Shown here: piece by piece, positions 1 to 64,000 of the stretch
How positions within the stretch are numbered: position 1 is the stretch's first letter
How the letters are laid out: the number at the start of each line of letters is the position of its first letter
NCBI GenBank assembly: GCA_028822845.1
Contig: JAPKCS010000002.1
Coordinates: 1 to 64,000, forward strand
Source of the DNA: Candidatus Poseidoniaceae archaeon
GTDB taxonomy: Archaea; Thermoplasmatota; Poseidoniia; Poseidoniales; Poseidoniaceae
Length of the DNA: 64,000 nt
Reading direction: 5' to 3'
Position numbers and translations under genes: made by a program
Notes under the pieces: model-generated
Database searches by the model: none
The model's input: the letters and a program-made list of their open reading frames with translations, nothing else
Told to the model about the DNA's origin: nothing

Positions 1-2
1 AC

Positions 3-380
3 ATCCGCCGTGGTGACGTTGCTGGTTATACTGACAACGAACCTATGTTCGTTCGACATGACGAAACATTCGTCGGTCAAATTCAGCTCATGGACATTCC
101 AAAGGCTGTCTCCGTCGGTTACACACCTGTGTTCCACGCACACACCGCTCAAGTCGCTGTCCGCTTCCAAGAACTCCTTGAGAAGACGAACAAGGCTGGT
201 AAGGAAGCTAGTCCTTCCTTCCTCAAGACTGGTGACGCTTGTTTGATTCGATTCCAACCTAACAAGCCAATGGCAATTGAGCAAATGGACACCTTCCCTG
301 AACTCTCTCGCTTCGCTATCCGCGACATGGGTAAGACCGTGGCCGCTGGTGTTTGCTTGAAGATTGAGAAGAAGGCTTGA
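3..380 (+). CDS. tuf: Translation elongation factor 1-alpha (aEF1A), C-terminal part, truncated by window start
   Basis: Frame 3 is open from the window edge: IRRGDVAGYTDNEPMF...GDACLIRFQPNKPMAIEQMDTFPELSRFAIRDMGKTVAAGVCLKIEKKA, typical EF1A domain III; followed by S10 as in many archaea. Confidence 0.96.
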   Translation: MRRGDVAGYTDNEPMFVRHDETFVGQIQLMDIPKAVSVGYTPVFHAHTAQVAVRFQELLEKTNKAGKEASPSFLKTGDACLIRFQPNKPMAIEQMDTFPELSRFAIRDMGKTVAAGVCLKIEKKA

Positions 381-419
381 GTCTTCGACTGATATTGGTA
401 TAGAATTGGATGGGTCATT

Positions 420-749
420 ATGGCAGCAGTTACGATCATCAAACTCACTGGTCAAAACCACCGGGACATCGACCAAGTCGCTGGTCAAATAAAGGCTATT
501 TGTGACAATGGTGGTATCGCTCTACGCGGTCCGATCCCATTGCCTACACGTCGCTTGGTTGTCCCTGTTCGCAAGGCACCTGACGGTGAAGGCGTTGAAA
601 CATACGATCACTGGGAACTTCGTGTTCACAAGCGATTGCTTGAGATGGACATCACCTCCGGTAAGGATGAATCGGCACTTCGCCAAGTCACCCGTATCCC
701 AATTCCAGACACTGTGAGCATCGAACTCTCGATGCGATCTGTCAACTGA
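420..749 (+). CDS. rpsJ: 30S ribosomal protein S10
   Basis: 109 aa; GPIPLPTRRLVVPVRKAPDGEGVETYDHWELRVHKRLLEM...IPDTVSIEL is characteristic S10. Confidence 0.97.
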   Translation: MAAVTIIKLTGQNHRDIDQVAGQIKAICDNGGIALRGPIPLPTRRLVVPVRKAPDGEGVETYDHWELRVHKRLLEMDITSGKDESALRQVTRIPIPDTVSIELSMRSVN

Positions 750-849
750 GTTGTAACCAATACATCACAACAAAGCAACATGCCGTAAGGCTCGACACCA
801 TGTCACACAAACAGTATGATTGGTGCGAACACCGTTCGCATCATCAGCA

Positions 850-1905
850 TCAAAGTGATGCAGCTTCAGCCACGCCAGATTCGATTAACCAACTTGCAGA
901 GTCTTGATCGACAAAGTGGATGTCCCCAGCCTCGAGTGCCAGGGATTCACCAGATGCAGTGAGAATTGGTTCGGGGCTTGTCATCAAGACCCGTATTCGA
1001 ATCAGTGGTGCTTCAGGCTCCTTGGTTGGTTCGGGGGTCTGAACTTCAACTTCAACGGGTCCAGCTTCAGCGGGCGCATCTTCAAAAACATCGTCAAGCG
1101 TGATGGCTGGTTGCTTCGAAGGGGCGAGTTCCATTGCTGCTGCATGCTTCTTCGTCTCTTTTTGAGTGATGAAGTCCATCATCTCATCGTCCTCTTGAGG
1201 CGGAGAGGCAGGTGAAGCGGGAGCGTCTGGGATATCCTCGTCCACGTATTCATCCAAATCAGGCCATTCATCCGGTGCCATGAGGTGTTCTTCATCCACT
1301 TCGGAGTCAGGCAGGGGTTCTGGCCCCTGATCTTCGAACGCCAACGCAGGTGGAGGGCGTGTTGTGATGTTTTCATCGGTGAACGAATCAAGTTGCATGG
1401 TTCCCGGTGCATGAAGCGGTGGTAGAGTCAAGCCTTCACTGGCAAGTCCGTTCTGCATCGAGGACCAATCAAGTTCCATTTTGAACCGGTCCATAGCGAT
1501 TTGAACCGCATGGAAAAATGCCTTTTCGGCGGGGTCGTGTCGCTGCCAATCAAGGGCGGGCAATTCCTGGGCAGATCCTGCATGCTGGGCTGAACTCCGC
1601 AACGATTGTGAAGATACGTGTTGAACCACGGCAACGGTTCTTTTCCGGGCAAGTTCCGAAGCAATGTGCCGAATGTTTGCTTGACGTTTCTGGAGGTTTT
1701 GAAGCCGCATACCGGTGATGCCTTTCCTCAGCATGGATTGAATTTCCATGTCCAAGGTGTTGAGCAATCGCTTGACCATTGACCAAAAGTCTTGACGAGG
1801 TAACACCACTGGCATATGGCGGGTCGACTGGAGCCGGTGCGTCGAAAACAACTGTTCTTCAACCTCACGCGACTGAGCGCTGTCAAGGTTGCCGTGTGTT
1901 GACAT
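850..1905 (-). CDS. Probable archaeal GINS (Gins51-like) replication factor with long acidic/proline-rich central linker
   Basis: N-terminal helical region (RQANIRHIASELARKRTVAVV...DPAEKAFFHAVQIAMDRFKMEL) and C-terminal B-domain-like IRIRVLMTSPEPILTASGESLALEAGDIHFVDQDSASWLIESGVAE resemble archaeal GINS; separated by ~130 aa of low-complexity acidic sequence. Confidence 0.65.
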   Translation of the reverse strand: MSTHGNLDSAQSREVEEQLFSTHRLQSTRHMPVVLPRQDFWSMVKRLLNTLDMEIQSMLRKGITGMRLQNLQKRQANIRHIASELARKRTVAVVQHVSSQSLRSSAQHAGSAQELPALDWQRHDPAEKAFFHAVQIAMDRFKMELDWSSMQNGLASEGLTLPPLHAPGTMQLDSFTDENITTRPPPALAFEDQGPEPLPDSEVDEEHLMAPDEWPDLDEYVDEDIPDAPASPASPPQEDDEMMDFITQKETKKHAAAMELAPSKQPAITLDDVFEDAPAEAGPVEVEVQTPEPTKEPEAPLIRIRVLMTSPEPILTASGESLALEAGDIHFVDQDSASWLIESGVAEAASL

Positions 1906-1989
1906 CAGCCAACGGTACGGGCGACATACTTTGAACCCTTCATTGCCATTGTCTCAATCATCAAGCGCGTTGATTCATATCGAATGGCT

Positions 1990-2009
1990 CACCTCGCGAT
2001 AGCGAGGTG
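1990..2009 (+). promoter_or_regulatory. Perfect 8-bp stem-loop overlapping the Shine-Dalgarno of the downstream 2133-aa gene
   Basis: CACCTCGC-GATA-GCGAGGTG; 3' arm contains GAGGTG (anti-16S match) 7 nt before ATG at 2017. Confidence 0.6.
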
Positions 2010-2016
2010 GTCTTGA

Positions 2017-5000
2017 ATGGACACAGAAGAGCGCAAATTGACCAAAGAATGGAACTCCATTGGTTCCTGCTTTGCGTTTGTTCTGTTGATGCTTCTGTCC
2101 AGCCTTAGTCCTGTTGTTGCGGGTTCAGAAGTACCAACTTGGGCGCAAGAAGAAAACCCTCATGGCACGGGTCAAGCCGATTTCATCCCACAACAAAACA
2201 CCACTTCGGTCGAAGCGGTTGTTGAAGGGGCTTTGAGCGTTGCTTCCAATCGGACCTTCACTGGAGGTTCCGTCTCCTTAGCGCCATTGTGGTCCTCAGA
2301 ATCTACCAACGGGACCAACTTTGGCGTCCATTCCTCCAATCAGTGGAACGGCACGCATCAGCAAACCAATGGCATCGGACACGGAGGGCAATTGACCTTG
2401 GCCACGGAAGCCTCGCTTGGAACAATCGCCCATTTCGAAACAACGGTTCCTTCTCCATTAGGCTGGATGGGTGTCGGCGAAGATCACGAAGCATGGGCGG
2501 TTGTTCAGCCAACAATCCAACCGTTGATTTCACAATCCAGCATGATGCTTCCAACCAATGGTTCGAATTCGTTGAGCGCGCTCTCAACCCGCGGTCTTGG
2601 CGACCTCGGTCCCGAGATGTCGGGGTGCATACGTTCTCCTGCCTATGATGCTCCAACATTCATCAACAATTACACCCTTTCATTCCAGCATTGGCTGGCC
2701 CTCAACACCAACGATGCGGCGTGGGTCGAAGTGCAAACGGCTGCAGGAACATGGGTCGCCATACCTCCATTGGGCGGCTCGAATGGCACCACCTCACTCC
2801 CAGGGGCGCCAGCTTCTGTTTGGAACGGGGAGACTCCGCAATGGTCGAACGCCACATTCACTCTCGATGCACACCTTTCACAGCTTCAGCCCACCGTCGA
2901 AATCCGATTTTGTTATGCAACGGATTCGACCATTGGTCACCGAGGTGGATGGTTCATCGATGGCATGATCTTGGAAAACCAGGGTGATGTTCCAGGCGCT
3001 TGGTTCCATGGCAACCTCTCCGGCGATTACCTTCCGAACGCGGAGGGGCAACTGGCCCTTTCTGCAGACTTAACCAACCACACTGGAACGACGGTGGAAT
3101 TGGAAATCTCCTCCAACTGGGACATTGAAGGCGGATCAAAGGATCACCTCACGGTATGGATGTCTCTTGACAATGGTTCCACCTACGCCCCCATCTCCAT
3201 TTATTCGGGCCATCCAAGCAATGGAGCAATCTGTAACGGCGTTTTCTTCAATGGTGCCGATTCAAACGATGAGTGGTGCCCCATACTCTACACCCTCCCA
3301 TGGAATCAAACCAGCCCCCAGAATGCAAGCAATGTGCTTTTCCGTTTCTGGGTCCAAACCGACGGCCAGAACAACTTCGGCGGGACTGCTTCGAGTGGAT
3401 GGGAAGGCATTGCCATCGATGATGTCAGCATCTGGGTGAACCGCGGCAGCCCCAGCCAGAGCAAAACCACCCTCGCCAATTTCAGCAGTCTACCCAGTCA
3501 AACCAATGGTTCACACGACGGTTGGCTCACCTACCTGCCCACGCATGCCAACCAATGGCAGTGGACGGCAACGCTTGGCCACAATGGCCCAACCTCTCAA
3601 ACTGAGGACTTTGAAGTCAGTTTCAATCTCCCCGCAGGTTGGTCCCTCGATGCAAGCACAAACCGCCGATGGGAAGTTGGTGCAACATCAAACGCATCAG
3701 GTTTCGGTCCCGGGCAATGGCATTCTGGAGCCATGGGGGCAGGCATCTATCTTGACGATGAATACCGCAACGACATGTTGACCCACCTTTACACCCCTGA
3801 ATACAGCTTACCAGTGAACTCCACTGCTCGCTTGACGTTCAGAAGTTGGGTGTGCACGGAGGCCAGTTGGGACGGCGGGGCGGTTTCGATATCCACCGAT
3901 GGCGGGAAGAATTGGTGGTTCATACCCCCAACACTGAATGGATTTCACGATCAAATATCAACCGTGAACAGCAATTCGCCTTTGTTTGGCGAGGGCATCA
4001 TCGATGGTTCCAATGTCCCAGGTGGTTGTCACCAAGGCAACCGAGGCTTCGATCTGAAGACGTTCGATGTGTCGAATTTATCTGGGTCCCAAGTGCGAGC
4101 CCGTTTCACTTTCTTTTCTGATCAATTGATCGAACTGGATGGGTGGTACATCGATGATGCAGGCATCGAAATCGATGTCTACGAACCTGAAGGGACGTGG
4201 GTTTCTGAACCATTGTCGCCTCATCCGATTTTCGGGTGGGGCCAAGTTGACGGTTTTGTCACTCAACCGGAAAACACAACGATCCACTTCGATGTTTTGG
4301 ACGCAAACGGGACGGTTTTAGACGGGTATGCAAATCGCTCGCTGCCAATCCTTCTCGCACTGGATAAAGAACGCCACCCTTCGCTGCATTTACGCGTGCA
4401 CCTCACCTCGAATCAAACCCTGCTCACGCCCTCAGTTCAACGCCTCACCGTCGGTTCCGTTAGCTACTATGATGCCTACCACCACAAACTCTCTCCGTTT
4501 TCAGGGGTCGGTCTAAACGCCCTGAGCATCGATCAAGAATCACAACTTGTTGCTGCTTCAGCAGTCTCTTTGTTGTGGACCTTGGAAGCCGTGTGCCCAT
4601 TCCAGAGCATTGTCCTCGAAACCTATGGGGACAACCTATCGGCAAATCACCCTGGCTTTTCGCTCGATGCTTGGACTTACAGCCCCCTGGATCAACCAGT
4701 GGTGCGTAGGCTTCTTACTCGAACATCCACACCAAGTTTCACCACGCCATTGGCCCTTTCATGGGGTGCAGGAACTGCTTCGAATGGCTTCACCTTCCAA
4801 CCACAGTGTTCCTTAGAACCACATGCACCCGTTCTAACATTGGGTGACACCACCGCCCTGTTTGATTGGCCAATCGGTGGAGCTAACCAGAGTTTTGGAC
4901 TCACCCGAGGCCTCCACGCGTTCAATGGCAGTCAGACGGGCTTCTTGCCAGCAGTCAATGGCTCGTTGGAAGTGATGCAGAGTGGAAATCAAACCGCCGA

Positions 5001-8000
5001 ACTGTCTTGGCTCATGCCAATCAACGCCCCCTACTTGCCCGCACAAATGGCATACGATGTCCAATTCTTAATGGAGGTCGAAAACACGGGCACTGGCGGT
5101 TCAATTGAGGTTCAGCAAGGAGGTCCGAGTGTTTCGGTGCCGGCACACACCTCGACAGTTCATCATCGCGTGACCCATTCAGCAACATGTGTTCCAAAGG
5201 CGCAAGGAGCCACAGCTCACCTTGGATCATGCAGTCTTTCACTTGTGATGAGTGGTTCATTCAACGTAAGGTTCAGCCAAGCAGTGATCGTTCCAGCACA
5301 GCAGAAGATTGTGAGTGTTCTTTCTGATGAGGTGTTGAACAGCGTCATGAACGAAGTAAAAGCCGTCAATGCTTCATCTCCTGTTGTCATTCCACTCCAT
5401 GTCACGACCCAATTCGGGGCGGTTGCCGTCAACCTCACAGCGTTGAGTCAACCCTTGCTCGTGGACCGTATCTTGCCGATTGCACACCAACGCTGGCTGC
5501 CTGAACAATCGGTCGTGTTCCACACACAACATTGGCGGGGTGATGCAAACGAACCCAGTCAAGATGCCCCGGACATTACATCGATTGAGTTGATGTTGTC
5601 ACCCACCAAGCATCAAGCCGATGCACTTGTCCACCTCGAAATCATCGATGCTGATTCAAGCCCTCAATTCCGTCAACTGGGCGGTGCGGCATACGCCCAG
5701 ATGTTGTCGAACCTCTCAAGCATCACCTGTGGCCTGAATGTGTGCAATGTCACATGGGCGATTCAAAGCACATGGGATTTCGATGACATCGATGATGTTC
5801 ACGTCCTTACACATGCCACTGACACCAATGGTCTCGCGACCGGTCCCGCTCATCAATACAGGCAAACCGTGTTCAATGAAGTTGAGAACGATTTGGAAGT
5901 TGTTGACTTTGTCGTCTTCGACAACACGCAACGTAACCTCAACGATTGGTCTGACCCACAATGGCCATTCCATCTGAACGCCAGTCAAAGTCTGGTTGCA
6001 TCGGGTGCTGTTCGCTTCGAAGGCATAGCCCAATCCTATGTGGGCCAAGAAGAGGCGAGGGTGCGAATTGAAGCCCAAGCCGTGCCACCCGCCAACATCA
6101 GCGGCGGGGCCAACGAATGGATTGGCACACCAGTGCTGTGGTCCGAATCATGGTTTGTCGAAGTCGATGCGAACGGGGCCTTCTCGATTCCAATCGCCTC
6201 ACCGTCGGTTGAAGAAGGCGTTCCCTCCGGCACCCGCATTCTCATCTCCCCTCACATTGAGCGGACTGGCCCAACCAACATTGATTCCAGCACAAGCCTC
6301 GACCACACTGCGCGTTCGAGCGATGTTCCTTTCCTCTATGATCGGGTTGCCCCCAGCACGATTTCACTCCTTGCTCTCGACCCCGGGGGCTATGCTTCAG
6401 CGGACAACCACGTCTGGATGAAAGGGCAAGATGTTGCGCTTCGCGTGACCCTTGAAGACGCTGAAGGGCTGGGGAATTCCCTTGTCCTCCACACGTGGTT
6501 AGAAGCGGAGGATGACATCAATCTGGATGGGGTCATGGACGCAAACGAATACACGACTCAGAGTGTGACCTTCAACAGCGGGTTGACCACCGCCATCGTC
6601 GATTTACCCCTCTTATCTTGGGCTGAAATCACCGGTGGAGCCTCTTCAGGAAGGGCGAGTGTGGTCATCAAAGCAGTCGACCTTGCTGGGAATCTGTTGG
6701 AAGGCGGGGGCGATTATGGTGAAGCACATGACTTGGGAACGGTGCATGTCCAAGAACGGTATGACACCCTTATCGACACTGAGACCTTGATGTTTGACGC
6801 CATGAATGGCAAGCTTCTTTTGGGCCATGAACACAAATTCAGCTTTTCCATAACGGATGGCAATGGAATCAATTCCCTTGATGCAATCGAGTTCGCTCTT
6901 CTTGGAAGACAACAGAGCACCTCCTGTTTTATCGAATACCAGCCCCGTTTTGATGAAACCGTGTTCGATGAGGCATGTTTTGAACTCACGCCCTCCGTAT
7001 CAATTGAGAAACAAGGTCTGCAACAAACATGGGTTGTGACAATCGCCTTCCGCCTCTCATGGGGGCTGATGGATTCGCCTCTTTCGATGGATGCCGTCCC
7101 ATCATTGAAGGTGTTTGATGAAGGGCAAGATTTGGGTTTGGGACTGTCGCGTTTGACTATTTTTGCTTGGAACATGACCTCAGCATTGGAAGTGCATTCG
7201 GTTCTCTTCCAAGACCTCACTGAACCGATTGGAGACACAACGGGAGATCATCTCTGGTTCCACCGCAATGACGTGCTCAGTTTGATTTTGACGCTGAACC
7301 ACGCCGACACCGATGTCCGGGCTGAACACGTACCAGCCACCCTTTTGATCGACCTCGTTCTTTCCGATGGGGAACGTTCACGAACCTCAAACCTCACGTT
7401 TGACGAAACTGGAGTTGCAGAAACCATGATCAACATCAGCGATGATGTGGTCAAGCACAACTCTGGGTTCATCGATGTAATCATCGACGGGGCGTTCCTC
7501 GTTTATGACCATCGTTTCAACTTCACAATCGATCAAAACTCGCCGCAACTCACCGTCCCCCCAGGGACTTTGGCGATGGTCGATTCCAACAAATTGGACG
7601 AGCAGGACATCATTGTCATCTTGAGCGACCAGGAAGGTTTGGATGAGGGACCGATCATGATGCATTGGCAATTCCGACGGGTCGGTGAACCTCTTCAGGG
7701 CAGCAACGGTTCGGCCCAAATCGAGAAATCGGCAGGCGAAGGGACCACGAACACCTATGCGGGCCAAGTGAACATACAACCATCCCCTTCGGTTGTGCTT
7801 GAACGCAACGACCGTTTGGAGGTGTGGTTTTCAGCGACCGACCGTGCAGGTCGGAACATAACAGGGTACGGAACCATCGAAGCACCCTTGTCTCCTTCAT
7901 TCAGATGGGTTGCTTTTGAACCTCGGTTTGACAACCTCGTTGTAACACCTTACCGCCCGGTGGTCGGTGAAAACATTTCGATTTTCGTTCGGGTTGCGAA

Positions 8001-8418
8001 TGGAGGACTGCTCCCCGGCAACATCACTGTGCAGCTGCAAGATGCTGACGGACGTATCCTTGAAGCCAACACAACAGAACTCGCACCAGGCACATGGGTG
8101 GAATACACTTGGAGTTTGGAAACATGGACCACTGGAAGGTTGGGTCTCGCTGTCGTCTTGATCGATGTGACAGGAACCATCCCCCTGCCGATGGGCGAAG
8201 TTCAAGCGAATCAGCAAACCAATAACAGAGGTTTAGACACCCTTGGATTTGCTGTTTTAGTGGTCTTCCTTGCCGCAGGTGTCCTCATATTCACCCTTCA
8301 TCGCCGTCAGGAAATCCTTGCCGAGTTCACACAGAAACAAGTGGACGCAGCCCTCATTGGCCGGAGTGAACCGCCCCCTCGACCCAAAGATTTGGATGTA
8401 CTTGATGAAGAGCAATAG
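2017..8418 (+). CDS. Giant secreted, C-terminally membrane-anchored cell-surface protein (2133 aa)
   Basis: N-terminal signal peptide (SCFAFVLLMLLSSLSPVVAG); three GW.I.D-type MAM/immune-inhibitor-A-like motifs (GGWFIDGMILE, GWEGIAIDDVSIWV, LDGWYIDDAGIEI); CARDB-like segment near C-term (PVVGENISIFVRVANGGLLPGNITVQL); C-terminal TM (LGFAVLVVFLAAGVLIFTLHRRQ). Confidence 0.85.
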   Translation: MDTEERKLTKEWNSIGSCFAFVLLMLLSSLSPVVAGSEVPTWAQEENPHGTGQADFIPQQNTTSVEAVVEGALSVASNRTFTGGSVSLAPLWSSESTNGTNFGVHSSNQWNGTHQQTNGIGHGGQLTLATEASLGTIAHFETTVPSPLGWMGVGEDHEAWAVVQPTIQPLISQSSMMLPTNGSNSLSALSTRGLGDLGPEMSGCIRSPAYDAPTFINNYTLSFQHWLALNTNDAAWVEVQTAAGTWVAIPPLGGSNGTTSLPGAPASVWNGETPQWSNATFTLDAHLSQLQPTVEIRFCYATDSTIGHRGGWFIDGMILENQGDVPGAWFHGNLSGDYLPNAEGQLALSADLTNHTGTTVELEISSNWDIEGGSKDHLTVWMSLDNGSTYAPISIYSGHPSNGAICNGVFFNGADSNDEWCPILYTLPWNQTSPQNASNVLFRFWVQTDGQNNFGGTASSGWEGIAIDDVSIWVNRGSPSQSKTTLANFSSLPSQTNGSHDGWLTYLPTHANQWQWTATLGHNGPTSQTEDFEVSFNLPAGWSLDASTNRRWEVGATSNASGFGPGQWHSGAMGAGIYLDDEYRNDMLTHLYTPEYSLPVNSTARLTFRSWVCTEASWDGGAVSISTDGGKNWWFIPPTLNGFHDQISTVNSNSPLFGEGIIDGSNVPGGCHQGNRGFDLKTFDVSNLSGSQVRARFTFFSDQLIELDGWYIDDAGIEIDVYEPEGTWVSEPLSPHPIFGWGQVDGFVTQPENTTIHFDVLDANGTVLDGYANRSLPILLALDKERHPSLHLRVHLTSNQTLLTPSVQRLTVGSVSYYDAYHHKLSPFSGVGLNALSIDQESQLVAASAVSLLWTLEAVCPFQSIVLETYGDNLSANHPGFSLDAWTYSPLDQPVVRRLLTRTSTPSFTTPLALSWGAGTASNGFTFQPQCSLEPHAPVLTLGDTTALFDWPIGGANQSFGLTRGLHAFNGSQTGFLPAVNGSLEVMQSGNQTAELSWLMPINAPYLPAQMAYDVQFLMEVENTGTGGSIEVQQGGPSVSVPAHTSTVHHRVTHSATCVPKAQGATAHLGSCSLSLVMSGSFNVRFSQAVIVPAQQKIVSVLSDEVLNSVMNEVKAVNASSPVVIPLHVTTQFGAVAVNLTALSQPLLVDRILPIAHQRWLPEQSVVFHTQHWRGDANEPSQDAPDITSIELMLSPTKHQADALVHLEIIDADSSPQFRQLGGAAYAQMLSNLSSITCGLNVCNVTWAIQSTWDFDDIDDVHVLTHATDTNGLATGPAHQYRQTVFNEVENDLEVVDFVVFDNTQRNLNDWSDPQWPFHLNASQSLVASGAVRFEGIAQSYVGQEEARVRIEAQAVPPANISGGANEWIGTPVLWSESWFVEVDANGAFSIPIASPSVEEGVPSGTRILISPHIERTGPTNIDSSTSLDHTARSSDVPFLYDRVAPSTISLLALDPGGYASADNHVWMKGQDVALRVTLEDAEGLGNSLVLHTWLEAEDDINLDGVMDANEYTTQSVTFNSGLTTAIVDLPLLSWAEITGGASSGRASVVIKAVDLAGNLLEGGGDYGEAHDLGTVHVQERYDTLIDTETLMFDAMNGKLLLGHEHKFSFSITDGNGINSLDAIEFALLGRQQSTSCFIEYQPRFDETVFDEACFELTPSVSIEKQGLQQTWVVTIAFRLSWGLMDSPLSMDAVPSLKVFDEGQDLGLGLSRLTIFAWNMTSALEVHSVLFQDLTEPIGDTTGDHLWFHRNDVLSLILTLNHADTDVRAEHVPATLLIDLVLSDGERSRTSNLTFDETGVAETMINISDDVVKHNSGFIDVIIDGAFLVYDHRFNFTIDQNSPQLTVPPGTLAMVDSNKLDEQDIIVILSDQEGLDEGPIMMHWQFRRVGEPLQGSNGSAQIEKSAGEGTTNTYAGQVNIQPSPSVVLERNDRLEVWFSATDRAGRNITGYGTIEAPLSPSFRWVAFEPRFDNLVVTPYRPVVGENISIFVRVANGGLLPGNITVQLQDADGRILEANTTELAPGTWVEYTWSLETWTTGRLGLAVVLIDVTGTIPLPMGEVQANQQTNNRGLDTLGFAVLVVFLAAGVLIFTLHRRQEILAEFTQKQVDAALIGRSEPPPRPKDLDVLDEEQ

Positions 8419-8450
8419 TCAAGAACAGGAGGTCCGAGCGGAGAACACAA

Positions 8451-8532
8451 GCCGGGGTTCCCGAGCGGTCAAAGGGGGTGGACTCAAGATCCTCTGCGTA
8501 AAGCTTCGCAGGTTCGAATCCTGCCCCCGGCA
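8451..8532 (+). tRNA. tRNA-Leu (anticodon CAA)
   Basis: GCCGGGG acceptor pairs with CCCCGGC (8525-8531); long variable arm; GGTTCGAATCC T-loop; anticodon loop CTCAAGA; CCA not encoded. Confidence 0.93.
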
Positions 8533-8831
8533 TTAATCTCCCTAAAAACGCTGTACTGCGTTCGCTTAAAGTATGAGTGAGGCCCCTTTTTCTGAGGCAC
8601 TCTTCCGGCACAAAACAAGGTCGTTTTTCCGGTCCGAACAGGGGTGGAAATCCCCACTTTTTGTCAGCCGAAGGCAGGCCATATTCTGCACTCGACCTTT
8701 CTTCTAAGCGGAAATCCGATGCTGTGTTAGCCTCCACATTTTTGAAGGTGCATAGGCTGATTTGGATGGCAAAATTGACCGTTGAATGACGATGCAATCA
8801 GCGGGGTCGCACCCGTTCACTTGATGACGGG

Positions 8832-9902
8832 GTGGCGCCTGGTCGTTTCATGCGAGGCGTTGCTCTTCTTCTGGTTGGGTTGCTGGTGTTTGCACCGGCT
8901 GTGTCTGCATGTGAGACGGAAGCAGCAAATGCGCTGGCTGGCAAATTCCCTTCACCAACCGGAATCTCTCCTGACAAAGATGATTCAATCAGGGAAACCA
9001 CTCGACTGGCCGGCATCGGTCACGAAACAGCGCGTCATATGCTTTGGCGTGTTCTTTCCGGTGAACAGTTCACTGAACTTGAAATTGCTCAAGAAATCGA
9101 TCGGGCCATGGTAGAAAACGGTTCAAACGCAGAATGGAAGAGCTTCGATACAATTGTGGCCAGTGGCGCCAATGGTGCGATCCCGCACGGCGATCCAGAC
9201 AACAACGGGGCAGGACCAACGTTGGTTCAGGTTGGCGATGTCGTGGTGGTTGATTTGGGGGCACGCGTGAACGATTGGGTCAGCGACGTGACTCGAACAT
9301 ACATTGTGGGACCAACCACAAATGAAACAATTATCGAAGTCTATATGGCCGTTTATGATGCACAAAACCTCACCTTCCCAGTGATTGAAGCAGGTACCCC
9401 AGCGTGGTTACCTGACGACATTGCTCGAACCCATATCGAAGAACAAGGCTATGGAGAATACTTCATCCATAGTTTGGGCCATGGCTTTGGCATCTGCGTT
9501 CACGAACCTCCGTTGCTTTCTGGAGGGACAGACGACCCCCTGTTTGGTCTGTCATACAATGAACAACCCCTCGCTGTCTGGGATGCGATCACCATCGAAC
9601 CCGGGATTTACCTCGACGGTTGGTTTGGTGTACGAATTGAAGATGACTTCTTAGTCAATCAAGAAGGTCATGAATTCCTCACGGAATCACTCCCTCGGGA
9701 CCTGGACTGGTTCATGATTGAGATTGGAGATTACGAACCACTTGAATGGCACACTGGAGAATCAATGGCTGAAGAAGAGTCAATGATCTCGGAAGTGCTC
9801 CCCTCACCCGTGAGCGGATTGGAATCGATTTTGCTTCTCACACTGGTCGGCGTTGCCTGTCATCGTCGCAATGAGGACGAGTGCCTCATCGAGTTTGAGT
9901 GA
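8832..9902 (+). CDS. Exported M24-family metallopeptidase (aminopeptidase/prolidase-like) with C-terminal TM anchor
   Basis: Signal-like MRGVALLLVGLLVFAPAVSAC; M24 motifs VVVDLGARVNDWVSDVTRTYIV, HSLGHGFGICVHEPP, AITIEPGIYL, GVRIEDDFLV; C-terminal hydrophobic SGLESILLLTLVGVACHRR. Start may be ATG 8850. Confidence 0.88.
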   Translation: MAPGRFMRGVALLLVGLLVFAPAVSACETEAANALAGKFPSPTGISPDKDDSIRETTRLAGIGHETARHMLWRVLSGEQFTELEIAQEIDRAMVENGSNAEWKSFDTIVASGANGAIPHGDPDNNGAGPTLVQVGDVVVVDLGARVNDWVSDVTRTYIVGPTTNETIIEVYMAVYDAQNLTFPVIEAGTPAWLPDDIARTHIEEQGYGEYFIHSLGHGFGICVHEPPLLSGGTDDPLFGLSYNEQPLAVWDAITIEPGIYLDGWFGVRIEDDFLVNQEGHEFLTESLPRDLDWFMIEIGDYEPLEWHTGESMAEEESMISEVLPSPVSGLESILLLTLVGVACHRRNEDECLIEFE

Positions 9903-9905
9903 CGT

Positions 9906-10139
9906 TCACAACGGTGTTCGGATGCCCATGGCGCGCAAGACGCACCAACCTGCTCGAGCCTCAAAGATTGCAAAAGCACCACCAAAGAGTGCTCCTGCTG
10001 TGATCATCCACCAAACGGGCCCTTGAACAACGCCTGCAAGTGTGATGGCCCCGATGAAGACTCCACCGAGTGTCCCTATGATTCCGCTTTTGAGGCGGGC
10101 TGCTTTTCCTGCAGCATCGATGTTGCATACGAGGGCCAT
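9906..10139 (-). CDS. Small two-TM protein, DUF2892 / YgaP-TM-like
   Basis: 77 aa; N-terminal short amphipathic, two hydrophobic segments, and terminal GWCVLRAMGIRTPL resembling the CPLYxxLGInT end of DUF2892. Confidence 0.55.
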   Translation of the reverse strand: MALVCNIDAAGKAARLKSGIIGTLGGVFIGAITLAGVVQGPVWWMITAGALFGGAFAIFEARAGWCVLRAMGIRTPL

Positions 10140-10222
10140 GATTTCCCCTGCAGTTGAATCACTATATCAATGACTGTTTTCCAAAGGGGCGCCGTTCGTA
10201 AGGCAACAATGAGGTTTCAGAT

Positions 10223-10942
10223 TCATTTTGCTTGCAAAATAGCATCGACGAGGGGTGCGAATGTGGCCCCGTGCGGGTAAGGGGAAATGACATCTGCCGC
10301 CGCATTAACACTTTCAAACGCACCACCAACTGCCACTGACCAATGAGCAAAGTCAAACATTGGCAAATCATTAGGGGCATCACCAACACAAAGCAAATCG
10401 TTCGCAGACCAGCCCATTTTTTCGAACATGACTTCCAACCCTGTCCCTTTGGAAAGGTGAGGTTCCATCAAATGGATTGCAAAGCCGGTTCGGACCACGG
10501 AAAGATGAGACCATTCACTGGCCTGAATGTGGTGTTGAACAGCAGCAAGATCTTCATCGGGAAACAAGCACCACTCGCTTTCACGCCAATCATTTGTCTG
10601 GATTCCGCCTGAGTCAAGCCCTTCAATGACTTCAGATAGCCACTCAGCAGCTCTCTTCGCTTCCTTGCCGTCAGCGCGTACGATGGGTCCATCCCAAGAC
10701 TTGTGCCAAAGAACACCACCGTTTTCACAACAGATTGGGCCGCTCAAGTTGAGGAAGCGCCACAGCCCATAGGTGATGGCGCGTACGTTTCCAGTGGCTA
10801 ATACAACCGGTATCCCAGCAGCTTCGAGTCTTCGCAGCGATTCAACTGCACCGGTGTCCAGTTGCTTTTTCCCATCGGTGAGGGTGCCATCGATATCGAC
10901 AGCGACAACCTTTGGTCGCCAACCTTTGGGAAGCCACTCCAT
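10223..10942 (-). CDS. HAD-superfamily phosphoglycolate phosphatase (archaeal TA0175 type)
   Basis: VVAVDIDGTLTDGKKQLD...VVLATGNV...PICCENGG...KGTGLEVMFEKMG...LLCVGDAPNDLPMFDFA. Confidence 0.88.
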   Translation of the reverse strand: MEWLPKGWRPKVVAVDIDGTLTDGKKQLDTGAVESLRRLEAAGIPVVLATGNVRAITYGLWRFLNLSGPICCENGGVLWHKSWDGPIVRADGKEAKRAAEWLSEVIEGLDSGGIQTNDWRESEWCLFPDEDLAAVQHHIQASEWSHLSVVRTGFAIHLMEPHLSKGTGLEVMFEKMGWSANDLLCVGDAPNDLPMFDFAHWSVAVGGAFESVNAAADVISPYPHGATFAPLVDAILQAK

Positions 10943-11056
10943 GAACCTGCGAGGAAAGAAGTAGGCGTAAAGATTCGCCTGCTAATCTCTCGCAGTTGAC
11001 CTTTTGCCGAGGAGCCAAGCGTAGGCATTAATTGGGGGGGGCATCCACCGCAGGAC

Positions 11057-13759
11057 ATGGTCAGCGATGCGGATGAGGATGTCTTCCTATCGCTCGAGGA
11101 AGACAGCGCTCCAAAGCCTGCCCCTCTTGTCAAAAAAACCACATCGAGAAAGAAGCCAAAACCTGCCGTCTTATCGAAGCCAGAAAAAGAACAACCAATC
11201 TTGGATGCCGAAGTCCTTGACGCAACCATCATCGAGCAGGCGACGGGGCAATTCCAAGTGGGCTGGCCCTTGCTGGGCATGGACTGCCCTGATTGTGCCA
11301 CAAAAGCGGTTCGAGCGCTTAAAACATTGAAGCAAACGGATGAAGTTCAAGTCTCAGCAACCGCTGGAACCGTCCGCTTGAAGGTTGATTTCGAACATGG
11401 CCATTTGGCTGAAGTCTCCTCTGTTCTTCGCTCGCTTGGCCACGCCCCTGATGTCGAATTTAACGAACTGGTGGGCGCCAAAGCCTCGGCAGTTGCTGCG
11501 CGAAATGGCGTTGATCGTCGGAAGTTGGGCAAGGTGTTGCGTCAGCAACCCGGCGTGCTCGATGTCGAACTCTCTGATGATGACCGTATCATCCTACAAC
11601 TGGTACCAGACGCCTCAATGGAGTTGTTTGAGAAGCGGAATCGCGCCTTAGAACACATCACTGGCACACCGCTCAAACTCGTGACAACACAGTCGGACCG
11701 GCTTCGTCCAGATCAGTGGCGCCTGATCGGCGGAGGAATTGCCCTTCCACTGCTTGCCTTGGTCATTTTAGGAGAAATCCTTGGCTGGTCGAACACCATG
11801 CTTGGTGTCATTGCAGTCCCAGGCTTGCTCATTGGTGGCTCGCAAATGTTCAAAGAAGCCATCGCAAGTCTTGCCAATCGGCAGATGGGCTTCCAAGTGC
11901 TCACCAGCCTCGCCGTCATTGGCGCGGCGATCCTCAACATGTGGGAAGAAGCCCTTATTGTCGCCATTTTGGTTGCATTCACCGCTCACCTCGAAGGTGA
12001 CGCGCTGTTGCAAGCCCGAAACGCCATGCAAGGTGGACTTGACCGTTTACCCCGTAAGGCTCGCCGCCTCACCGGTGTCAAATCAACCGGTAACAAAGTC
12101 TCAGCAGCGATTATGAAAGGAAACTTCACTCTGTCAATGGCTGCTTCAGCGCCTCTTCTTGGCGCAGACGGTTGTGCGCTTCCCGATCCAAATGCAGAAC
12201 ATGAAGAAGTCCCCATCGAATTGGTTCGCAATGGGGACCAGTTAGAAATCCGAAGTGGTGAATTGATTCCAGCTGACGGCACCATTGTCGAAGGCCACGG
12301 TGCACTCGACAAGGCCCCACTCACTGGTGAATCTGTTCCCGTGGAAGTGAGCAAAGGCGATCAAATTCAAGCAGGCCTTGTGTTGGCGCGCGGGCCCGTG
12401 ATCATCGAAGTGACTGCAGTGGGCGATGATACTCGCCTTTCGGGTCTGATCGATGCGGTTCACACCTTCCGAGAAGAGCCACCAAAATTGCAAAACCTCA
12501 TCGAACGGTTCACGGCGATCTGGGTCCCAATTGTGTTGTTTGGAGCCTTTGCGGTTTGGCAATTCATGTTCCCAGATGATTGGAAGATCATCCTCTTGCT
12601 CTGGGTTGTTGCATGCCCTTGCGCCCTGTTGTTGGCAACGCCAGTCCCACACGCCGCCGCCCTCGCCCGCTCAGCCCACATCGGTGCCATCGCTCGAGGC
12701 GGTGATGTGATCGAGCGACTTTCCAAGGTCAACCACGTTCTTTTGGATAAAACAGGAACCCTGACCTCCGGAAAACCCCGCATTGGGGAAGTGGTGATGG
12801 CGAAAGGACGCAAGAGGGACGGTGCCTTACGCTTGGCAGCAGGCCTCGAAGCACGTTCCTCGCATCCATACGCCATGTCGGTGATGGATTATGTGCGCCA
12901 AGAATCATTGGTGCCAACCAAAGTGAATGTGCTTGCAGACATTGAAGCGGGCGTTCGAGGCAAGGTTGGTGGAAAAGACGTCGCCTTCCTGCGCTATGAC
13001 CGTGCAGGCGATTTGAACATCAGCGTATGCAAGGAGCTCAAGGAAGCTTATGCAGTGGCAGAATCCAAAGGGCATGGGGCCAGTCTGCTGGCCCGCGATG
13101 GAGAAGCACTTGCTCTGTTCACCTTCATACACGACGACACTCGAGATGGAAGCCACCTGCTCATTCCTTCCTTGTTCGAACGCGGTATCACGGTTGAAAT
13201 CCTCTCAGGTGACAATGAAGCGGCCGTCAAGGCGTTCGCTAAGAGCGTGGGGCTCCCTGAAGAATCAGCCCATGGTGGTCTGTCTCCAGAAGATAAGGTG
13301 AAGTGGGTTCGAGGTCGATCACAAACCAAGGTCACAATGATGGTTGGCGACGGTTTCAATGATGCAGCAGCCCTTGCTGTTGCTGATGTAGGCGTTGCCG
13401 TTGGCAGCGGTGAAACCGTGAATTTAGAAGCCGCTGATGTGCTTGTACCAGGCGATGATCCACAGATGCTCACGGAGCTCATCGATTTGGCACGACGGGC
13501 GCAACGTATCCTTGTTGGCAACTTGATCATCACGGTCGGAATCACGCTCGCACTCGTTGGAGCCGTCATCACACAAATGTACGATCAACTTTGGGTGGGT
13601 GTCCTGATTCACGAAGCATCGGTGATTCTGGTCATCCTAAACGGTGCTCGGTTAGCAGGCTCTGAAGGCGGTGCAGCCCTGCTTCGAAACATCTTCATTT
13701 CATTGTGGCGCGATACCAAATCAGCGTTCTCTTTGTTGCGAACACGAATTGCTTCATGA
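11057..13759 (+). CDS. Heavy-metal-transporting P1B-type ATPase
   Basis: HMA domain GMDCPDCATKAVRAL; CPC motif VVACPCALLLATP; DKTGTLTSGKP; TGESVPVEVSKGD; GDGFNDAAALAVADVGVAVG. Confidence 0.95.
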   Translation: MVSDADEDVFLSLEEDSAPKPAPLVKKTTSRKKPKPAVLSKPEKEQPILDAEVLDATIIEQATGQFQVGWPLLGMDCPDCATKAVRALKTLKQTDEVQVSATAGTVRLKVDFEHGHLAEVSSVLRSLGHAPDVEFNELVGAKASAVAARNGVDRRKLGKVLRQQPGVLDVELSDDDRIILQLVPDASMELFEKRNRALEHITGTPLKLVTTQSDRLRPDQWRLIGGGIALPLLALVILGEILGWSNTMLGVIAVPGLLIGGSQMFKEAIASLANRQMGFQVLTSLAVIGAAILNMWEEALIVAILVAFTAHLEGDALLQARNAMQGGLDRLPRKARRLTGVKSTGNKVSAAIMKGNFTLSMAASAPLLGADGCALPDPNAEHEEVPIELVRNGDQLEIRSGELIPADGTIVEGHGALDKAPLTGESVPVEVSKGDQIQAGLVLARGPVIIEVTAVGDDTRLSGLIDAVHTFREEPPKLQNLIERFTAIWVPIVLFGAFAVWQFMFPDDWKIILLLWVVACPCALLLATPVPHAAALARSAHIGAIARGGDVIERLSKVNHVLLDKTGTLTSGKPRIGEVVMAKGRKRDGALRLAAGLEARSSHPYAMSVMDYVRQESLVPTKVNVLADIEAGVRGKVGGKDVAFLRYDRAGDLNISVCKELKEAYAVAESKGHGASLLARDGEALALFTFIHDDTRDGSHLLIPSLFERGITVEILSGDNEAAVKAFAKSVGLPEESAHGGLSPEDKVKWVRGRSQTKVTMMVGDGFNDAAALAVADVGVAVGSGETVNLEAADVLVPGDDPQMLTELIDLARRAQRILVGNLIITVGITLALVGAVITQMYDQLWVGVLIHEASVILVILNGARLAGSEGGAALLRNIFISLWRDTKSAFSLLRTRIAS

Positions 13760-13818
13760 AAAAAATATGACGCGGCATCTTCAAACCATAGAGTCAACTC
13801 TTCGTTCTTGGTGAGAAG

Positions 13819-14331
13819 ATGGCACGAGTACGAGCAGACCCAGTGACAGCAGCCCTCGCTCACCCAACTCGTCGAGCTGTTTACCTTGCATTATCCAATT
13901 CTGAAGAACTGAGCACGGTTCAAATCGAAGCTCAACTCGATGTAGATCGCTACAACCTCTACCACCACATGAAGAAACTCGCCTCGCTTGGCTTGGTCGA
14001 GAACCATCGCGATCAAGGACGGGCCCGTTGGTGGCGCGTTGCTGCTCAAGTTGCTCTTCCTGAATTGCTTCATGCCATCCCATCCAACAACGTCGCTCCA
14101 CCAAGCCCTATCCCCGCCTCGCTCCCTTCCACGCCTGGAACGGTATCAGCCGAGCTCCAAACCGCCGTGGACAACGGTGGCGATGTTCGAATCATCGAAC
14201 TGGGCGGCTCTCGCGATCAGGTGGGGGCGAAGAAAATGCTCGAAGTGTTAGCCCAACAGCATGGCATCATTCTCGATTTACCATGGAACTTCCTTCCAGA
14301 GAGCATCGTCCTCATTGCAAAGAAACGCTAA
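13819..14331 (+). CDS. ArsR-like winged-helix transcriptional regulator
   Basis: LAHPTRRAVYLALSNSEELSTVQIEAQLDVDRYNLYHHMKKLASLGLVENHRDQGRARWWRV. Confidence 0.85.
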   Translation: MARVRADPVTAALAHPTRRAVYLALSNSEELSTVQIEAQLDVDRYNLYHHMKKLASLGLVENHRDQGRARWWRVAAQVALPELLHAIPSNNVAPPSPIPASLPSTPGTVSAELQTAVDNGGDVRIIELGGSRDQVGAKKMLEVLAQQHGIILDLPWNFLPESIVLIAKKR

Positions 14332-14379
14332 GGTACCCTGAGTGCAAGAAATCAAGAACAAAGACACAGAGGCGAGTCC

Positions 14380-14772
14380 ATGAGCGAAGAGTCAACCGTT
14401 GAATCTCGTGTCGCACCACCGGCGCTTAGTTGCCCTAAATGCGAAGGCATGTTACCAAGCGGCCTCGGTGATTTGCAATGCACCCTCTGCTCAGCCAAGG
14501 TCCGAATCGATCACCCGATCACCCGTCGCAAGTGGAAGGAAGAAAAAGTCGGTTGCCCTGAATGTGGTAAAGTGCTGATCGTTGGCGTTGACAAGCGACC
14601 AGCCCATCTCAAGTGTGCCTCCTGCACTCACCATTTCACCCTCACACCCAACATCCCCAAAGTGGAAATCACGTGCCCAGGTTGCGAACGTCAATTGCGT
14701 ATGAAGCAGAAACCAGGTGCTCGACGAATCGATTGCCCAGCCTGCAGCACCGCCTTTAACGTCAAATTCTGA
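14380..14772 (+). CDS. Triple zinc-ribbon protein
   Basis: Six CxxC motifs (CPKC, CTLC, CPEC, CASC, CPGC, CPAC) in three zinc-ribbon pairs over 130 aa. Confidence 0.75.
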   Translation: MSEESTVESRVAPPALSCPKCEGMLPSGLGDLQCTLCSAKVRIDHPITRRKWKEEKVGCPECGKVLIVGVDKRPAHLKCASCTHHFTLTPNIPKVEITCPGCERQLRMKQKPGARRIDCPACSTAFNVKF

Positions 14773-14925
14773 GCTCGGGTTGTCGATGCTTTGTCCATCT
14801 GAAAGGATGTCACTCGGCAATTGTTTGGTCGGCAAAAAACACCCCCAAAAACGCCTCCCTGCGCCCCCCGCTCGTCGCGCTCCTTATCTATGATGAGACG
14901 AGCATGAAAGACTGGATGGGATACG

Positions 14926-17448
14926 ATGATACCGAGCGCAAGCAAGAGTACTGAGGCACTCGACGCAGCACGCAAGAAGCGTGAAAATGCGGACACAGTA
15001 GCGCTTTCAGCCCTCCGTTCACAATTCACTTCAACGGCCACCAGTTCCCTCGACCAAGCAACAATGACCTCTGCTCGATTCCGACAAGAGGAGCGCCTCC
15101 GTGCCGATCTACGACGTGAACGCCGCCTGCGTCAACAGGCGATCACAGAACGCGTTTCAGTCATGCAAGAAGCTCTTGCAGCCGACCTTGCAGTTCAGCA
15201 TGAACTGACCCTTGATCAACTCGAAAAAGAAATGCGAGAAGCCATGGAACAGGATTTGAGCATGCTCGAGCATGACGCTCTTGCCCGTGAAGAATCCCGC
15301 ATGCGCAGTGAACTCGATCTCCGACTCAACCGTCAGCTGGATTCCATGCGCGACCAGTTCGAAGTTGAACAAGACCGTCGACTCGACGAACACCGCGACC
15401 AACTCAAAGCCCAAATCGAGGCTCAACTCCACGATGAGCACCGTCAACGTCTCGACATTCAAAAGGAACGACTATCGCTCGATTTCAACCAACAACTCCA
15501 GCACCGAATCCGTGAGATTGAAGCCGACATCCATGAGGAGATGGAACACCGCTTCACTGAAATGGAATCCAGCGAGATCTCTCGCTTAGAAGAAGGCCAC
15601 AGCGCTCGCCTAGCCGAACGTGAAGAACAACTTCGCCGTGGTATTCGTACCCGCCTTGAGCAACAATTGCGCACCCGTCTAAAGCAGAGAGAGGCACGTT
15701 TGAAGTCCGAATACGAACGTCGCAGCCTTCGCTTGGAAGAGGACATTGCTGAACAACTGCAATCCGAACTTGAAGGACGCCTTCGTCAAGAGACCGACGA
15801 TCTCGAAGAACGAATGCGCGAGGATGTTGAACTCGCCATCGCTCGACGCCGTGATGAACTGCGTGTTGAAATCGAGCAGCAACTCCAAGCTCGCCACTCT
15901 GAAAGGCTTGCTGAACGGAAGTCGAGGCTACGAGAGAAGTACGATATCACCTTCTCCAAAGCAATCGATGACATCTCTCGAACGCTCAAATCCGATGTGG
16001 AAGTCGAACTTGAACACCGCATGGATGAGGAATTCACCTCCTACCGCAGCGCACGAGAGGCAGAAATCCAAAACCGGCTCGCAAGGTTCCGCTACGAACG
16101 TGAAGCAGAACTACGAACGCAGCTTGAAGATCAATATGATTCGAAGAAGACCGACTGGTCCGAACGCCTCGAACTCGAATTCCAATCCCGTGAAGCATCC
16201 GCTCGCAAAGCCATCATGTCTGAAGTGGATGCCGGCCTGCGCAATGAGCGTTTGACCTTCGAAACCGACTTGGACATGCTCAAGGAAGAAACCTCCCTTG
16301 AACTGGAAGTCGACATGGAAGAACGCCTCAACACATTCAGGGAACGCAAGGAAGAGGAAGTCGCGGTTCAACTCGAGCGTCAACTCGACAAGCGTGAAGA
16401 GATCATGCGAAACAAAGCCCTCATCGATGTTCGAAAGCGTGAGGCTCACATTCGTGCTGAGATCGAGGCCCAACTTGGACTTAAGCGTGCAGAAATCCGC
16501 AACCGTTTGCAAGGGCTCACCGAAAAGATGGACGCCTTCAAGGAAATGGCCGAGGATAAAATGCGAGACGCAGTCACAAAGCAAGTTCAAGGCGAAATCG
16601 ATAGCGAAGAAGAAGACTATCAATCCCGAGAATCTGAATTCAACGACCTCCAATCCACCGATACACGTGCTGAGAAGCGACAGATGTGGATGCAATCCAT
16701 CTCTGGTCAAAACGCTCCTGGCCAAGCATCGGCGACCATGGACCCCTCTGCTTTGGGCGCACGCCCGGATGCACTTGGTGCAGCAGCAGGACGGCCAATG
16801 CGGGGCATGCTCGCTGAACAAGCCCCTCAGCAATCCCGAATGGGACTTGCTGGCATGCGTGCCCCTTCGAGTTCCAAGCCATTGACAATGCCCGGTACTC
16901 CTCTGGTGAAGCCAATCAAATCCCCATTGGGACCCAACAGTGCTCCAACACTGGTTCAGCCCATTCAGCCAAAGATCGTCCGAACACCGATGCAACCTGC
17001 AGGACAGTTGGTCCAGCCAAACGTAACACCGGAAATTGATGACGTGCCCTTGCCGGCTTCCGAAGTCGAAACACCAACCATCGAAGAGGCAGTACCCGAA
17101 TCAACAGCAGAGTTGGAGGCAGCTGTAGCCCAAGAAATCGACGCTGTGCAAACAATCGTCGACGAACCTGCTGCTGCGGATGAAGAAACTGCTGTTATGC
17201 GCCCAATCACCACTGTGTTGACGGCTGCTGGTGAACCTGAAACGGTGAAGACCGCTTTGCTCACACCTGTGCCACAGCAACTGATGCCCAAAAAATCCCG
17301 CGGCGCTCCACCGAGCAAGAGCCGAGAAAAGGCCATGGTAGAGACTGTGGATGAGGAGAACGCCTCAACTACGACGCTCACACCGCTTCGTCGGATGACC
17401 CCGTTGAAGATCAACAAGGTGGAAGAAGACAAAGACGAAGACGAGTGA
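14926..17448 (+). CDS. Large coiled-coil protein, function unknown (840 aa)
   Basis: ~550 aa of continuous Glu/Arg/Leu-rich heptad-like sequence (e.g. LREEQLRRGIRTRLEQQLRTRLKQREARLKSEYERRS), then proline/glutamine-rich linker and acidic C-terminus. Confidence 0.8.
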   Translation: MIPSASKSTEALDAARKKRENADTVALSALRSQFTSTATSSLDQATMTSARFRQEERLRADLRRERRLRQQAITERVSVMQEALAADLAVQHELTLDQLEKEMREAMEQDLSMLEHDALAREESRMRSELDLRLNRQLDSMRDQFEVEQDRRLDEHRDQLKAQIEAQLHDEHRQRLDIQKERLSLDFNQQLQHRIREIEADIHEEMEHRFTEMESSEISRLEEGHSARLAEREEQLRRGIRTRLEQQLRTRLKQREARLKSEYERRSLRLEEDIAEQLQSELEGRLRQETDDLEERMREDVELAIARRRDELRVEIEQQLQARHSERLAERKSRLREKYDITFSKAIDDISRTLKSDVEVELEHRMDEEFTSYRSAREAEIQNRLARFRYEREAELRTQLEDQYDSKKTDWSERLELEFQSREASARKAIMSEVDAGLRNERLTFETDLDMLKEETSLELEVDMEERLNTFRERKEEEVAVQLERQLDKREEIMRNKALIDVRKREAHIRAEIEAQLGLKRAEIRNRLQGLTEKMDAFKEMAEDKMRDAVTKQVQGEIDSEEEDYQSRESEFNDLQSTDTRAEKRQMWMQSISGQNAPGQASATMDPSALGARPDALGAAAGRPMRGMLAEQAPQQSRMGLAGMRAPSSSKPLTMPGTPLVKPIKSPLGPNSAPTLVQPIQPKIVRTPMQPAGQLVQPNVTPEIDDVPLPASEVETPTIEEAVPESTAELEAAVAQEIDAVQTIVDEPAAADEETAVMRPITTVLTAAGEPETVKTALLTPVPQQLMPKKSRGAPPSKSREKAMVETVDEENASTTTLTPLRRMTPLKINKVEEDKDEDE

Positions 17449-17524
17449 CTAACGCTTTGACTGTCATAAACCACTGATGCTGCGCATCGGCTCCTTCATA
17501 TCGATTGAGGGATTGGGATAAGCC

Positions 17525-19957
17525 ATGAAGCGTTTCCTCGCTCTTCTCATCGCCTTTACAATGCTGCCTCTGGTGGCATTTGGTCCAGCTGTTGCAGCAA
17601 GCGATGTGGAACTGATCGATGCGGGATACACGCATCAGACTTCGAATAAATTGGTTCACTGGGAGGTCATGAATGACGGGACGGTATTGACCGTCGACGT
17701 CGAGGGTAACCTCACGGTCAATGCCTTCAGCAACGGGATACTTGTCCCTCTCTGGAACCTCGATTTGGCCGTAAGCGCCAACGGAGCGAGACTGGATGAT
17801 GCCCAACTCTTGACGGCTGTTGCCCACGACGGAGGTGTGCTTGTGGTTCACATGGACCTTCAAATTGCGAACCGGAACATTTCCACTGACGCTCCAGTCA
17901 ATGACATGGATTGGGATTCCGAAGGCGACCTGTGGCTTGCGCACTTTGCAGGTCGGCGCCGTGCAGAAGAATACGCCTCTGACGGGGCGACTGGCACCTT
18001 TTCTCCACCTGTTCAAACCGGTTTCAACTCCTTCGTTGTTCTTGCTGACGGGCGAATGGCGCTGGGTGGCTACGACTCAAAAGTTCACATTTCTGACAAC
18101 GGTGGTACCCTCTTGACCACCCTCACTGAACCAGGCGGCATCATCAATGCTCTGTTCGAAGATCACGATGGCCACCTCATCGTCGGCGCAGCGAACGGAG
18201 CGATTTACCGCTATGACACAAATTCGTGGGCGGTGGAAACCCTTGCACTTAGCCATGGCTCTTCGATTATTCACCTCGAAGAACTTGACAACAGCACCTA
18301 CATCGCAGGTACCCAAAACGGAAAATTAACAATGATTGACGGGGCTACCTTTGTCGAAGGCGAAACCTACACCTCGCAGGGGGCAGTCACGGGTTCAGCC
18401 ACCCCTTTCACGGGTGAGGTCTACATCGTCACCTCCTTCCTTTCCTACTCCAAGATACGCCTCTACGATCTTGACACAGACGGCGACGGCGTCACCGATA
18501 CCAACGATGCCTTTCCAAATGAAATCACTCAATGGTACGATGAGGATTTGGATGGCTATGGTGACAACATCGACGGTTTCATGGGGGATCAATTCCCGAA
18601 CGACGGAACTCAGTTTGTCGATGCCGATGGGGACGGTCATGGTGACAACCCAGCTGGAACAGAAGGCGACCTTTTCCCAAACAATGCTGACCAGTGGGAA
18701 GACATGGACGGCGATGGCTACGGTGACAACGAACAGGGCCTCGACGGGGATATGTTCCCAGAGGAACCAACGCAGTGGATGGATTCAGACCTCGATGGCT
18801 ACGGGAGCAACCCCAATGGCTTGATGCCTGATGCTTGCCCAACCACGAATGGATTTTCAAAATACGACCGCTATGGGTGCTCTGACACCGACCTTGACGG
18901 TTATTCCAACCCCGATGACGGCTTTGGTGTCGAACAAGGGGCAGATGCATTGCCATCACAAGGCACACAATGGCTCGATCAAGACGGCGATGGCTTTGGT
19001 GACAACACCACTGGCTTGCTGCCTGATGCCTGCCCTTGGGAATACGGTAACTCCACCCGTGCATGGATTCCAAACGCCACGTCGGCGAGCGGTTTCGTTG
19101 AAGTCATCTCAAATGGTTGTGAAGACCTTGATGGCGATGGTTGGGTTGATCGAACCGAATCCATTGGCATGGATACCGATCCAGATGAACACTTTGATGC
19201 CGATAAAGACGGCGTTGGTTCCAACACTGATTACGATGACAGTCGTCCGCTGGTTCAAACCGAAACGGACCACTGCATGTTGAATTTCGATGATCTTTCC
19301 GACGCCTGCATGGGTTGGCGAAGTGAAGCTTACCAATCGTACTTGTCGCGAGACAAAGACGCCAACGAAAGCGATTACTCCTATGCAGCCTGGAACGCGA
19401 GCAAGAACGCTGGCCTTCTCGACTCGGGCCTCGATGTTGACAGCAACACCCTCAAGCAAGTCATCGCCGTTGGCGGTGTTGCCTTTGCGCTCCTCTCGCT
19501 GATCATCGTTGGTGTTGGCGCCGTCAGTAAACGACGCAAGTCTCAGGCCAACATCAAAATTTACGGGACAGCCCTCCCCCCAGATAAGGGGACGAAAACA
19601 GCCTCAGTGGAAGCTTTGGAAGGCACTGCTGGTCTTTCAGCCCAAGGTGGGGTTGAATCGGACTCTGCTTGGGATGAAGACGTAGTCAGCCTCGATTTCA
19701 CGGTGAATGATGAAGACCTCAATGTCGATGATGCATCTAGCGAATCGATCGATGCTTCGACCCTCTATGGCGAAGAAGACAGCCTCGAAGCCATCGCAGG
19801 TATGCCAGCACCTGTTGCGGCCGAAGAACCACCGTCCGAACAAGCCGCAGAAGTCCCGGCAGCAGCGCCACCAATTCCAGCAACAGGTCTACCAGAGGGT
19901 TGGACCACGGACCAATGGAAATGGTACGGACAAGAGTGGCTTGACAAGCAAAAGTGA
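17525..19957 (+). CDS. Secreted membrane-anchored protein: beta-propeller-like N-terminal half plus thrombospondin type-3-like Ca-binding repeats and C-terminal TM
   Basis: Signal peptide MKRFLALLIAFTMLPLVAFGPAVAA; repeated D.DGDG..D..D.FP.....W.D.DLDGYGDN; TM LKQVIAVGGVAFALLSLIIVGVGAVSKRRK; C-term GLPEGWTTDQWKWYGQEWLDKQ. Confidence 0.85.
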   Translation: MKRFLALLIAFTMLPLVAFGPAVAASDVELIDAGYTHQTSNKLVHWEVMNDGTVLTVDVEGNLTVNAFSNGILVPLWNLDLAVSANGARLDDAQLLTAVAHDGGVLVVHMDLQIANRNISTDAPVNDMDWDSEGDLWLAHFAGRRRAEEYASDGATGTFSPPVQTGFNSFVVLADGRMALGGYDSKVHISDNGGTLLTTLTEPGGIINALFEDHDGHLIVGAANGAIYRYDTNSWAVETLALSHGSSIIHLEELDNSTYIAGTQNGKLTMIDGATFVEGETYTSQGAVTGSATPFTGEVYIVTSFLSYSKIRLYDLDTDGDGVTDTNDAFPNEITQWYDEDLDGYGDNIDGFMGDQFPNDGTQFVDADGDGHGDNPAGTEGDLFPNNADQWEDMDGDGYGDNEQGLDGDMFPEEPTQWMDSDLDGYGSNPNGLMPDACPTTNGFSKYDRYGCSDTDLDGYSNPDDGFGVEQGADALPSQGTQWLDQDGDGFGDNTTGLLPDACPWEYGNSTRAWIPNATSASGFVEVISNGCEDLDGDGWVDRTESIGMDTDPDEHFDADKDGVGSNTDYDDSRPLVQTETDHCMLNFDDLSDACMGWRSEAYQSYLSRDKDANESDYSYAAWNASKNAGLLDSGLDVDSNTLKQVIAVGGVAFALLSLIIVGVGAVSKRRKSQANIKIYGTALPPDKGTKTASVEALEGTAGLSAQGGVESDSAWDEDVVSLDFTVNDEDLNVDDASSESIDASTLYGEEDSLEAIAGMPAPVAAEEPPSEQAAEVPAAAPPIPATGLPEGWTTDQWKWYGQEWLDKQK
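18472..19260 (+). repeat. Tandem thrombospondin type-3-like (DxDGDG) repeat region within CDS
   Basis: Recurrent LDTDGDGVTDTNDAFP / DEDLDGYGDNIDGFMGDQFP / DADGDGHGDNPAGTEGDLFP / DMDGDGYGDNEQGLDGDMFP etc. Confidence 0.85.
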
Positions 19958-19977
19958 TTCAATTCACTTGAACAGTC

Positions 19978-20232
19978 TCAACGCCAAACAATCGGTAAAG
20001 CATCTCGAAGAGCGCCTAATTCCTCACCGGTGTACACTGGCTTTCCGTCCTTCTTCAGGGTGTTCATAATCAGCCATAACACACCGTTCCAGGCAAGAGG
20101 GCGAGCAAAGATTTCGACATAGCCACATGCGGCTGCTTGGAGGAGTTTTCCTTCGTCGGTGTTCTCACTGAACAAGGCACGTACCAAATTACGAGCATCA
20201 AACTCGTAGCCAGGTGGTCGCCATTCCATCAT
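19978..20232 (-). CDS. Hypothetical 84-aa protein downstream of RHH/ParA genes
   Basis: ORF immediately downstream (4 bp gap) of the RHH-like ORF on the same strand; sequence not recognised. Confidence 0.55.
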   Translation of the reverse strand: MMEWRPPGYEFDARNLVRALFSENTDEGKLLQAAACGYVEIFARPLAWNGVLWLIMNTLKKDGKPVYTGEELGALRDALPIVWR

Positions 20233-20236
20233 GGGA

Positions 20237-20464
20237 TCACACCTTGAATGGAGCGAGGTTCAAACGATCGACCAGGTGTTCGACTTCAACATCTGCAACG
20301 GCTTTCATCCGTTCTCGTAATGTTTCAATTTCGCCGTCCATTTTAGCAATTTTATGAGCCCGAACGATGTCAGTGAGCAATTCATTGACACTCTTGTGCC
20401 CACTTGTGCTCCGCATGGTGTTCAACTGACGTCGAACTTCGTAACTCACACTTACAGAGGTCAT
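20237..20464 (-). CDS. Small ribbon-helix-helix / antitoxin-like DNA-binding protein
   Basis: MTSVSVSYEVRRQLNTMRSTSGHKSVNELLTDIVRAHK resembles an RHH/VapB-type N-terminus; SD GGTGAAGGA before ATG at 20464. Confidence 0.6.
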   Translation of the reverse strand: MTSVSVSYEVRRQLNTMRSTSGHKSVNELLTDIVRAHKIAKMDGEIETLRERMKAVADVEVEHLVDRLNLAPFKV

Positions 20465-20588
20465 TCCTTCACCTGTCATCGCAATCCCTGCTCATGACTG
20501 CGTTGTTTAGGCTACTTAACCCCCGCGAAGGAAGCGTTGCTGAATCGAGCGGTTTGAGACCCTTCACCAGCCGTCCAAGGCCTGATTT

Positions 20589-21548
20589 TCACTGCTTGTT
20601 CTTTTGCAGAAGAAGGCGCGGTTCTTCATTCACGCCGAATTCTCGGCGCATTTCTTGCACCCTTTGGTGAAATTCTTTTGCCAGAGTCCAGTATTCGAGG
20701 GAACCTGCACCTGCACCTGAATTGGTTGGTTTGTTGAGCAGAACTGTTGGTGCTCCACTCCAGGGTGCTTCTGCAACCTTGACTAACCTACGAACAGTGG
20801 TTTTAAACAACTTATTCGGCATTTTCTTGTTGACTTCATCGCAAACATGCCGACTGAGTTTTGATCGAGCATCAACCATGGTCATGGCAATTCCGAAAAT
20901 TTTCAAGTTGCGGTTGATGCGTCGTTGAATCATTTTGATTGAGTTCATCAGCATACTGAATCCTTCGAGTGCGTAATACTCTGCCTGAACAGGGACCATG
21001 ACCCAGTTGGCGGCACACATGGCGTTGATGGACAAGAGTCCCAATGAGGGTGGAGTGTCGATGATGATGTAGTCGAATTCATCGATGATCGGCATCAAAG
21101 CTTCCCGCAGTCGGGTCTCACGGCCAATTTTGTGACTCAATTCAATCTCAGCACCTGAGAGATGAATGTCACTGGGAAGGAGCCACAAATGACCAACTGA
21201 GACGTTATCCGGTGCCTTCTTGTTGTTGTTGCGCATGCTCCAAGCATCCTGCATTGATTCGGTGAGTTCCTCGGGACCGATGAGGTATTCTTCCATCAGT
21301 GGAAGGTCTTCACCGGAATCGTTGGTGAGTAAATCATAGGAGGTTTTCTTGACGTTTTTCTTTTCAACACCAAACGAAGTGGCACAGTTTCCCTGCGGAT
21401 CTAAATCGATCAGCAACACCTTGGCCTTTGGAAGTCCCTGGCGAGGTGACCCCTTGGCAAGTGCTGCAGCTAGGTTCACTGCAGTGGTTGTTTTTGCACA
21501 GCCACCCTTTTGATTTGCAACGGCTATAACCATCTTGTATGGGTTCAT
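20589..21548 (-). CDS. parA: ParA/Soj-family partition ATPase
   Basis: MVIAVANQKGGCAKTTTAVNLAAALA (deviant Walker A); LLIDLDPQGNCATSFG; YIIIDTPPSLGLLSINA; start MNPYK at 21548 with SD GAGGAGGTG. Confidence 0.92.
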   Translation of the reverse strand: MNPYKMVIAVANQKGGCAKTTTAVNLAAALAKGSPRQGLPKAKVLLIDLDPQGNCATSFGVEKKNVKKTSYDLLTNDSGEDLPLMEEYLIGPEELTESMQDAWSMRNNNKKAPDNVSVGHLWLLPSDIHLSGAEIELSHKIGRETRLREALMPIIDEFDYIIIDTPPSLGLLSINAMCAANWVMVPVQAEYYALEGFSMLMNSIKMIQRRINRNLKIFGIAMTMVDARSKLSRHVCDEVNKKMPNKLFKTTVRRLVKVAEAPWSGAPTVLLNKPTNSGAGAGSLEYWTLAKEFHQRVQEMRREFGVNEEPRLLLQKNKQ

Positions 21549-21618
21549 CTTTTCACCTCCTCGTACATGTTGAGGAGAGGGGTTCTCCCCTTTGAATGCA
21601 ACCACAGCGGTTCAAACT

Positions 21619-22629
21619 TCAAGCCGGTTGGATGACGGGTACTGGGACTTCCGAGAGGATCTTCCTCACGATGTGCATGCCAGTAATGCCCCGAATCTTT
21701 GCTTCAGGCTTCATGTTGATACGGTGGGAAATGATCTGCAAAGCGATGCCTTTGATGTCGTCTGGAATGACATAGTTTCGTCCAGCGATTGCAGCAGCAG
21801 CACGTCCAGTCTTGAACAAAGACTGGGATGCACGAGGCGAAGCGCCGTTGGTAACTCGGTGATCTTCACGTGTTCGCTGAACGATTTCAACGATGTAGGA
21901 GAGGATGGCTGGGTCAACATGAACTGTTTCCAAGGCTTTTTGCATGGCAACCACCTTCTTTGGCGAGGTGATTTGCAGAACATCGTGGCCGTCCTTTCCG
22001 CGCAACTTCCGTCGTGCTAGGATTGCTTTTTCTTCAGCTCGGTCAGGGTAGCCCATGCTCATCTTCATCAAGAATCGGTCCATTTGTGCCTCAGGGAGAG
22101 GGTAGGTTCCTTCTTGTTCGATAGGATTCTGAGTTGCGATAACGACGAACGGTGCTGGTAGTTTGTGGGTGATACCCTCAATCGTCACTTGCTTTTCTTC
22201 CATGGCTTCTAGGAGAGCAGCTTGCGTCTTTGGCGGTGCACGGTTAATCTCGTCTGCCAGCAGAACGTTGGAGAACAAAGGACCGGCTCGCAGCTTGAAT
22301 TCTCCTTCCTTTTGATCGTACATGTAGGTCCCCATGATGTCGGAGGGGAGCAAATCGGGGGTGAATTGGACTCGCTTGAACTTGCAGCCGAGTGCTTGTG
22401 CAAACGTGTTTGCCAACAGGGTCTTTGCCAAACCTGGGAAATCTTCCAGCAGTATGTTGCCGTTTGACAAAATACCGACGGTAACCCGTCGCAGGTTCTC
22501 GTTCTTACCGATGATGACCTTGCTGACTTCGTTCATTAAACTGTTTGAAATGGCCGAAACAGTACCAATCAAATCTTGAGTTCCGGGGTTTTGACCCATT
22601 GCGGGTGCTGCTGTGAATCCTGCTTCCAT
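21619..22629 (-). CDS. MoxR-family AAA+ ATPase
   Basis: GNILLEDFPGLAKTLLANTFA; RVQFTPDLLPSDIMG; LLADEINRAPPKTQAALLEAMEEKQVT; VIATQNPIEQEGTYPLPEAQMDRF; start chosen at MEAGFT. Confidence 0.95.
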   Translation of the reverse strand: MEAGFTAAPAMGQNPGTQDLIGTVSAISNSLMNEVSKVIIGKNENLRRVTVGILSNGNILLEDFPGLAKTLLANTFAQALGCKFKRVQFTPDLLPSDIMGTYMYDQKEGEFKLRAGPLFSNVLLADEINRAPPKTQAALLEAMEEKQVTIEGITHKLPAPFVVIATQNPIEQEGTYPLPEAQMDRFLMKMSMGYPDRAEEKAILARRKLRGKDGHDVLQITSPKKVVAMQKALETVHVDPAILSYIVEIVQRTREDHRVTNGASPRASQSLFKTGRAAAAIAGRNYVIPDDIKGIALQIISHRINMKPEAKIRGITGMHIVRKILSEVPVPVIQPA

Positions 22630-22740
22630 GTTGAAGGCCTCCAAAGGACAAGTAACCAACCCCACCCTTCCATATATGAATGTGAGGGGGTCGCAAGTCA
22701 ACAATGTGTCAGCCGTTTGCGTTTTCGACACCAACACTCA

Positions 22741-24663
22741 TCAGCGGCCCCAGAAGTGATTTTCCTTCCGGTGCAATCGAATTAATTCATCAAGAATTTC
22801 CTGTTCGATGGGATTGAGATCAATTTTTTTGAGTCGCTTTGCGTGCATTTCAGGGACATCAACATAGAATTCGTCCAATTCCTCGATGTGTCGCCCAACC
22901 GTTGGGCCCTTGATCGCTACCGCCACCTCGTCGCCTTGATTTGCTTCTTTGACTTCCTCTGATTCTCTGGTACGTAGGCTCTTGATTTGGCCAACGGGGG
23001 TGCCATCGAGCTTCATCAGACGTTGTCCGATGTGAACACGCCCGCCAATGACTCGCATGCCGACGATGGCAGGGCCCTTTGCTCGGAATGTGTGATCCTT
23101 CAGATAGAGCAGCCGACCAGGGTAGACAAGCGACTCGCGAAGTTCAGCAGCAAGCCGCTCTGCGGTTTCTTCCCGCCATGCTTCGTAAGCATCGAGCACG
23201 TGATAGATGATGCTGCCAGTGAAGAATTTGATATCTGAATCTTCGGCCTGGAGTTGTTCTGCAACTTCCGTGTTGCCTTTGACCGAAAACCCGAGGATCA
23301 CCTTGTTGAGTGGATCTTGAGCAGAATGTGCCATCAGGATGTCACGCTTGTTGACGGGGCCAACTGTGGCTTGGCGCACGGGGATTTTTAATTTGGCCAA
23401 TTCGAAACCAAGTGCCTCCAATCCACCAACGGTGTCCGCCTTGATGACGACGCCCTTGCGTTCCTCTTCTGCACCTCTGCAGGGTCCCTTTTTGGTGTGG
23501 TCTTTGAATTGGACCCGTGGGAACACTTCTGAGCATTTCGAACACATGATTGGCATGGTGTCGAAAATAGCACGCCATTCTTTGCGAATAGCGGCTTCTG
23601 CGTTGGTTCGCTCTTCAGGAGTGTTCGCAAGGTAGAGCGTGGTCCCTGGAATTGTGTTTTCTAAATTCGGTGCAACGATTTTGACACCGCAAGCAGCCTC
23701 GACCCGATCAAAGTTGACCCAGCGCTTTCCAGCATCTCGCATTTCAGCCATGCCCTTCGGACGCTTGAGTCCCTTGATGTGGGTCGAAAAGGGTCCATCG
23801 TTGGCTGCGAGCATGATGGTGTCACCAACGTTGAGATCACCTCGGTAGAGGATGACATCGATGGTTTTCCCCATGCCAATCTCCTCTCGCATTTCCAAAA
23901 CGGTTCCTTCCGCAGCGCCGAGGGTGTCGGTGAGTCGGTCTTCGAGGAAACGTTCAGCCAAGCCGACGGTAACGGCAAGAAGGTCTTGCAAACCTTCACC
24001 GTCTTTTGCCGACATTGGCACAAAGGCTACATTTTGACGGAAGTCACGGATTTGGTCGTACCGTTCGATGTTGAAACCATGCTCCGAAAATTGACTAAGC
24101 ATCTTCCAATACCGATCTTCGAACAGGGATTGGACGTCTTCGCGTTGCTCTTTGAACGAATCCATGAACGAACGACCAGATGTTGTTCGCCAACCGTGTA
24201 TTCGGTCGATCTTATTTCCGGCAATGACGAATGGAGTGCGTGTTTCTTTGAGGGTTTTGAGGCTCTCGATGGTTTGAGGCCGGAGCCCTTCCATGATGTC
24301 AACGACAAGGATTGCAATATCAGACACTGAGCCACCACGGTTCCTCAAACTGACGAAGGAGTGGTGCCCAGGCGTGTCGATAAACAGCAATCCGGGTGAC
24401 TTGAATTTCTTTCCGCCAAGCATGGCTTCGCAGGTTTTGTTGAGCACATCAGCAGGCACCTCAGTGGCACCGATGTGTTGGGTGATGCCGCCAGCTTCAC
24501 GGTTCATCACGCTGGCTTGACGTTCGCTACCAACGGAACGAACCAAATCGAGGACGCTGGTTTTCCCGTGGTCAACGTGACCGAGAACGGAAACAATTGG
24601 CTGGCGGTTATGGCCTCGCTCAATGGTGCTCTCATCTGGAGAATCCGGTTCGGTTTCGTCCAT
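22741..24663 (-). CDS. infB: Archaeal translation initiation factor aIF5B (IF-2 like)
   Basis: IVSVLGHVDHGKTSVLDLVR...EAGGITQHIGATEVP...FIDTPGHHSF...NKIDRIHGW; start MDETEP preceded by GGTGAT. Confidence 0.96.
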   Translation of the reverse strand: MDETEPDSPDESTIERGHNRQPIVSVLGHVDHGKTSVLDLVRSVGSERQASVMNREAGGITQHIGATEVPADVLNKTCEAMLGGKKFKSPGLLFIDTPGHHSFVSLRNRGGSVSDIAILVVDIMEGLRPQTIESLKTLKETRTPFVIAGNKIDRIHGWRTTSGRSFMDSFKEQREDVQSLFEDRYWKMLSQFSEHGFNIERYDQIRDFRQNVAFVPMSAKDGEGLQDLLAVTVGLAERFLEDRLTDTLGAAEGTVLEMREEIGMGKTIDVILYRGDLNVGDTIMLAANDGPFSTHIKGLKRPKGMAEMRDAGKRWVNFDRVEAACGVKIVAPNLENTIPGTTLYLANTPEERTNAEAAIRKEWRAIFDTMPIMCSKCSEVFPRVQFKDHTKKGPCRGAEEERKGVVIKADTVGGLEALGFELAKLKIPVRQATVGPVNKRDILMAHSAQDPLNKVILGFSVKGNTEVAEQLQAEDSDIKFFTGSIIYHVLDAYEAWREETAERLAAELRESLVYPGRLLYLKDHTFRAKGPAIVGMRVIGGRVHIGQRLMKLDGTPVGQIKSLRTRESEEVKEANQGDEVAVAIKGPTVGRHIEELDEFYVDVPEMHAKRLKKIDLNPIEQEILDELIRLHRKENHFWGR

Positions 24664-24698
24664 ATCATCACCTTTTGAACCCCGCATCGGGGTGGTAC

Positions 24699-25145
24699 TC
24701 ACTCGTAGACCCAAGCGGTGATCGTTTGATCCCATTCCATCAGGCCCTCTGGGAACCATAGGCCGAGCTCGAAGGCTGCGGTTTCGGGAGCATCAGAGCC
24801 GTGAATCATGTTGAAGCCCATGTCCATGCCAAAGTCGCCTCGGATGGTTCCTGGGTTTGCTTCGCGACCATTGGTTGCTCCGATGAGGGTGCGTGCTACG
24901 GTGATGGCGTCTTTGCCAGACCAAGCCATACAGACAACAGGGCCAGAGGTTACGAATTTGATGAGCCCGGGGTAGAATGGGCGTTCATTGTGAACTTCGT
25001 AGTGGGTTTCTGCGATCTCTTGGCTGGGGACGACGGATTTCAGACCGACGAGTTTGAGCCCTTTTCGCTCAAATCTTCCCATAATTTCTGCTATTAGTCC
25101 TCGTTGTACGCCGTCAGGCTTGATCATAACATATGTCGTTTCCAT
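24699..25145 (-). CDS. ndk: Nucleoside diphosphate kinase
   Basis: [31 protein letters not shown]...[12 protein letters not shown] active-site motif. Confidence 0.97.
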
Positions 25146-25256
25146 GGAGTTCACCAAACCGTCCGACTGGACCCCCCTTTATGAGCCATACGGCCCTTCG
25201 GAGTTTTGAGATTGTCTCCGCTTATGCGGAATGTTTGCTTTATTCAGGAGATGAAC

Positions 25257-25448
25257 TCACTGAATACCGCCCTTCACGAAGTGGCGAGTCCACTTGACGC
25301 GACGGGAGTTTCGCTTGAGCTTCAGCATGTTCTTGCGAGCCTTGGAGTTCTTGAACCACATGACGCTTCCGTCACGGCGCACGTACATCATGCCCGTGCC
25401 TGGTTCGATCTCTTCACCGGAAAAAGTACAGATTCTACGTTCTGGCAT
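25257..25448 (-). CDS. rpl24e: 50S ribosomal protein L24e
   Basis: MPERRICTFSGEEIEPGTGMMYVRRDGSVMWFKNSKARKNMLKLKRNSRRVKWT. Confidence 0.95.
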   Translation of the reverse strand: MPERRICTFSGEEIEPGTGMMYVRRDGSVMWFKNSKARKNMLKLKRNSRRVKWTRHFVKGGIQ

Positions 25449-25453
25449 ACACT

Positions 25454-25678
25454 TCACCTCGAGTTGAGCTTACGGGCTTCACGACCGGTGTCTTTCAACA
25501 TCAAAATGTCGCCGACACGTATTGGACCGAGGACGTTGCGGGAGATAATTCGCCCGACGTCTCGTGGATTAGCTGCATCGTTCACACGGACTTTGACTTG
25601 AGTTGCTTCGCCGGTCATGCCAGTACGTCCGACAATTTCGACGACTTCAGCAGGCCATCCGTTGAGTTCTTCGCTCAT
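25454..25678 (-). CDS. rps28e: 30S ribosomal protein S28e
   Basis: [24 protein letters not shown]...[30 protein letters not shown]. Confidence 0.95.
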
Positions 25679-25702
25679 GTATTTCGCCTCCAAACTTCAG
25701 GT

Positions 25703-26074
25703 TCAAGCCTTGAGTGCGTTAAGCAAATCAACGACTTCGGTGAACTTTTCTTGAGCGCCTTTGGTAATTTCCATGACTGCAATGGATGCTGTCTTCACTC
25801 CGTCAGGAAGACCGGCTTCCTTAGCGAGGTATTCTTGAGAAGGCACGTAGCCGTATGGAATGCCTTTTTCTTCACAAATCAATGGAATGTGGGCAAGGAG
25901 TTCAGGTGGGTTGACATCAACTGCGAGAACAATGAATTGGGCAGTACCGCGTTCTGCGGTCTTGGTCACTTCATTGCTGCCCTTCTTCAGGCGGCCAGTG
26001 TTGTTGGCTTGCAGCATGTCATAGATCTTGTCAGATACTTCTTCAGGTTGTTCAAATCGCACGTGTACACTCAT
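25703..26074 (-). CDS. rpl7ae: 50S ribosomal protein L7Ae
   Basis: GRLKKGSNEVTKTAERGTAQFIVLAVDVNPPELLAHIPLICEEKGIPYGYVPSQEYLAKEAG. Confidence 0.96.
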   Translation of the reverse strand: MSVHVRFEQPEEVSDKIYDMLQANNTGRLKKGSNEVTKTAERGTAQFIVLAVDVNPPELLAHIPLICEEKGIPYGYVPSQEYLAKEAGLPDGVKTASIAVMEITKGAQEKFTEVVDLLNALKA

Positions 26075-26221
26075 TGGATATCACATCTTCCTCATGTTAA
26101 GGCATTCCAAGCGCAGAACCGCGCGGATATAAACACGACGGAAGGATAAGGCAGATCTCAAACAGGGAAACGGTGCAGTAAACAGCCCTATTCATCTTCT
26201 TAATCGCCGTACTGAGTGGTA

Positions 26222-27166
26222 TTAATCCCATTCGAGGGTGGCGAATAATTCCTTGACGCCCCGGGCAAGTGCCGGACCTCCGGATATGACATCGCGGGGG
26301 TTGGCGAGGGAGCCGGTTGCATGGACTCCGTCAACGTAACGAATCAGTCGAGCAATCGCCCCTCCTGTGAACAAACCGTGGGAACACGCGGCGTGAACTT
26401 CGATGGCTCCTTGGCTGCGCAGAGCTTCGGCCGCACGGCAAATGGTTCCCCCTGTTGCAATCATATCATCAACAATGGCGACAATCTTGCCATCAACATC
26501 CAAATCCTTGGCTTTGTGGATGATGGTGTGAGCGTCGATCCGGGTCTTCTCTAGGTATGAGAACTCACAGTCAATGGTTTTGGCAACTTCAGAGGCACGC
26601 TCGATGGCCCCTTTGTCAGGCGAGAGAATAAAGTCAGGATTGACGGTCTCTTGGAGGTGCTTTGCTAATTCAGGCATAGCGGAGGTGAAGGCTACCGGGA
26701 CGGGAAGGTCCTGGAGCACTTTAGGTGCATGCAGATCAAACACAATGATGCCATCGCACCGGGAGGCAAGGAGGTGCCCAATGGCCCTCGCCGAAATTGC
26801 TTCACCTGGCTTGAACCGTTTGTCCTGTCGAGAATATCCGAAATATGGGATGGCAAGCAGGGTTCCGGGGCCTACATCTTCCAATTGTTGAGGTCCAATT
26901 TCACGCAAATTGGCTAAATTGCCTTTGCGTACGTCATTGATTGCCTCCAGCATCAACAATGTTTCGACAATTCCAGAGTCGGGGAATGTGTTTGAGACCA
27001 AGACGACGGGTTCTTTTCGTACGGCGTCGATCACTTCGGACGGAATTCGAATGTAGCCCTCAGAGTCGGGAAAACGCCGAGTTTCGAGGGAGTGATGTTC
27101 CCAACCAAGGGTTTCTGCAAGTTGTGACGCCAAGAGGCGTGCGTTGCTGCCTGACAAGACGACCAT
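26222..27166 (-). CDS. prs: Ribose-phosphate pyrophosphokinase
   Basis: MVVLSGSNARLLASQLAETL...RRFPDSEGYIRI...YFGYSRQDKRFKPGEAISA...IVAIVDDMIATGGTICRAAEAL. Confidence 0.93.
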   Translation of the reverse strand: MVVLSGSNARLLASQLAETLGWEHHSLETRRFPDSEGYIRIPSEVIDAVRKEPVVLVSNTFPDSGIVETLLMLEAINDVRKGNLANLREIGPQQLEDVGPGTLLAIPYFGYSRQDKRFKPGEAISARAIGHLLASRCDGIIVFDLHAPKVLQDLPVPVAFTSAMPELAKHLQETVNPDFILSPDKGAIERASEVAKTIDCEFSYLEKTRIDAHTIIHKAKDLDVDGKIVAIVDDMIATGGTICRAAEALRSQGAIEVHAACSHGLFTGGAIARLIRYVDGVHATGSLANPRDVISGGPALARGVKELFATLEWD

Positions 27167-27310
27167 GTTCTCCCTCGTAATGAGCCCCAGCGCCGGACCT
27201 TCATGTTCTTTGCGAGTGATGGAAGGTTGACTATTCACTCCAATTCGGGCAAGATCACTTGGTGTATTGGCTCCCAGTGATGCGGACAAGCCAGAGTATT
27301 GTGGAGAGAG

Positions 27311-27384
27311 TGCGCGAGGCAGGACTTGAACCTGCGGCCTCCCGGTTATCAGCCGGGTGCTCTAACCGACTAAGCTACCCGCGC
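27311..27384 (-). tRNA. tRNA-Ile (anticodon GAU)
   Basis: Reverse complement GCGCGGGTAGCTTAGTCGGTTAGAGCACCCGGCTGATAACCGGGAGGCCGCAGGTTCAAGTCCTGCCTCGCGCA; standard cloverleaf arms, anticodon GAT. Confidence 0.94.
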
Positions 27385-27460
27385 AACTGCAAACCCGCCG
27401 ACTCACCCCCCCGTCATAAGATTGACGGCGTGGCGAATGTCGGAATCCTTGTGCTTGGAA

Positions 27461-28060
27461 TCACTCGCTTTCGTCGTCCATCTCGTTGATGGTGATGTAT
27501 GAAGGCAAGGTCAGTACCTTGTCGAAGGTTCGAGAGAGCACGACTTCGTCGAGGCGCTCTCGTGTTCGCGAAAAGGCAGTGATTGGGACGCGAAGCTGAG
27601 CTTCGACTCCGAATTCCTTTTGGATGCTGACTCGGGTTTGGACAATGACGCCCTTGTATGTGCGCTTTACTTTGAACAGATCTGTAATGACTCCAATTTC
27701 GCGTCCTTGATTGTCGAGGACAGCTCGGTCAAGCATTTCATCAGGTGCGTACAACTTTTCGTCGATGCGCACGGTGTCTCGCCATCGGCGTTGCAGTTCT
27801 CGCATGGATTTCGATAGTTTCACAGTTCCATCCGTTCGGATGCTGTGGACCAGTTCTTTTGGCAAAGGTGCCAATTCAGCAGGCTTACGCATAAATTCGT
27901 CTGCGATGCCGGCATCCACTTGAATCCGCATGGATCGCACACGGGCTTCGTTAGGATGGTGGCGTTCTCCTACGATCGTTCCTACTTTCTTATCATTCAC
28001 GTACACATCTCTCTGGAGTAGCTCCTGGATGTCATATTTGTCGTTCGGCATTTTTCCCAT
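27461..28060 (-). CDS. PRC-barrel domain protein
   Basis: Two PRC-barrel-like segments: QRDVYVNDKKVGTIVGER... and DRAVLDNQGREIGVITDLFKVKRTYKGVIVQTR. Confidence 0.6.
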   Translation of the reverse strand: MGKMPNDKYDIQELLQRDVYVNDKKVGTIVGERHHPNEARVRSMRIQVDAGIADEFMRKPAELAPLPKELVHSIRTDGTVKLSKSMRELQRRWRDTVRIDEKLYAPDEMLDRAVLDNQGREIGVITDLFKVKRTYKGVIVQTRVSIQKEFGVEAQLRVPITAFSRTRERLDEVVLSRTFDKVLTLPSYITINEMDDESE

Positions 28061-28551
28061 CTCGTTGTGCCGGGGTGTGCCCGACTTATCCTCGCCTTTC
28101 CTTGAAGGGCTTTATACTCTTTCCCGATTTTAAAGTGATTTCCAATTGAGTTTGTCGTATAATCGACTTGAGTTCCAATTGAAATTCACACAAACTTTCA
28201 ATTTTAGCCGATGTCGTATAATTTTCTTTTCAATATGAATTCATTTCTAATTCTAGGGAGCCAGGGCCTGGATGGTACGTTGGAATATTTTGATCTTCGA
28301 ATGCTGCTCATTTAATCTATATTTCAATTGCAGAGGTGGAAATAACTCAGTGTTGACACAAGGATATTTATTTGAGAATGGGGATTCATTCTGGTTGTTT
28401 TATCGTAGGATCGACTCAGCTTGATTCAAGAAAGTAAAACAACGATTCCAATTAAAAATTACATTTTCCAATTGGAAACCTGAGTAAATATTTAGTTTCT
28501 GATGGCGTATAATTCTTACATTCCTACAGGTGTGAGAGGTGACATCCTCGA
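28061..28551. promoter_or_regulatory. AT-rich intergenic region with repeated CAATTG and G(T/G)CGTATAAT motifs (candidate origin/regulatory locus)
   Basis: CAATTG-like sites at 28143, 28176, 28199, 28325, 28449, 28469; GTCGTATAAT at 28154 and 28213, GGCGTATAAT at 28504; TTTTCCAATTGGAAACC resembles the core dyad of archaeal ORB elements. Confidence 0.5.
28446..28479. repeat. Paired CAATTG element, copy 1 (half-sites 20 bp apart)
   Basis: TTCCAATTAAAAATTACATTTTCCAATTGGAAAC; intergenic. Confidence 0.7.
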
Positions 28552-29448
28552 TTGGTTGATGTGTCAGTGGCGGTTGGTTTGTCCATGCCTCATACCCAAA
28601 CCGTCCATTTGTGCGGCGAGGCTTCCTCGCTTACATTCGGTTTGATTGAACGCTTGTTGCGCACGGAAGTGCACATCGTGCTGGAAGATGATCTGCATGA
28701 ACGGGTGTGTGGTGCTTATGCGACCGATCTTGAGTACAGGCAAGCGCCGGTGTCCTGTTCAAGCGATGTGGCTTTGGCTTCAGGACACCGTGTGTTCCTG
28801 CTGGGTCTTGGGCCATTGGCTGGGAGTGCTAAGGCTAGATCACGGTTTGATGTCGATGGTTCAGAGCTTATTCTTGTCACACCCCAGGGCGTGGATGTTC
28901 CCGCGGCAATGGATTGGGTCGATGCTCACGTAACGGTCCATGACATGCTGCCAATGCGCACCGATTCGATCTGGATGCCAACTGCCCTTACCAGCTGGGC
29001 TGATGGGATGTCTGTCGGGAACTTTGCACCTCCCGAAGGTGATGAACACCACTGGTGGGTGAGTGAAATCGATGTTGCAGACGCCCTCGTACGCCTGTCG
29101 CTCAGCGCCCAACCGTTCCCTAAGTCATGCAAGATGTCTGGTCGACGGTCGTGGCCAGTTAAGCAAACCCATGAGGAGTTTCAGTTGTTGTATCAACGGA
29201 CAATGGCAGGGAAGACAGGTGTTTTTGGTGTTCAAGAACTCACGGCAGCTCCAACGCCTCATATTGAACTGCAGTCATTGATGGTCACTGACGCGACGCC
29301 GATGAGCATCTCAGTGAACCGTCAAGACCGTCCCGATTTATCGCCTGTTCACGACGCATTGCATGCCGCAGATGGTGATGGCTGGCGTCCCCTTGTACCG
29401 GTTCGCACTGCTCTTATGCATTGCCTGGTAGGCTTGCTCGGTGCTTGA
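28552..29448 (+). CDS. Uncharacterised protein, possibly a divergent Rossmann/epimerase-like fold
   Basis: 298 aa ORF from TTG (or ATG M12); VHLCGEASSLTFGLIERLLRTEVHIVLEDD and WVSEIDVADALVRLSLS are loosely reminiscent of NAD-epimerase motifs; no firm family. Confidence 0.5.
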   Translation: MVDVSVAVGLSMPHTQTVHLCGEASSLTFGLIERLLRTEVHIVLEDDLHERVCGAYATDLEYRQAPVSCSSDVALASGHRVFLLGLGPLAGSAKARSRFDVDGSELILVTPQGVDVPAAMDWVDAHVTVHDMLPMRTDSIWMPTALTSWADGMSVGNFAPPEGDEHHWWVSEIDVADALVRLSLSAQPFPKSCKMSGRRSWPVKQTHEEFQLLYQRTMAGKTGVFGVQELTAAPTPHIELQSLMVTDATPMSISVNRQDRPDLSPVHDALHAADGDGWRPLVPVRTALMHCLVGLLGA

Positions 29449-30897
29449 TCATACAAGCGTTTGAGCGCCGCCGGCAGGTAGGACCGTCAAATCAGTGACG
29501 TTGCCGAAAAGGGTCGGGCCGGACATGAACGTGCCCATGATTCCGGTGTCGCCACTTGGGTTGTGGGAAAGCGAGAGCCACGGTCGTCCATAGGCATCGA
29601 TTTGCATGTCAATGAAGTCTCCAAAGCCACCGCATCGCTCGTAACCACAGGTGGGACTTGCGCTGTCGAGTGGATCATTGCCCGCATTGAGCTGAACCGT
29701 TGTGATCAATGGTGTTTCGTTGAAAGCATCGGTGATCACTGAGATGTAACCATGCCAGATGCCATCGCCTTCGGTACCGATGTAGCCGAAAGCGACCCGG
29801 CCGGGGTCGCCAGCAATGACCACTGGGAAGCCTGTTCCTTCGAGGTGATCAGGGCCGACCATGATCGCTTCAGACCATGTGTTTGCATCGTCAATGGAGT
29901 ATGAAAAGTAAGGCATGTTGTCGTTGCCCATCCACATGGCATAGACGTTGCTTTCAGTGTCGGTGTCCACTTGTGCCTCTTCTGCGTTCCACGTATCGGC
30001 TGTTCCCGATGCCTCGGTAGGCAAGGGGTGTTCAGACCATGTAAGGGCTCCATCCTCTGTTTTGTACATCGAATAACCGGTGCCTTCACAGCCGATTTGT
30101 CCGCGATAGAAGTTTCCATTATCGGCACCGATCAGGTGGGCCGATAACCCTCCACTTTGGCAATCAACGGGTGCTCCTGGCAGTTCAGGTCCCCATGTGA
30201 GTCCACCATCTTGGCTCTGGGAGCACAAGGGTGCGGGGTAGTTGCCATTGATGCAAAACACCCAGAGGGTCTCATGCAAGATGCCGCCATAGGGTGAGGA
30301 AGCAATCGTTTGATGATCCTGCACCGAGTAAGATGTAGCGACGGATGGGCCGAACCATGAATCGCCTTCATCATCGCTCCATTCGACGGTCATGCCGAGC
30401 AGTGCGTGCATATCGAACTTCATGATGCGGTCCGTCCAAGGGTCGACATAGACGTAAGGATCATTCGAGTTGGCCACAGGAAGGACGGGGCCGTAGACGT
30501 TCTGGCAACTGAAATCACTCAAACTTGTCATCTCAATCATGTTGCTGCATTGAACGATTGCGGTCGACCCTGAAGGGCCATTGCCGTAACTCGTGAAGTA
30601 GATGTTGTCGGTTGAGGTGATGCCCATGGTTGGCTCGAAGGTTGAAAACCCAGTGGCATAGTATGTCCCTTCGCTGAAGAAAGGCACATTGCTTCCTCCA
30701 AGCGCTGAAGTGTTGTTCATGGCATTGATTCCACCCGGGTAATGGTACCAGGTGCTGTTGCCCAAACTCTGTTCAAAGGAAAAGAATCCATCGTCTTCAT
30801 TTTCCATGCCCGTTGAATCCTCTGTGCCAAAGCAGCCGGCAAGAGGCATAAGGGTCATCAGAGCAGCCATCATCAATGCCATTTGTTTGTTATTCAT
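29449..30897 (-). CDS. Lipoprotein with Asp-box (BNR/sialidase-like) beta-propeller
   Basis: Lipobox LMPLAGC; Asp-box-like SDDEGDSWFGP, SQDGGLTWGPE, TEDGALTWSE, SIDDANTWSE. Confidence 0.82.
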   Translation of the reverse strand: MNNKQMALMMAALMTLMPLAGCFGTEDSTGMENEDDGFFSFEQSLGNSTWYHYPGGINAMNNTSALGGSNVPFFSEGTYYATGFSTFEPTMGITSTDNIYFTSYGNGPSGSTAIVQCSNMIEMTSLSDFSCQNVYGPVLPVANSNDPYVYVDPWTDRIMKFDMHALLGMTVEWSDDEGDSWFGPSVATSYSVQDHQTIASSPYGGILHETLWVFCINGNYPAPLCSQSQDGGLTWGPELPGAPVDCQSGGLSAHLIGADNGNFYRGQIGCEGTGYSMYKTEDGALTWSEHPLPTEASGTADTWNAEEAQVDTDTESNVYAMWMGNDNMPYFSYSIDDANTWSEAIMVGPDHLEGTGFPVVIAGDPGRVAFGYIGTEGDGIWHGYISVITDAFNETPLITTVQLNAGNDPLDSASPTCGYERCGGFGDFIDMQIDAYGRPWLSLSHNPSGDTGIMGTFMSGPTLFGNVTDLTVLPAGGAQTLV

Positions 30898-31934
30898 GCT
30901 TTTTCACCTCGTACAAAGATATCTGCACCAATCAGTGGAAGAAGGACACTTGCATCCCCTTCGACGCAAACATGAGGGGCTTCAGGGCGCATTTTACCCC
31001 ACGAGATCGCTTCTCGTAGGCGGGCGCCTGACAAACTCCCATCGTGTTCGGGTGCGGTTGTAATGTAAACTGCAGAATCAAGTCCGCCACGGTATTGGTT
31101 CCACCAAATGACGTGATGTTTGGAAATGCCTCCGCCAATCATGAGGGCGTTGGACACACCAACGTCCCATGTCATGTCGCTCATGACCTGTTCGTCGGCG
31201 AGGGTATCGATGTGGAAGTCCCTGTGCTTTTGTCGCAGCATAAACAACTGTGCACCAATCGATCCATCAGTGATGCCTGGGATGACGATGGGAATCTTGT
31301 GCTTGTATGCCCAGTAAATGATTGAGTCAGGGGTGCCAATACGCTTGCCAAGTTCCCATACCAAATGTATGGATCCAAATCCAAGCCAAGCATCAGCTCC
31401 TGTTTTTCCGGTTTCCTTCAAGCGGTCTTGGTACATCTCTTCAAGCACGGGTGTGAGGACCTCTTCGATGATTTCGCCGTAGGACGAATTAGGAACAATC
31501 ACGTTACCAAGGCGCATGAGTGAGTGTTCACCGAGTTCAACATCATCAAGCTCAAACGAGCCGTGATAGTAATGCTTGTGGGAACGGGCGATGTCGTGGT
31601 CGAGCATACCGCAGGTGGTTGAAACAACATTGAACATGCGTTGCTTGAGTGCTTCGACAAAGAACCCACGGGTTCCAGTTGCACACAAACAAGCAGGGAA
31701 GGAGAGCCAATTGCAGACCTTTCCTGAATCCCCGTCCACAGCATCAATTTCCGCTTTCATGTCGAGAATGATGTCCCTGGCCATGGCCAGTTTCGTTGCC
31801 GTAAATCCGCCTGCAGTGGCCATTTGGTCGATCAAGGATTGTGGGTTCGATAATTCATGGAAGGCGTAGTCCACAACCGGGACATCGAACTCATCGGGGT
31901 GAATCGCCATAAAATGTCCACTTGCGTTCTCCAC
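30894..31934 (-). CDS. dys: Deoxyhypusine synthase
   Basis: TCGMLDHDIARS...NVIVPNSSYGEIIEEVLTPVL...NALMIGGGISKHHVIWWNQYRGG (catalytic Lys motif); start may be ATG 31910. Confidence 0.93.
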   Translation of the reverse strand: MENASGHFMAIHPDEFDVPVVDYAFHELSNPQSLIDQMATAGGFTATKLAMARDIILDMKAEIDAVDGDSGKVCNWLSFPACLCATGTRGFFVEALKQRMFNVVSTTCGMLDHDIARSHKHYYHGSFELDDVELGEHSLMRLGNVIVPNSSYGEIIEEVLTPVLEEMYQDRLKETGKTGADAWLGFGSIHLVWELGKRIGTPDSIIYWAYKHKIPIVIPGITDGSIGAQLFMLRQKHRDFHIDTLADEQVMSDMTWDVGVSNALMIGGGISKHHVIWWNQYRGGLDSAVYITTAPEHDGSLSGARLREAISWGKMRPEAPHVCVEGDASVLLPLIGADIFVRGEKA

Positions 31935-31973
31935 ATGAACCTGCCCACCGAGGCCACACCCGTAGGGTGTGCG

Positions 31974-34418
31974 TCACACCTGCTGCAATTCAAAGATGCG
32001 GTCTCTCAAACGAGCAGCTTCTTCGAAATCGAGGTTCTTGGCCGCTACCTGCATCGCTGACTTGAGTTCCTTCAGCAGATCTTCAATCTGGGCTGGCGAA
32101 AGCGACCTTGGGCCATCTATTCCAGAACTTTCTAATTGCGAATTCGATTTTCCAATTGAGTTTTCTAGACTTTCGCCAGTCGAGCCATCTTGGCCTGTCC
32201 CCGAGCCCCAGGACCCGGCGCCAAGATTCAGGTTTTGAGCCCAATCGCCATCTTTCCGTCCGCCTTTCTTTGCCACAAGACGCCGACTCCCATCTTTCGA
32301 ACTCGAGGTCCCTGCGATCAAATCATCAATGTCAGAATTCATCTTAGGCAGTTCTTTGACGATGCTTCTCGGCGTGATGTTGTTGGCCACATTGTAAGCA
32401 TGTTGTCGTTCCCGACGTTCCAGTGTTTGGGTGATTGCGGCCTTCATTGCCTTCGAGATCCCATCGGCATAGAGGATCACATGGCCATTGAGGTTTCTCG
32501 CCGCCCGTCCAATTGTTTGGAGAAGGCTTCGCTCGTTCCTTAGGAAGCCTTGCCGGTCAGCATCAAAGATAGCAACAAGGCTCACTTCGGGAAGGTCCAA
32601 TCCTTCCCGGAGCAGGTTGATGCCAACAATGACATCGATGTGGCCGATTCGCAAAGCGCTGATGATTTCAGTGCGTTCGATGGTATCGATTTCAGAATGG
32701 AGGTGATGGGCTTTGATCCCCATTCGGTTGAGGTATGCGGCAACTTCCTCGGCGAATTTGATTGTTAAAACGGTGACAAGGGTCCGTTCCCCATCGCTTA
32801 TGCGACCGTTAATTTCACTCAACAAATCTGCCATTTGTCCACTTGTCGGCCGCACTTCAATCTCAGGGTCAAGCAATCCAGTTGGCCGGATCTCCATCTT
32901 GGCAATGCCTTCGATGTGTTGGACCATGTGGTAGAGTGATTCACTGTCTGGGTGCTTCTTTTCTAAATCACGAGGGCCAGCTCCACCGCCGGATTGGGCA
33001 TGCAGCAGGCCAGATGGTAGAGGTTGATTGGTGATCTCGCAGAGGTGGCGCAATTCCCGCTCACCCGGCGTTGCAGACACGTAGACCATTTGCGGAACCA
33101 GTTTTTGAAATTCTGGGATCTTGAGGGGCCGATTATCTGCTGCAGTCGGGAGTCTGAATCCAAAATCAATCAGGCTTTCCTTTCTCGAACGGTCCCCGTA
33201 ATACATCCCTCCAACTTGGGGCAGCGTCACGTGAGATTCATCCATAATGACGAGGAACTTGGTCGGGTCGCCGTGGAACTGTTTGGCGCAAGCAGCAAAG
33301 AAGTCCAGCAAACAATGGGGCCGTTGCCCTCTCTTTCGACCATCGAAGTGGAGGGAATAATTCTCGATGGATTGGCAGTGGCCAATTTCACGGATCATTT
33401 CCAGATCGTAACGGGTGCGTTGTTCAATTCGATGCCTTTCCAATTCCCGCCCTTCACTGGCAAAATGCGCGACCCTGTCATCGAGTTCATCTTCAATTGA
33501 GACCAATGCTGCCTCAAGACGCTCGGGACTTGTCATGTAGAATTCCCGGGGGTGTATCCAAGCTTCATCAAGCGCATCGAGCACTTCCCATGTGACTGGG
33601 TCGCAGACTGACACTTTGATGATGCCATTGAAGTCGAATTGAATTCGTAGAGGATCGTCCCTGCTTGGCATCCACACATCGACAACCTCGCCTCGTACAC
33701 GGCAATCGCCCCTGGTAAGGTCGGTTGTGGTTCGCTTGTATTGGAGGGTGATGAGTTCGCGTAGCAAATCACTTGTCTCGATTTCTTGACCCACATGCAC
33801 TCGAACATGGTATTCGAGGAATGTTTCAGGCGGGTTGAGCCCGTAAATGCATGAGACGGAGGACACGATCACGCAATCGGGTCGTGTGACCAGCGATGCT
33901 ATTGTGGCAAACCGCTCCTGTTCGATGCGTTCATTGACTGACAGTTCTTTTTCGATGTACATGTCTCGTTTCGACAAGTAGGCCTCAGGCTGATAGTAAT
34001 CATAGTGGGAGACGTAATAATCAACAGCATTCTCTGGAAAGTAACCTGCCATTTCGTGGTACAACTGCCTTGCTAAGGTTTTGTTATGGCTGATGATGAG
34101 TGTTGGAATGTTGAGTTTTTGGATCACCTGTGCCATGGCGTAGGTTTTCCCACTGCCAGTAACGCCCAGCAACACACAGCGTTCTTGTCCATTTTCCAAT
34201 TGAGTAATCAATTTTTCAATTGCTTTAGGCTGGTCTCCAGAAGGTTCGAATTTCGAATGAAGCACCAAACGCTTTACTTCGGGATTGAGGTGTTCAAGAG
34301 CGGCTCCTTCGAGGGCTCGTGAAATGTCAAAGGGATCACGTTCTTCGAGATCTGATTCATCGATTTCCATGTTCGCAAGATCTTCAAAGGCACCATCATT
34401 GTCCCATTCTTTGACCAT
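31974..34418 (-). CDS. uvrB: UvrABC system protein B with N-terminal extension and low-complexity insertion before the UVR motif
   Basis: GDQPKAIEKLITQLENGQERCVLLGVTGSGKTYAMAQVI...YYVSHYDYYQPEAY...LREGLDLPEVSLVAIFDADRQGFLRNERSLLQTIGRAARN; UVR motif near C-term LKSAMQVAAKNLDFEEAARLRDRI. Confidence 0.97.
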   Translation of the reverse strand: MVKEWDNDGAFEDLANMEIDESDLEERDPFDISRALEGAALEHLNPEVKRLVLHSKFEPSGDQPKAIEKLITQLENGQERCVLLGVTGSGKTYAMAQVIQKLNIPTLIISHNKTLARQLYHEMAGYFPENAVDYYVSHYDYYQPEAYLSKRDMYIEKELSVNERIEQERFATIASLVTRPDCVIVSSVSCIYGLNPPETFLEYHVRVHVGQEIETSDLLRELITLQYKRTTTDLTRGDCRVRGEVVDVWMPSRDDPLRIQFDFNGIIKVSVCDPVTWEVLDALDEAWIHPREFYMTSPERLEAALVSIEDELDDRVAHFASEGRELERHRIEQRTRYDLEMIREIGHCQSIENYSLHFDGRKRGQRPHCLLDFFAACAKQFHGDPTKFLVIMDESHVTLPQVGGMYYGDRSRKESLIDFGFRLPTAADNRPLKIPEFQKLVPQMVYVSATPGERELRHLCEITNQPLPSGLLHAQSGGGAGPRDLEKKHPDSESLYHMVQHIEGIAKMEIRPTGLLDPEIEVRPTSGQMADLLSEINGRISDGERTLVTVLTIKFAEEVAAYLNRMGIKAHHLHSEIDTIERTEIISALRIGHIDVIVGINLLREGLDLPEVSLVAIFDADRQGFLRNERSLLQTIGRAARNLNGHVILYADGISKAMKAAITQTLERRERQHAYNVANNITPRSIVKELPKMNSDIDDLIAGTSSSKDGSRRLVAKKGGRKDGDWAQNLNLGAGSWGSGTGQDGSTGESLENSIGKSNSQLESSGIDGPRSLSPAQIEDLLKELKSAMQVAAKNLDFEEAARLRDRIFELQQV
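32131..32164. repeat. Paired CAATTG element, copy 2 (20 bp spacing), within uvrB linker
   Basis: TCTAATTGCGAATTCGATTTTCCAATTGAGTTTT. Confidence 0.7.
34194..34226. repeat. Paired CAATTG element, copy 3 (20 bp spacing), within uvrB N-terminal region
   Basis: TTCCAATTGAGTAATCAATTTTTCAATTGCTTT. Confidence 0.7.
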
Positions 34419-34477
34419 GCGAGATGCCTCCTTCAGATTGTGCTTAACTGGACCCTATACAAGGCTGTTGAACGAAG

Positions 34478-35209
34478 TCAGGGTAAGTACAACCCACCGT
34501 TTACATGCAGCACAGCACCGGTGATGTAGTTTGAATCCGGACCGACTAAGAACGATATTGTGTTTGCCATGTCTTCAGGACTGCCTACCCTTTTGAGTGG
34601 GACCTCTTGTTCACGTTGCTGTCGCTTTTCGCTCGAATCCCCTGCTAAGATGTCGGTGTCAACAAATCCTGGAGCGAGCACATTGACTCGTTTTCCTTCT
34701 GGGCCAACCGCTTGCGCCAACGAGCGAGCCCATGTGGACAAAGCCGCTTTTGATGCAGCATAGTCCGCTCCATGAGGTGAACCGCGAGTACCAAGTTGAG
34801 AGCCAACGACAACCATTCGAGCATTGCTGGTAAGGTGGGGCTGAACGGCTTTCCATACGGCGACAGCTCCCTCGAAATTGACCGCCATTGTCCGACGCAA
34901 ATTATCCATCGACATATCGGTGGCTGAAATGCGATCATAGGTGCCGTGGTTCAACACCAGCGCATCGATTCCCCGTGCCATCCAGGGGTGAATCCCCAAC
35001 AAACCGACTTCGCCACCGTCTGAACAATCGACCTTGACGGCGAGTGCATCGTCGCCTCGTTCACGGATTTCATCGACCACCATTTCGGCAGGTTTGGACG
35101 AGAGGTTGTAGGTGAGGAGGACATCATATCCATCAGCGGCAAGGCGTTTGGCGGTAGCGGCTCCAATGCCACGCCCCCCTCCGGTGATCAACGCCACAGG
35201 TCTGGACAT
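34478..35209 (-). CDS. Short-chain dehydrogenase/reductase (3-oxoacyl-ACP reductase-like)
   Basis: VALITGGGRGIGAATAKRLAADGYDV...GADYAASKAALSTWARSLA...GSPEDMANTISFLVGPDSNYITGAVLHVNGG. Confidence 0.92.
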   Translation of the reverse strand: MSRPVALITGGGRGIGAATAKRLAADGYDVLLTYNLSSKPAEMVVDEIRERGDDALAVKVDCSDGGEVGLLGIHPWMARGIDALVLNHGTYDRISATDMSMDNLRRTMAVNFEGAVAVWKAVQPHLTSNARMVVVGSQLGTRGSPHGADYAASKAALSTWARSLAQAVGPEGKRVNVLAPGFVDTDILAGDSSEKRQQREQEVPLKRVGSPEDMANTISFLVGPDSNYITGAVLHVNGGLYLP

Positions 35210-35341
35210 GCCCTTGCGTCGAGGTTGCTGGTGATAATTACGACCCATGTGCGGACCAATTCAATTTTTCCAAAATCAATGACGAAGGATTACAACCGGG
35301 TCAAAGGAGAGATACATATCTCTAGAATTCGTAATGGAGAC

Positions 35342-35515
35342 ATGTTCATGATCGGCGAAGATCTTGAAACCACGGAAGACTGGAACGCAGTTCGATTGGC
35401 AAAGGGCATGGCTTACGCTGACGAGAACCCTGAAGTCGTGCTTCCTGGATTTACGGCAGCACTCGGTATCATCTCGATGCTCGGTGCAGCACTCCTTGTT
35501 CGCAAGAACGAGTGA
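35342..35515 (+). CDS. 57-aa protein with PGF-CTERM-like C-terminus
   Basis: MFMIGEDLETTEDWNAVRLAKGMAYADENPEVVLPGFTAALGIISMLGAALLVRKNE; PGF + hydrophobic stretch + basic end. Confidence 0.6.
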   Translation: MFMIGEDLETTEDWNAVRLAKGMAYADENPEVVLPGFTAALGIISMLGAALLVRKNE

Positions 35516-35609
35516 ACCCGTTTTACGGTGAACACACTGAGGCGCGTTGGCCTTGTGAAAGCAGGGTCAACGTGCTTCGGTTACAACGAGCACTGCAGAG
35601 AGGCTGGGT

Positions 35610-35990
35610 TCACTCTTCGAGGAATTGAGCGAGTTGTGGTGCCTGCCAGCCTTCAGGCTTGAGCACCTTTCCGTCTTCTCTGCGGATGACCTTTCCATCA
35701 ACCAATTTCGCCATGTTTGAACGGTGGACTTCGTTAAATGCATCATCATAGATGTGTTGCATGCCGTGATTGATGACGGTACCAGCAAGAATGTAACCGA
35801 TATCAGCAAGCGCATCGAGCACTTCGACCATGTCGCCTGCACGTGCAGCCTCTGCATACTCTTCGACTTCTTCACGCAACAATTTGATTCGTAGTTCAAT
35901 CATTTCTTCCGTGCCGAGTCCTGGACGATCGAGCTTAGGGATGTCAAAGGCTTCATTGAATTCGAGCAGCGATGTGACCATTGGGTTCAT
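35610..35990 (-). CDS. MazG-like all-alpha NTP pyrophosphohydrolase (DR2231-like)
   Basis: LREEVEEYAEAARAGDMVEVLDALADIGYILAGTVINHG...FNEVHRSNMAKLVDGKVIRREDGKVLKPEGW. Confidence 0.85.
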   Translation of the reverse strand: MNPMVTSLLEFNEAFDIPKLDRPGLGTEEMIELRIKLLREEVEEYAEAARAGDMVEVLDALADIGYILAGTVINHGMQHIYDDAFNEVHRSNMAKLVDGKVIRREDGKVLKPEGWQAPQLAQFLEE

Positions 35991-36042
35991 GCATTGCCCT
36001 CAGTGCGCTCGGCCCTTGAACGTTGCAGGGTGGGTTGTTGAA

Positions 36043-36951
36043 TCAAACCATGGCTTGAGTTGGTTCCATTAGCATCACTGCCACGAGCAGAACCCACCCA
36101 GTCAACATGGATGTACGAAACAGTGTGGTTTGGAAATCATTCCACTGGAGGCGACGTTGGATGACGACGATGTTGATGATGGCCATTGCACCTGCTGCAA
36201 CCAGGAAGAAAGGCTCTGACATCGGATTGGCTATGGCGAAGCATGCAAACCAGCCAAACGTGAGTTGAATCGATGTGCGAGTCGTGACCTCATCGCCAAA
36301 CTGTGAGGGAAATGAATGGATGCCATTTTCCTTGTCACTTTTAGCGTCCATTCGTGCGTAATTTAGATCGAAGGCTGCAATCCAAAGGGCAACCCCGAGT
36401 GCGATGAAAAAGACCGCCGGATACCACCCTGTGCCCGTAATCGCACTCCATCCAAGGGAGTCTGCGGCGACTGCAATCCAAGCCCCGGCGGGAGCCAGTC
36501 CCAGGCAGAGGCCAAGCCAGAAATGGCACAACCAGGTGTAGCGCTTCAGGTAGGGGTAGACGACAAAAACCACAACGGGGAGCCAGGCCATCATCAATGC
36601 AACTTCATTGAGCATGCCCGCGCTCACCAGCAGCATACAGAGGAACACACCACAGAGGGTCCATGCGGTCTTCATTGACATCGATCCCGAAGCGAGATGA
36701 CGCCCGGCTGTCCGGGGATTCTCGGCGTCTACTTCTCTGTCGATGATGCGGTTTAGACCCATGGCAAGTCCACGGGCACCAACGGCTGCAATGAGGATCC
36801 AAGCAAGGTCTGGAGCAATCCAGTCAAACATGCCGCTTTGTTGGTCTGCGACGAATTCGTTGTGGGCGAGAATGTAACCAATCAGGACAAAGGGCAACGA
36901 GAAGAGGGTGTGTTCTATTTTGATGAAAGAAAGAACCTGTTTGATGTCCAT
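36043..36951 (-). CDS. ubiA: UbiA-family prenyltransferase
   Basis: Polytopic; IKIEHTLFSLPFVLIGYILA...GLAMGLNRIIDREVDAENPRTAGRHLASG...DLNYARMDAKSDKENGIHSFP. Confidence 0.92.
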   Translation of the reverse strand: MDIKQVLSFIKIEHTLFSLPFVLIGYILAHNEFVADQQSGMFDWIAPDLAWILIAAVGARGLAMGLNRIIDREVDAENPRTAGRHLASGSMSMKTAWTLCGVFLCMLLVSAGMLNEVALMMAWLPVVVFVVYPYLKRYTWLCHFWLGLCLGLAPAGAWIAVAADSLGWSAITGTGWYPAVFFIALGVALWIAAFDLNYARMDAKSDKENGIHSFPSQFGDEVTTRTSIQLTFGWFACFAIANPMSEPFFLVAAGAMAIINIVVIQRRLQWNDFQTTLFRTSMLTGWVLLVAVMLMEPTQAMV

Positions 36952-38936
36952 TAAGCCTTGCCTCCAAAGGAAAGATGCGCTGGCCATTGGTACTTAGCAA
37001 GTTCCGGATGTTTAGCGACCTTTTCCAAGGTTTCCTGACTGTGGAGGGTGATTGAGGGCCATCGGCGGACGCCATGTTTCTTTGACGGTATCGGCGTTGT
37101 CGCATCCCAACACAGTCGCGCTCGCTTGTTATCGAACGAGAGGCCACGTCCGACGTCGAAACGGGAGGTCAGCTGCCAGAGCAAGCGTCTGCGGGCTTTC
37201 TCACAGTGAAGGTCAAGATCATTGTTTGTGATGAAAAGCCATCGGAGCGAAGATTCGGAGTCCAATTGCCAAATCGATTTTTTCAATTGGAGAATTGTCT
37301 TCTTCCTTTTTGATTCTGCCCGGTCATTCGAGGTCTCTGACCCTTCCTCAGGTGTTGGCGACCCTTCGATGTCCACGGTGACAACCATGATGCTCCCTCG
37401 TAACATTCGTGCGTCTGCGACCCCCTCCATCGAGAGAACATCTTCGAGTTGATCGAATGAAGGAGGCTCAATTCCTCCTTGTCGCCATGCAGGCGTGAAC
37501 TGACTGTATGACCCCTCAAGGGGTGGTTGCGGAGACCGGGGGTCACTCGCAGGCAATGAAGTGGCATCGATCAGCAGTTTGCTGTGGACGTTTTCATACG
37601 GACTTGCGGCCTCAAGGGAATCGGCAACCATCCCGTCGAGAACGATGATATCGGTTGCGATGTCCACTTTTCGATTGAGGGCATCCAACAAAGCATCGAG
37701 GTCTTTCGGATCTTGCTTTTCATCGACTGCTATGATGGTTTTTAGGAACATCATTTGGCCCGCCCCGAGCAAACCAATTGCGGTCTTTCGACCTTGGCGA
37801 GGGTAACGCTGTTTTGAAGCCACAACTGCGAGGTTGTGAAACCCTGTCTCCATTGGGAGATGAACGCTCTTGACGTCACGGTGCTGGAAATTGAGAACCG
37901 GCGAGAATTGCTGCCCAATTGCTTCACCAAGGTGACCGTCCTCCATAGGTGGAAGTCCAACAATGGTCGCAGCGAGCATGGCATCTTTGCGGCACGTGAT
38001 TGCCGTTACATGCATCACTGGGTATTGGCCGGTCAATGAATAAAATCCAAAATGGTCTCCAAATGGGCCTTCGAGCCGAGTTTTTCCTGGAATGCAATAG
38101 CCTTCAATGATGATGTCAGCTTCTGCGGGCACCATGAGGTCCTGAGTCAGTGCTTTGGTGATCGGTAATGATTTCCTGCCGAGGATACCAGCAAATTGGT
38201 ATTCTGTGAGGTTGTCTGGTAAAGGGGAAATTGCTGCAAAGATGAGTTCTGGTGGGCCCCCCATGCAAATTGCCACTGGCATTCGTACTTCTTTTCCGGA
38301 GGCCTCAGCTGCTGCTGCGTGTTCGGCACCGTGTTTGTGAATTTGCCAGTGCAAGCCGATTTCCTTCGGACCGAACACTTGTGCCCGGTACATACCGAGG
38401 TTGTGTTCTCCATTCTTTGGGTTCTTTGTGACCACCAATGGAAGGGTGACGAATGGGCCACCATCTTTTGGCCATGTCGTCGGGATTGGGAGGCGGGTCA
38501 AATCAGTTGGCAGACGAATTCGTTGTGCATTGCCCTTTCGCTTCTTTTTGGGCGGCATGGCCAATGCATCTCGGAGCAAGGGCAACGCTTTCCATGGCTT
38601 CCGCATGAAGAGACCGATGTCTGGTTTCATCATAGCAACCATTCGATCACCAACCTCTGTTGGATGGCTGGCCCCAAGCGCTCGCATTGTCCTGTCTTGA
38701 CCTCCAAACAGGTTCATCGCTAGTGGGATCGAGCTGATGGTCCCGTCAGGCAAGCGTGGTTGTTCGAAGACAACAGCAGGACCGTCATTTTTGACCAACA
38801 AGTCTGCGATGGCTCCCGCTTCGAATTTGACATCAACTGGCCTATCGATGCGCAGCACCTCCCCTCGTTGCTCGAGATGCTCGAGCCACCGCTTGGAAGT
38901 TCGCCAGGCCACGAAGATGCGTAGGGTGGCCTTCAT
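36951..38936 (-). CDS. ubiD: UbiD-family decarboxylase
   Basis: GIHLQWQIHKHG-type region (EIGLHWQIHKHGAEHAAAAE), EADIIIEGYCIPGKTRLEGPFGDHFGFYSLTGQYPVMHVTAITCRKDA; adjacent to ubiA. Confidence 0.9.
   Translation of the reverse strand: MKATLRIFVAWRTSKRWLEHLEQRGEVLRIDRPVDVKFEAGAIADLLVKNDGPAVVFEQPRLPDGTISSIPLAMNLFGGQDRTMRALGASHPTEVGDRMVAMMKPDIGLFMRKPWKALPLLRDALAMPPKKKRKGNAQRIRLPTDLTRLPIPTTWPKDGGPFVTLPLVVTKNPKNGEHNLGMYRAQVFGPKEIGLHWQIHKHGAEHAAAAEASGKEVRMPVAICMGGPPELIFAAISPLPDNLTEYQFAGILGRKSLPITKALTQDLMVPAEADIIIEGYCIPGKTRLEGPFGDHFGFYSLTGQYPVMHVTAITCRKDAMLAATIVGLPPMEDGHLGEAIGQQFSPVLNFQHRDVKSVHLPMETGFHNLAVVASKQRYPRQGRKTAIGLLGAGQMMFLKTIIAVDEKQDPKDLDALLDALNRKVDIATDIIVLDGMVADSLEAASPYENVHSKLLIDATSLPASDPRSPQPPLEGSYSQFTPAWRQGGIEPPSFDQLEDVLSMEGVADARMLRGSIMVVTVDIEGSPTPEEGSETSNDRAESKRKKTILQLKKSIWQLDSESSLRWLFITNNDLDLHCEKARRRLLWQLTSRFDVGRGLSFDNKRARLCWDATTPIPSKKHGVRRWPSITLHSQETLEKVAKHPELAKYQWPAHLSFGGKA
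37261..37296. repeat. Paired CAATTG element, copy 4 (21 bp spacing), within ubiD C-terminal region
   Basis: TCCAATTGCCAAATCGATTTTTTCAATTGGAGAATT. Confidence 0.7.
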
Positions 38937-39008
38937 TTGAACCGTCGTATTTCTGCTAAGGATTTTTTTAGAACAGGTCGGGGGCCTGATACATGCATTG
39001 ATAGGCAC

Positions 39009-39500
39009 ATGGTCGTGTTACGAGGTATGCTTAGGGGACTTTTCGCACTTACTTGCCTGGTGCTCATGTCAACTTCTGTTGCCGGAGTCACTGCTACAGA
39101 TGAATCTGATGTCATCATCACTGTGGACAGCACAACCTTGCGGTTCAGTCCTTCTGAAATCACCCTCACAGAGGGCCAAGCCGTCCGCTTCATGTGGAGC
39201 GGCCAAGCCTTACCCCACAACGCCGTCGCAGATGATGGCTTGTTTGAATCGGGTGAACCGGCCCGAGATGTCGATTACAGGTTTGTGTTCGAAGTTGGCA
39301 CTGCAGGCACGCACACCTTCGTCTGTGAACCGCATGAAAGCGTCGGCATGGTCGGTACGATCACCGTCGAAGCAGCCCCTGTTGAGGTTGTTGAAGAAAT
39401 CGAGGAGCCACCCGTCGAAGAAACTCCTTCATTGTCCTTCATGAGCAGCATAATTGTGACCGCCTTCGCAGCAGTGTTTGCTTCTCGTCGCACCGAATAA
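39009..39500 (+). CDS. Membrane-anchored cupredoxin (plastocyanin-like blue copper protein)
   Basis: Signal peptide GLFALTCLVLMSTSVAG; type-1 Cu ligands LPHNAV...FVCEPHESVGMVG; C-terminal hydrophobic SFMSSIIVTAFAAVFASRR. Confidence 0.87.
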   Translation: MVVLRGMLRGLFALTCLVLMSTSVAGVTATDESDVIITVDSTTLRFSPSEITLTEGQAVRFMWSGQALPHNAVADDGLFESGEPARDVDYRFVFEVGTAGTHTFVCEPHESVGMVGTITVEAAPVEVVEEIEEPPVEETPSLSFMSSIIVTAFAAVFASRRTE

Positions 39501-39552
39501 AGCAAGCGAACCAACCGTTTGCTTCATGGGCTTCCCCCAACTCAAGGATACC

Positions 39553-40791
39553 ATGGGCGAAGCAGCGCAACAGTGCGATGTCTTGGTCATCGGTGCCGGT
39601 CCAGGGGGCGGTTCCGCTGGCTTGCATGCCGCAAGGGCCGGTTTGAAGACAATTATCGTCGAAGCCGATCCAGAAGTCGGAACCCCGGTTCACTGCGGTG
39701 AATGCCTCAGCCATTTGGCTGTGGAAAACCTCGATCTTGAAATTCCAGATCATGTCAAAGCGCTCGATGTTACGGGTATTCGTGTGATCTTTCCAGACGG
39801 CACAGAGAAACTGTTAACTGAAAAGGGCTATGTGTTGGAAAAGCACCTTTTTGAACGTTGGTTGTGCGATGAAGCAGGAAAAGAAGGGGCCACACTTCTC
39901 CTTCACCATCGCGTGACCTCCATGGAGCGAGTTTTGAATAGCGAAAATCAATTTTCATATTGGAAAATTGATGGGAAAGGAGACGGCTTCCCTATCGAAT
40001 GCAAAGCGGTGATTGATGCATCAGGCGTTTCAGGTGCAGCATCAAAACTTCTTGATATGGGCACAGAGGTCGAAGTTATTGCAGGATTCCAGTATGAGAT
40101 GTTGGATGTCCCAAACGACGGCTACCTTGATTTCTATCTGTGGCCAAAATACTCCCCTCATGGCTATGTTTGGATGATTCCAAAAGCGGGTGGCAGAGCA
40201 AACGTAGGCTTGGTCACCACCGATAAACGAGGTGCCATCAAGTACCTCAACTCCTTCATCGAAGACACCTACTTGGACGGGAAACCAACCGTCAATCCGC
40301 CATGGCGTGCGAATGGTGTCAAAGTACGACCCTTTGGTGGTACGATTCCGATCTCTGGACCGCGTTCTCGCACAGTTGCAGACGGTGTGATCCTTGTTGG
40401 CGACGCAGCTGGATTTACCTCGCCGCTGTTCGAAGGTGGCTCTCATTTGGCCCTCTGGTCTGGTCGGGAAGCAGCTCAAACAATTGCCAAAGCGCTTTCA
40501 GAAGGCAACATGTCAGAAAAACGCCTCTTAGCCTATCAACGAGCATGGAAGAAACGCTTCCCACCGTACCATAAAATTCTCAAAGGTAAAACTGCACTGT
40601 ATGATTTGACCGATGAAGAAATGTCAGTGATGGCGAAATGCCTTCCAGAGGAACTTGGCAACATGACGCCTCTGCAAAAAATCGGTATTGGTCTGAAAAT
40701 ACTGGTTCGCAAACCGATCCTCCTCACCAAACGAGTGATTCCTGTTCTCCTTTCCTTCGGTTATTCTCGAGCCAAGCATTTCGGCTGGTGA
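39553..40791 (+). CDS. Geranylgeranyl reductase family FAD protein (archaeal lipid saturation)
   Basis: CDVLVIGAGPGGGSAGLHAARAGLKTIIVEAD...GTPVHCGECLS...DGVILVGDAAGFTSPLFEGGSHLAL. Confidence 0.9.
   Translation: MGEAAQQCDVLVIGAGPGGGSAGLHAARAGLKTIIVEADPEVGTPVHCGECLSHLAVENLDLEIPDHVKALDVTGIRVIFPDGTEKLLTEKGYVLEKHLFERWLCDEAGKEGATLLLHHRVTSMERVLNSENQFSYWKIDGKGDGFPIECKAVIDASGVSGAASKLLDMGTEVEVIAGFQYEMLDVPNDGYLDFYLWPKYSPHGYVWMIPKAGGRANVGLVTTDKRGAIKYLNSFIEDTYLDGKPTVNPPWRANGVKVRPFGGTIPISGPRSRTVADGVILVGDAAGFTSPLFEGGSHLALWSGREAAQTIAKALSEGNMSEKRLLAYQRAWKKRFPPYHKILKGKTALYDLTDEEMSVMAKCLPEELGNMTPLQKIGIGLKILVRKPILLTKRVIPVLLSFGYSRAKHFGW
39949..39970. repeat. Related inverted CAATTTTC...GAAAATTG element
   Basis: CAATTTTCATATTGGAAAATTG, 8-bp perfect inverted arms; shares ATTGGAAAAT core with the paired CAATTG elements. 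Confidence 0.45.
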
Positions 40792-40810
40792 AAGGCGCTT
40801 TTACTTCGGA

Positions 40811-43420
40811 ATGTCCTTGAAGGATGCCCTTTGGTCTCACAGCATGTGGGGGGTAACATTGTGGCTGGCCATCATTGCGGCTGCCGTGTTGGTTTTTCGC
40901 CCTCTTATCCATGAACGTTCCAAAGCCTCATCTTTGGTGTTGCATGCTTTGCTCCTGGTTCCGTTCATAGCCCTTGCCAGTCGGTTTTTGGTCAACGACA
41001 CCAGCATCCAACACGTCGTTGCTTACGGAGGCGCTGCTCTCCCGCTAAAGTACCGATTTGCAGCCACATGGGCAGCCCGCGAAGGGCCTTTGCTGCTTTG
41101 GGTGGCTTGGATGACGATCTTGGCCTGGTTGTGGCATCGACCCATGGCCAATGAATCCGAAGCCACTCACACCCTTCGCCTCCGCCTTATTCACGGATTC
41201 AGCCTCTTGGTGCTTCTCAACGCTCAGACCCTTGATCCATTCAAGGCAGCCTCGCCTTACTTCGTGGGTCGCGGCCTGAATGAATTGCTTCAAACCGACC
41301 TCATGGTCATACACCCGCCTCTGATTTTCTTAGCCTATTCTTTTTGTTTGCACGCCAGCGCTATCGCCTTTTCTTCAATGTTCACCGATGCGAATGGAAT
41401 CAAAGATCGAATGCTGACGACCGTTCGCCCCGGTTTGTTTGTCGCCACCCTTGGCATTGGCCTTGGAGGGCTGTGGGCTTACCTCATCCTCGATTGGGGT
41501 GGCTATTGGGCCTGGGATCCTGTTGAGACGGGATCGTTCTTGCCATGGCTTGCGCTTGTTCTTCTTGCTCACCTCCGCACTCGACCGGGGAAGACAAGCG
41601 ATACAGCATGGATTGGAGGTGGGCTCGCTGCGGGTGGATTGGCGTTATTTGCCACCCTCGTCACACGTGCTGGTGGCGTTTGGGCTTCATCTGTTCACAC
41701 CTTTGTCGCATCGGACGAGGGGACCGCTCCAACGGATGCCTTCTCACGTATGGTGCTGCTGAAAAACGATACCTTTGCCGGCGTTGAAGTGATGTCATAC
41801 CTGATTCTTTTGCTGCTCTTTGTCGGTCTCTGGGTCCAGCACCAACGAGCACGGGGTTCAACCGAACCGTCCATGCGAGGGGCTTGGCTGTTTGTACTTC
41901 CGTTGGTCGGTGCCACAATCGGTATGCTTGGTAGCCTTGGAGATGGGACCTCAATTCTTCCAGGGTCTGATGTTTATGCCTTCCTTCCGAGTGCAGCTTT
42001 CCCATTGTTGCTTTTGCTTCCTCTCACAGTGGATGTATTCACTCGGCAACGTACGCCAATCGAGGTGAAAGGTGGCTGGAGTTATCAGTCGATGATTCAA
42101 AAAACGGCTCAGTCGGCATCCTCACAATCTGTCGTGACCTTGTTCAGCCTCCTGCTGTTCTTTGTCGGCATCACGTTGTTGTCTGAAAATGTATTCTTCG
42201 GAGCACTTGCGCTGTTGTTCTTCACGCCTCTCTTCTTTGCTCCCGATGCCACCAAGGCTTGGCCGTGGGCTGCTGCAGGTGTTATGCTGAGCCTCTCGGG
42301 TGCATGGGCTGAGTTGGTGACTGTGCTCACTGCAGGTGTCACCATGCTCTTGTTCGTAGCCCCATGGCTGTTCGCTTCAGAAACCGAGACGAAATCAAAA
42401 TCATTTTCGTTGTTCGAAAGAAAAAACCAGATGCAGATTGCTCTTTGGGCATCCGTTGTTCTGGTTGGCATGTACCTTGTCTTGACCCTCGTGTTGCTTT
42501 TGGCCAGCATCGATGCGGTGAATTTTGACGCCCACGAAGTCTATGGCACACCGTTCATTCTTGCCTTTGCTTCTGCAATGGTGGTTTACACCGGACGCAA
42601 GGGCGATTCGGTACGGACCGCATGGCTCGTTCTTGGCACCCTCGTCGTCTCCTTTGTTCTCGCCATCTGGCAACCTGAAGCGTTTGGCATGGATGCAGAT
42701 ACAACCGTGTCCTCTCTGATTGTGCGTGGGACCTTGGCTTGGTTGATGTTGCCAATGCTGTTCGTAATCGTGCTTCCTTTGATTCGAGAGGTCCATGGCC
42801 AGCGAACTCGGAAATCAAAGCAGCCTCTATGGCGTCGAATTCCCTTTGGGGCCCACGTGGTCCACATCGGCCTTGTGTTGCTGTTGATCGGGCACGTCTA
42901 CACCACCGTTCTCGTCGACCGAGGGGATGCAAGTCATCGCATCACCATGATTCGCGATGAAGTGGTTATTGACGGTAATTACGGCTATGAATTCAATGGT
43001 CTTCGCTTCCAGTCTGATGATCTTGAGGTTGGCGACGGCTATGTGGGGGTTCAAATCACCGTGTATGAGCTTGAAAATGGTGCAATTGGGGACAGAATCG
43101 GTGAAGTGGAACCCGGTATGATTCGGTTCGACACAACGGCCACCGCTCGCTCTGAAGTCGATACCTTGACGCGTTGGAGCGGCGACATTGTGTTCATTTT
43201 TGATGGAAGCCAAGCCGCTGGTCTGATGACTCAAGCGGTTGAAGGCGGCGAAGCTTCGGTTCAGACCGTGCGCGTGACCGTCTACGACCTGCCTGCTTCG
43301 CATTCGGTGTGGCTCGGCTGGACGACGATGCTCATCGGTATGGCGATTGTTGTGGCGGGGGATGTCAGCAAAAACAAGAGCCTGCGCCAATATTCTACTG
43401 AATCTAATGCCGAAGAGTAA
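40811..43420 (+). CDS. ccmF: CcmF-type cytochrome c heme lyase / assembly protein
   Basis: Polytopic; WWD signature LDWGGYWAWDPVETGSFLPWLALV; LQTDLMVIHPPLIFLAYS; soluble C-terminal domain. Confidence 0.93.
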   Translation: MSLKDALWSHSMWGVTLWLAIIAAAVLVFRPLIHERSKASSLVLHALLLVPFIALASRFLVNDTSIQHVVAYGGAALPLKYRFAATWAAREGPLLLWVAWMTILAWLWHRPMANESEATHTLRLRLIHGFSLLVLLNAQTLDPFKAASPYFVGRGLNELLQTDLMVIHPPLIFLAYSFCLHASAIAFSSMFTDANGIKDRMLTTVRPGLFVATLGIGLGGLWAYLILDWGGYWAWDPVETGSFLPWLALVLLAHLRTRPGKTSDTAWIGGGLAAGGLALFATLVTRAGGVWASSVHTFVASDEGTAPTDAFSRMVLLKNDTFAGVEVMSYLILLLLFVGLWVQHQRARGSTEPSMRGAWLFVLPLVGATIGMLGSLGDGTSILPGSDVYAFLPSAAFPLLLLLPLTVDVFTRQRTPIEVKGGWSYQSMIQKTAQSASSQSVVTLFSLLLFFVGITLLSENVFFGALALLFFTPLFFAPDATKAWPWAAAGVMLSLSGAWAELVTVLTAGVTMLLFVAPWLFASETETKSKSFSLFERKNQMQIALWASVVLVGMYLVLTLVLLLASIDAVNFDAHEVYGTPFILAFASAMVVYTGRKGDSVRTAWLVLGTLVVSFVLAIWQPEAFGMDADTTVSSLIVRGTLAWLMLPMLFVIVLPLIREVHGQRTRKSKQPLWRRIPFGAHVVHIGLVLLLIGHVYTTVLVDRGDASHRITMIRDEVVIDGNYGYEFNGLRFQSDDLEVGDGYVGVQITVYELENGAIGDRIGEVEPGMIRFDTTATARSEVDTLTRWSGDIVFIFDGSQAAGLMTQAVEGGEASVQTVRVTVYDLPASHSVWLGWTTMLIGMAIVVAGDVSKNKSLRQYSTESNAEE

Positions 43421-43490
43421 GCCAAGGCCTCTCCAATGGAATTATCAAGGGGGCGACGGTCGCCGGACTACCCGAAAGGGAGGTATTACC

Positions 43491-44360
43491 ATGGATGATG
43501 GAACAATTATACACGTCGATTATGAACTCTACAACAATGAAACAGGTGACCTCATCGAGACCACCCGTGAAGCAGTCGCCAAGGAACATGAGGCTCATCA
43601 AGAGAGCCGGACCTACGAACCAATGGTTTGCGTCGTCGGTGGCGGGCAACTCATTCCAGGCTTCGATAAAGCCCTCGGAGAAGCAAAGAAAGGAAAGGAA
43701 ACTGAAATCGTCATCGAACCAGCAGAAGCTTACGGTGAAAAGGACATTTCTCAAATTGAAACCATCAGCATCGACAAATTGATGCGTGCTGTGCAGGATC
43801 CAAACGCTCTCTACATCGGTGCTCCAGTCACCATCGGTAACCGCCAAGGCTACCTTTCGTACCTCGCTGCTGGCCGTGCCCGCATCGACTACAATCACCC
43901 AATGGCTGGAAAGTCCCTCAAGTATTCATTCAACGTCGTTGATGTTGTTGAAGGAAAGGAAGACCAAGTGGTCGCTCTCCTCCAAGCAAACACCGGCCAC
44001 AGTGGTTTCGAAGTCAGTTTCGATGGCGAAGATTTGCTCATCGTACTTCCTCAAACAATGCTGTTCGATACCAACGCCGCTATGCTCAAATTCCGTTTGG
44101 TCACAACCATTCGGGACGCAGTCGAATGCGGAAAAGTCTCGTTCATTGAAGTCCACGAACCTCGTGGATTCGGTGTTGAAGAAGACGACCACGACCACGA
44201 CCACGATCACGACCATGACCACGACCATGGACACGATCACGGTGAAGACCTTTCATCCCTTTCAGTTGCTCAACTCAAGGAACGCTGCAAAGCTGCCGGC
44301 CTCCCAGTCGGTGGCAAGAAAGCAGACCTCGTTGCTCGACTTTCTCAAGAAGAAGAGTGA
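43491..44360 (+). CDS. FKBP-type peptidyl-prolyl isomerase with His-Asp-rich segment and C-terminal SAP domain
   Basis: MDDGTIIHVDYELYNNETGDLIETT...QLIPGFDKALGEAKKGKETEIVIEPAEAYGEKD; (HD)n tract; LSVAQLKERCKAAGLPVGGKKADLVARLSQ. Confidence 0.92.
   Translation: MDDGTIIHVDYELYNNETGDLIETTREAVAKEHEAHQESRTYEPMVCVVGGGQLIPGFDKALGEAKKGKETEIVIEPAEAYGEKDISQIETISIDKLMRAVQDPNALYIGAPVTIGNRQGYLSYLAAGRARIDYNHPMAGKSLKYSFNVVDVVEGKEDQVVALLQANTGHSGFEVSFDGEDLLIVLPQTMLFDTNAAMLKFRLVTTIRDAVECGKVSFIEVHEPRGFGVEEDDHDHDHDHDHDHDHGHDHGEDLSSLSVAQLKERCKAAGLPVGGKKADLVARLSQEEE
44188..44240 (+). repeat. His-Asp codon repeat (GACCAC/GATCAC) in FKBP gene
   Basis: DDHDHDHDHDHDHDHDHGHDHG encoded. Confidence 0.9.
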
Positions 44361-44442
44361 ACTCGTGGGCCGCCTGGCCTACTTTCACCCTGATTCCCAA
44401 AGAACATTGAGGATGATCCATACCCTAGGTTGAGGCACAAAC

Positions 44443-45828
44443 ATGTCAAGCACAGCACTCAATGACCACTTGGAAAGCGCCGATGCTGCTTTGCCTGATT
44501 CAGCATATTCCGGTGCTGAGAAAATAGCCATTTGGGCCGTCCTTGTGTTGATTGCCACCATTGTCACTGGACTTGTTCTGGCCAATGAAGCAGTTTGGGA
44601 TGAAGGTCTGAAACCCATTGTATGGGATCCAATTGTCAAAGACGCCGGCGTTGCAGGTGATGCCGGCTATTCGCCTCAGAACACTGCCATTTACACCGGT
44701 TCGATGCTTGTCTGCGTCGTGATTCTTCAAGCGTTGTTCCGTCGCGTCGGGGTCCCTTGTGACGACCGTATGACTGTGGCGCTCGTCGCCTGGGTTTGCC
44801 TCGCTCCCGTCCTTCGTGTTCTCGAAGATGCAGATTTCTTTACCAGTGAAATGGATGTCTTATTCATCTCACCACTGATTCATCTTCACCTTGCAGCATG
44901 GCTCATTTTCATCGCTGTCCTCTCGCAGTGGATCGCCGGTCAGTGGGATGGGGCAACAACCGACCGTGAAGAAAACAAGATCAGGGTTGCCTTGCTTCCG
45001 ATCCTCATGATCACCTTGCTCTTCCACTGGGGTTTTCTGTATCTACCCGCTTACATCGGGCATGAAGGCATCGGTTTCTTTTGGATTCTGTTAGGATCGG
45101 TGGCCTCATTTGTGGTGCTGATTGCGGTTCTACTGAAGACTCGAAACTGGCCTGCAATGACCCGTGGTATGCTTTCATTTGGCTCGGCTGCTGTCGTACT
45201 TGGACTTGGCCATTGGGCGCAATTCCTCGCAACACCATGGGCTCAGGAAAGTTCCCGAGTCCTCGAAACCACTCCAATCTGGCCTTTGTTCATCGTCTTA
45301 GGTTTGCCCGCATTGGTTTGCTTCGTTCTCTATACCTTCGGCATCGAAGATCTGAGGCAATTGAAACTCTGCGGCTATGATGCCGGAGTTTTGCCAGAGG
45401 GGGTGCGTCTAACCACGTGGGAAGACGCAGGGGACCTTGTGAAGACTCACCCAGTGTCCTTGCTTTCACGGAAGGGTCTGCTGGCAACACCTATGGTTTT
45501 GGCCATGGTGTTCGGTCAACTCTGCGATGGATTTGCTACGATGGTTGGCATCGATTCATTTGGTTACGGTGAAAAGCATCCCGTAAGCAACGAAGTGATT
45601 CAACTCGGTGGGCGCATCAATGATTCAGTGGGGATCGAATACGGAGAGGGTGCTTGGTTCTTCACGTTGGTAAAAATCGCCTTGATTGGTGCAATCGTTT
45701 GGCTCTTTGCAGAGATGCGGGTCGAGCAACGTCAACGCCATCTTCGCCTTCTGATCGTATTGGCTGTCCTTATTGTCGGTCTTGCACCAGGCTTACGGGA
45801 CATTGGACGATTGACCCTTGGCGTTTGA
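44443..45828 (+). CDS. DUF63-family archaeal polytopic membrane protein
   Basis: Multiple TMs; LQALFRRVGVPCDDRMTVALVAWVCLAPVLRVLEDADFFTSEMDVLFISPLIHLHLA matches the DUF63 pattern. Confidence 0.7.
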   Translation: MSSTALNDHLESADAALPDSAYSGAEKIAIWAVLVLIATIVTGLVLANEAVWDEGLKPIVWDPIVKDAGVAGDAGYSPQNTAIYTGSMLVCVVILQALFRRVGVPCDDRMTVALVAWVCLAPVLRVLEDADFFTSEMDVLFISPLIHLHLAAWLIFIAVLSQWIAGQWDGATTDREENKIRVALLPILMITLLFHWGFLYLPAYIGHEGIGFFWILLGSVASFVVLIAVLLKTRNWPAMTRGMLSFGSAAVVLGLGHWAQFLATPWAQESSRVLETTPIWPLFIVLGLPALVCFVLYTFGIEDLRQLKLCGYDAGVLPEGVRLTTWEDAGDLVKTHPVSLLSRKGLLATPMVLAMVFGQLCDGFATMVGIDSFGYGEKHPVSNEVIQLGGRINDSVGIEYGEGAWFFTLVKIALIGAIVWLFAEMRVEQRQRHLRLLIVLAVLIVGLAPGLRDIGRLTLGV

Positions 45829-45860
45829 TGCCGACGACGCCTCAGTTGTAATAGGGTTAA

Positions 45861-47507
45861 ATGTCGCCCCTGCCTGCCTTCAAACGAGGGGTGGAAATGG
45901 ACCGATTACCAACACGAGTCAATCGAGCCGACCCCGACTTTGCTGAGCGCAAGTCATTCAACGCTCAACTGATCGATACACTCCGTGAAAGATTGAACGT
46001 CGCTTCCATGGGTGGCGGCGGTAAATACGTCGACCGTCATCGCAGTCGAGGGAAGCTTCTGGCCCGTGAGCGAATCGAACACATCATCGACCCGGGAACG
46101 GCCTTTTTGGAATTATCTCCATTGGCTGCTTTTGAATTGTATGACGGTCGAGCACACTCTGCTGGCATCGTCACGGGTGTAGGAATGGTCCACGGCCGAG
46201 AATGCCTCTTTGTCGCCAACGATGCGACCGTCAAGGGCGGTTCATACTATCCGATGACCGTGAAAAAGCATATTCGGGCTCAAACCGTTGCCCATGAGAA
46301 CAACCTTCCATGCATCTACCTCGTTGATTCAGGTGGAGCGTTTCTGCCAATGCAGGATGAGGTGTTTCCCGACATTGGCCATTTCGGTAGGATTTTCCGC
46401 AACCAAGCACGAATGTCTGGTGATAAAATTCCACAGATCGCTGCCGTCCTTGGCTCATGCACTGCTGGTGGAGCATATGTTCCTGCAATGTCGGATGAAT
46501 CGATCATTGTCAAGGGCAATGGAACCATTTTCTTAGCGGGGCCTCCTTTGGTCAAAGCCGCTACCGGAGAGGAAGTGAGCGCAGAAGAACTCGGAGGTGC
46601 CGAAGTTCACACCGTTCAATCAGGCGTTGCTGATCATTTTGCAGAAGATGAAGCCGAAGCGTTGCGCATGGTACGGAATGTTGTCGAAAACATCGGTCCA
46701 CGGACACTTGCCCCTGCTGCCAGCGCCCCTGTCGAAGCACCAGCCCATGAGGTCGAAGACCTTCTTGGCCTGATTCCAAGCGATAACCGAACACCCGTGG
46801 ACATAAAGGAAATCATCGGCCGAATCGTCGACGGTTCACGGTTCCATGAATTCAAAGCCCGGTATGGTACAACACTGGTGTGCGGCTTCGCTCACATCCA
46901 CGGGCACAAGGTCGGTGTTGTCGCCAACAACGGCATTTTGTTTTCAGAATCCTCTCTCAAGGGCGCACACTTCGTCGAATTGTGCGGCCAGCGTGGCATT
47001 CCCCTCGTGTTCTTGCAGAACATCACCGGATTCATGGTCGGGAAGGCGTATGAGGCAGGAGGCATCGCTAAAGATGGTGCAAAACTTGTCACTGCGGTTT
47101 CCTGTGTCAACGTCCCAAAGTTCACTGTGATCATTGGTGGGTCCCATGGGGCTGGCAACTACGGCATGTGCGGTAGGGCGTTTGATCCTCGGTTCTTGTT
47201 CATGTGGCCAAACAGCCGAATCTCTGTCATGGGGGGTCCCCAAGCAGCCGATGTTCTCACCACGGTCAAGCAAGACCAACGCGCTAGAGAAGGCCTCGAA
47301 CCCATGATGGGTGAAGAACTCGAGTCGTTCCGTGCCCCAATTCTTGAGCAGTACGAAACTGAAGGAAGCCCATACTATTCCACAGCACGCCTTTGGGACG
47401 ATGGCATCATCGATCCAAGAGACACCAGGGATGTGCTTGGCTTGTGCATTGCAGCCGCCCGAAATGCACCTTTGCCAAACGACCGATTCGGCGTTTTCCG
47501 TATGTGA
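45861..47507 (+). CDS. mccB: Acyl-CoA carboxylase carboxyltransferase subunit, most like methylcrotonoyl-CoA carboxylase beta
   Basis: [23 protein letters not shown]...[16 protein letters not shown]...[34 protein letters not shown]...[16 protein letters not shown]...NSRISVMGG. Confidence 0.92.
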
Positions 47508-47512
47508 TGAAC

Positions 47513-47546
47513 GCTAATTGAAAAATCAAAAAAGCAATTGGAGAAT
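47513..47546. repeat. Paired CAATTG element, copy 5 (20 bp spacing), intergenic
   Basis: GCTAATTGAAAAATCAAAAAAGCAATTGGAGAAT. Confidence 0.7.
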
Positions 47547-47551
47547 TTACG

Positions 47552-48409
47552 ATGATAACCATGGAAAACCCTCCCGCAACTGAACTGGTGACCATGACCA
47601 TTGATGGGTCCCGCGCCAACCTTTTGCTCAACCGAGAGGGGAAATTCAACGCCCTCAATGTTCAACTCATCACCGAGTTGTGCGACCTTTTGGATTGGAC
47701 GGCAGCCCGGAGTTCCGGAGCGCTTGATTCGCTGAACGATGTCAACGGCACCCCCTACCTCCGCACGCTTGTTGTCTCCGGGGCGGGCCGACATTTCTGT
47801 GCAGGTGCGGACATCAACATGATGCGCGATGCTGGTGCGAACACTCCTGAAGAAAACCGAGCGGACTCAAAACGGTTGGATCGTCTGTTCAACAGCCTCT
47901 GGTCCCACCCGTGTTTCACCGTTGGCGCCATCCAAGGCGTTGCCCTGGGTGGTGGCGCTGGATTGGTGGCTTGTATGGACCATGTCATTGCAACGAAAAA
48001 CGTCAAACTTGCCCTTTCGGAGGGGAAACTCGGTATTCTTCCTGCTGTGATTGGCCCCTATGTTTACCGCCGTCTCGGTTCCGCCTGCTTCCGTCGTCTT
48101 GCCATGCAAGCGAGCAAGATTGGTTCCGAAGAAGCTCTCCGAACCGGGTTCATCGAACACGTCGTAGAATCCGTCGACGATCTCGAAGGTGCGGTCCAAA
48201 CCCTTCTGGATGAAGTGCTCACCACAGGGCCTAGCGCCGTGACCTTGGCCAAAGAATTGACCCTCAATTTTGATCGCTGGAGCAGTTCAGATGAAGCTCT
48301 GCGAGACTGGACCCTTGATTTTACCAGCAAGATGCGTGGTTCCAATGAAGGGCAAGAAGGCTTGTCTTCTTTCCTTGAGAAGCGTTCAGCCAACTGGAAA
48401 CCCGAATGA
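47552..48409 (+). CDS. Enoyl-CoA hydratase/isomerase family protein (candidate methylglutaconyl-CoA hydratase)
   Basis: LVVSGAGRHFCAGADINMMRD...GAIQGVALGGGAGLVACMDHVIATKNVKLALSEGKLGILPAVIGPYV. Confidence 0.9.
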   Translation: MITMENPPATELVTMTIDGSRANLLLNREGKFNALNVQLITELCDLLDWTAARSSGALDSLNDVNGTPYLRTLVVSGAGRHFCAGADINMMRDAGANTPEENRADSKRLDRLFNSLWSHPCFTVGAIQGVALGGGAGLVACMDHVIATKNVKLALSEGKLGILPAVIGPYVYRRLGSACFRRLAMQASKIGSEEALRTGFIEHVVESVDDLEGAVQTLLDEVLTTGPSAVTLAKELTLNFDRWSSSDEALRDWTLDFTSKMRGSNEGQEGLSSFLEKRSANWKPE

Positions 48410-48421
48410 GGAGTTGATTCA

Positions 48422-49927
48422 ATGGTCAGCAAGGTCTTGGTTGCAAACCGAGGGGAAATCGCATGTCGAATTCTCCGAGCATGCAACGAGGCAGGGCTCG
48501 CCAGCGTTGCCATTTATGCAGCGAATGATGCTGATTCGATGTTCCTTGAACTCGCCGACCAAGCGGTCCTGCTCGAAGGTGAAACGATTGGGGAGACCTA
48601 CCTCGACCAACAGCAAATCTTAGCCATCGCCAAGGCCACAGGGGCAGATGCAATTCATCCAGGGTTCGGTTTCCTTTCAGAACGAGCAGACTTCGCTCGA
48701 GCTGTTGGTGAAGCCGGCCTGCAATGGGTCGGACCAAGCCCCGAAGCAATTGAGCAAATGGGCGACAAGATGACCGCTCGCATCACGATGAGGGCTGCAG
48801 GTGTCCCCGTGATCCCTGGAGAAGAAATTGAACAGGAAGAAGAAGCAGAAGCGCTGGCCGCAATCGAGTCTGCTTCCCATCGTGTTGGCTACCCCTTGCT
48901 CCTCAAGGCCTCTTCGGGTGGCGGGGGTAAAGGCATGCGTGCCGTACATTCACCTGAGGATTTGATTGAATCCGCCAAAGGTGCGCGTCGTGAAGCAATC
49001 GCAGCATTTGGCGATGGACGCGTTTACATCGAACGTCTGCTCACAGGATCAAAGCATGTAGAAATTCAAGTTCTTGCCGACCGTCATGGTCGCACCGTCC
49101 ATCTTGGCGAGCGTGAATGCAGTGTGCAACGGCGCCATCAGAAGGTGTTCGAAGAAGCGCCCTGCGCCACGATGACTCCAGACCTTCGTGAGGCGATGGG
49201 TCAAGCAGCTGTTGCGGCAGCAGAAGCCGTCAATTACGAAGGTGCGGGTACAGTGGAGTTTTTGCTTGCATCCACGGGCGAGTTTTTCTTTTTGGAAATG
49301 AACACACGAATCCAAGTTGAACACCCTGTGACCGAACTCGTTACCGGCGTTGATTTGGTCAGAGAGCAACTTCGAATCGCTGCTGGTGAACCCATGTCGT
49401 GTGGCCCGCTGATGATGCGTGGTCATGCGATTGAAGTCCGTCTCTATGCCGAAGACCCGGAAAATAATTTCCTACCTGCCATTGGTCCTTTAGCGGTGTT
49501 CCGCCCTCCTGAAGGTCCAGGTGTTCGTCTTGACACCGGCGTGCGTGAGGGTGATTCAGTCACCCCAAATTACGATCCAATGTTGGCGAAATTGATTGTC
49601 TGGGCGCCTTCAAGAGCAGAAGCGCTCCAACGCATGCGTCGAGCATTGGATGAGTTTGTTGTTCTTGGAACAACCACAAACATCCGATTCCTACGTGAAC
49701 TCTGTGATGAACCAGAAGTTGTTACTGGTCAAACCGACACCACCACAATCGACCGTTTGTGGCCCGATGGGTGGCATCCATCCGTGCCTCGTTCAATTGA
49801 AGATGCAGCCTTGATGAGCGCAGCCGTTGGTGAAAGCGCTGGCCTCCATCGAACAGTATCTGTCGTGGCTGGAAGTTCCTCTGGTCCAGTGAGTCCCTTT
49901 GCCACCCTTCACCGGAGGTTTCCGTGA
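48422..49927 (+). CDS. mccA: Biotin carboxylase subunit of acyl-CoA carboxylase (MCC alpha-like)
   Basis: VLVANRGEIACRILRACNEAG...AIHPGFGFLSERADFARA...LLKASSGGGGKGMRAV...FFFLEMNTRIQVEHPVTELVTGVDLVREQ. Confidence 0.95.
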   Translation: MVSKVLVANRGEIACRILRACNEAGLASVAIYAANDADSMFLELADQAVLLEGETIGETYLDQQQILAIAKATGADAIHPGFGFLSERADFARAVGEAGLQWVGPSPEAIEQMGDKMTARITMRAAGVPVIPGEEIEQEEEAEALAAIESASHRVGYPLLLKASSGGGGKGMRAVHSPEDLIESAKGARREAIAAFGDGRVYIERLLTGSKHVEIQVLADRHGRTVHLGERECSVQRRHQKVFEEAPCATMTPDLREAMGQAAVAAAEAVNYEGAGTVEFLLASTGEFFFLEMNTRIQVEHPVTELVTGVDLVREQLRIAAGEPMSCGPLMMRGHAIEVRLYAEDPENNFLPAIGPLAVFRPPEGPGVRLDTGVREGDSVTPNYDPMLAKLIVWAPSRAEALQRMRRALDEFVVLGTTTNIRFLRELCDEPEVVTGQTDTTTIDRLWPDGWHPSVPRSIEDAALMSAAVGESAGLHRTVSVVAGSSSGPVSPFATLHRRFP

Positions 49928-50391
49928 TGCATCACCAATTCAGAAGTCCGGAGGGACCAATTGAGGTGACCGTGGCGAAGCAAGGAGAATCTTGGTACCT
50001 TGGTTCGCTTGAAGCAACGCCCATGCCAGACGGGCGTCTTCGTATCCTCAATGATGACGGGACGGTCATGTTTGCCCACCTCGTCAAAGTTGGCGATGTG
50101 TGGTGGGTTCACGTCGACGGTCATACGTTCAAGTTGGAACGGGTTGAACCAGGAGCTTCTGATACCGATGATGGCGGGGGCTTGACTGCTCCAATGCCTG
50201 GAAAGGTTTTGCAAGTGCTTGTGGATGTTGGACAAACGGTGTCATCTGGGACCACGCTCATGGTTCTTGAAGCGATGAAGATGGAACACCGAATCGTCGC
50301 AGCCAGCGATGGAACCGTCACTGCAGTTCACTTCGGTGCAGGTGATCAAGTCGAACAAGGCGTTGCCCTATTGGCGCTCGAAGAATCATGA
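49924..50391 (+). CDS. Biotin carboxyl carrier protein subunit
   Basis: LTAPMPGKVLQVLVDVGQTVSSGTTLMVLEAMKMEHRIVA biotinylation motif; ATGA overlap with upstream gene. Confidence 0.93.
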   Translation: MMHHQFRSPEGPIEVTVAKQGESWYLGSLEATPMPDGRLRILNDDGTVMFAHLVKVGDVWWVHVDGHTFKLERVEPGASDTDDGGGLTAPMPGKVLQVLVDVGQTVSSGTTLMVLEAMKMEHRIVAASDGTVTAVHFGAGDQVEQGVALLALEES

Positions 50392-51270
50392 GTTGGCTGT
50401 TCGCCAATCGCCTGAGGCAATGACGACAGCGTCGTCCATGGTGCCGCTGTAAATGTAGGTCCACGCCCAAACCTTTTCGCCATCAACTTCGATTTCCATT
50501 AGTGTGCGTTGGAACAATGAATCAGCGGAATCAAATCCATAGAAGCCTTCGACGCGGTCAAGCGATTGAAGGCCGAGAAATACATTGCTCAGTTCGTGCA
50601 CTTCACCCAACACCCGTCCTTTGGGTTGTGTTAGCATGCCAGGGTAAGCACCCAGGTGATACAGTGTACCGGGAGCATCTGCCTTCCGATGGCCTTTGGT
50701 GGTGTGTTGAACTAATGTTTCGTAACGAACTTCATCTTGCATCAATGTGCCATAGACAAAGAGATGCTTTACGGGATAAGAATAGTCTAAGTTTTCAATT
50801 GCGTTTTTTAAATCTTCAATTGGAAGTTTTCTTTTATTCAGTCCGCCCTCAATAAGGCTGACATAATACGAAGTGGGGGGCACATACTCGCCTTGTTTGG
50901 CAGGTTGAAGTCGATAGGTGATGGCTTCAATTGATGACCCATCAGGCAAAAGGACGTTCACAGATGTTCTTCGGTAGGTGTTCGGATGGCCTTCCTTACG
51001 ATCCATGTTGGCAATTGCCTTCTCAGTCAAAGAAAACAGAACACCAGGGACCGCATGACCGCATCCAGCAGGGACCACATCTGCAGCCCCGCCTTCCCTT
51101 CGGAACGACCGATAGTGAAATTTCAATCGATGATCGGGCAACCAGCACGGTCCAAGTTCGACAACGCCGGACGGATCAACGCCTTTTTCCTCACACCAGA
51201 TGTTCCAATCATCGATGTCAAGGTTGGAGCCGTATCCAAAATACAGGGTCAAGTTATCTTCCGCCATCAA
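50386..51270 (-). CDS. Tandem gamma-glutamylcyclotransferase-like (GGCT/AIG2) two-domain protein
   Basis: N-domain LYFGYGSNLDIDDW...; C-domain HLFVYGTLMQDEVRYETLV...GTLYHLGAYPGMLTQPKGRVLGEVHEL. Confidence 0.82.
   Translation of the reverse strand: MMAEDNLTLYFGYGSNLDIDDWNIWCEEKGVDPSGVVELGPCWLPDHRLKFHYRSFRREGGAADVVPAGCGHAVPGVLFSLTEKAIANMDRKEGHPNTYRRTSVNVLLPDGSSIEAITYRLQPAKQGEYVPPTSYYVSLIEGGLNKRKLPIEDLKNAIENLDYSYPVKHLFVYGTLMQDEVRYETLVQHTTKGHRKADAPGTLYHLGAYPGMLTQPKGRVLGEVHELSNVFLGLQSLDRVEGFYGFDSADSLFQRTLMEIEVDGEKVWAWTYIYSGTMDDAVVIASGDWRTANS
50793..50826. repeat. Paired CAATTG element, copy 6 (21 bp spacing), in interdomain linker of GGCT protein
   Basis: TTTCAATTGCGTTTTTTAAATCTTCAATTGGAAG. Confidence 0.7.
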
Positions 51271-51306
51271 AGTTAGAAGCCCTCAACGGTATATCAAACC
51301 GTTCGC

Positions 51307-52599
51307 TCAGCCCCATTGACAAGGTTCGAGAACGGTTTGTCCGCCCATCAATGGTTGAAGGACTTCAGGTACATTCACTCGTCCATCTTCTCGTTGGTTT
51401 TGTTCCATGATCGCGACCAAGGCCCGAGAAGTGGCGACTGCGGTCGAATTTAGGGTGTGTGCAATTGGCTGGGCTGCGTGACCAGGTTGGCCATAGCGGA
51501 TCTGCAATCGGTTGGCTTGGTAATCTGTGCAGTTCGAACACGATACAATTTCTTTGTACTGATGTGCACCAGGAATCCATGCCTCAAGGTCGTACTTACG
51601 AGCTGCGACCGTCCCCATGTCTCCCGTACAGATGTTGACCACTTCGTAATGCATCCCAAGAGCGTCCCACAAATCGACGCAATTCTTCAGCAGTTCTTCC
51701 TGCAATGCCCACGATTGTTCTGGCTTTGCGATGATGATCTGTTCGATTTTGGTGAATTGGTGGACTCGCCAGATGCCCATGTCCGATTGGCCATGCGATC
51801 CGACTTCCCTGCGGAAGCACGGTGATACACCGACGATACGAAGGGGAAGGTCTGCCTCAGGAATTGTTTCATTCATGAACATCGCAGTCAAGGGGTGTTC
51901 TGCCGTTGCGATCATGTAGAAGTTGTCTGGCTCCACACCGTACATCACTGTTTCAAAATCTGCGAGGTCTGTGACGCCTTCATACGCCTCTCGGTTCATC
52001 ATGAGGGGTGGTTGAACGAAGGTGTAACCCCGTGCACGGATAAAGTCAACAGCGTACTGCTGAAGGGCGAGTTCTAACCTCGCAAGGTCTCCTTTGAGAA
52101 AGAAGAAACGACTGCCTGCAATCTTAGCTGCACGCTTGAGGTCGACCCATTTATTCATCTCAATGAGTTCATTATGAGTTCGTGCCTCAAAGGTGAACTC
52201 CGGTTTTACCCCATGCACGCTGTGGACGGTGTTGCCAGATTCATCAGCCCCTTCTGGGACATCTTCGTGGAGGATGTTTGGGATGCGCATTCGGAGGCGA
52301 TCTCGCTCTGCTACCGCTTCCTCAGTTTGTTTTTCAAGCTCGGTAATTTGAGCCCCTAAGTCAGCCACCTCTGCCAGTATTCGTTGTGCAGCGGCTTGAT
52401 CACCTGATTTCTTTGCCGCTCCAATACCACGTGCAGCAGCGTTCTTTGTCGCACGAAGTTGGTTTGTCTCGTGTTGAAGGTTGATCCATGTTTGATCTAA
52501 TTCAATGACACTGTCGATGTGATTGTGGGGGATGCCACGCTTGTCGTGGTCCTTTCGGATCACTTCTGGAGTTGTTCTGAACATGTTGATGTCGAGCAT
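51307..52599 (-). CDS. serS: Seryl-tRNA synthetase
   Basis: MLDINMFRTTPEVIRKDHDKRG...RGYTFVQPPLMMNREAYEG...VSPCFRREVGSHGQSDMGIWRVHQFTKIEQ...NSTAVATSRALVAIMEQNQREDG. Confidence 0.97.
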   Translation of the reverse strand: MLDINMFRTTPEVIRKDHDKRGIPHNHIDSVIELDQTWINLQHETNQLRATKNAAARGIGAAKKSGDQAAAQRILAEVADLGAQITELEKQTEEAVAERDRLRMRIPNILHEDVPEGADESGNTVHSVHGVKPEFTFEARTHNELIEMNKWVDLKRAAKIAGSRFFFLKGDLARLELALQQYAVDFIRARGYTFVQPPLMMNREAYEGVTDLADFETVMYGVEPDNFYMIATAEHPLTAMFMNETIPEADLPLRIVGVSPCFRREVGSHGQSDMGIWRVHQFTKIEQIIIAKPEQSWALQEELLKNCVDLWDALGMHYEVVNICTGDMGTVAARKYDLEAWIPGAHQYKEIVSCSNCTDYQANRLQIRYGQPGHAAQPIAHTLNSTAVATSRALVAIMEQNQREDGRVNVPEVLQPLMGGQTVLEPCQWG

Positions 52600-52610
52600 A
52601 CTAAATCACC

Positions 52611-54815
52611 TCAGAACGAAATTCCAAATTCAAAAATAGCTGAACCAACGAAGATGTAGCCGCCGATGATGTAGCCGAGGATCGAACCACCATTGAGGAG
52701 CGGTAGCCCAGCTTGTGCCTTGCCACGGGCGACATAGGTCATCAGTGCAAAATAGCCGAAGATACCACCGATGAGGGTGGAAATGGCCACGGCGAAAGCA
52801 CCGCTATGGTCAAGCCACTGCGCAGCGGAAAGGACCAGCATGCCAGGGAAAATGACATCGCCAAGACCCATGAACATAGCATTCTTGCCCTTCTTCTTTT
52901 TCTTCGGGGCGTTCTTACCCGGAGGAGCGGGAGGTGCGTTCTTGTCTCGCATTGTTGTGGTCTCTTCAACAAAGGAGTAGCCCTTTTCCTGAGGTGCAAC
53001 AAGAAGGATTGGAAGCCGCAAATTGATCATGGTATCCGCTAAATCGAGCATGTGCTTTGATTTGTACACTGCCCAAGCATCATAAATTGCTGCAGCGATC
53101 ATGAACACGATGATCAGGGTCGGTACAAACGCCACTCCAAGCATCACGATGACACCAGAACCAACGAGGACACCGACGGTGTTGACGACGTACCATTCGC
53201 TGTGGAGGTACAAGAGAACCATCAGCACAAGTGCGACAAGAACACCAAGGATTAGCGGTGCATCGTACATTTGAAGTCCACTCACAACATCCATATCTGG
53301 CGTAATCACGCCCGTTTCTACTGAAACAAGCCCGTTCTCATACATGGCATTGAAATGGGTTGCTCCGTCTTCATCCATGGAAAACCAACCTGTTTGGAAA
53401 CCGTCTTTGACATCCAAACTAATTTTATCCAAAAGGGAAGTTGTCCACAACCAATGTGCCTGATCTTGGGTGGTAATGAGCATGTCAGTGTAGCCTGAAG
53501 CATCTCGGTCCGAAAGGCGGACGGATTGGATGGAATCTCCGAAACCAAGCAACTTCATGCCAATTTGTTCGGAGAAGGCGGGGTCAAGGCTTGCGTTCCA
53601 TTCGAAACCTCTGACGTCGCCATTTTCTTCACCTAGGAGGATCAATCCCTCAGTAGAGGATTGATTTTCAAGGGTTGATTCCGACCACGGTGAGAGCCCA
53701 AAGTCAGCTGAAGTGATGTTGCTCGTAGCGTTGTGTTGGAACAACACGGTTGCGAAGTTGTTGACTTCAGGGAAGTTTGGATCGAAGGCTGGTGCTGTTT
53801 CCTCGAGCAAGATTACAACGGCCATGTCCGGAGTGGCAATCAACACTTTGTCCTCATCGAGGACTTCGGCATGAAGGGTCATAATGTGCGCATCAAGGCC
53901 CGTCGGAAGTCGCCATGTCGCTTGTTTCACCATCAGTCCAGGGTTGTCTTCAAAGGTGTTGAAGCGGTGAAGGAAACTACCTTCATCAACGATGTATATG
54001 GCTCCATTCGTATGGAAGGCAAGCATGCAAGCTGTACCAATTTCGGGGAGGTATTGCGAGTAGTTTTCCCCGTCTTCATTTGTTGCAAATTCGTGGCATG
54101 CGAAGGAATCGATTGTTTCTCCAGTACCAGCATCGACGTACCACACCCATGCACCGTTGGCAAATGTGAACACATCATCGTCGATCGTGGCTTGAATACG
54201 GTCGCCGTCCCCTGCTGGATAGCGTTCATGGCTGTTGATCCATGCTGGCGTGTCACTGGACATGTTATGGCCTTGGTAGAAGCTGACATTGTCGCCCCAT
54301 GTACCGGATCCACCCGTCAATTGGGTCATGAGATGCCCGTCAAGACCTGCATGTCCGAGCAGTGATGCATCATACGTTTCTGTTGTTTCAACAGCATATG
54401 GCTCAGAGTCGAGGTCAATCATGACCATGTGAGCCAATGGAACGGTTGAATACATCAAGGCAAGGGCAAGGACGCCCATGATACCGTATTTGATGACCCA
54501 GTCTTTCTTGTATTTGGCGAGGGCCAAGATACAGGCAGTAAAAATGAAGATCATGACCAATTCAAGAGCGATGTAACGGACTTGTGTGGCACCAGATTCG
54601 CCAAATGCATGCAGCCCAGCCACGTCATACCACGGGCGAATGAACAGAGATATAGCAATGGTTAGGATGAACATCCCCATCATACCGAGCATGGAGACCA
54701 TCTGCTCCTTCATGAGGTAAAACAGGCTGTCCTCTCGACGAAGTTCAGCTTGAACCGCCTCGAATTCTTTTGACACCTTTTTCGAGGGGGCGGAGGGCAT
54801 CTTTTCTTCGCTCAT
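52611..54815 (-). CDS. Presenilin/signal-peptide-peptidase-like (A22) GxGD intramembrane protease with large extracytoplasmic insertion
   Basis: Active-site-like motifs in TMs: AAAIYDAWAVYKSKHM (YD), FMGLGDVIFPGML (GxGD), GLPLLNGGSILGY (PAL-like); several N-terminal TMs, then ~380 aa soluble beta-propeller-like domain, then further TMs. Confidence 0.85.
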   Translation of the reverse strand: MSEEKMPSAPSKKVSKEFEAVQAELRREDSLFYLMKEQMVSMLGMMGMFILTIAISLFIRPWYDVAGLHAFGESGATQVRYIALELVMIFIFTACILALAKYKKDWVIKYGIMGVLALALMYSTVPLAHMVMIDLDSEPYAVETTETYDASLLGHAGLDGHLMTQLTGGSGTWGDNVSFYQGHNMSSDTPAWINSHERYPAGDGDRIQATIDDDVFTFANGAWVWYVDAGTGETIDSFACHEFATNEDGENYSQYLPEIGTACMLAFHTNGAIYIVDEGSFLHRFNTFEDNPGLMVKQATWRLPTGLDAHIMTLHAEVLDEDKVLIATPDMAVVILLEETAPAFDPNFPEVNNFATVLFQHNATSNITSADFGLSPWSESTLENQSSTEGLILLGEENGDVRGFEWNASLDPAFSEQIGMKLLGFGDSIQSVRLSDRDASGYTDMLITTQDQAHWLWTTSLLDKISLDVKDGFQTGWFSMDEDGATHFNAMYENGLVSVETGVITPDMDVVSGLQMYDAPLILGVLVALVLMVLLYLHSEWYVVNTVGVLVGSGVIVMLGVAFVPTLIIVFMIAAAIYDAWAVYKSKHMLDLADTMINLRLPILLVAPQEKGYSFVEETTTMRDKNAPPAPPGKNAPKKKKKGKNAMFMGLGDVIFPGMLVLSAAQWLDHSGAFAVAISTLIGGIFGYFALMTYVARGKAQAGLPLLNGGSILGYIIGGYIFVGSAIFEFGISF

Positions 54816-54951
54816 GTTAACTCGGAGTTCGCGTTTGCATATCAGTATGGTGTATCTCAACGCCCCCTACGGGGGCGGATAAACTGCTTGTCAAGACAAG
54901 GCAAGAGGCTATTCACCAAAGGCGGCGTCGAGCAACAGGAGGGGGTTTGGA

Positions 54952-56241
54952 TTGAGCGATGCAAGGGTTTGGCTCGAAGCCACAAAAAAGCGAGGTATGG
55001 CGCTTGGTCTTAAGCACACAAAGACCGTCCTGGATCGCCTTCAATTGGCCCACCGGCCTGCGCATATCCTCCATGTTGCAGGCAGCAACGGAAAGGGCAC
55101 AGTATGCGCTTTGATGGCAGGTTCGCTGACAATTTCGAACATCTCGAACCTGCTCTTCACTTCACCTCATTTGATTCGAGTGGAGGAACGGATTCGGGTG
55201 AACGGTGTTCCTGTTGGTTCAGAACAGTTTGAAAGAGCCCTCCTCGCAGTTCATGACGCATCGATTGTTCACCCTGAAGTTCGCTTGACCTTTTTCGAAG
55301 TCACCTACCTAGCAGCGATGCATTGCGCCAGCGATTCTGGCGTCGAAGTCCTGATTCTAGAAACAGGATTGGGTGGACGAAAAGATGCCACAAGGTCGGG
55401 TCCAGCAACAGCATCGCTGGTGACGGCGATCAGCACGGAGCACCGTGATATTCTGGGCGGTGACTTGGCCCAAATTGCTCGAGAAAAGGTGGCGATTGCT
55501 CGACCTGGCTGCCCGATCCTTCTCCGAAAACCTCAGGATGCATTGGTTGAACAAGCCATGCGTGGCGAAGTGGCCATGGCAGGCCAAACCGAACTTGGAG
55601 AAACCCCTGGAAAGGCGTTTGAGACCTTTGTTGCAATCGACGCATCAACATCGGTACGCAGGGAGGCTCTGGTGTTGGCAGATGCGCTGTTTGCTGCTGT
55701 TGGCTTACCGACAGAAGGCTTGGAGAAAGCCTACTCTCAAGTCAATTGGCCTGCCCGCTTCCAAGACATCTCTTCACACTCATCTGGTTCTCATCCCTAC
55801 CTGTTGGACGCAGCGCATAATCCATCAGGGTTGCAACGGGTCCTTGCCCAATTGGAACAGCGCATCAAAGTTGCATCGGAGGCGGAAGGGCAAGGTTGGA
55901 GTCTCCTTTTCGGCACTTCACCTCAACATGATCTTGCTTCTTTTTGCCAACCTTTGATGACCCTTTGTGCACGTTATCCACCTCGACAAATTGTCCTCAC
56001 TGAGCCGCAAGGCGGTCGGTACCCTGCAGTTTCGAATGCTACTTTGCACGCACTGACATGGCCTTGCAGCACTGTGACTCCAATCGCCCTACCAAGCGAT
56101 GCAGTCGAGCACTTCTCAACCCAAGCCCCAGAGAATGTTGGGTTAATCATCAGCCTCGGTTCCCTGTACATGCAAGGGAATCTGCTTGAATGCTTTGGGC
56201 ACACCAGCGATGAACACCTGTCGTTGCTGGCGAAGCAATGA
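54952..56241 (+). CDS. folC: Folylpolyglutamate/dihydrofolate synthase (Mur ligase family)
   Basis: HVAGSNGKGTVCALMAGSL...FTSPHLIRVEERIRVNG...ILETGLGGRKDATRS; TTG start with GGAGGGGG SD. Confidence 0.93.
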   Translation: MSDARVWLEATKKRGMALGLKHTKTVLDRLQLAHRPAHILHVAGSNGKGTVCALMAGSLTISNISNLLFTSPHLIRVEERIRVNGVPVGSEQFERALLAVHDASIVHPEVRLTFFEVTYLAAMHCASDSGVEVLILETGLGGRKDATRSGPATASLVTAISTEHRDILGGDLAQIAREKVAIARPGCPILLRKPQDALVEQAMRGEVAMAGQTELGETPGKAFETFVAIDASTSVRREALVLADALFAAVGLPTEGLEKAYSQVNWPARFQDISSHSSGSHPYLLDAAHNPSGLQRVLAQLEQRIKVASEAEGQGWSLLFGTSPQHDLASFCQPLMTLCARYPPRQIVLTEPQGGRYPAVSNATLHALTWPCSTVTPIALPSDAVEHFSTQAPENVGLIISLGSLYMQGNLLECFGHTSDEHLSLLAKQ

Positions 56242-56275
56242 TAGCAAGCACCGCTGTGTGCGGGTTGGTGAGCCA

Positions 56276-56725
56276 ATGAGCAACAAGTGGGATCAGCGTT
56301 TTATTGACCTTGCTAAGCACCTCTCCGGATGGAGCAAAGATCCATCCACAAAGGTTGGTTGTGTTGTCGTCGGTGAAGATCGAGAAATCCGTTCGACTGG
56401 CTTCAATGGCTTCCCGCGTGGGATCAGCGATGATAACGAACGCTTGACCAACCGAGAAAAAAAGTATCCATTGATCTGCCACGCTGAAGAAAACGCCATC
56501 ATGCATGCTGCGCGCATCGGGGTTTCGCTCAAAGGCAGCAGTGCTTTTGTGACGTGGCCTCCATGTTCCAGATGCGCTCGCTCACTTATTCAAGCAGGAA
56601 TCAGAGAGGTCGTGTATCCAACACCAGAGAACATTCCTGAACGCTGGTTGGATGATTTCGAAACTTCGAATGGTATGCTCTTAGAAGCAGGTTTGGTCGT
56701 TCGAACAGTCGACCAAGCGGTCTGA
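56276..56725 (+). CDS. Deoxycytidylate (dCMP) deaminase
   Basis: WSKDPSTKVGCVVVGEDREIRSTGFNGFPRG...CHAEENAIMHAAR...VTWPPCSRCARSLIQAGI zinc motifs. Confidence 0.94.
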   Translation: MSNKWDQRFIDLAKHLSGWSKDPSTKVGCVVVGEDREIRSTGFNGFPRGISDDNERLTNREKKYPLICHAEENAIMHAARIGVSLKGSSAFVTWPPCSRCARSLIQAGIREVVYPTPENIPERWLDDFETSNGMLLEAGLVVRTVDQAV

Positions 56726-56772
56726 ACCCCTCCAACCGAGGGTTTCATGCACCCATAGCCAAACGTCCTGCT

Positions 56773-57723
56773 ATGTGGGGTTATACGCGGGTGCTGTGCC
56801 TCACCGCCCTGCTGCTGATGTCCGGTTGTGTCACACCCACTGTGCCTCTTGACAGGGTGGAAGACGACACACCAATGGTGGATGAAGATGCATGCAATGG
56901 CTTGGTCGTCTTGTGCGCTCGAATGTATGATGAAGTCACCTTCCCTGAAACCCACAATGCCTTTTCGACCCACGATGACGGAATTTTCTATCCAGCTGCG
57001 AACCATCAAACCGGTTTGCTGGCCCAATGGAACGCTGGAATGAGAGCGTTCATGATCGATACCCATTACGAAACCCTTGGCGATGAACGCGTTGAAACTG
57101 TCCGTCTCTGCCATGGCGATGATGATCGTGGCTTCAGTCCCTGCACCTATGGAAATGTAGACGCTGAGTCTTGGTTGAGCCAACTGAAAGGACTGATGGA
57201 CGGCTCACCAAACGATGTTGTCACCTTGCTTGTTGAGAACTATGTTCAACCAGATCACCTTCAAGTCGTGTTTGAAAATGCAGCAATGTACGACCGTGCG
57301 TTTGTTCATTCCATGAACGACCCTTGGCCAACGCTGGGCGAATTGATCGCTGATCAGACACCGCTTGTTGTGTTCTGGGAACAAGGGCCCGATTTGGCTC
57401 ATCCTTGGATTCATGACTTCCTTACCCACAGTTGGACCACCAATTTCGCAGAGGAGAACACTGAGGACATGAACTGCGACCCACTTCGTGGTGATCCGGA
57501 GCAAGAAGTCTATCACATGAACAACTGGTTGCGGGGCCCTCTTGGTCTTTCAGATCCAAGCCGTGGTTCTGAAGCAAATGACGTTGACTTCTTGATTGAA
57601 CGTGCAACTGAATGCTGGATTCAACATGGAAAGCGCCCAACCTTCATCGCTGTTGACTGGTGGGAAGACGGCGATGTCGTGGCCGCAGCCCTCGCCCTGA
57701 ATCAAATGGATTCACCTGTTTAA
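56773..57723 (+). CDS. Lipoprotein with PI-PLC-X-like (PLC-like phosphodiesterase) domain
   Basis: Lipobox LLMSGC; TFPETHNAFSTHDDG, QWNAGMRAFMIDTHYETLG, VRLCHGDDDRGFSPCTYG, DVVTLLVENY resemble the PLC-like phosphodiesterase fold. Confidence 0.75.
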   Translation: MWGYTRVLCLTALLLMSGCVTPTVPLDRVEDDTPMVDEDACNGLVVLCARMYDEVTFPETHNAFSTHDDGIFYPAANHQTGLLAQWNAGMRAFMIDTHYETLGDERVETVRLCHGDDDRGFSPCTYGNVDAESWLSQLKGLMDGSPNDVVTLLVENYVQPDHLQVVFENAAMYDRAFVHSMNDPWPTLGELIADQTPLVVFWEQGPDLAHPWIHDFLTHSWTTNFAEENTEDMNCDPLRGDPEQEVYHMNNWLRGPLGLSDPSRGSEANDVDFLIERATECWIQHGKRPTFIAVDWWEDGDVVAAALALNQMDSPV

Positions 57724-60700
57724 GCCCAAAACCTGCGGGTTCGGGCGTATTCGATTTCAGCGTTGTGAATGGCTTCCAGCAACCCTTCCATGTTGTTGCG
57801 CTGGACCTTTCGTAACAAGCGTTGAGCGGTTGCTTCACCCACGCCTCTGCCCATCAAACAAACCACCGCTTCATAGCCTCGATTTTGAACAATAGCTGCG
57901 TTTTTCATCATTCGCCCCTGATCTTTTTCATCTTCCGATGCAACCCATCCTTCGAGCATGCTCTGCATGCCTTCTCGGGCGCATGCAAGCATGGTGCCGG
58001 AACACTTTGAGCATCGTTTGATGTCCTTTATTTCATTGAATCGAGCCACTCGGAACCTTCGAATGTTCTTGCATCGAAGGCAGCATAGGACTGCACGTTC
58101 ATTGACCAGGCGAGTTTTCAATTTTTCACGAACGGCGGCGTTGTCCCAATTGGGCAGCAGTAAATCCCTGCTTGAACGGTTGGAAACGCCCATTGGGCCG
58201 CTCGCCGATACTTCGAGCACAATCAAGCCTGTTTGAATGGCGTGCAACACATCGCGTGCTCCGAGAACATCCATGCGTTCGTGGAATAATTTGTCGAGCA
58301 CTTCCTCCATGACGACGGTGCCACGGTACTTTCGAAGCAAGGCTTGAAGGTTGATTTTCCGGGGGTCAACACCATGCCTCAGGATGCCAAACGTCTTGGC
58401 CACTTGGGCAAACCTCCAACGGACCTGCCTTGAATTTGGCAATGTTACGCTCAGCAGACCTTGCAATGCATCAGGCGGTGTTTCTTTCAGCCATCCTATG
58501 ATGTGTTCAGCATGTATGTCGCCAGTTTGCAGGCTGATTCGGGTTGGTTCATTGACCAAACGCCCCCACTTTCCCGTTTTGGTCGAAGCCATTGCCATGA
58601 GGAAATGGCCAAGCGCTTCATTGATTCGAGAACCGTGGCAGGAGTTGATGACGATTGCATCATCGCGTTCCTCAATGGTCATTTTCCGGTCGGTCGCTAG
58701 CACGCCTGTGGCTTCAAGATGGTTGGTAATCGTTTCAGCCATCATGCCCAATGCTTCGTCATCGATGGGGTGTTCTTGAAGGGTTGAATTCCGGCCCGCA
58801 AAGAGTGCATTGACGTCAATCGCATCCGATGTGTCCTCGAGGTCCGATTCGTACAAACCGAGGTCTTCTGCGACCAAATGCCGCAAGCGTCCAATGTCCC
58901 TAGCGATGGCTTTTGGGACCGGCGGTAATTCGCCAACCCATTGAGGGGCATTGGCTTGGTCAGAAACTGGCGTGACAAGAAGTTCTGACTGTTCGGGGTC
59001 AGCATCAATGATCATCCATGTGCGCCCCGCCATGACAAATTGTCTTCGGTGCCCATCGTCGTCTTCACCGCTGTCATTGAGGGACAGAACAAACGCCTCG
59101 TCGACGTTTCCAAGGGTCCGACGCGTGACGGCATCCCGGACTCGGTAGGATTGCTTATCGGGGATCATCGAGAGGTGATTGCTCACCCATTGGCGCGTAC
59201 GACCTGCGGTTGAGAACCATCCCTTGGCGAACAGTTCGGGAACAGGAACCTCGAGGGATTTGATTTCCTTTGAAATTTCTTCTTCAGGGACATTGTACCT
59301 GGGGCGCTCTTCCGGTAAGGTCAATTTTTTGGCCAGGGCTTCGGCTTGAGCGAGCGCGTAGACCTTTGCAGGCCACCTGTACCATGGGACTTCCTTTGGA
59401 TCGGGTGTGTGGCGGATGATCCAACTGTCAGCGAGAACCTTGAGGATTGCTTCGGTGTCATGGCGGTTCCAACCTTGGAATTGACTGGCATTGCCAATGA
59501 TTTCAGTTGCCGTATCGATGGGAACAGCATTGTGAGAGTGGGCCATCAAGACCAGTTGATTGGCAACCACGGTTTTTGGACGGTCGCGCCATTCCACAGG
59601 TTCGATTTCGCCAAAAATGGCTCGGCGAGCAACAACGGCTCCTTCGGCGATTTCATCAGCATCCCAGGCGAGCAAATGACCACGGCCGACACCACCTAAT
59701 CGGTGATCTGCTCGTCCAACCCGTTGCAACATTCGGTCAACAGAGCGAGGGCTTTTGACTTGGATAATGCGTTGAATCTTTCCAACATCGATTCCAAGTT
59801 CAAGGCTTGATGTGCACACCAGTCCGGCAAGATCACCTGCTCTTAACCGGTCTTCCATGTCTTGGCGTGTCTCGGCTGCAAGTGAACCATGGTGAACCCC
59901 AATTTGGACATCAGGAGCCATTGTTTGGAGTCTGTTCGCGATGGTTTCAGCATCGTTTCTGCTGTTGACGAACACCAAACACGGAGGTTCGGTTCGAAGA
60001 ACTTGAATCAAGCGTCGGAAACTGGCGTGAACCCGTGGCGTGACGCCGAGTTCGATCCCACCGACTTCGTCTTCAGCAAGCGGTTGAGCGCATTCAACGG
60101 TGATTTCTGTGCTGCGGTCTCCCATTGCGATGATGGCTTCTCCTCGTTTAGGGGAAAGCCATTTGGCAACAGCTTCAGGATTCCCAACCGTTGCTGAAAG
60201 TCCAATACGTTGTACGGTTCGTCCGGAAAGTGCCTCCAATCGAGCAAGACCGAGGGACAATTGCCAACCCCGTTCACTGGCAGCCAAATCATGCACTTCG
60301 TCGATGATGACAGCACGGACGCTTCCCAACAGTTTTCGCAGGTTTTTCCCTGTGAACATCAATTGGAATGTCTCAGGAGTGGTGACAAGCAAGTGCGGTG
60401 GTTTCCGGGTCTGCCTCGCTCGTTCGCTTTGAGTCGTGTCGCCGTGACGCAACCCAATTTTGAGGCCAACAGCACCGGCGATTTCTTCCAGTCTTCGGTC
60501 AACGTCTCGGTTGAGTGCTCGCAACGGCGTGATGTAGAGAATAGCCAACGGATCCCATGCTTCACTTAGGCAGCGATGGAGCATAGGTAGGACGGCTGTA
60601 AGGGTCTTTCCAGAGCCTGTTGGTGCGACAATGATGCGGTCTTCGCCTGCGCACAATTCTGGTAAAGCTGCTGTTTGAACGGGTGTCGGTACCCAACCAC

Positions 60701-60755
60701 GCTCTTCGAGGGAATCAGCGAGGCGTTTGTCGAGGATTGAAAACACACCAGACAT
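57720..60755 (-). CDS. lhr: Lhr-family DEAD/DEAH-box helicase
   Basis: IIVAPTGSGKTLTAVLPML...VIIDEVHDLAASERG...RIGLSATVGNPEAVAKWL...SPRSVDRMLQRVGRADHR; C-terminal Zn-ribbon (CLRCKN...CSKC) and helix-hairpin-helix-like end. Confidence 0.94.
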   Translation of the reverse strand: MSGVFSILDKRLADSLEERGWVPTPVQTAALPELCAGEDRIIVAPTGSGKTLTAVLPMLHRCLSEAWDPLAILYITPLRALNRDVDRRLEEIAGAVGLKIGLRHGDTTQSERARQTRKPPHLLVTTPETFQLMFTGKNLRKLLGSVRAVIIDEVHDLAASERGWQLSLGLARLEALSGRTVQRIGLSATVGNPEAVAKWLSPKRGEAIIAMGDRSTEITVECAQPLAEDEVGGIELGVTPRVHASFRRLIQVLRTEPPCLVFVNSRNDAETIANRLQTMAPDVQIGVHHGSLAAETRQDMEDRLRAGDLAGLVCTSSLELGIDVGKIQRIIQVKSPRSVDRMLQRVGRADHRLGGVGRGHLLAWDADEIAEGAVVARRAIFGEIEPVEWRDRPKTVVANQLVLMAHSHNAVPIDTATEIIGNASQFQGWNRHDTEAILKVLADSWIIRHTPDPKEVPWYRWPAKVYALAQAEALAKKLTLPEERPRYNVPEEEISKEIKSLEVPVPELFAKGWFSTAGRTRQWVSNHLSMIPDKQSYRVRDAVTRRTLGNVDEAFVLSLNDSGEDDDGHRRQFVMAGRTWMIIDADPEQSELLVTPVSDQANAPQWVGELPPVPKAIARDIGRLRHLVAEDLGLYESDLEDTSDAIDVNALFAGRNSTLQEHPIDDEALGMMAETITNHLEATGVLATDRKMTIEERDDAIVINSCHGSRINEALGHFLMAMASTKTGKWGRLVNEPTRISLQTGDIHAEHIIGWLKETPPDALQGLLSVTLPNSRQVRWRFAQVAKTFGILRHGVDPRKINLQALLRKYRGTVVMEEVLDKLFHERMDVLGARDVLHAIQTGLIVLEVSASGPMGVSNRSSRDLLLPNWDNAAVREKLKTRLVNERAVLCCLRCKNIRRFRVARFNEIKDIKRCSKCSGTMLACAREGMQSMLEGWVASEDEKDQGRMMKNAAIVQNRGYEAVVCLMGRGVGEATAQRLLRKVQRNNMEGLLEAIHNAEIEYARTRRFWA

Positions 60756-60855
60756 ACTCTCCTCACCCTCTTCGAGTGGTCCTCGTGCCGACCTCTTTTG
60801 AGGATTTGCAGTGCCCCATGGATGGTGAGTTCAACGAAAAACGGTGGACTGGTCT

Positions 60856-63800
60856 TCAGTCGTCATCGAATTCGTCTTCATCCTCTTGGTCTTCTTCCTC
60901 TTCCCAATCTTCTTCTTCTTCAAAGAGGCCTTTGCTGTGGTCGATGCTTGTGCGAGCGGCAATGGTAGCAACGCCAATCAAGACGAAGATGGATGTAACT
61001 ACGAAGATCCAAATCAACGGGTTTTCTCGTGGAGAGTCGAACCAGCCAAGGTACATTGGGTAGGCGAGTTCAACAGAATGCTCGGCGCTGTTGTCATCAT
61101 CGTTGACTTCGACAATCAGATTGTCTCGGTCCACTACGACACGCAAGCGATCGACGCTTGTGGCCTTCCAAGTGGAGGTGACCTCGATGATTTCACCAGA
61201 GTCAATACCGGCTAATGTGATTTCATCAAACGGTTCGTCCTCATTGCCAGCATAGAAACTGACCTTGAATGGAGCGTTGGTATCGCCGCCTGTGTTGATC
61301 ACCTTGGCGGTGACATCGACGCTTGAGCCAGGCGAGACGTGGTCATCAGAAAGATCGATTGAACGAACCCGCAACTCTGGTCCAACAGCACCCAATCGAA
61401 TCCATTGCCGTTCAAAGTCAGTGTCATCGACAGCGAGTTCGGGCACAGGGCTTGCTTCAGAGTTGGACACGACTGGGAATTGGTTGCCTGCCGCATCGTA
61501 GCCGCTGACATAGAAGCCAACAAAGTCGCCGACTTGAGGTGTGATACGCCCACCGTCTGTGAGGTCAACAGCACCTGTCCAAATGACATTCTGTCCTTCT
61601 TGTTGCATACCGAGCAGGGTTGATCCAGCCCCGATGGTCACCGTTCGGGTCGCATCACGCATGACCCAGTGGACCATTTGCCTCGAACCCGTAAGATCGG
61701 CATCTTCTGTGCCGTGAAATTCAACAGGGACAAAGGTTAGGTCATTGTTAGCAGAGATATCGATGATGTTGAGCGGACTTGTTCGCTTTACTACGCGTGG
61801 TGCAGCATCATCCACAGTGACTTGGAGTGTGGTTGATACCAACGTACCTGTCATGTCTTCACCGCGTCCGGGGATGTTGGTGATCGAGATTAAGCAGGTC
61901 CGGGTCGGCGATGATTGAAGGGTGCTTGCAGCTGAAAGAGGCACTTCAACAGAGTATTCACCTTGGGCGGTGAGGGAACCATCGCTCCACATTTTCTCTC
62001 CATCAAACACTTCGACAAGGATACCGACGTCCCGAGGTGCAGGTACGCTGCTCCCCTCATAGACCACAGTTCCAGTGAATGCGAGCCGGTCATCCTTACG
62101 AACACGGCTGCCGTCAGCGACCTGTCCTGTGCGGGGTTCACTGATGTCTTCGACCAAGTAATCACTCGGAGCCAACATCAGATCATTTTCAACTCGGAAG
62201 GTGTGTTCCAGAAGCAAAATTCGGTCTTCATAGGGAGACCCTCGTTCTTTGTAAATCAAAGCGACATCACCCATTTCTTCATCAGGCCAATCCCATCCAA
62301 TTTCAAAGTGGAAGGCCAATTGTATCCATGGTAGACCAGATTCATTCGTGGTTTCATGCATAGCACTGGACGACATCAAGGTGATGAAGTCACTTTCAGA
62401 CCAGAAGGTGTCGTTCATGCCCGAATAGGAGATGCGTTGTGCATCCCTCAACGGGTTCGGTCCTTCAAAGTCAAAGACAAGGGAAATGTGTTCGAAATCA
62501 ATGGCGGTGTTGGCGTCAATGAAACCAAGCGTGATCGTTTGTTCCATGCCTGCAAAAATCGGGGCATTGTCTTGGTGACCAACCCACTCCAGTCCGGTGT
62601 ATACTGCACTGGAATCCTTGCGTGTTCGGAAGGTTGCATCATCGCGGTCGAACCCAGCTTCTGATTCAAACATCATGACTTCATCATCGTTGCCAATGGC
62701 GGAAAAGAACAACGAATTACCAGCTTGGTCGCCACCGGACCAGAAGTAGGACACACGGCCCATGTTTGGGTTTCGTGAATGGTCGATGGTTGTGATGAAC
62801 CACTTGTTCTTGGCTTCAGAGGTGTTGTGCACGCTCTTGAGAGCATATTCTTGAGGGTCTGCTTCACCGTTTCTGTTGGTGTCGTGATCTGCTTCAACCC
62901 AATACATCAGGTCGAGGCTCATCGGATGGCCAACATCGTCATTGACCATGACTTTGATTTCTTGCTGAGTGCTTGCCGCTTCATAGCCATCGTCAACAGG
63001 TGCGTTGTCCATTCGCTCAGGTGAGGTCGCATCGACCTTGTAGGTGCGTTGCCAATCGCTGTTGGAGGCCATCACATGGGTCGGGTCGCGTTCATTGTAG
63101 GTCTGTACCTCATAGGTCAAGCCGTCGGGAACATCAATTTCTGGAAGGTCGATTCCGATGAAGAACGTACCGTTGTTGTTGGTGGTGTCGCGTGCCGTGC
63201 TTTCCACCCAACCGTTTCGAGAAATGCGAACGTCAAAAGCGCTGTCTTTCGGTGCGTCTTCTGTGTTTTGGAACCACATTGCTCCTTGGAAGTAGAGGGT
63301 TTCTCCTGCTGCAACCCATGTGTTGTCAGGTACATCATCCATGGTAAGTTGACCATCATTGTCCCTCACCTTGAGCCAACCGAGGCCGAAACTACGGTTG
63401 ACTTCCATTGTGTAATCGCTGAGTAAATCAAGCGGTGAATAGCCTGCAGAGCCACTGTTGTCGAGGCATCCAGTCTTGAACCGGACTGCATTTTGATCAG
63501 GGAATTCAGACGTTACGTGGAACACCCAGTGGATTTCAAGGATTCCGTTATTTTCTGCCGACCATGAACTTGCATCCATTTCGATGTAATCTTCAGGGTC
63601 GTTTGGATCAGGGAAGATGTCCCCGTTCTGCCAGGTCATGGTTGGGTTCTTGGCGATGGAATTGGTTTGTAGGGTAAGTGTGGCTTCAGCCATGTTCGTT
63701 GCGTCTTCACCGATGATGTGCCGGGTGACGACTTCGTATGGTTGAAGGCGCTCATGGAGCACTTCGCCAACTGGTATTTGGATGTCAAGATTGATGGTAT

Positions 63801-64000
63801 TGACGGTGTAGGTGATCGAGAACGATTCCAGCGTCAGCACTCCAGAAGATGCAGAGACCAAACCAATCGAAAGATTAGCGATCCCGGCCCCGGTGTCAGG
63901 AATCCGGTCGTTCAGGCATTTGAGGAGGTTGTTGACTCCGGAAGAAACCGTTTGGTCTGTCACCGTGATTGGGCCAAGTAAGGCGCCGTCAGCTGCAGGT
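60856..64000 (-). CDS. Large cell-surface protein with CARDB-like domain and C-terminal TM, 5' truncated by window end
   Basis: Frame open through 64000 (PAADGALLGPITVTDQTV...); CARDB-like LSDDHVSPGSSVDVTAKVINTGGDTNAPFKVSFYAGNEDEPFDEITL; TM YLGWFDSPRENPLIWIFVVTSIFVLIGVATIAA; acidic C-term tail. Confidence 0.85.
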   Translation of the reverse strand, partial: PAADGALLGPITVTDQTVSSGVNNLLKCLNDRIPDTGAGIANLSIGLVSASSGVLTLESFSITYTVNTINLDIQIPVGEVLHERLQPYEVVTRHIIGEDATNMAEATLTLQTNSIAKNPTMTWQNGDIFPDPNDPEDYIEMDASSWSAENNGILEIHWVFHVTSEFPDQNAVRFKTGCLDNSGSAGYSPLDLLSDYTMEVNRSFGLGWLKVRDNDGQLTMDDVPDNTWVAAGETLYFQGAMWFQNTEDAPKDSAFDVRISRNGWVESTARDTTNNNGTFFIGIDLPEIDVPDGLTYEVQTYNERDPTHVMASNSDWQRTYKVDATSPERMDNAPVDDGYEAASTQQEIKVMVNDDVGHPMSLDLMYWVEADHDTNRNGEADPQEYALKSVHNTSEAKNKWFITTIDHSRNPNMGRVSYFWSGGDQAGNSLFFSAIGNDDEVMMFESEAGFDRDDATFRTRKDSSAVYTGLEWVGHQDNAPIFAGMEQTITLGFIDANTAIDFEHISLVFDFEGPNPLRDAQRISYSGMNDTFWSESDFITLMSSSAMHETTNESGLPWIQLAFHFEIGWDWPDEEMGDVALIYKERGSPYEDRILLLEHTFRVENDLMLAPSDYLVEDISEPRTGQVADGSRVRKDDRLAFTGTVVYEGSSVPAPRDVGILVEVFDGEKMWSDGSLTAQGEYSVEVPLSAASTLQSSPTRTCLISITNIPGRGEDMTGTLVSTTLQVTVDDAAPRVVKRTSPLNIIDISANNDLTFVPVEFHGTEDADLTGSRQMVHWVMRDATRTVTIGAGSTLLGMQQEGQNVIWTGAVDLTDGGRITPQVGDFVGFYVSGYDAAGNQFPVVSNSEASPVPELAVDDTDFERQWIRLGAVGPELRVRSIDLSDDHVSPGSSVDVTAKVINTGGDTNAPFKVSFYAGNEDEPFDEITLAGIDSGEIIEVTSTWKATSVDRLRVVVDRDNLIVEVNDDDNSAEHSVELAYPMYLGWFDSPRENPLIWIFVVTSIFVLIGVATIAARTSIDHSKGLFEEEEDWEEEEDQEDEDEFDDD

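Follow-up and report, generated by a model that had tools for sequence, protein, structure and literature searches.

What does a 491-bp repeat-filled gap do in the genome of a marine archaeon? Archaea of the order Poseidoniales (Marine Group II) are abundant in the ocean and uncultured, and they fall into two families, Poseidoniaceae and Thalassarchaeaceae. We analysed a stretch of 64,000 nucleotides from a Poseidoniaceae genome (the window), where an intergenic gap at 28061–28551 lies between a minus-strand gene (27461–28060) and a plus-strand gene (28552–29448). An earlier note had read the gap as a candidate replication origin or a segregation/regulatory locus. The regulatory part of that reading stood, with an order-wide block that is TATA-locked to one gene. 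The origin part did not, given the skew, the boxes and the distance to Orc1. We consider that the gap probably carries an upstream regulatory array dedicated to the minus-strand gene, which encodes a predicted PRC-barrel (CdpB-like) protein (the PRC gene), with sites that would recruit the transcription machinery and activate the gene.

The repeat cluster in the gap is not due to chance

GC content was 37% in the gap compared to 52% across the window. The earlier note placed the gap among the longest non-coding gaps, and it ranked third by length in a simple gene list (794, 631 and 491 bp). The two longer gaps lie at 35249–36042 and 19958–20588. At least six CAATTG-like sites had been reported, and we located four exact CAATTG sites (28143, 28176, 28325 and 28469) together with CAATT at 28199 and 28449. 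GTCGTATAAT was found at both reported positions (28154 and 28213), as was GGCGTATAAT at 28504. Both strings of a reported imperfect repeat, TCGTATAATCGACTT (28155) and TCGTAGGATCGACTC (28403), were present, and so was a GC dyad, CCAGGGCCTGG (28261); neither TCGTAGGATCGACTC nor the dyad was conserved in 27 genomes of the genus. TTTTCCAATTGGAAACC, reported at 28465, was present and starts one base earlier, at 28464.

GTCGTATAAT occurred exactly twice in the 1,920,269-base genome (1.92 Mb), both times inside the gap. We simulated the gap 5,000 times with a first-order model, and no run produced four CAATTG or two GKCGTATAAT sites. Because no simulation matched the gap and GTCGTATAAT lies nowhere else in the genome, the motif cluster is not a product of chance. 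The repeat cluster is real.

The earlier note also took CAATTG to be a dispersed element, which our counts did not bear out. The window held 47 copies compared to 34 ± 6.7 expected, a number matched by 6 of 100 shuffles. Intergenic CAATTG was not over-represented in the relative G056 either (28 in 70 kb, compared to 33 GAATTC and 35 TTGCAA). A CAATTG regulon or dispersed element was rejected: there was no enrichment, and the composite motif was confined to one locus.

The array is conserved across Poseidoniales

We aligned the locus from 27 congeneric genomes having both flanking genes. The left half of the gap was strongly conserved, with the minus-strand TATA region followed by CCAATTG-n5-GTCGTATAAT, then another CAATTG, most often 33 bp away, CAATTTT and the second GTCGTATAAT. 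Both GTCGTATAAT sites and the PRC-side CAATTG sites were near-invariant; the centre and right side of the gap diverged. In the window, the conserved array block adjoining the PRC promoter spans 28103–28235. It holds the TATA box of the PRC gene (28111–28118, near-invariant in the 27 genomes; TTTATACT on the plus strand, AGTATAAA on the minus strand) and CAATTG site 1 (28143–28148). These are followed by the first GTCGTATAAT (28154–28163, plus strand), CAATTG site 2 (28176–28181, 33 bp from site 1), a CAATTTT half-site (28199–28205, near-invariant apart from its first two bases) and the second GTCGTATAAT (28213–28222, plus strand; 57–59 bp from the first within the genus).

Beyond this block, a third, weakly conserved CAATTG (28325–28330) was shared by close relatives only. 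The distal CAATTG palindrome TTTTCCAATTGGAAACC (28464–28480) was TTTCAATTG-like in most genus members. The distal variant GGCGTATAAT (28504–28513, plus strand), near the neighbouring gene, was GTCGTATAATTC in part of the genus and absent in others. A two-copy pattern search found the TCGTATAAT pair in this gap only, once per genome within the genus; in one genome (G040) the pair was present on two contigs. The backward control gave 0 matches, and 2 unrelated matches were found among genomes of other genera.

Diverged versions of the array preceded the PRC gene in both families. Other Poseidoniaceae genera had the same parts upstream of the PRC gene, and in several of them GTCGCATAAT or GACGCATAAT stood where the home genus has GTCGTATAAT. 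The corresponding region in Thalassarchaeaceae carried CTGATAAT or GGATAAT elements and a CAATTG pair 32 bp apart. Of 19 Poseidoniaceae genomes, 17 had the pattern CAATTG-N2..16-GWCGYATAAT, as a single or double unit confined to the PRC locus; the backward control gave no match. TGATAATNCAATTG was present as one copy each in 14 of 18 Thalassarchaeaceae genomes, with 11 copies at the PRC locus by contig and coordinates and 3 elsewhere. The GNCKNATAAT part was weak or absent, leaving CAATTG pairs alone, in genera g9 and g10 and in some Thalassarchaeaceae. These sequence comparisons indicate that the array is conserved across the order at a single locus per genome.

The array stays with the minus-strand gene's promoter

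In the window, the TATA string lies at 28113 and the first CAATTG at 28143, 30 bp upstream of it. The median distance from the first CAATTG to the TATA string was likewise 30 bp among relatives (interquartile range 30–30 in other Poseidoniaceae, 26.5–30.25 in Thalassarchaeaceae). The conserved sites thus stood at a fixed 30 bp upstream of TATA in both families, and the CAATTG pair kept a spacing of 32–33 bp in both. The median TATA-to-start-codon distance was 50 in other Poseidoniaceae compared to 75 in Thalassarchaeaceae. The automatic TATA distance for the home genus (−15) was confounded, because GTCGTATAAT itself contains TATA.

In several genera and at nearly all Thalassarchaeaceae loci, another gene stood in place of the plus-strand neighbour; often it was a predicted aminotransferase. 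Where this opposite neighbour was replaced, the array stayed with the PRC gene. The TATA-locked geometry and the replaced neighbour show that it is the minus-strand gene whose promoter the array tracks. The neighbour in the window (28552–29448, plus strand) is not the array's gene. Its 298-aa product had no match in Pfam or NCBIfam searches, and it evolves very fast (29–60% identity within the genus) beside an extremely conserved PRC gene.

The gene beside the array encodes a predicted tandem PRC-barrel protein

The minus-strand gene at 27461–28060, with which the array stays, encodes a 199-aa protein. We found no match for it in Pfam or NCBIfam, nor in a search of the PDB by sequence. A clear ortholog was present in almost all of the Poseidoniales genomes searched, whichever the family. 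Outside Poseidoniales none was convincing, and weak partial matches were seen in one other family only. An AlphaFold2 model built from 25 orthologs (pLDDT 86) had two beta-rich halves. Its best PDB folds were Archaeoglobus CdpB1/CdpB2 (8qzo, E about 1e-8). Comparison with the single domains of CdpB1/CdpB2 in 8onw gave TM scores by target of 0.65–0.78, and the next best folds were other PRC barrels. On this model, the product is predicted to be a tandem PRC-barrel fold of the CdpB type.

CdpB1/CdpB2 (8qzo, 8onw) were the best solved folds for the array-adjacent protein, which differs from them in several respects. The Poseidoniales protein carries both barrels in one chain, and sequence identity was low (10–15%). 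Full-length TM was also low (0.31–0.41) because the domains are arranged differently. In Haloferax, CdpB1/CdpB2 stabilise divisome organisation (PMC12186497). From the modelled fold, we infer that the PRC gene product may have a role in division. An FtsZ (tubulin) signature was absent from about 3.1 Mb of sampled DNA, which included about 60% of G056.

Replication origin readings of the gap and of a second locus

Read as a chromosomal origin, the gap would be an AT-rich unwinding element, and its CAATTG dyads would be lineage-specific origin recognition boxes (ORBs) bound by Orc1/Cdc6. The gap is AT-rich, occurs once per genome and shares with archaeal Orc1/Cdc6 ORBs repeated sites that resemble the TTCCA..TGGAA dyad core. 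Unlike archaeal Orc1/Cdc6 ORB origins, it has no G-string, no skew switch and no nearby Orc1/Cdc6. Methanomassiliicoccales belong to the same phylum as Poseidoniales. Their ORB consensus is GTTCCAGTGGAAATGG-AGGGGT (PMC4153887). The proposed search for an ORB consensus was negative: with a core taken from the Methanomassiliicoccales sequence, no box within 3 mismatches was found in the 64-kb window, and no box with a G-string was seen there.

The earlier note had found no cdc6/orc1 gene in the window, and an AAA_22 search of the contig that holds the window likewise gave no match. The single-contig congener G056 (2,064,136 bp) has Orc1/Cdc6 genes at 0.70 and 1.83 Mb and the array at 1.973 Mb, which places them about 0.79 and 0.14 Mb from the array. 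Skew was assessed in sampled stretches (about 60%) of G056 and in single contigs of other genomes. Plain GC skew, another proposed check, was uninformative: among 200 block shuffles, 64 reached the third-codon GC fit. A/T skew at third codon positions, with a correction for gene strand, split G056 into two domains whose change-points fell near 0.10 Mb (68% bootstrap 0.09–0.32) and 1.22 Mb. This two-domain fit was reached by none of 200 block shuffles. The switch at about 1.22 Mb was sharp, with two clean domains.

The sign of the skew did not change across the array. Within 150 kb on either side in G056, the values were 0.041 and 0.032, with both intervals above zero. In G097, from another genus, the flanks covered were 80 and 217 kb long, and they too agreed in sign (0.0625 and 0.0465). 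Skew alone does not settle the matter, since one of the change-points has a wide 95% bootstrap range. With canonical inverted boxes at another syntenic locus, and with ORBs, a skew switch and an adjacent orc1/cdc6 gene all missing at 28061–28551, we rejected the gap as an origin and consider this reading very unlikely. Among the papers listed in a literature search on origins in this order, none contained the term 'replication origin'.

An inverted pair of canonical ORBs, with boxes about 150 bp apart, was found at 203,746–203,929 in G056, within the broad skew-switch zone, and at G000:C27:45543–45727 in the home genome (locus L380). Of 116 Poseidoniales genomes, 52 had this pattern, each at a single place (16 of 21 genera; backward control, 1 genome). 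All 26 locus records examined adjoin the same beta-CASP (aCPSF-like) gene. Corrected skew in the home genome was negative to the left of the pair (−0.083, interval −0.124 to −0.042) and close to zero on its right side (+0.014, interval −0.006 to 0.033), and local skew around the pair in G056 was mixed. The skew therefore supports a zone, not an exact point. We regard the inverted ORB pair beside the beta-CASP gene as a well-supported candidate origin for the order and a much better one than the gap. A candidate origin of this kind would make read-coverage growth-rate estimates testable at a defined locus.

Several genus members (L371, L380, L383) also had a conserved string, GTGCTTGNCGCGACCATATTCTACGGGGCATACT, between the inverted boxes. 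Single ORB-like sites were seen at two other places in G056. One, near 6933 of L340 (G056:C1, about 305.9 kb), lies beside the same genes in several genera (L356, L363, L362). The other, at 4165 of L105 (G056:C1:1824164), has the main orc1/cdc6 gene about 5 kb away.

Alternative functions of the gap

The conserved sites could instead form a centromere-like or nucleoid-organising site, bound by a partition or SMC-loading protein, with the division gene adjacent by chance. One copy per genome, several phased palindromes and order-wide conservation are all consistent with such a site. It would have no need of the 30-bp distance to TATA, and it is this distance that is kept rather than that to any other landmark, so we consider it unlikely. 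A hybrid of centromere and promoter, kept across the order, is also conceivable; the array would then load a partition or cell-cycle protein that at the same time sets expression of the CdpB-like gene. We hold this to be quite unlikely; if true, division in Poseidoniales would be coupled to the cell cycle or to chromosome segregation.

The distal sites at 28464–28480 and 28504–28513 lie near the gene at 28552 and recur in part of the genus, as they might if the array chiefly controlled this divergent gene. Such control is distinctly improbable, however, since conservation is poor on the 28552 side of the gap and the array is retained at the loci where that gene was replaced. A small RNA gene or leader inside the gap would account for a conserved non-coding block and for the one consensus hairpin seen on the minus strand. 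That hairpin is the sole consensus helix, and it forms between the CAATTG sites, whose palindromic sequence makes such pairing trivial. The plus strand had no predicted consensus helix and an Rfam search of the gap gave no match, which makes an RNA gene extremely unlikely.

A model for the regulatory array

In the regulatory reading, one protein would bind the palindromic CAATTG sites as a dimer. A second protein would bind the asymmetric GNCKNATAAT sites, or one complex might bind both kinds. The sites start 30 bp upstream of TATA and extend outward, and the nearest two CAATTG sites would lie about three helical turns apart. Upstream of TATA at such spacing, bound proteins would be expected to recruit the basal transcription machinery, that is, to activate. 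The array would then set the level or timing of a division-type PRC protein. We infer both protein binding and activation, and the regulator would most likely be one or two dedicated DNA-binding proteins that act upstream of the TATA box. An order-wide array present once per genome is much conserved DNA for one promoter, and it may have a second role.

Control of Haloferax division genes by CdrS appears to be a close functional parallel. In Haloferax volcanii, ChIP placed the RHH regulator CdrS 72 nt upstream of where transcription of the PRC-domain gene HVO_1691 starts, and 50 nt upstream of the ftsZ1 transcription start (PMC8406309). Regulator sites upstream of promoters usually imply activation (PMC8406309). 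Both systems would have regulator sites 40–110 nt upstream of starts, one of them before a PRC-domain gene, with a symmetric motif and a presumed activating effect. CdrS has 18 sites in its genome, whereas the Poseidoniales composite motif is at one locus. Unlike CdrS, the Poseidoniales array has several sites per promoter.

Overall, this order-conserved non-coding element points to dedicated transcriptional control of a single gene with a predicted CdpB-like fold. The array would offer a concrete entry point to cell-cycle regulation in Poseidoniales.

Follow-up and report, generated by a model that had tools for sequence, protein, structure and literature searches.

The window, that is, the 64,000 nucleotides of contig JAPKCS010000002.1 of a Candidatus Poseidoniaceae archaeon that were analyzed, encodes a 734-aa protein that is beyond doubt an archaeal presenilin/SPP homolog (PSH) of the A22 type, with predicted proteolytic activity. 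Its loop between the transmembrane (TM) helices TM3 and TM4 carries an insert that reads as a beta-propeller, with about seven blades in the structural model. This architecture is real, lineage-wide, and well bounded; the insert is lineage-specific, not unique, and of inferred function. The features of the protein are listed in Table 1.

Table 1. Features of the long-form PSH, with coordinates in the window
Feature	Coordinates	Strand	Basis
Entire long-form PSH, an intramembrane aspartyl protease of the PSH/SPP type (734 aa and stop codon)	52611..54815	(-)	ORF and profile matches
TM1-TM3 block, residues 31-132	54420..54725	(-)	AlphaFold2 helices 31-65, 79-101, and 105-132
Predicted extracytoplasmic beta-propeller domain, residues ~140-505	53301..54398	(-)	AlphaFold2, Foldseek, and profile matches
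Cys240...Cys263 span, probable disulfide	54027..54098	(-)	Neither Cys varies across 73 Poseidoniaceae sequences
TM4-TM9 catalytic block, residues 518-728	52632..53264	(-)	Aligns to PDB 4hyc 106-292; AlphaFold2 helices
YD motif with catalytic D579, the first Asp of the pair, in TM6 (helix 565-585)	53079..53084	(-)	Invariant in both alignments
GLGD motif with catalytic D653, the second Asp of the pair, at TM7 start (helix 651-667)	52857..52868	(-)	Invariant in both alignments
PLL (PAL-equivalent) motif, P705-L707, before TM9	52695..52703	(-)	Invariant

RESULTS

Family membership and catalytic motifs

On the minus strand, the open reading frame ran from 54860 to 52611, and the ATG at 54815 is the likeliest start. 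The 734-aa protein matched the NCBIfam PSH equivalog NF041679 with 224.4 bits (cut-off 125), Pfam SPP (PF06550) with an E value of 4.9e-52 and 177.6 bits (cut-off 23.9), and the PDB PSH 4hyc with 3.3e-29 over residues 524 to 721, covering TM4-TM9. The motifs YD (AAIYDAWAVY), GLGD (MFMGLGDVIFPG), and LPLLNGG (residues 704 to 710) were invariant across the alignments, except for one Gly of the last motif. PLL was taken as a normal variant of PAL, because the biochemically characterized archaeal enzyme MCMJR1 has PPL instead of PAL at the same place (PMC2947513). The protein combined a profile score above the family cut-off, the aspartates of YD and GxGD on neighboring TM helices, the P-x-L motif, and nine TM helices. 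The first-pass annotation had called an A22-type GxGD protease, which was borne out by the NF041679, Pfam SPP, and PDB PSH matches and by the motifs, and the catalytic aspartates did lie inside TM helices of the model, D579 in TM6 and D653 at the start of TM7. It was the sole SPP-family gene found in its genome, which is 92% complete.

Membrane topology

Orthologue hydropathy and the AlphaFold2 model gave nine TM helices, three before the insert and six after it. A profile built from short PSHs matched the TM1-TM3 block with 47.7 bits, compared to 7.7 bits for the best of 200 shuffles; this block is native to the PSH family, and the protein is therefore a PSH with an insert, with no foreign N terminus fused on. 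The standard nine-TM presenilin topology predicts the TM3-TM4 loop outside the cell. The loops predicted inside (TM2-3, TM6-7, and TM8-9) contained 3, 13, and 2 K/R residues, respectively, the short outside loops contained none, and the ectodomain contained 12 K/R versus 61 D/E. The conserved Cys pair of the propeller domain, its marked acidity, and the positive-inside rule place it outside the cell, and the extracytoplasmic side proposed earlier for the insertion is supported by the loop K/R distribution, the acidic ectodomain, and the Cys pair.

Fold and boundaries of the ectodomain

The insert is located between TM3 and TM4, with ~380 residues between these helices, of which the propeller takes up ~365. 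The ~380-aa insertion agreed with the first-pass annotation, which had set the domain at 53225 to 54350 after the first TM helices, and the modeled bounds between TM3 and TM4 are slightly offset from that span (Table 1). The AlphaFold2 model was built on an alignment of 73 relatives, all Poseidoniaceae sequences; a single-sequence run reached a pLDDT of 39 and was discarded. The modeled ectodomain was all-beta with about 28 to 30 strands and a pLDDT mostly of 85 to 93, and the orientation of the propeller relative to the TM helices was uncertain (pTM 0.60; junction pLDDT 55 to 65).

The Foldseek search against the PDB gave 899 matches at E ≤ 0.001, and the best 50 of these 899, which were listed, were beta-propellers or large assemblies with propellers, including WD40, BamB, the clathrin N-terminal domain, and designed eight-blade proteins. 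The best values for the predicted model were a probability of 1.00 and a TM score of up to 0.59, normalized to the propeller length. These matches and the all-beta model support the propeller-like nature suspected earlier. A sequence profile of 37 ectodomains matched the designed propeller Cake8 at 5e-7, a value inflated by the repetitive targets, and WD40 SMU1 at 0.0036. The window ectodomain alone matched no Pfam family, and weak matches to the BBS7 propeller, FG-GAP, and RSE1 were obtained in a few relatives. The propeller claim is held at fold level only, because no named propeller family reached its cut-off. Profile self-comparison of the ectodomain gave no blade repeats, and since repeats were not detectable by sequence, the blade number of about seven is that of the model. 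Across 68 long forms, the ectodomains contained mostly exactly two Cys residues, sometimes 3 to 6, and a disulfide between Cys240 and Cys263 probably stabilizes the propeller.

The survey of Raut, Glass, and Lieberman from 2021 reportedly notes that intramembrane aspartyl proteases from marine Euryarchaeota, probably the same long-form PSHs as here, contain an extra domain that is putatively BtuF-like. The extra domain itself has thus probably been seen before, and the fold-based propeller reading is what differs. BtuF has an alpha/beta two-lobe fold, unlike the all-beta model of the ectodomain. Peripla_BP_2 (PF01497) had no match at the PSH locus even at an E value of 10, although it matched elsewhere in the genome, and no BtuF-type chain in the PDB was matched by the ectodomain profile. 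No publication in the literature searched linked a propeller domain such as this one to presenilin-type proteases.

Distribution of long and short forms

The survey was phylum-wide, with other archaeal phyla covered by control genomes only. The PSH gene was present in 307 of the 347 genomes of the class. The long form, usually 690 to 800 aa, was found in all 11 sampled genera of Poseidoniaceae (MGIIa), and the ectodomain was open, predicted folded, and 335 to 406 aa long in 15 genera. In the sister family, 4 of 11 genera had the long form and 7 a short form of 340 to 420 aa, whereas the third family of the class (f3) had a PSH of ~300 aa. Most families across the phylum had PSHs of 280 to 360 aa without the insert, and a TM3-TM4 insert was also present in families f8, f11, f17, f25, f31, and probably f27. 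Whether the insertion is standard in the family, which the first-pass annotation had made decisive for its reading, therefore has a divided answer: it is standard in Poseidoniaceae, occurs also in part of the sister family and in several other families, and is absent from most PSHs. Short forms without the insert retained all catalytic motifs. Searched with the ectodomain profile, 40 relatives had no stand-alone copy, and genomes with the short form had no match.

Genus g2 (L013, L022, L029, L030, L031, and L042) had PLLNSG in place of PLLNGG and the shortest ectodomain, 335 to 337 aa. The sister-family genome G301 contained two long-form PSH genes (L082 and L083) on separate contigs, for which its 4% contamination may account. 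A Poseidoniaceae PSH was also contained in record L179, titled Verrucomicrobiales bacterium ARS100, probably a mis-binned contig.

Evolutionary history and divergence

The tree was built from the TM core alone, with the inserts cut out first, as hmmalign on uncut long forms could not place TM1-TM3. Two changes between the long and short states sufficed on this tree, one on the branch dividing short relatives from long forms and Poseidoniales (99/93), and the other at the short sister-family genera, which formed one clade (99/99) nested among long ones. The AU test did not reject a tree in which the Poseidoniales long forms grouped as a single clade (P = 0.22). The most parsimonious and plainest reading is that the insert was gained once before Poseidoniales and lost once in a sister-family subclade with smaller genomes, and with such a loss, catalysis should not depend on the propeller.

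Pairwise comparison of the Poseidoniales insert with those of other families gave matches in the last-blade region for f8 (E = 2.5e-4) and f17 (1e-3). This sequence similarity suggests that the inserts of these two families are homologous to the Poseidoniales insert in that region only; for the families other than f8 and f17, the comparison did not show homology. Parallel gains at a permissive TM3-TM4 site are thus possible, since homology is suggested for two families and not shown for the rest. In one PSH of another family, f5 (L250:1489-2601, minus strand), the TM3-TM4 site held an insert of 96 aa that included a DUF11 (Ig-like) domain, and the loop evidently accepts different ectodomains.

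Relative to the window protein, median identity fell from 72% in the C-terminal and 61% in the N-terminal TM block to 23% in the ectodomain. The invariant ectodomain positions look structural (Trp, Gly, Cys, and Asp), and no pocket for a ligand stood out as conserved.

Genomic neighborhood

All sampled Poseidoniales loci that spanned 7 kb or more had homologs of serS and folC flanking or near the PSH gene (51307 to 56241 in the window). These neighbors gave no functional hint, and no partner gene was co-located. At 56773 to 57723 (plus strand), the window encodes a putative lipoprotein with an LMSGC lipobox, which by eye resembles a PLC-type phosphodiesterase and had no Pfam match at 0.01; it was also found near the PSH gene in genera g1 and g3. 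Fused gamma-glutamylcyclotransferase-like domains, AIG2_2 and GGACT, are encoded at 50386 to 51270 (minus strand).

DISCUSSION

Substrate choice by presenilin-type proteases is usually studied in the four-subunit gamma-secretase. We propose with moderate confidence that in the nine-TM PSH, the acidic propeller acts in cis as an extracytoplasmic cap that recruits substrates or filters them by size. The TM core would cleave TM segments, such as signal-peptide remnants and TM helices of other membrane proteins, by the usual di-aspartyl chemistry. The propeller, tethered above the membrane by TM3 and TM4, would serve as the cap, recruiting chosen envelope clients and/or excluding proteins with bulky ectodomains. 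The fast divergence of the ectodomain relative to both TM blocks is as expected for a recognition role and suggests that it faces variable partners; together with the structural-looking invariant residues and the lack of an evident pocket, it is easier to reconcile with a domain that recognizes or excludes variable envelope proteins than with one that binds a single conserved nutrient. Fast divergence is also expected of a loosely constrained spacer. More tentatively, the substrate gate in cis may be a propeller that arose once deep in the phylum and was lost a single time, leaving long and short orthologues as a natural experiment. If true, this single-polypeptide enzyme, whose ectodomain can be detached, and the sister species that have apparently lost it would make the contribution of the ectodomain directly measurable. 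A fold-based reading is at the same time given for a domain of abundant surface-ocean archaea.

The propeller could instead be a scaffold for assembly or quality control that docks the protease on envelope machinery, comparable to BamB on BamA, with the core performing signal-peptide clearance. Propellers are common protein-docking modules, BamB structures were among the listed Foldseek matches, and co-evolution with a partner is consistent with the fast divergence, but WD40-type propellers scored equal or higher, so the BamB match indicates the fold class only, and with no co-located partner gene this role is rather unlikely. A sensor of a nutrient or cofactor, e.g., a corrinoid or metal, controlling the protease would accord with the reported BtuF-like reading and with the ability of propellers to bind ligands; it appears improbable given the all-beta model, the lack of Peripla_BP_2 and BtuF-type matches, and the invariance of only structural-looking residues around no evident pocket. 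An insert that is tolerated but contributes nothing to proteolysis would be compatible with the dispensability implied by the intact catalytic motifs of short forms in one lineage and with the quick sequence drift. This is very improbable, since 15 genera have kept the domain open, Cys-bearing, and predicted to fold, and the presence of DUF11 at this site in a different family suggests that the site favors functional ectodomains.

The cis cap that we favor can be compared with known systems. The PSHs in the PDB (4hyc, 4hyd, 4hyg, and 4y6k) share with the window protein the TM4-TM9 block, the YD/GxGD pair, the P-x-L motif before TM9, and the nine-TM plan, but have 301 aa and no domain between TM3 and TM4. 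Eukaryotic SPP/SPPL (Peptidase_A22B) have the same motifs, but the Pfam match was weak (6e-4, under the cut-off), and the sequence is nearer to archaeal PSHs; we know of no TM3-TM4 propeller insert in SPP/SPPL. The match of the window PSH to Pfam Presenilin was likewise below the cut-off. In gamma-secretase, nicastrin is a separate subunit with a fold unrelated to the beta-propeller. Gamma-secretase resembles the long-form PSH in having a di-aspartyl presenilin-type core beneath a large extracellular domain, and differs in that the domain of the window PSH is fused in cis, as a predicted beta-propeller in the TM3-TM4 loop. Nicastrin sterically hinders substrates with long ectodomains (PMC7248309), and a nicastrin-like role in cis is plausible for the propeller as a functional analogy, not as shared ancestry.
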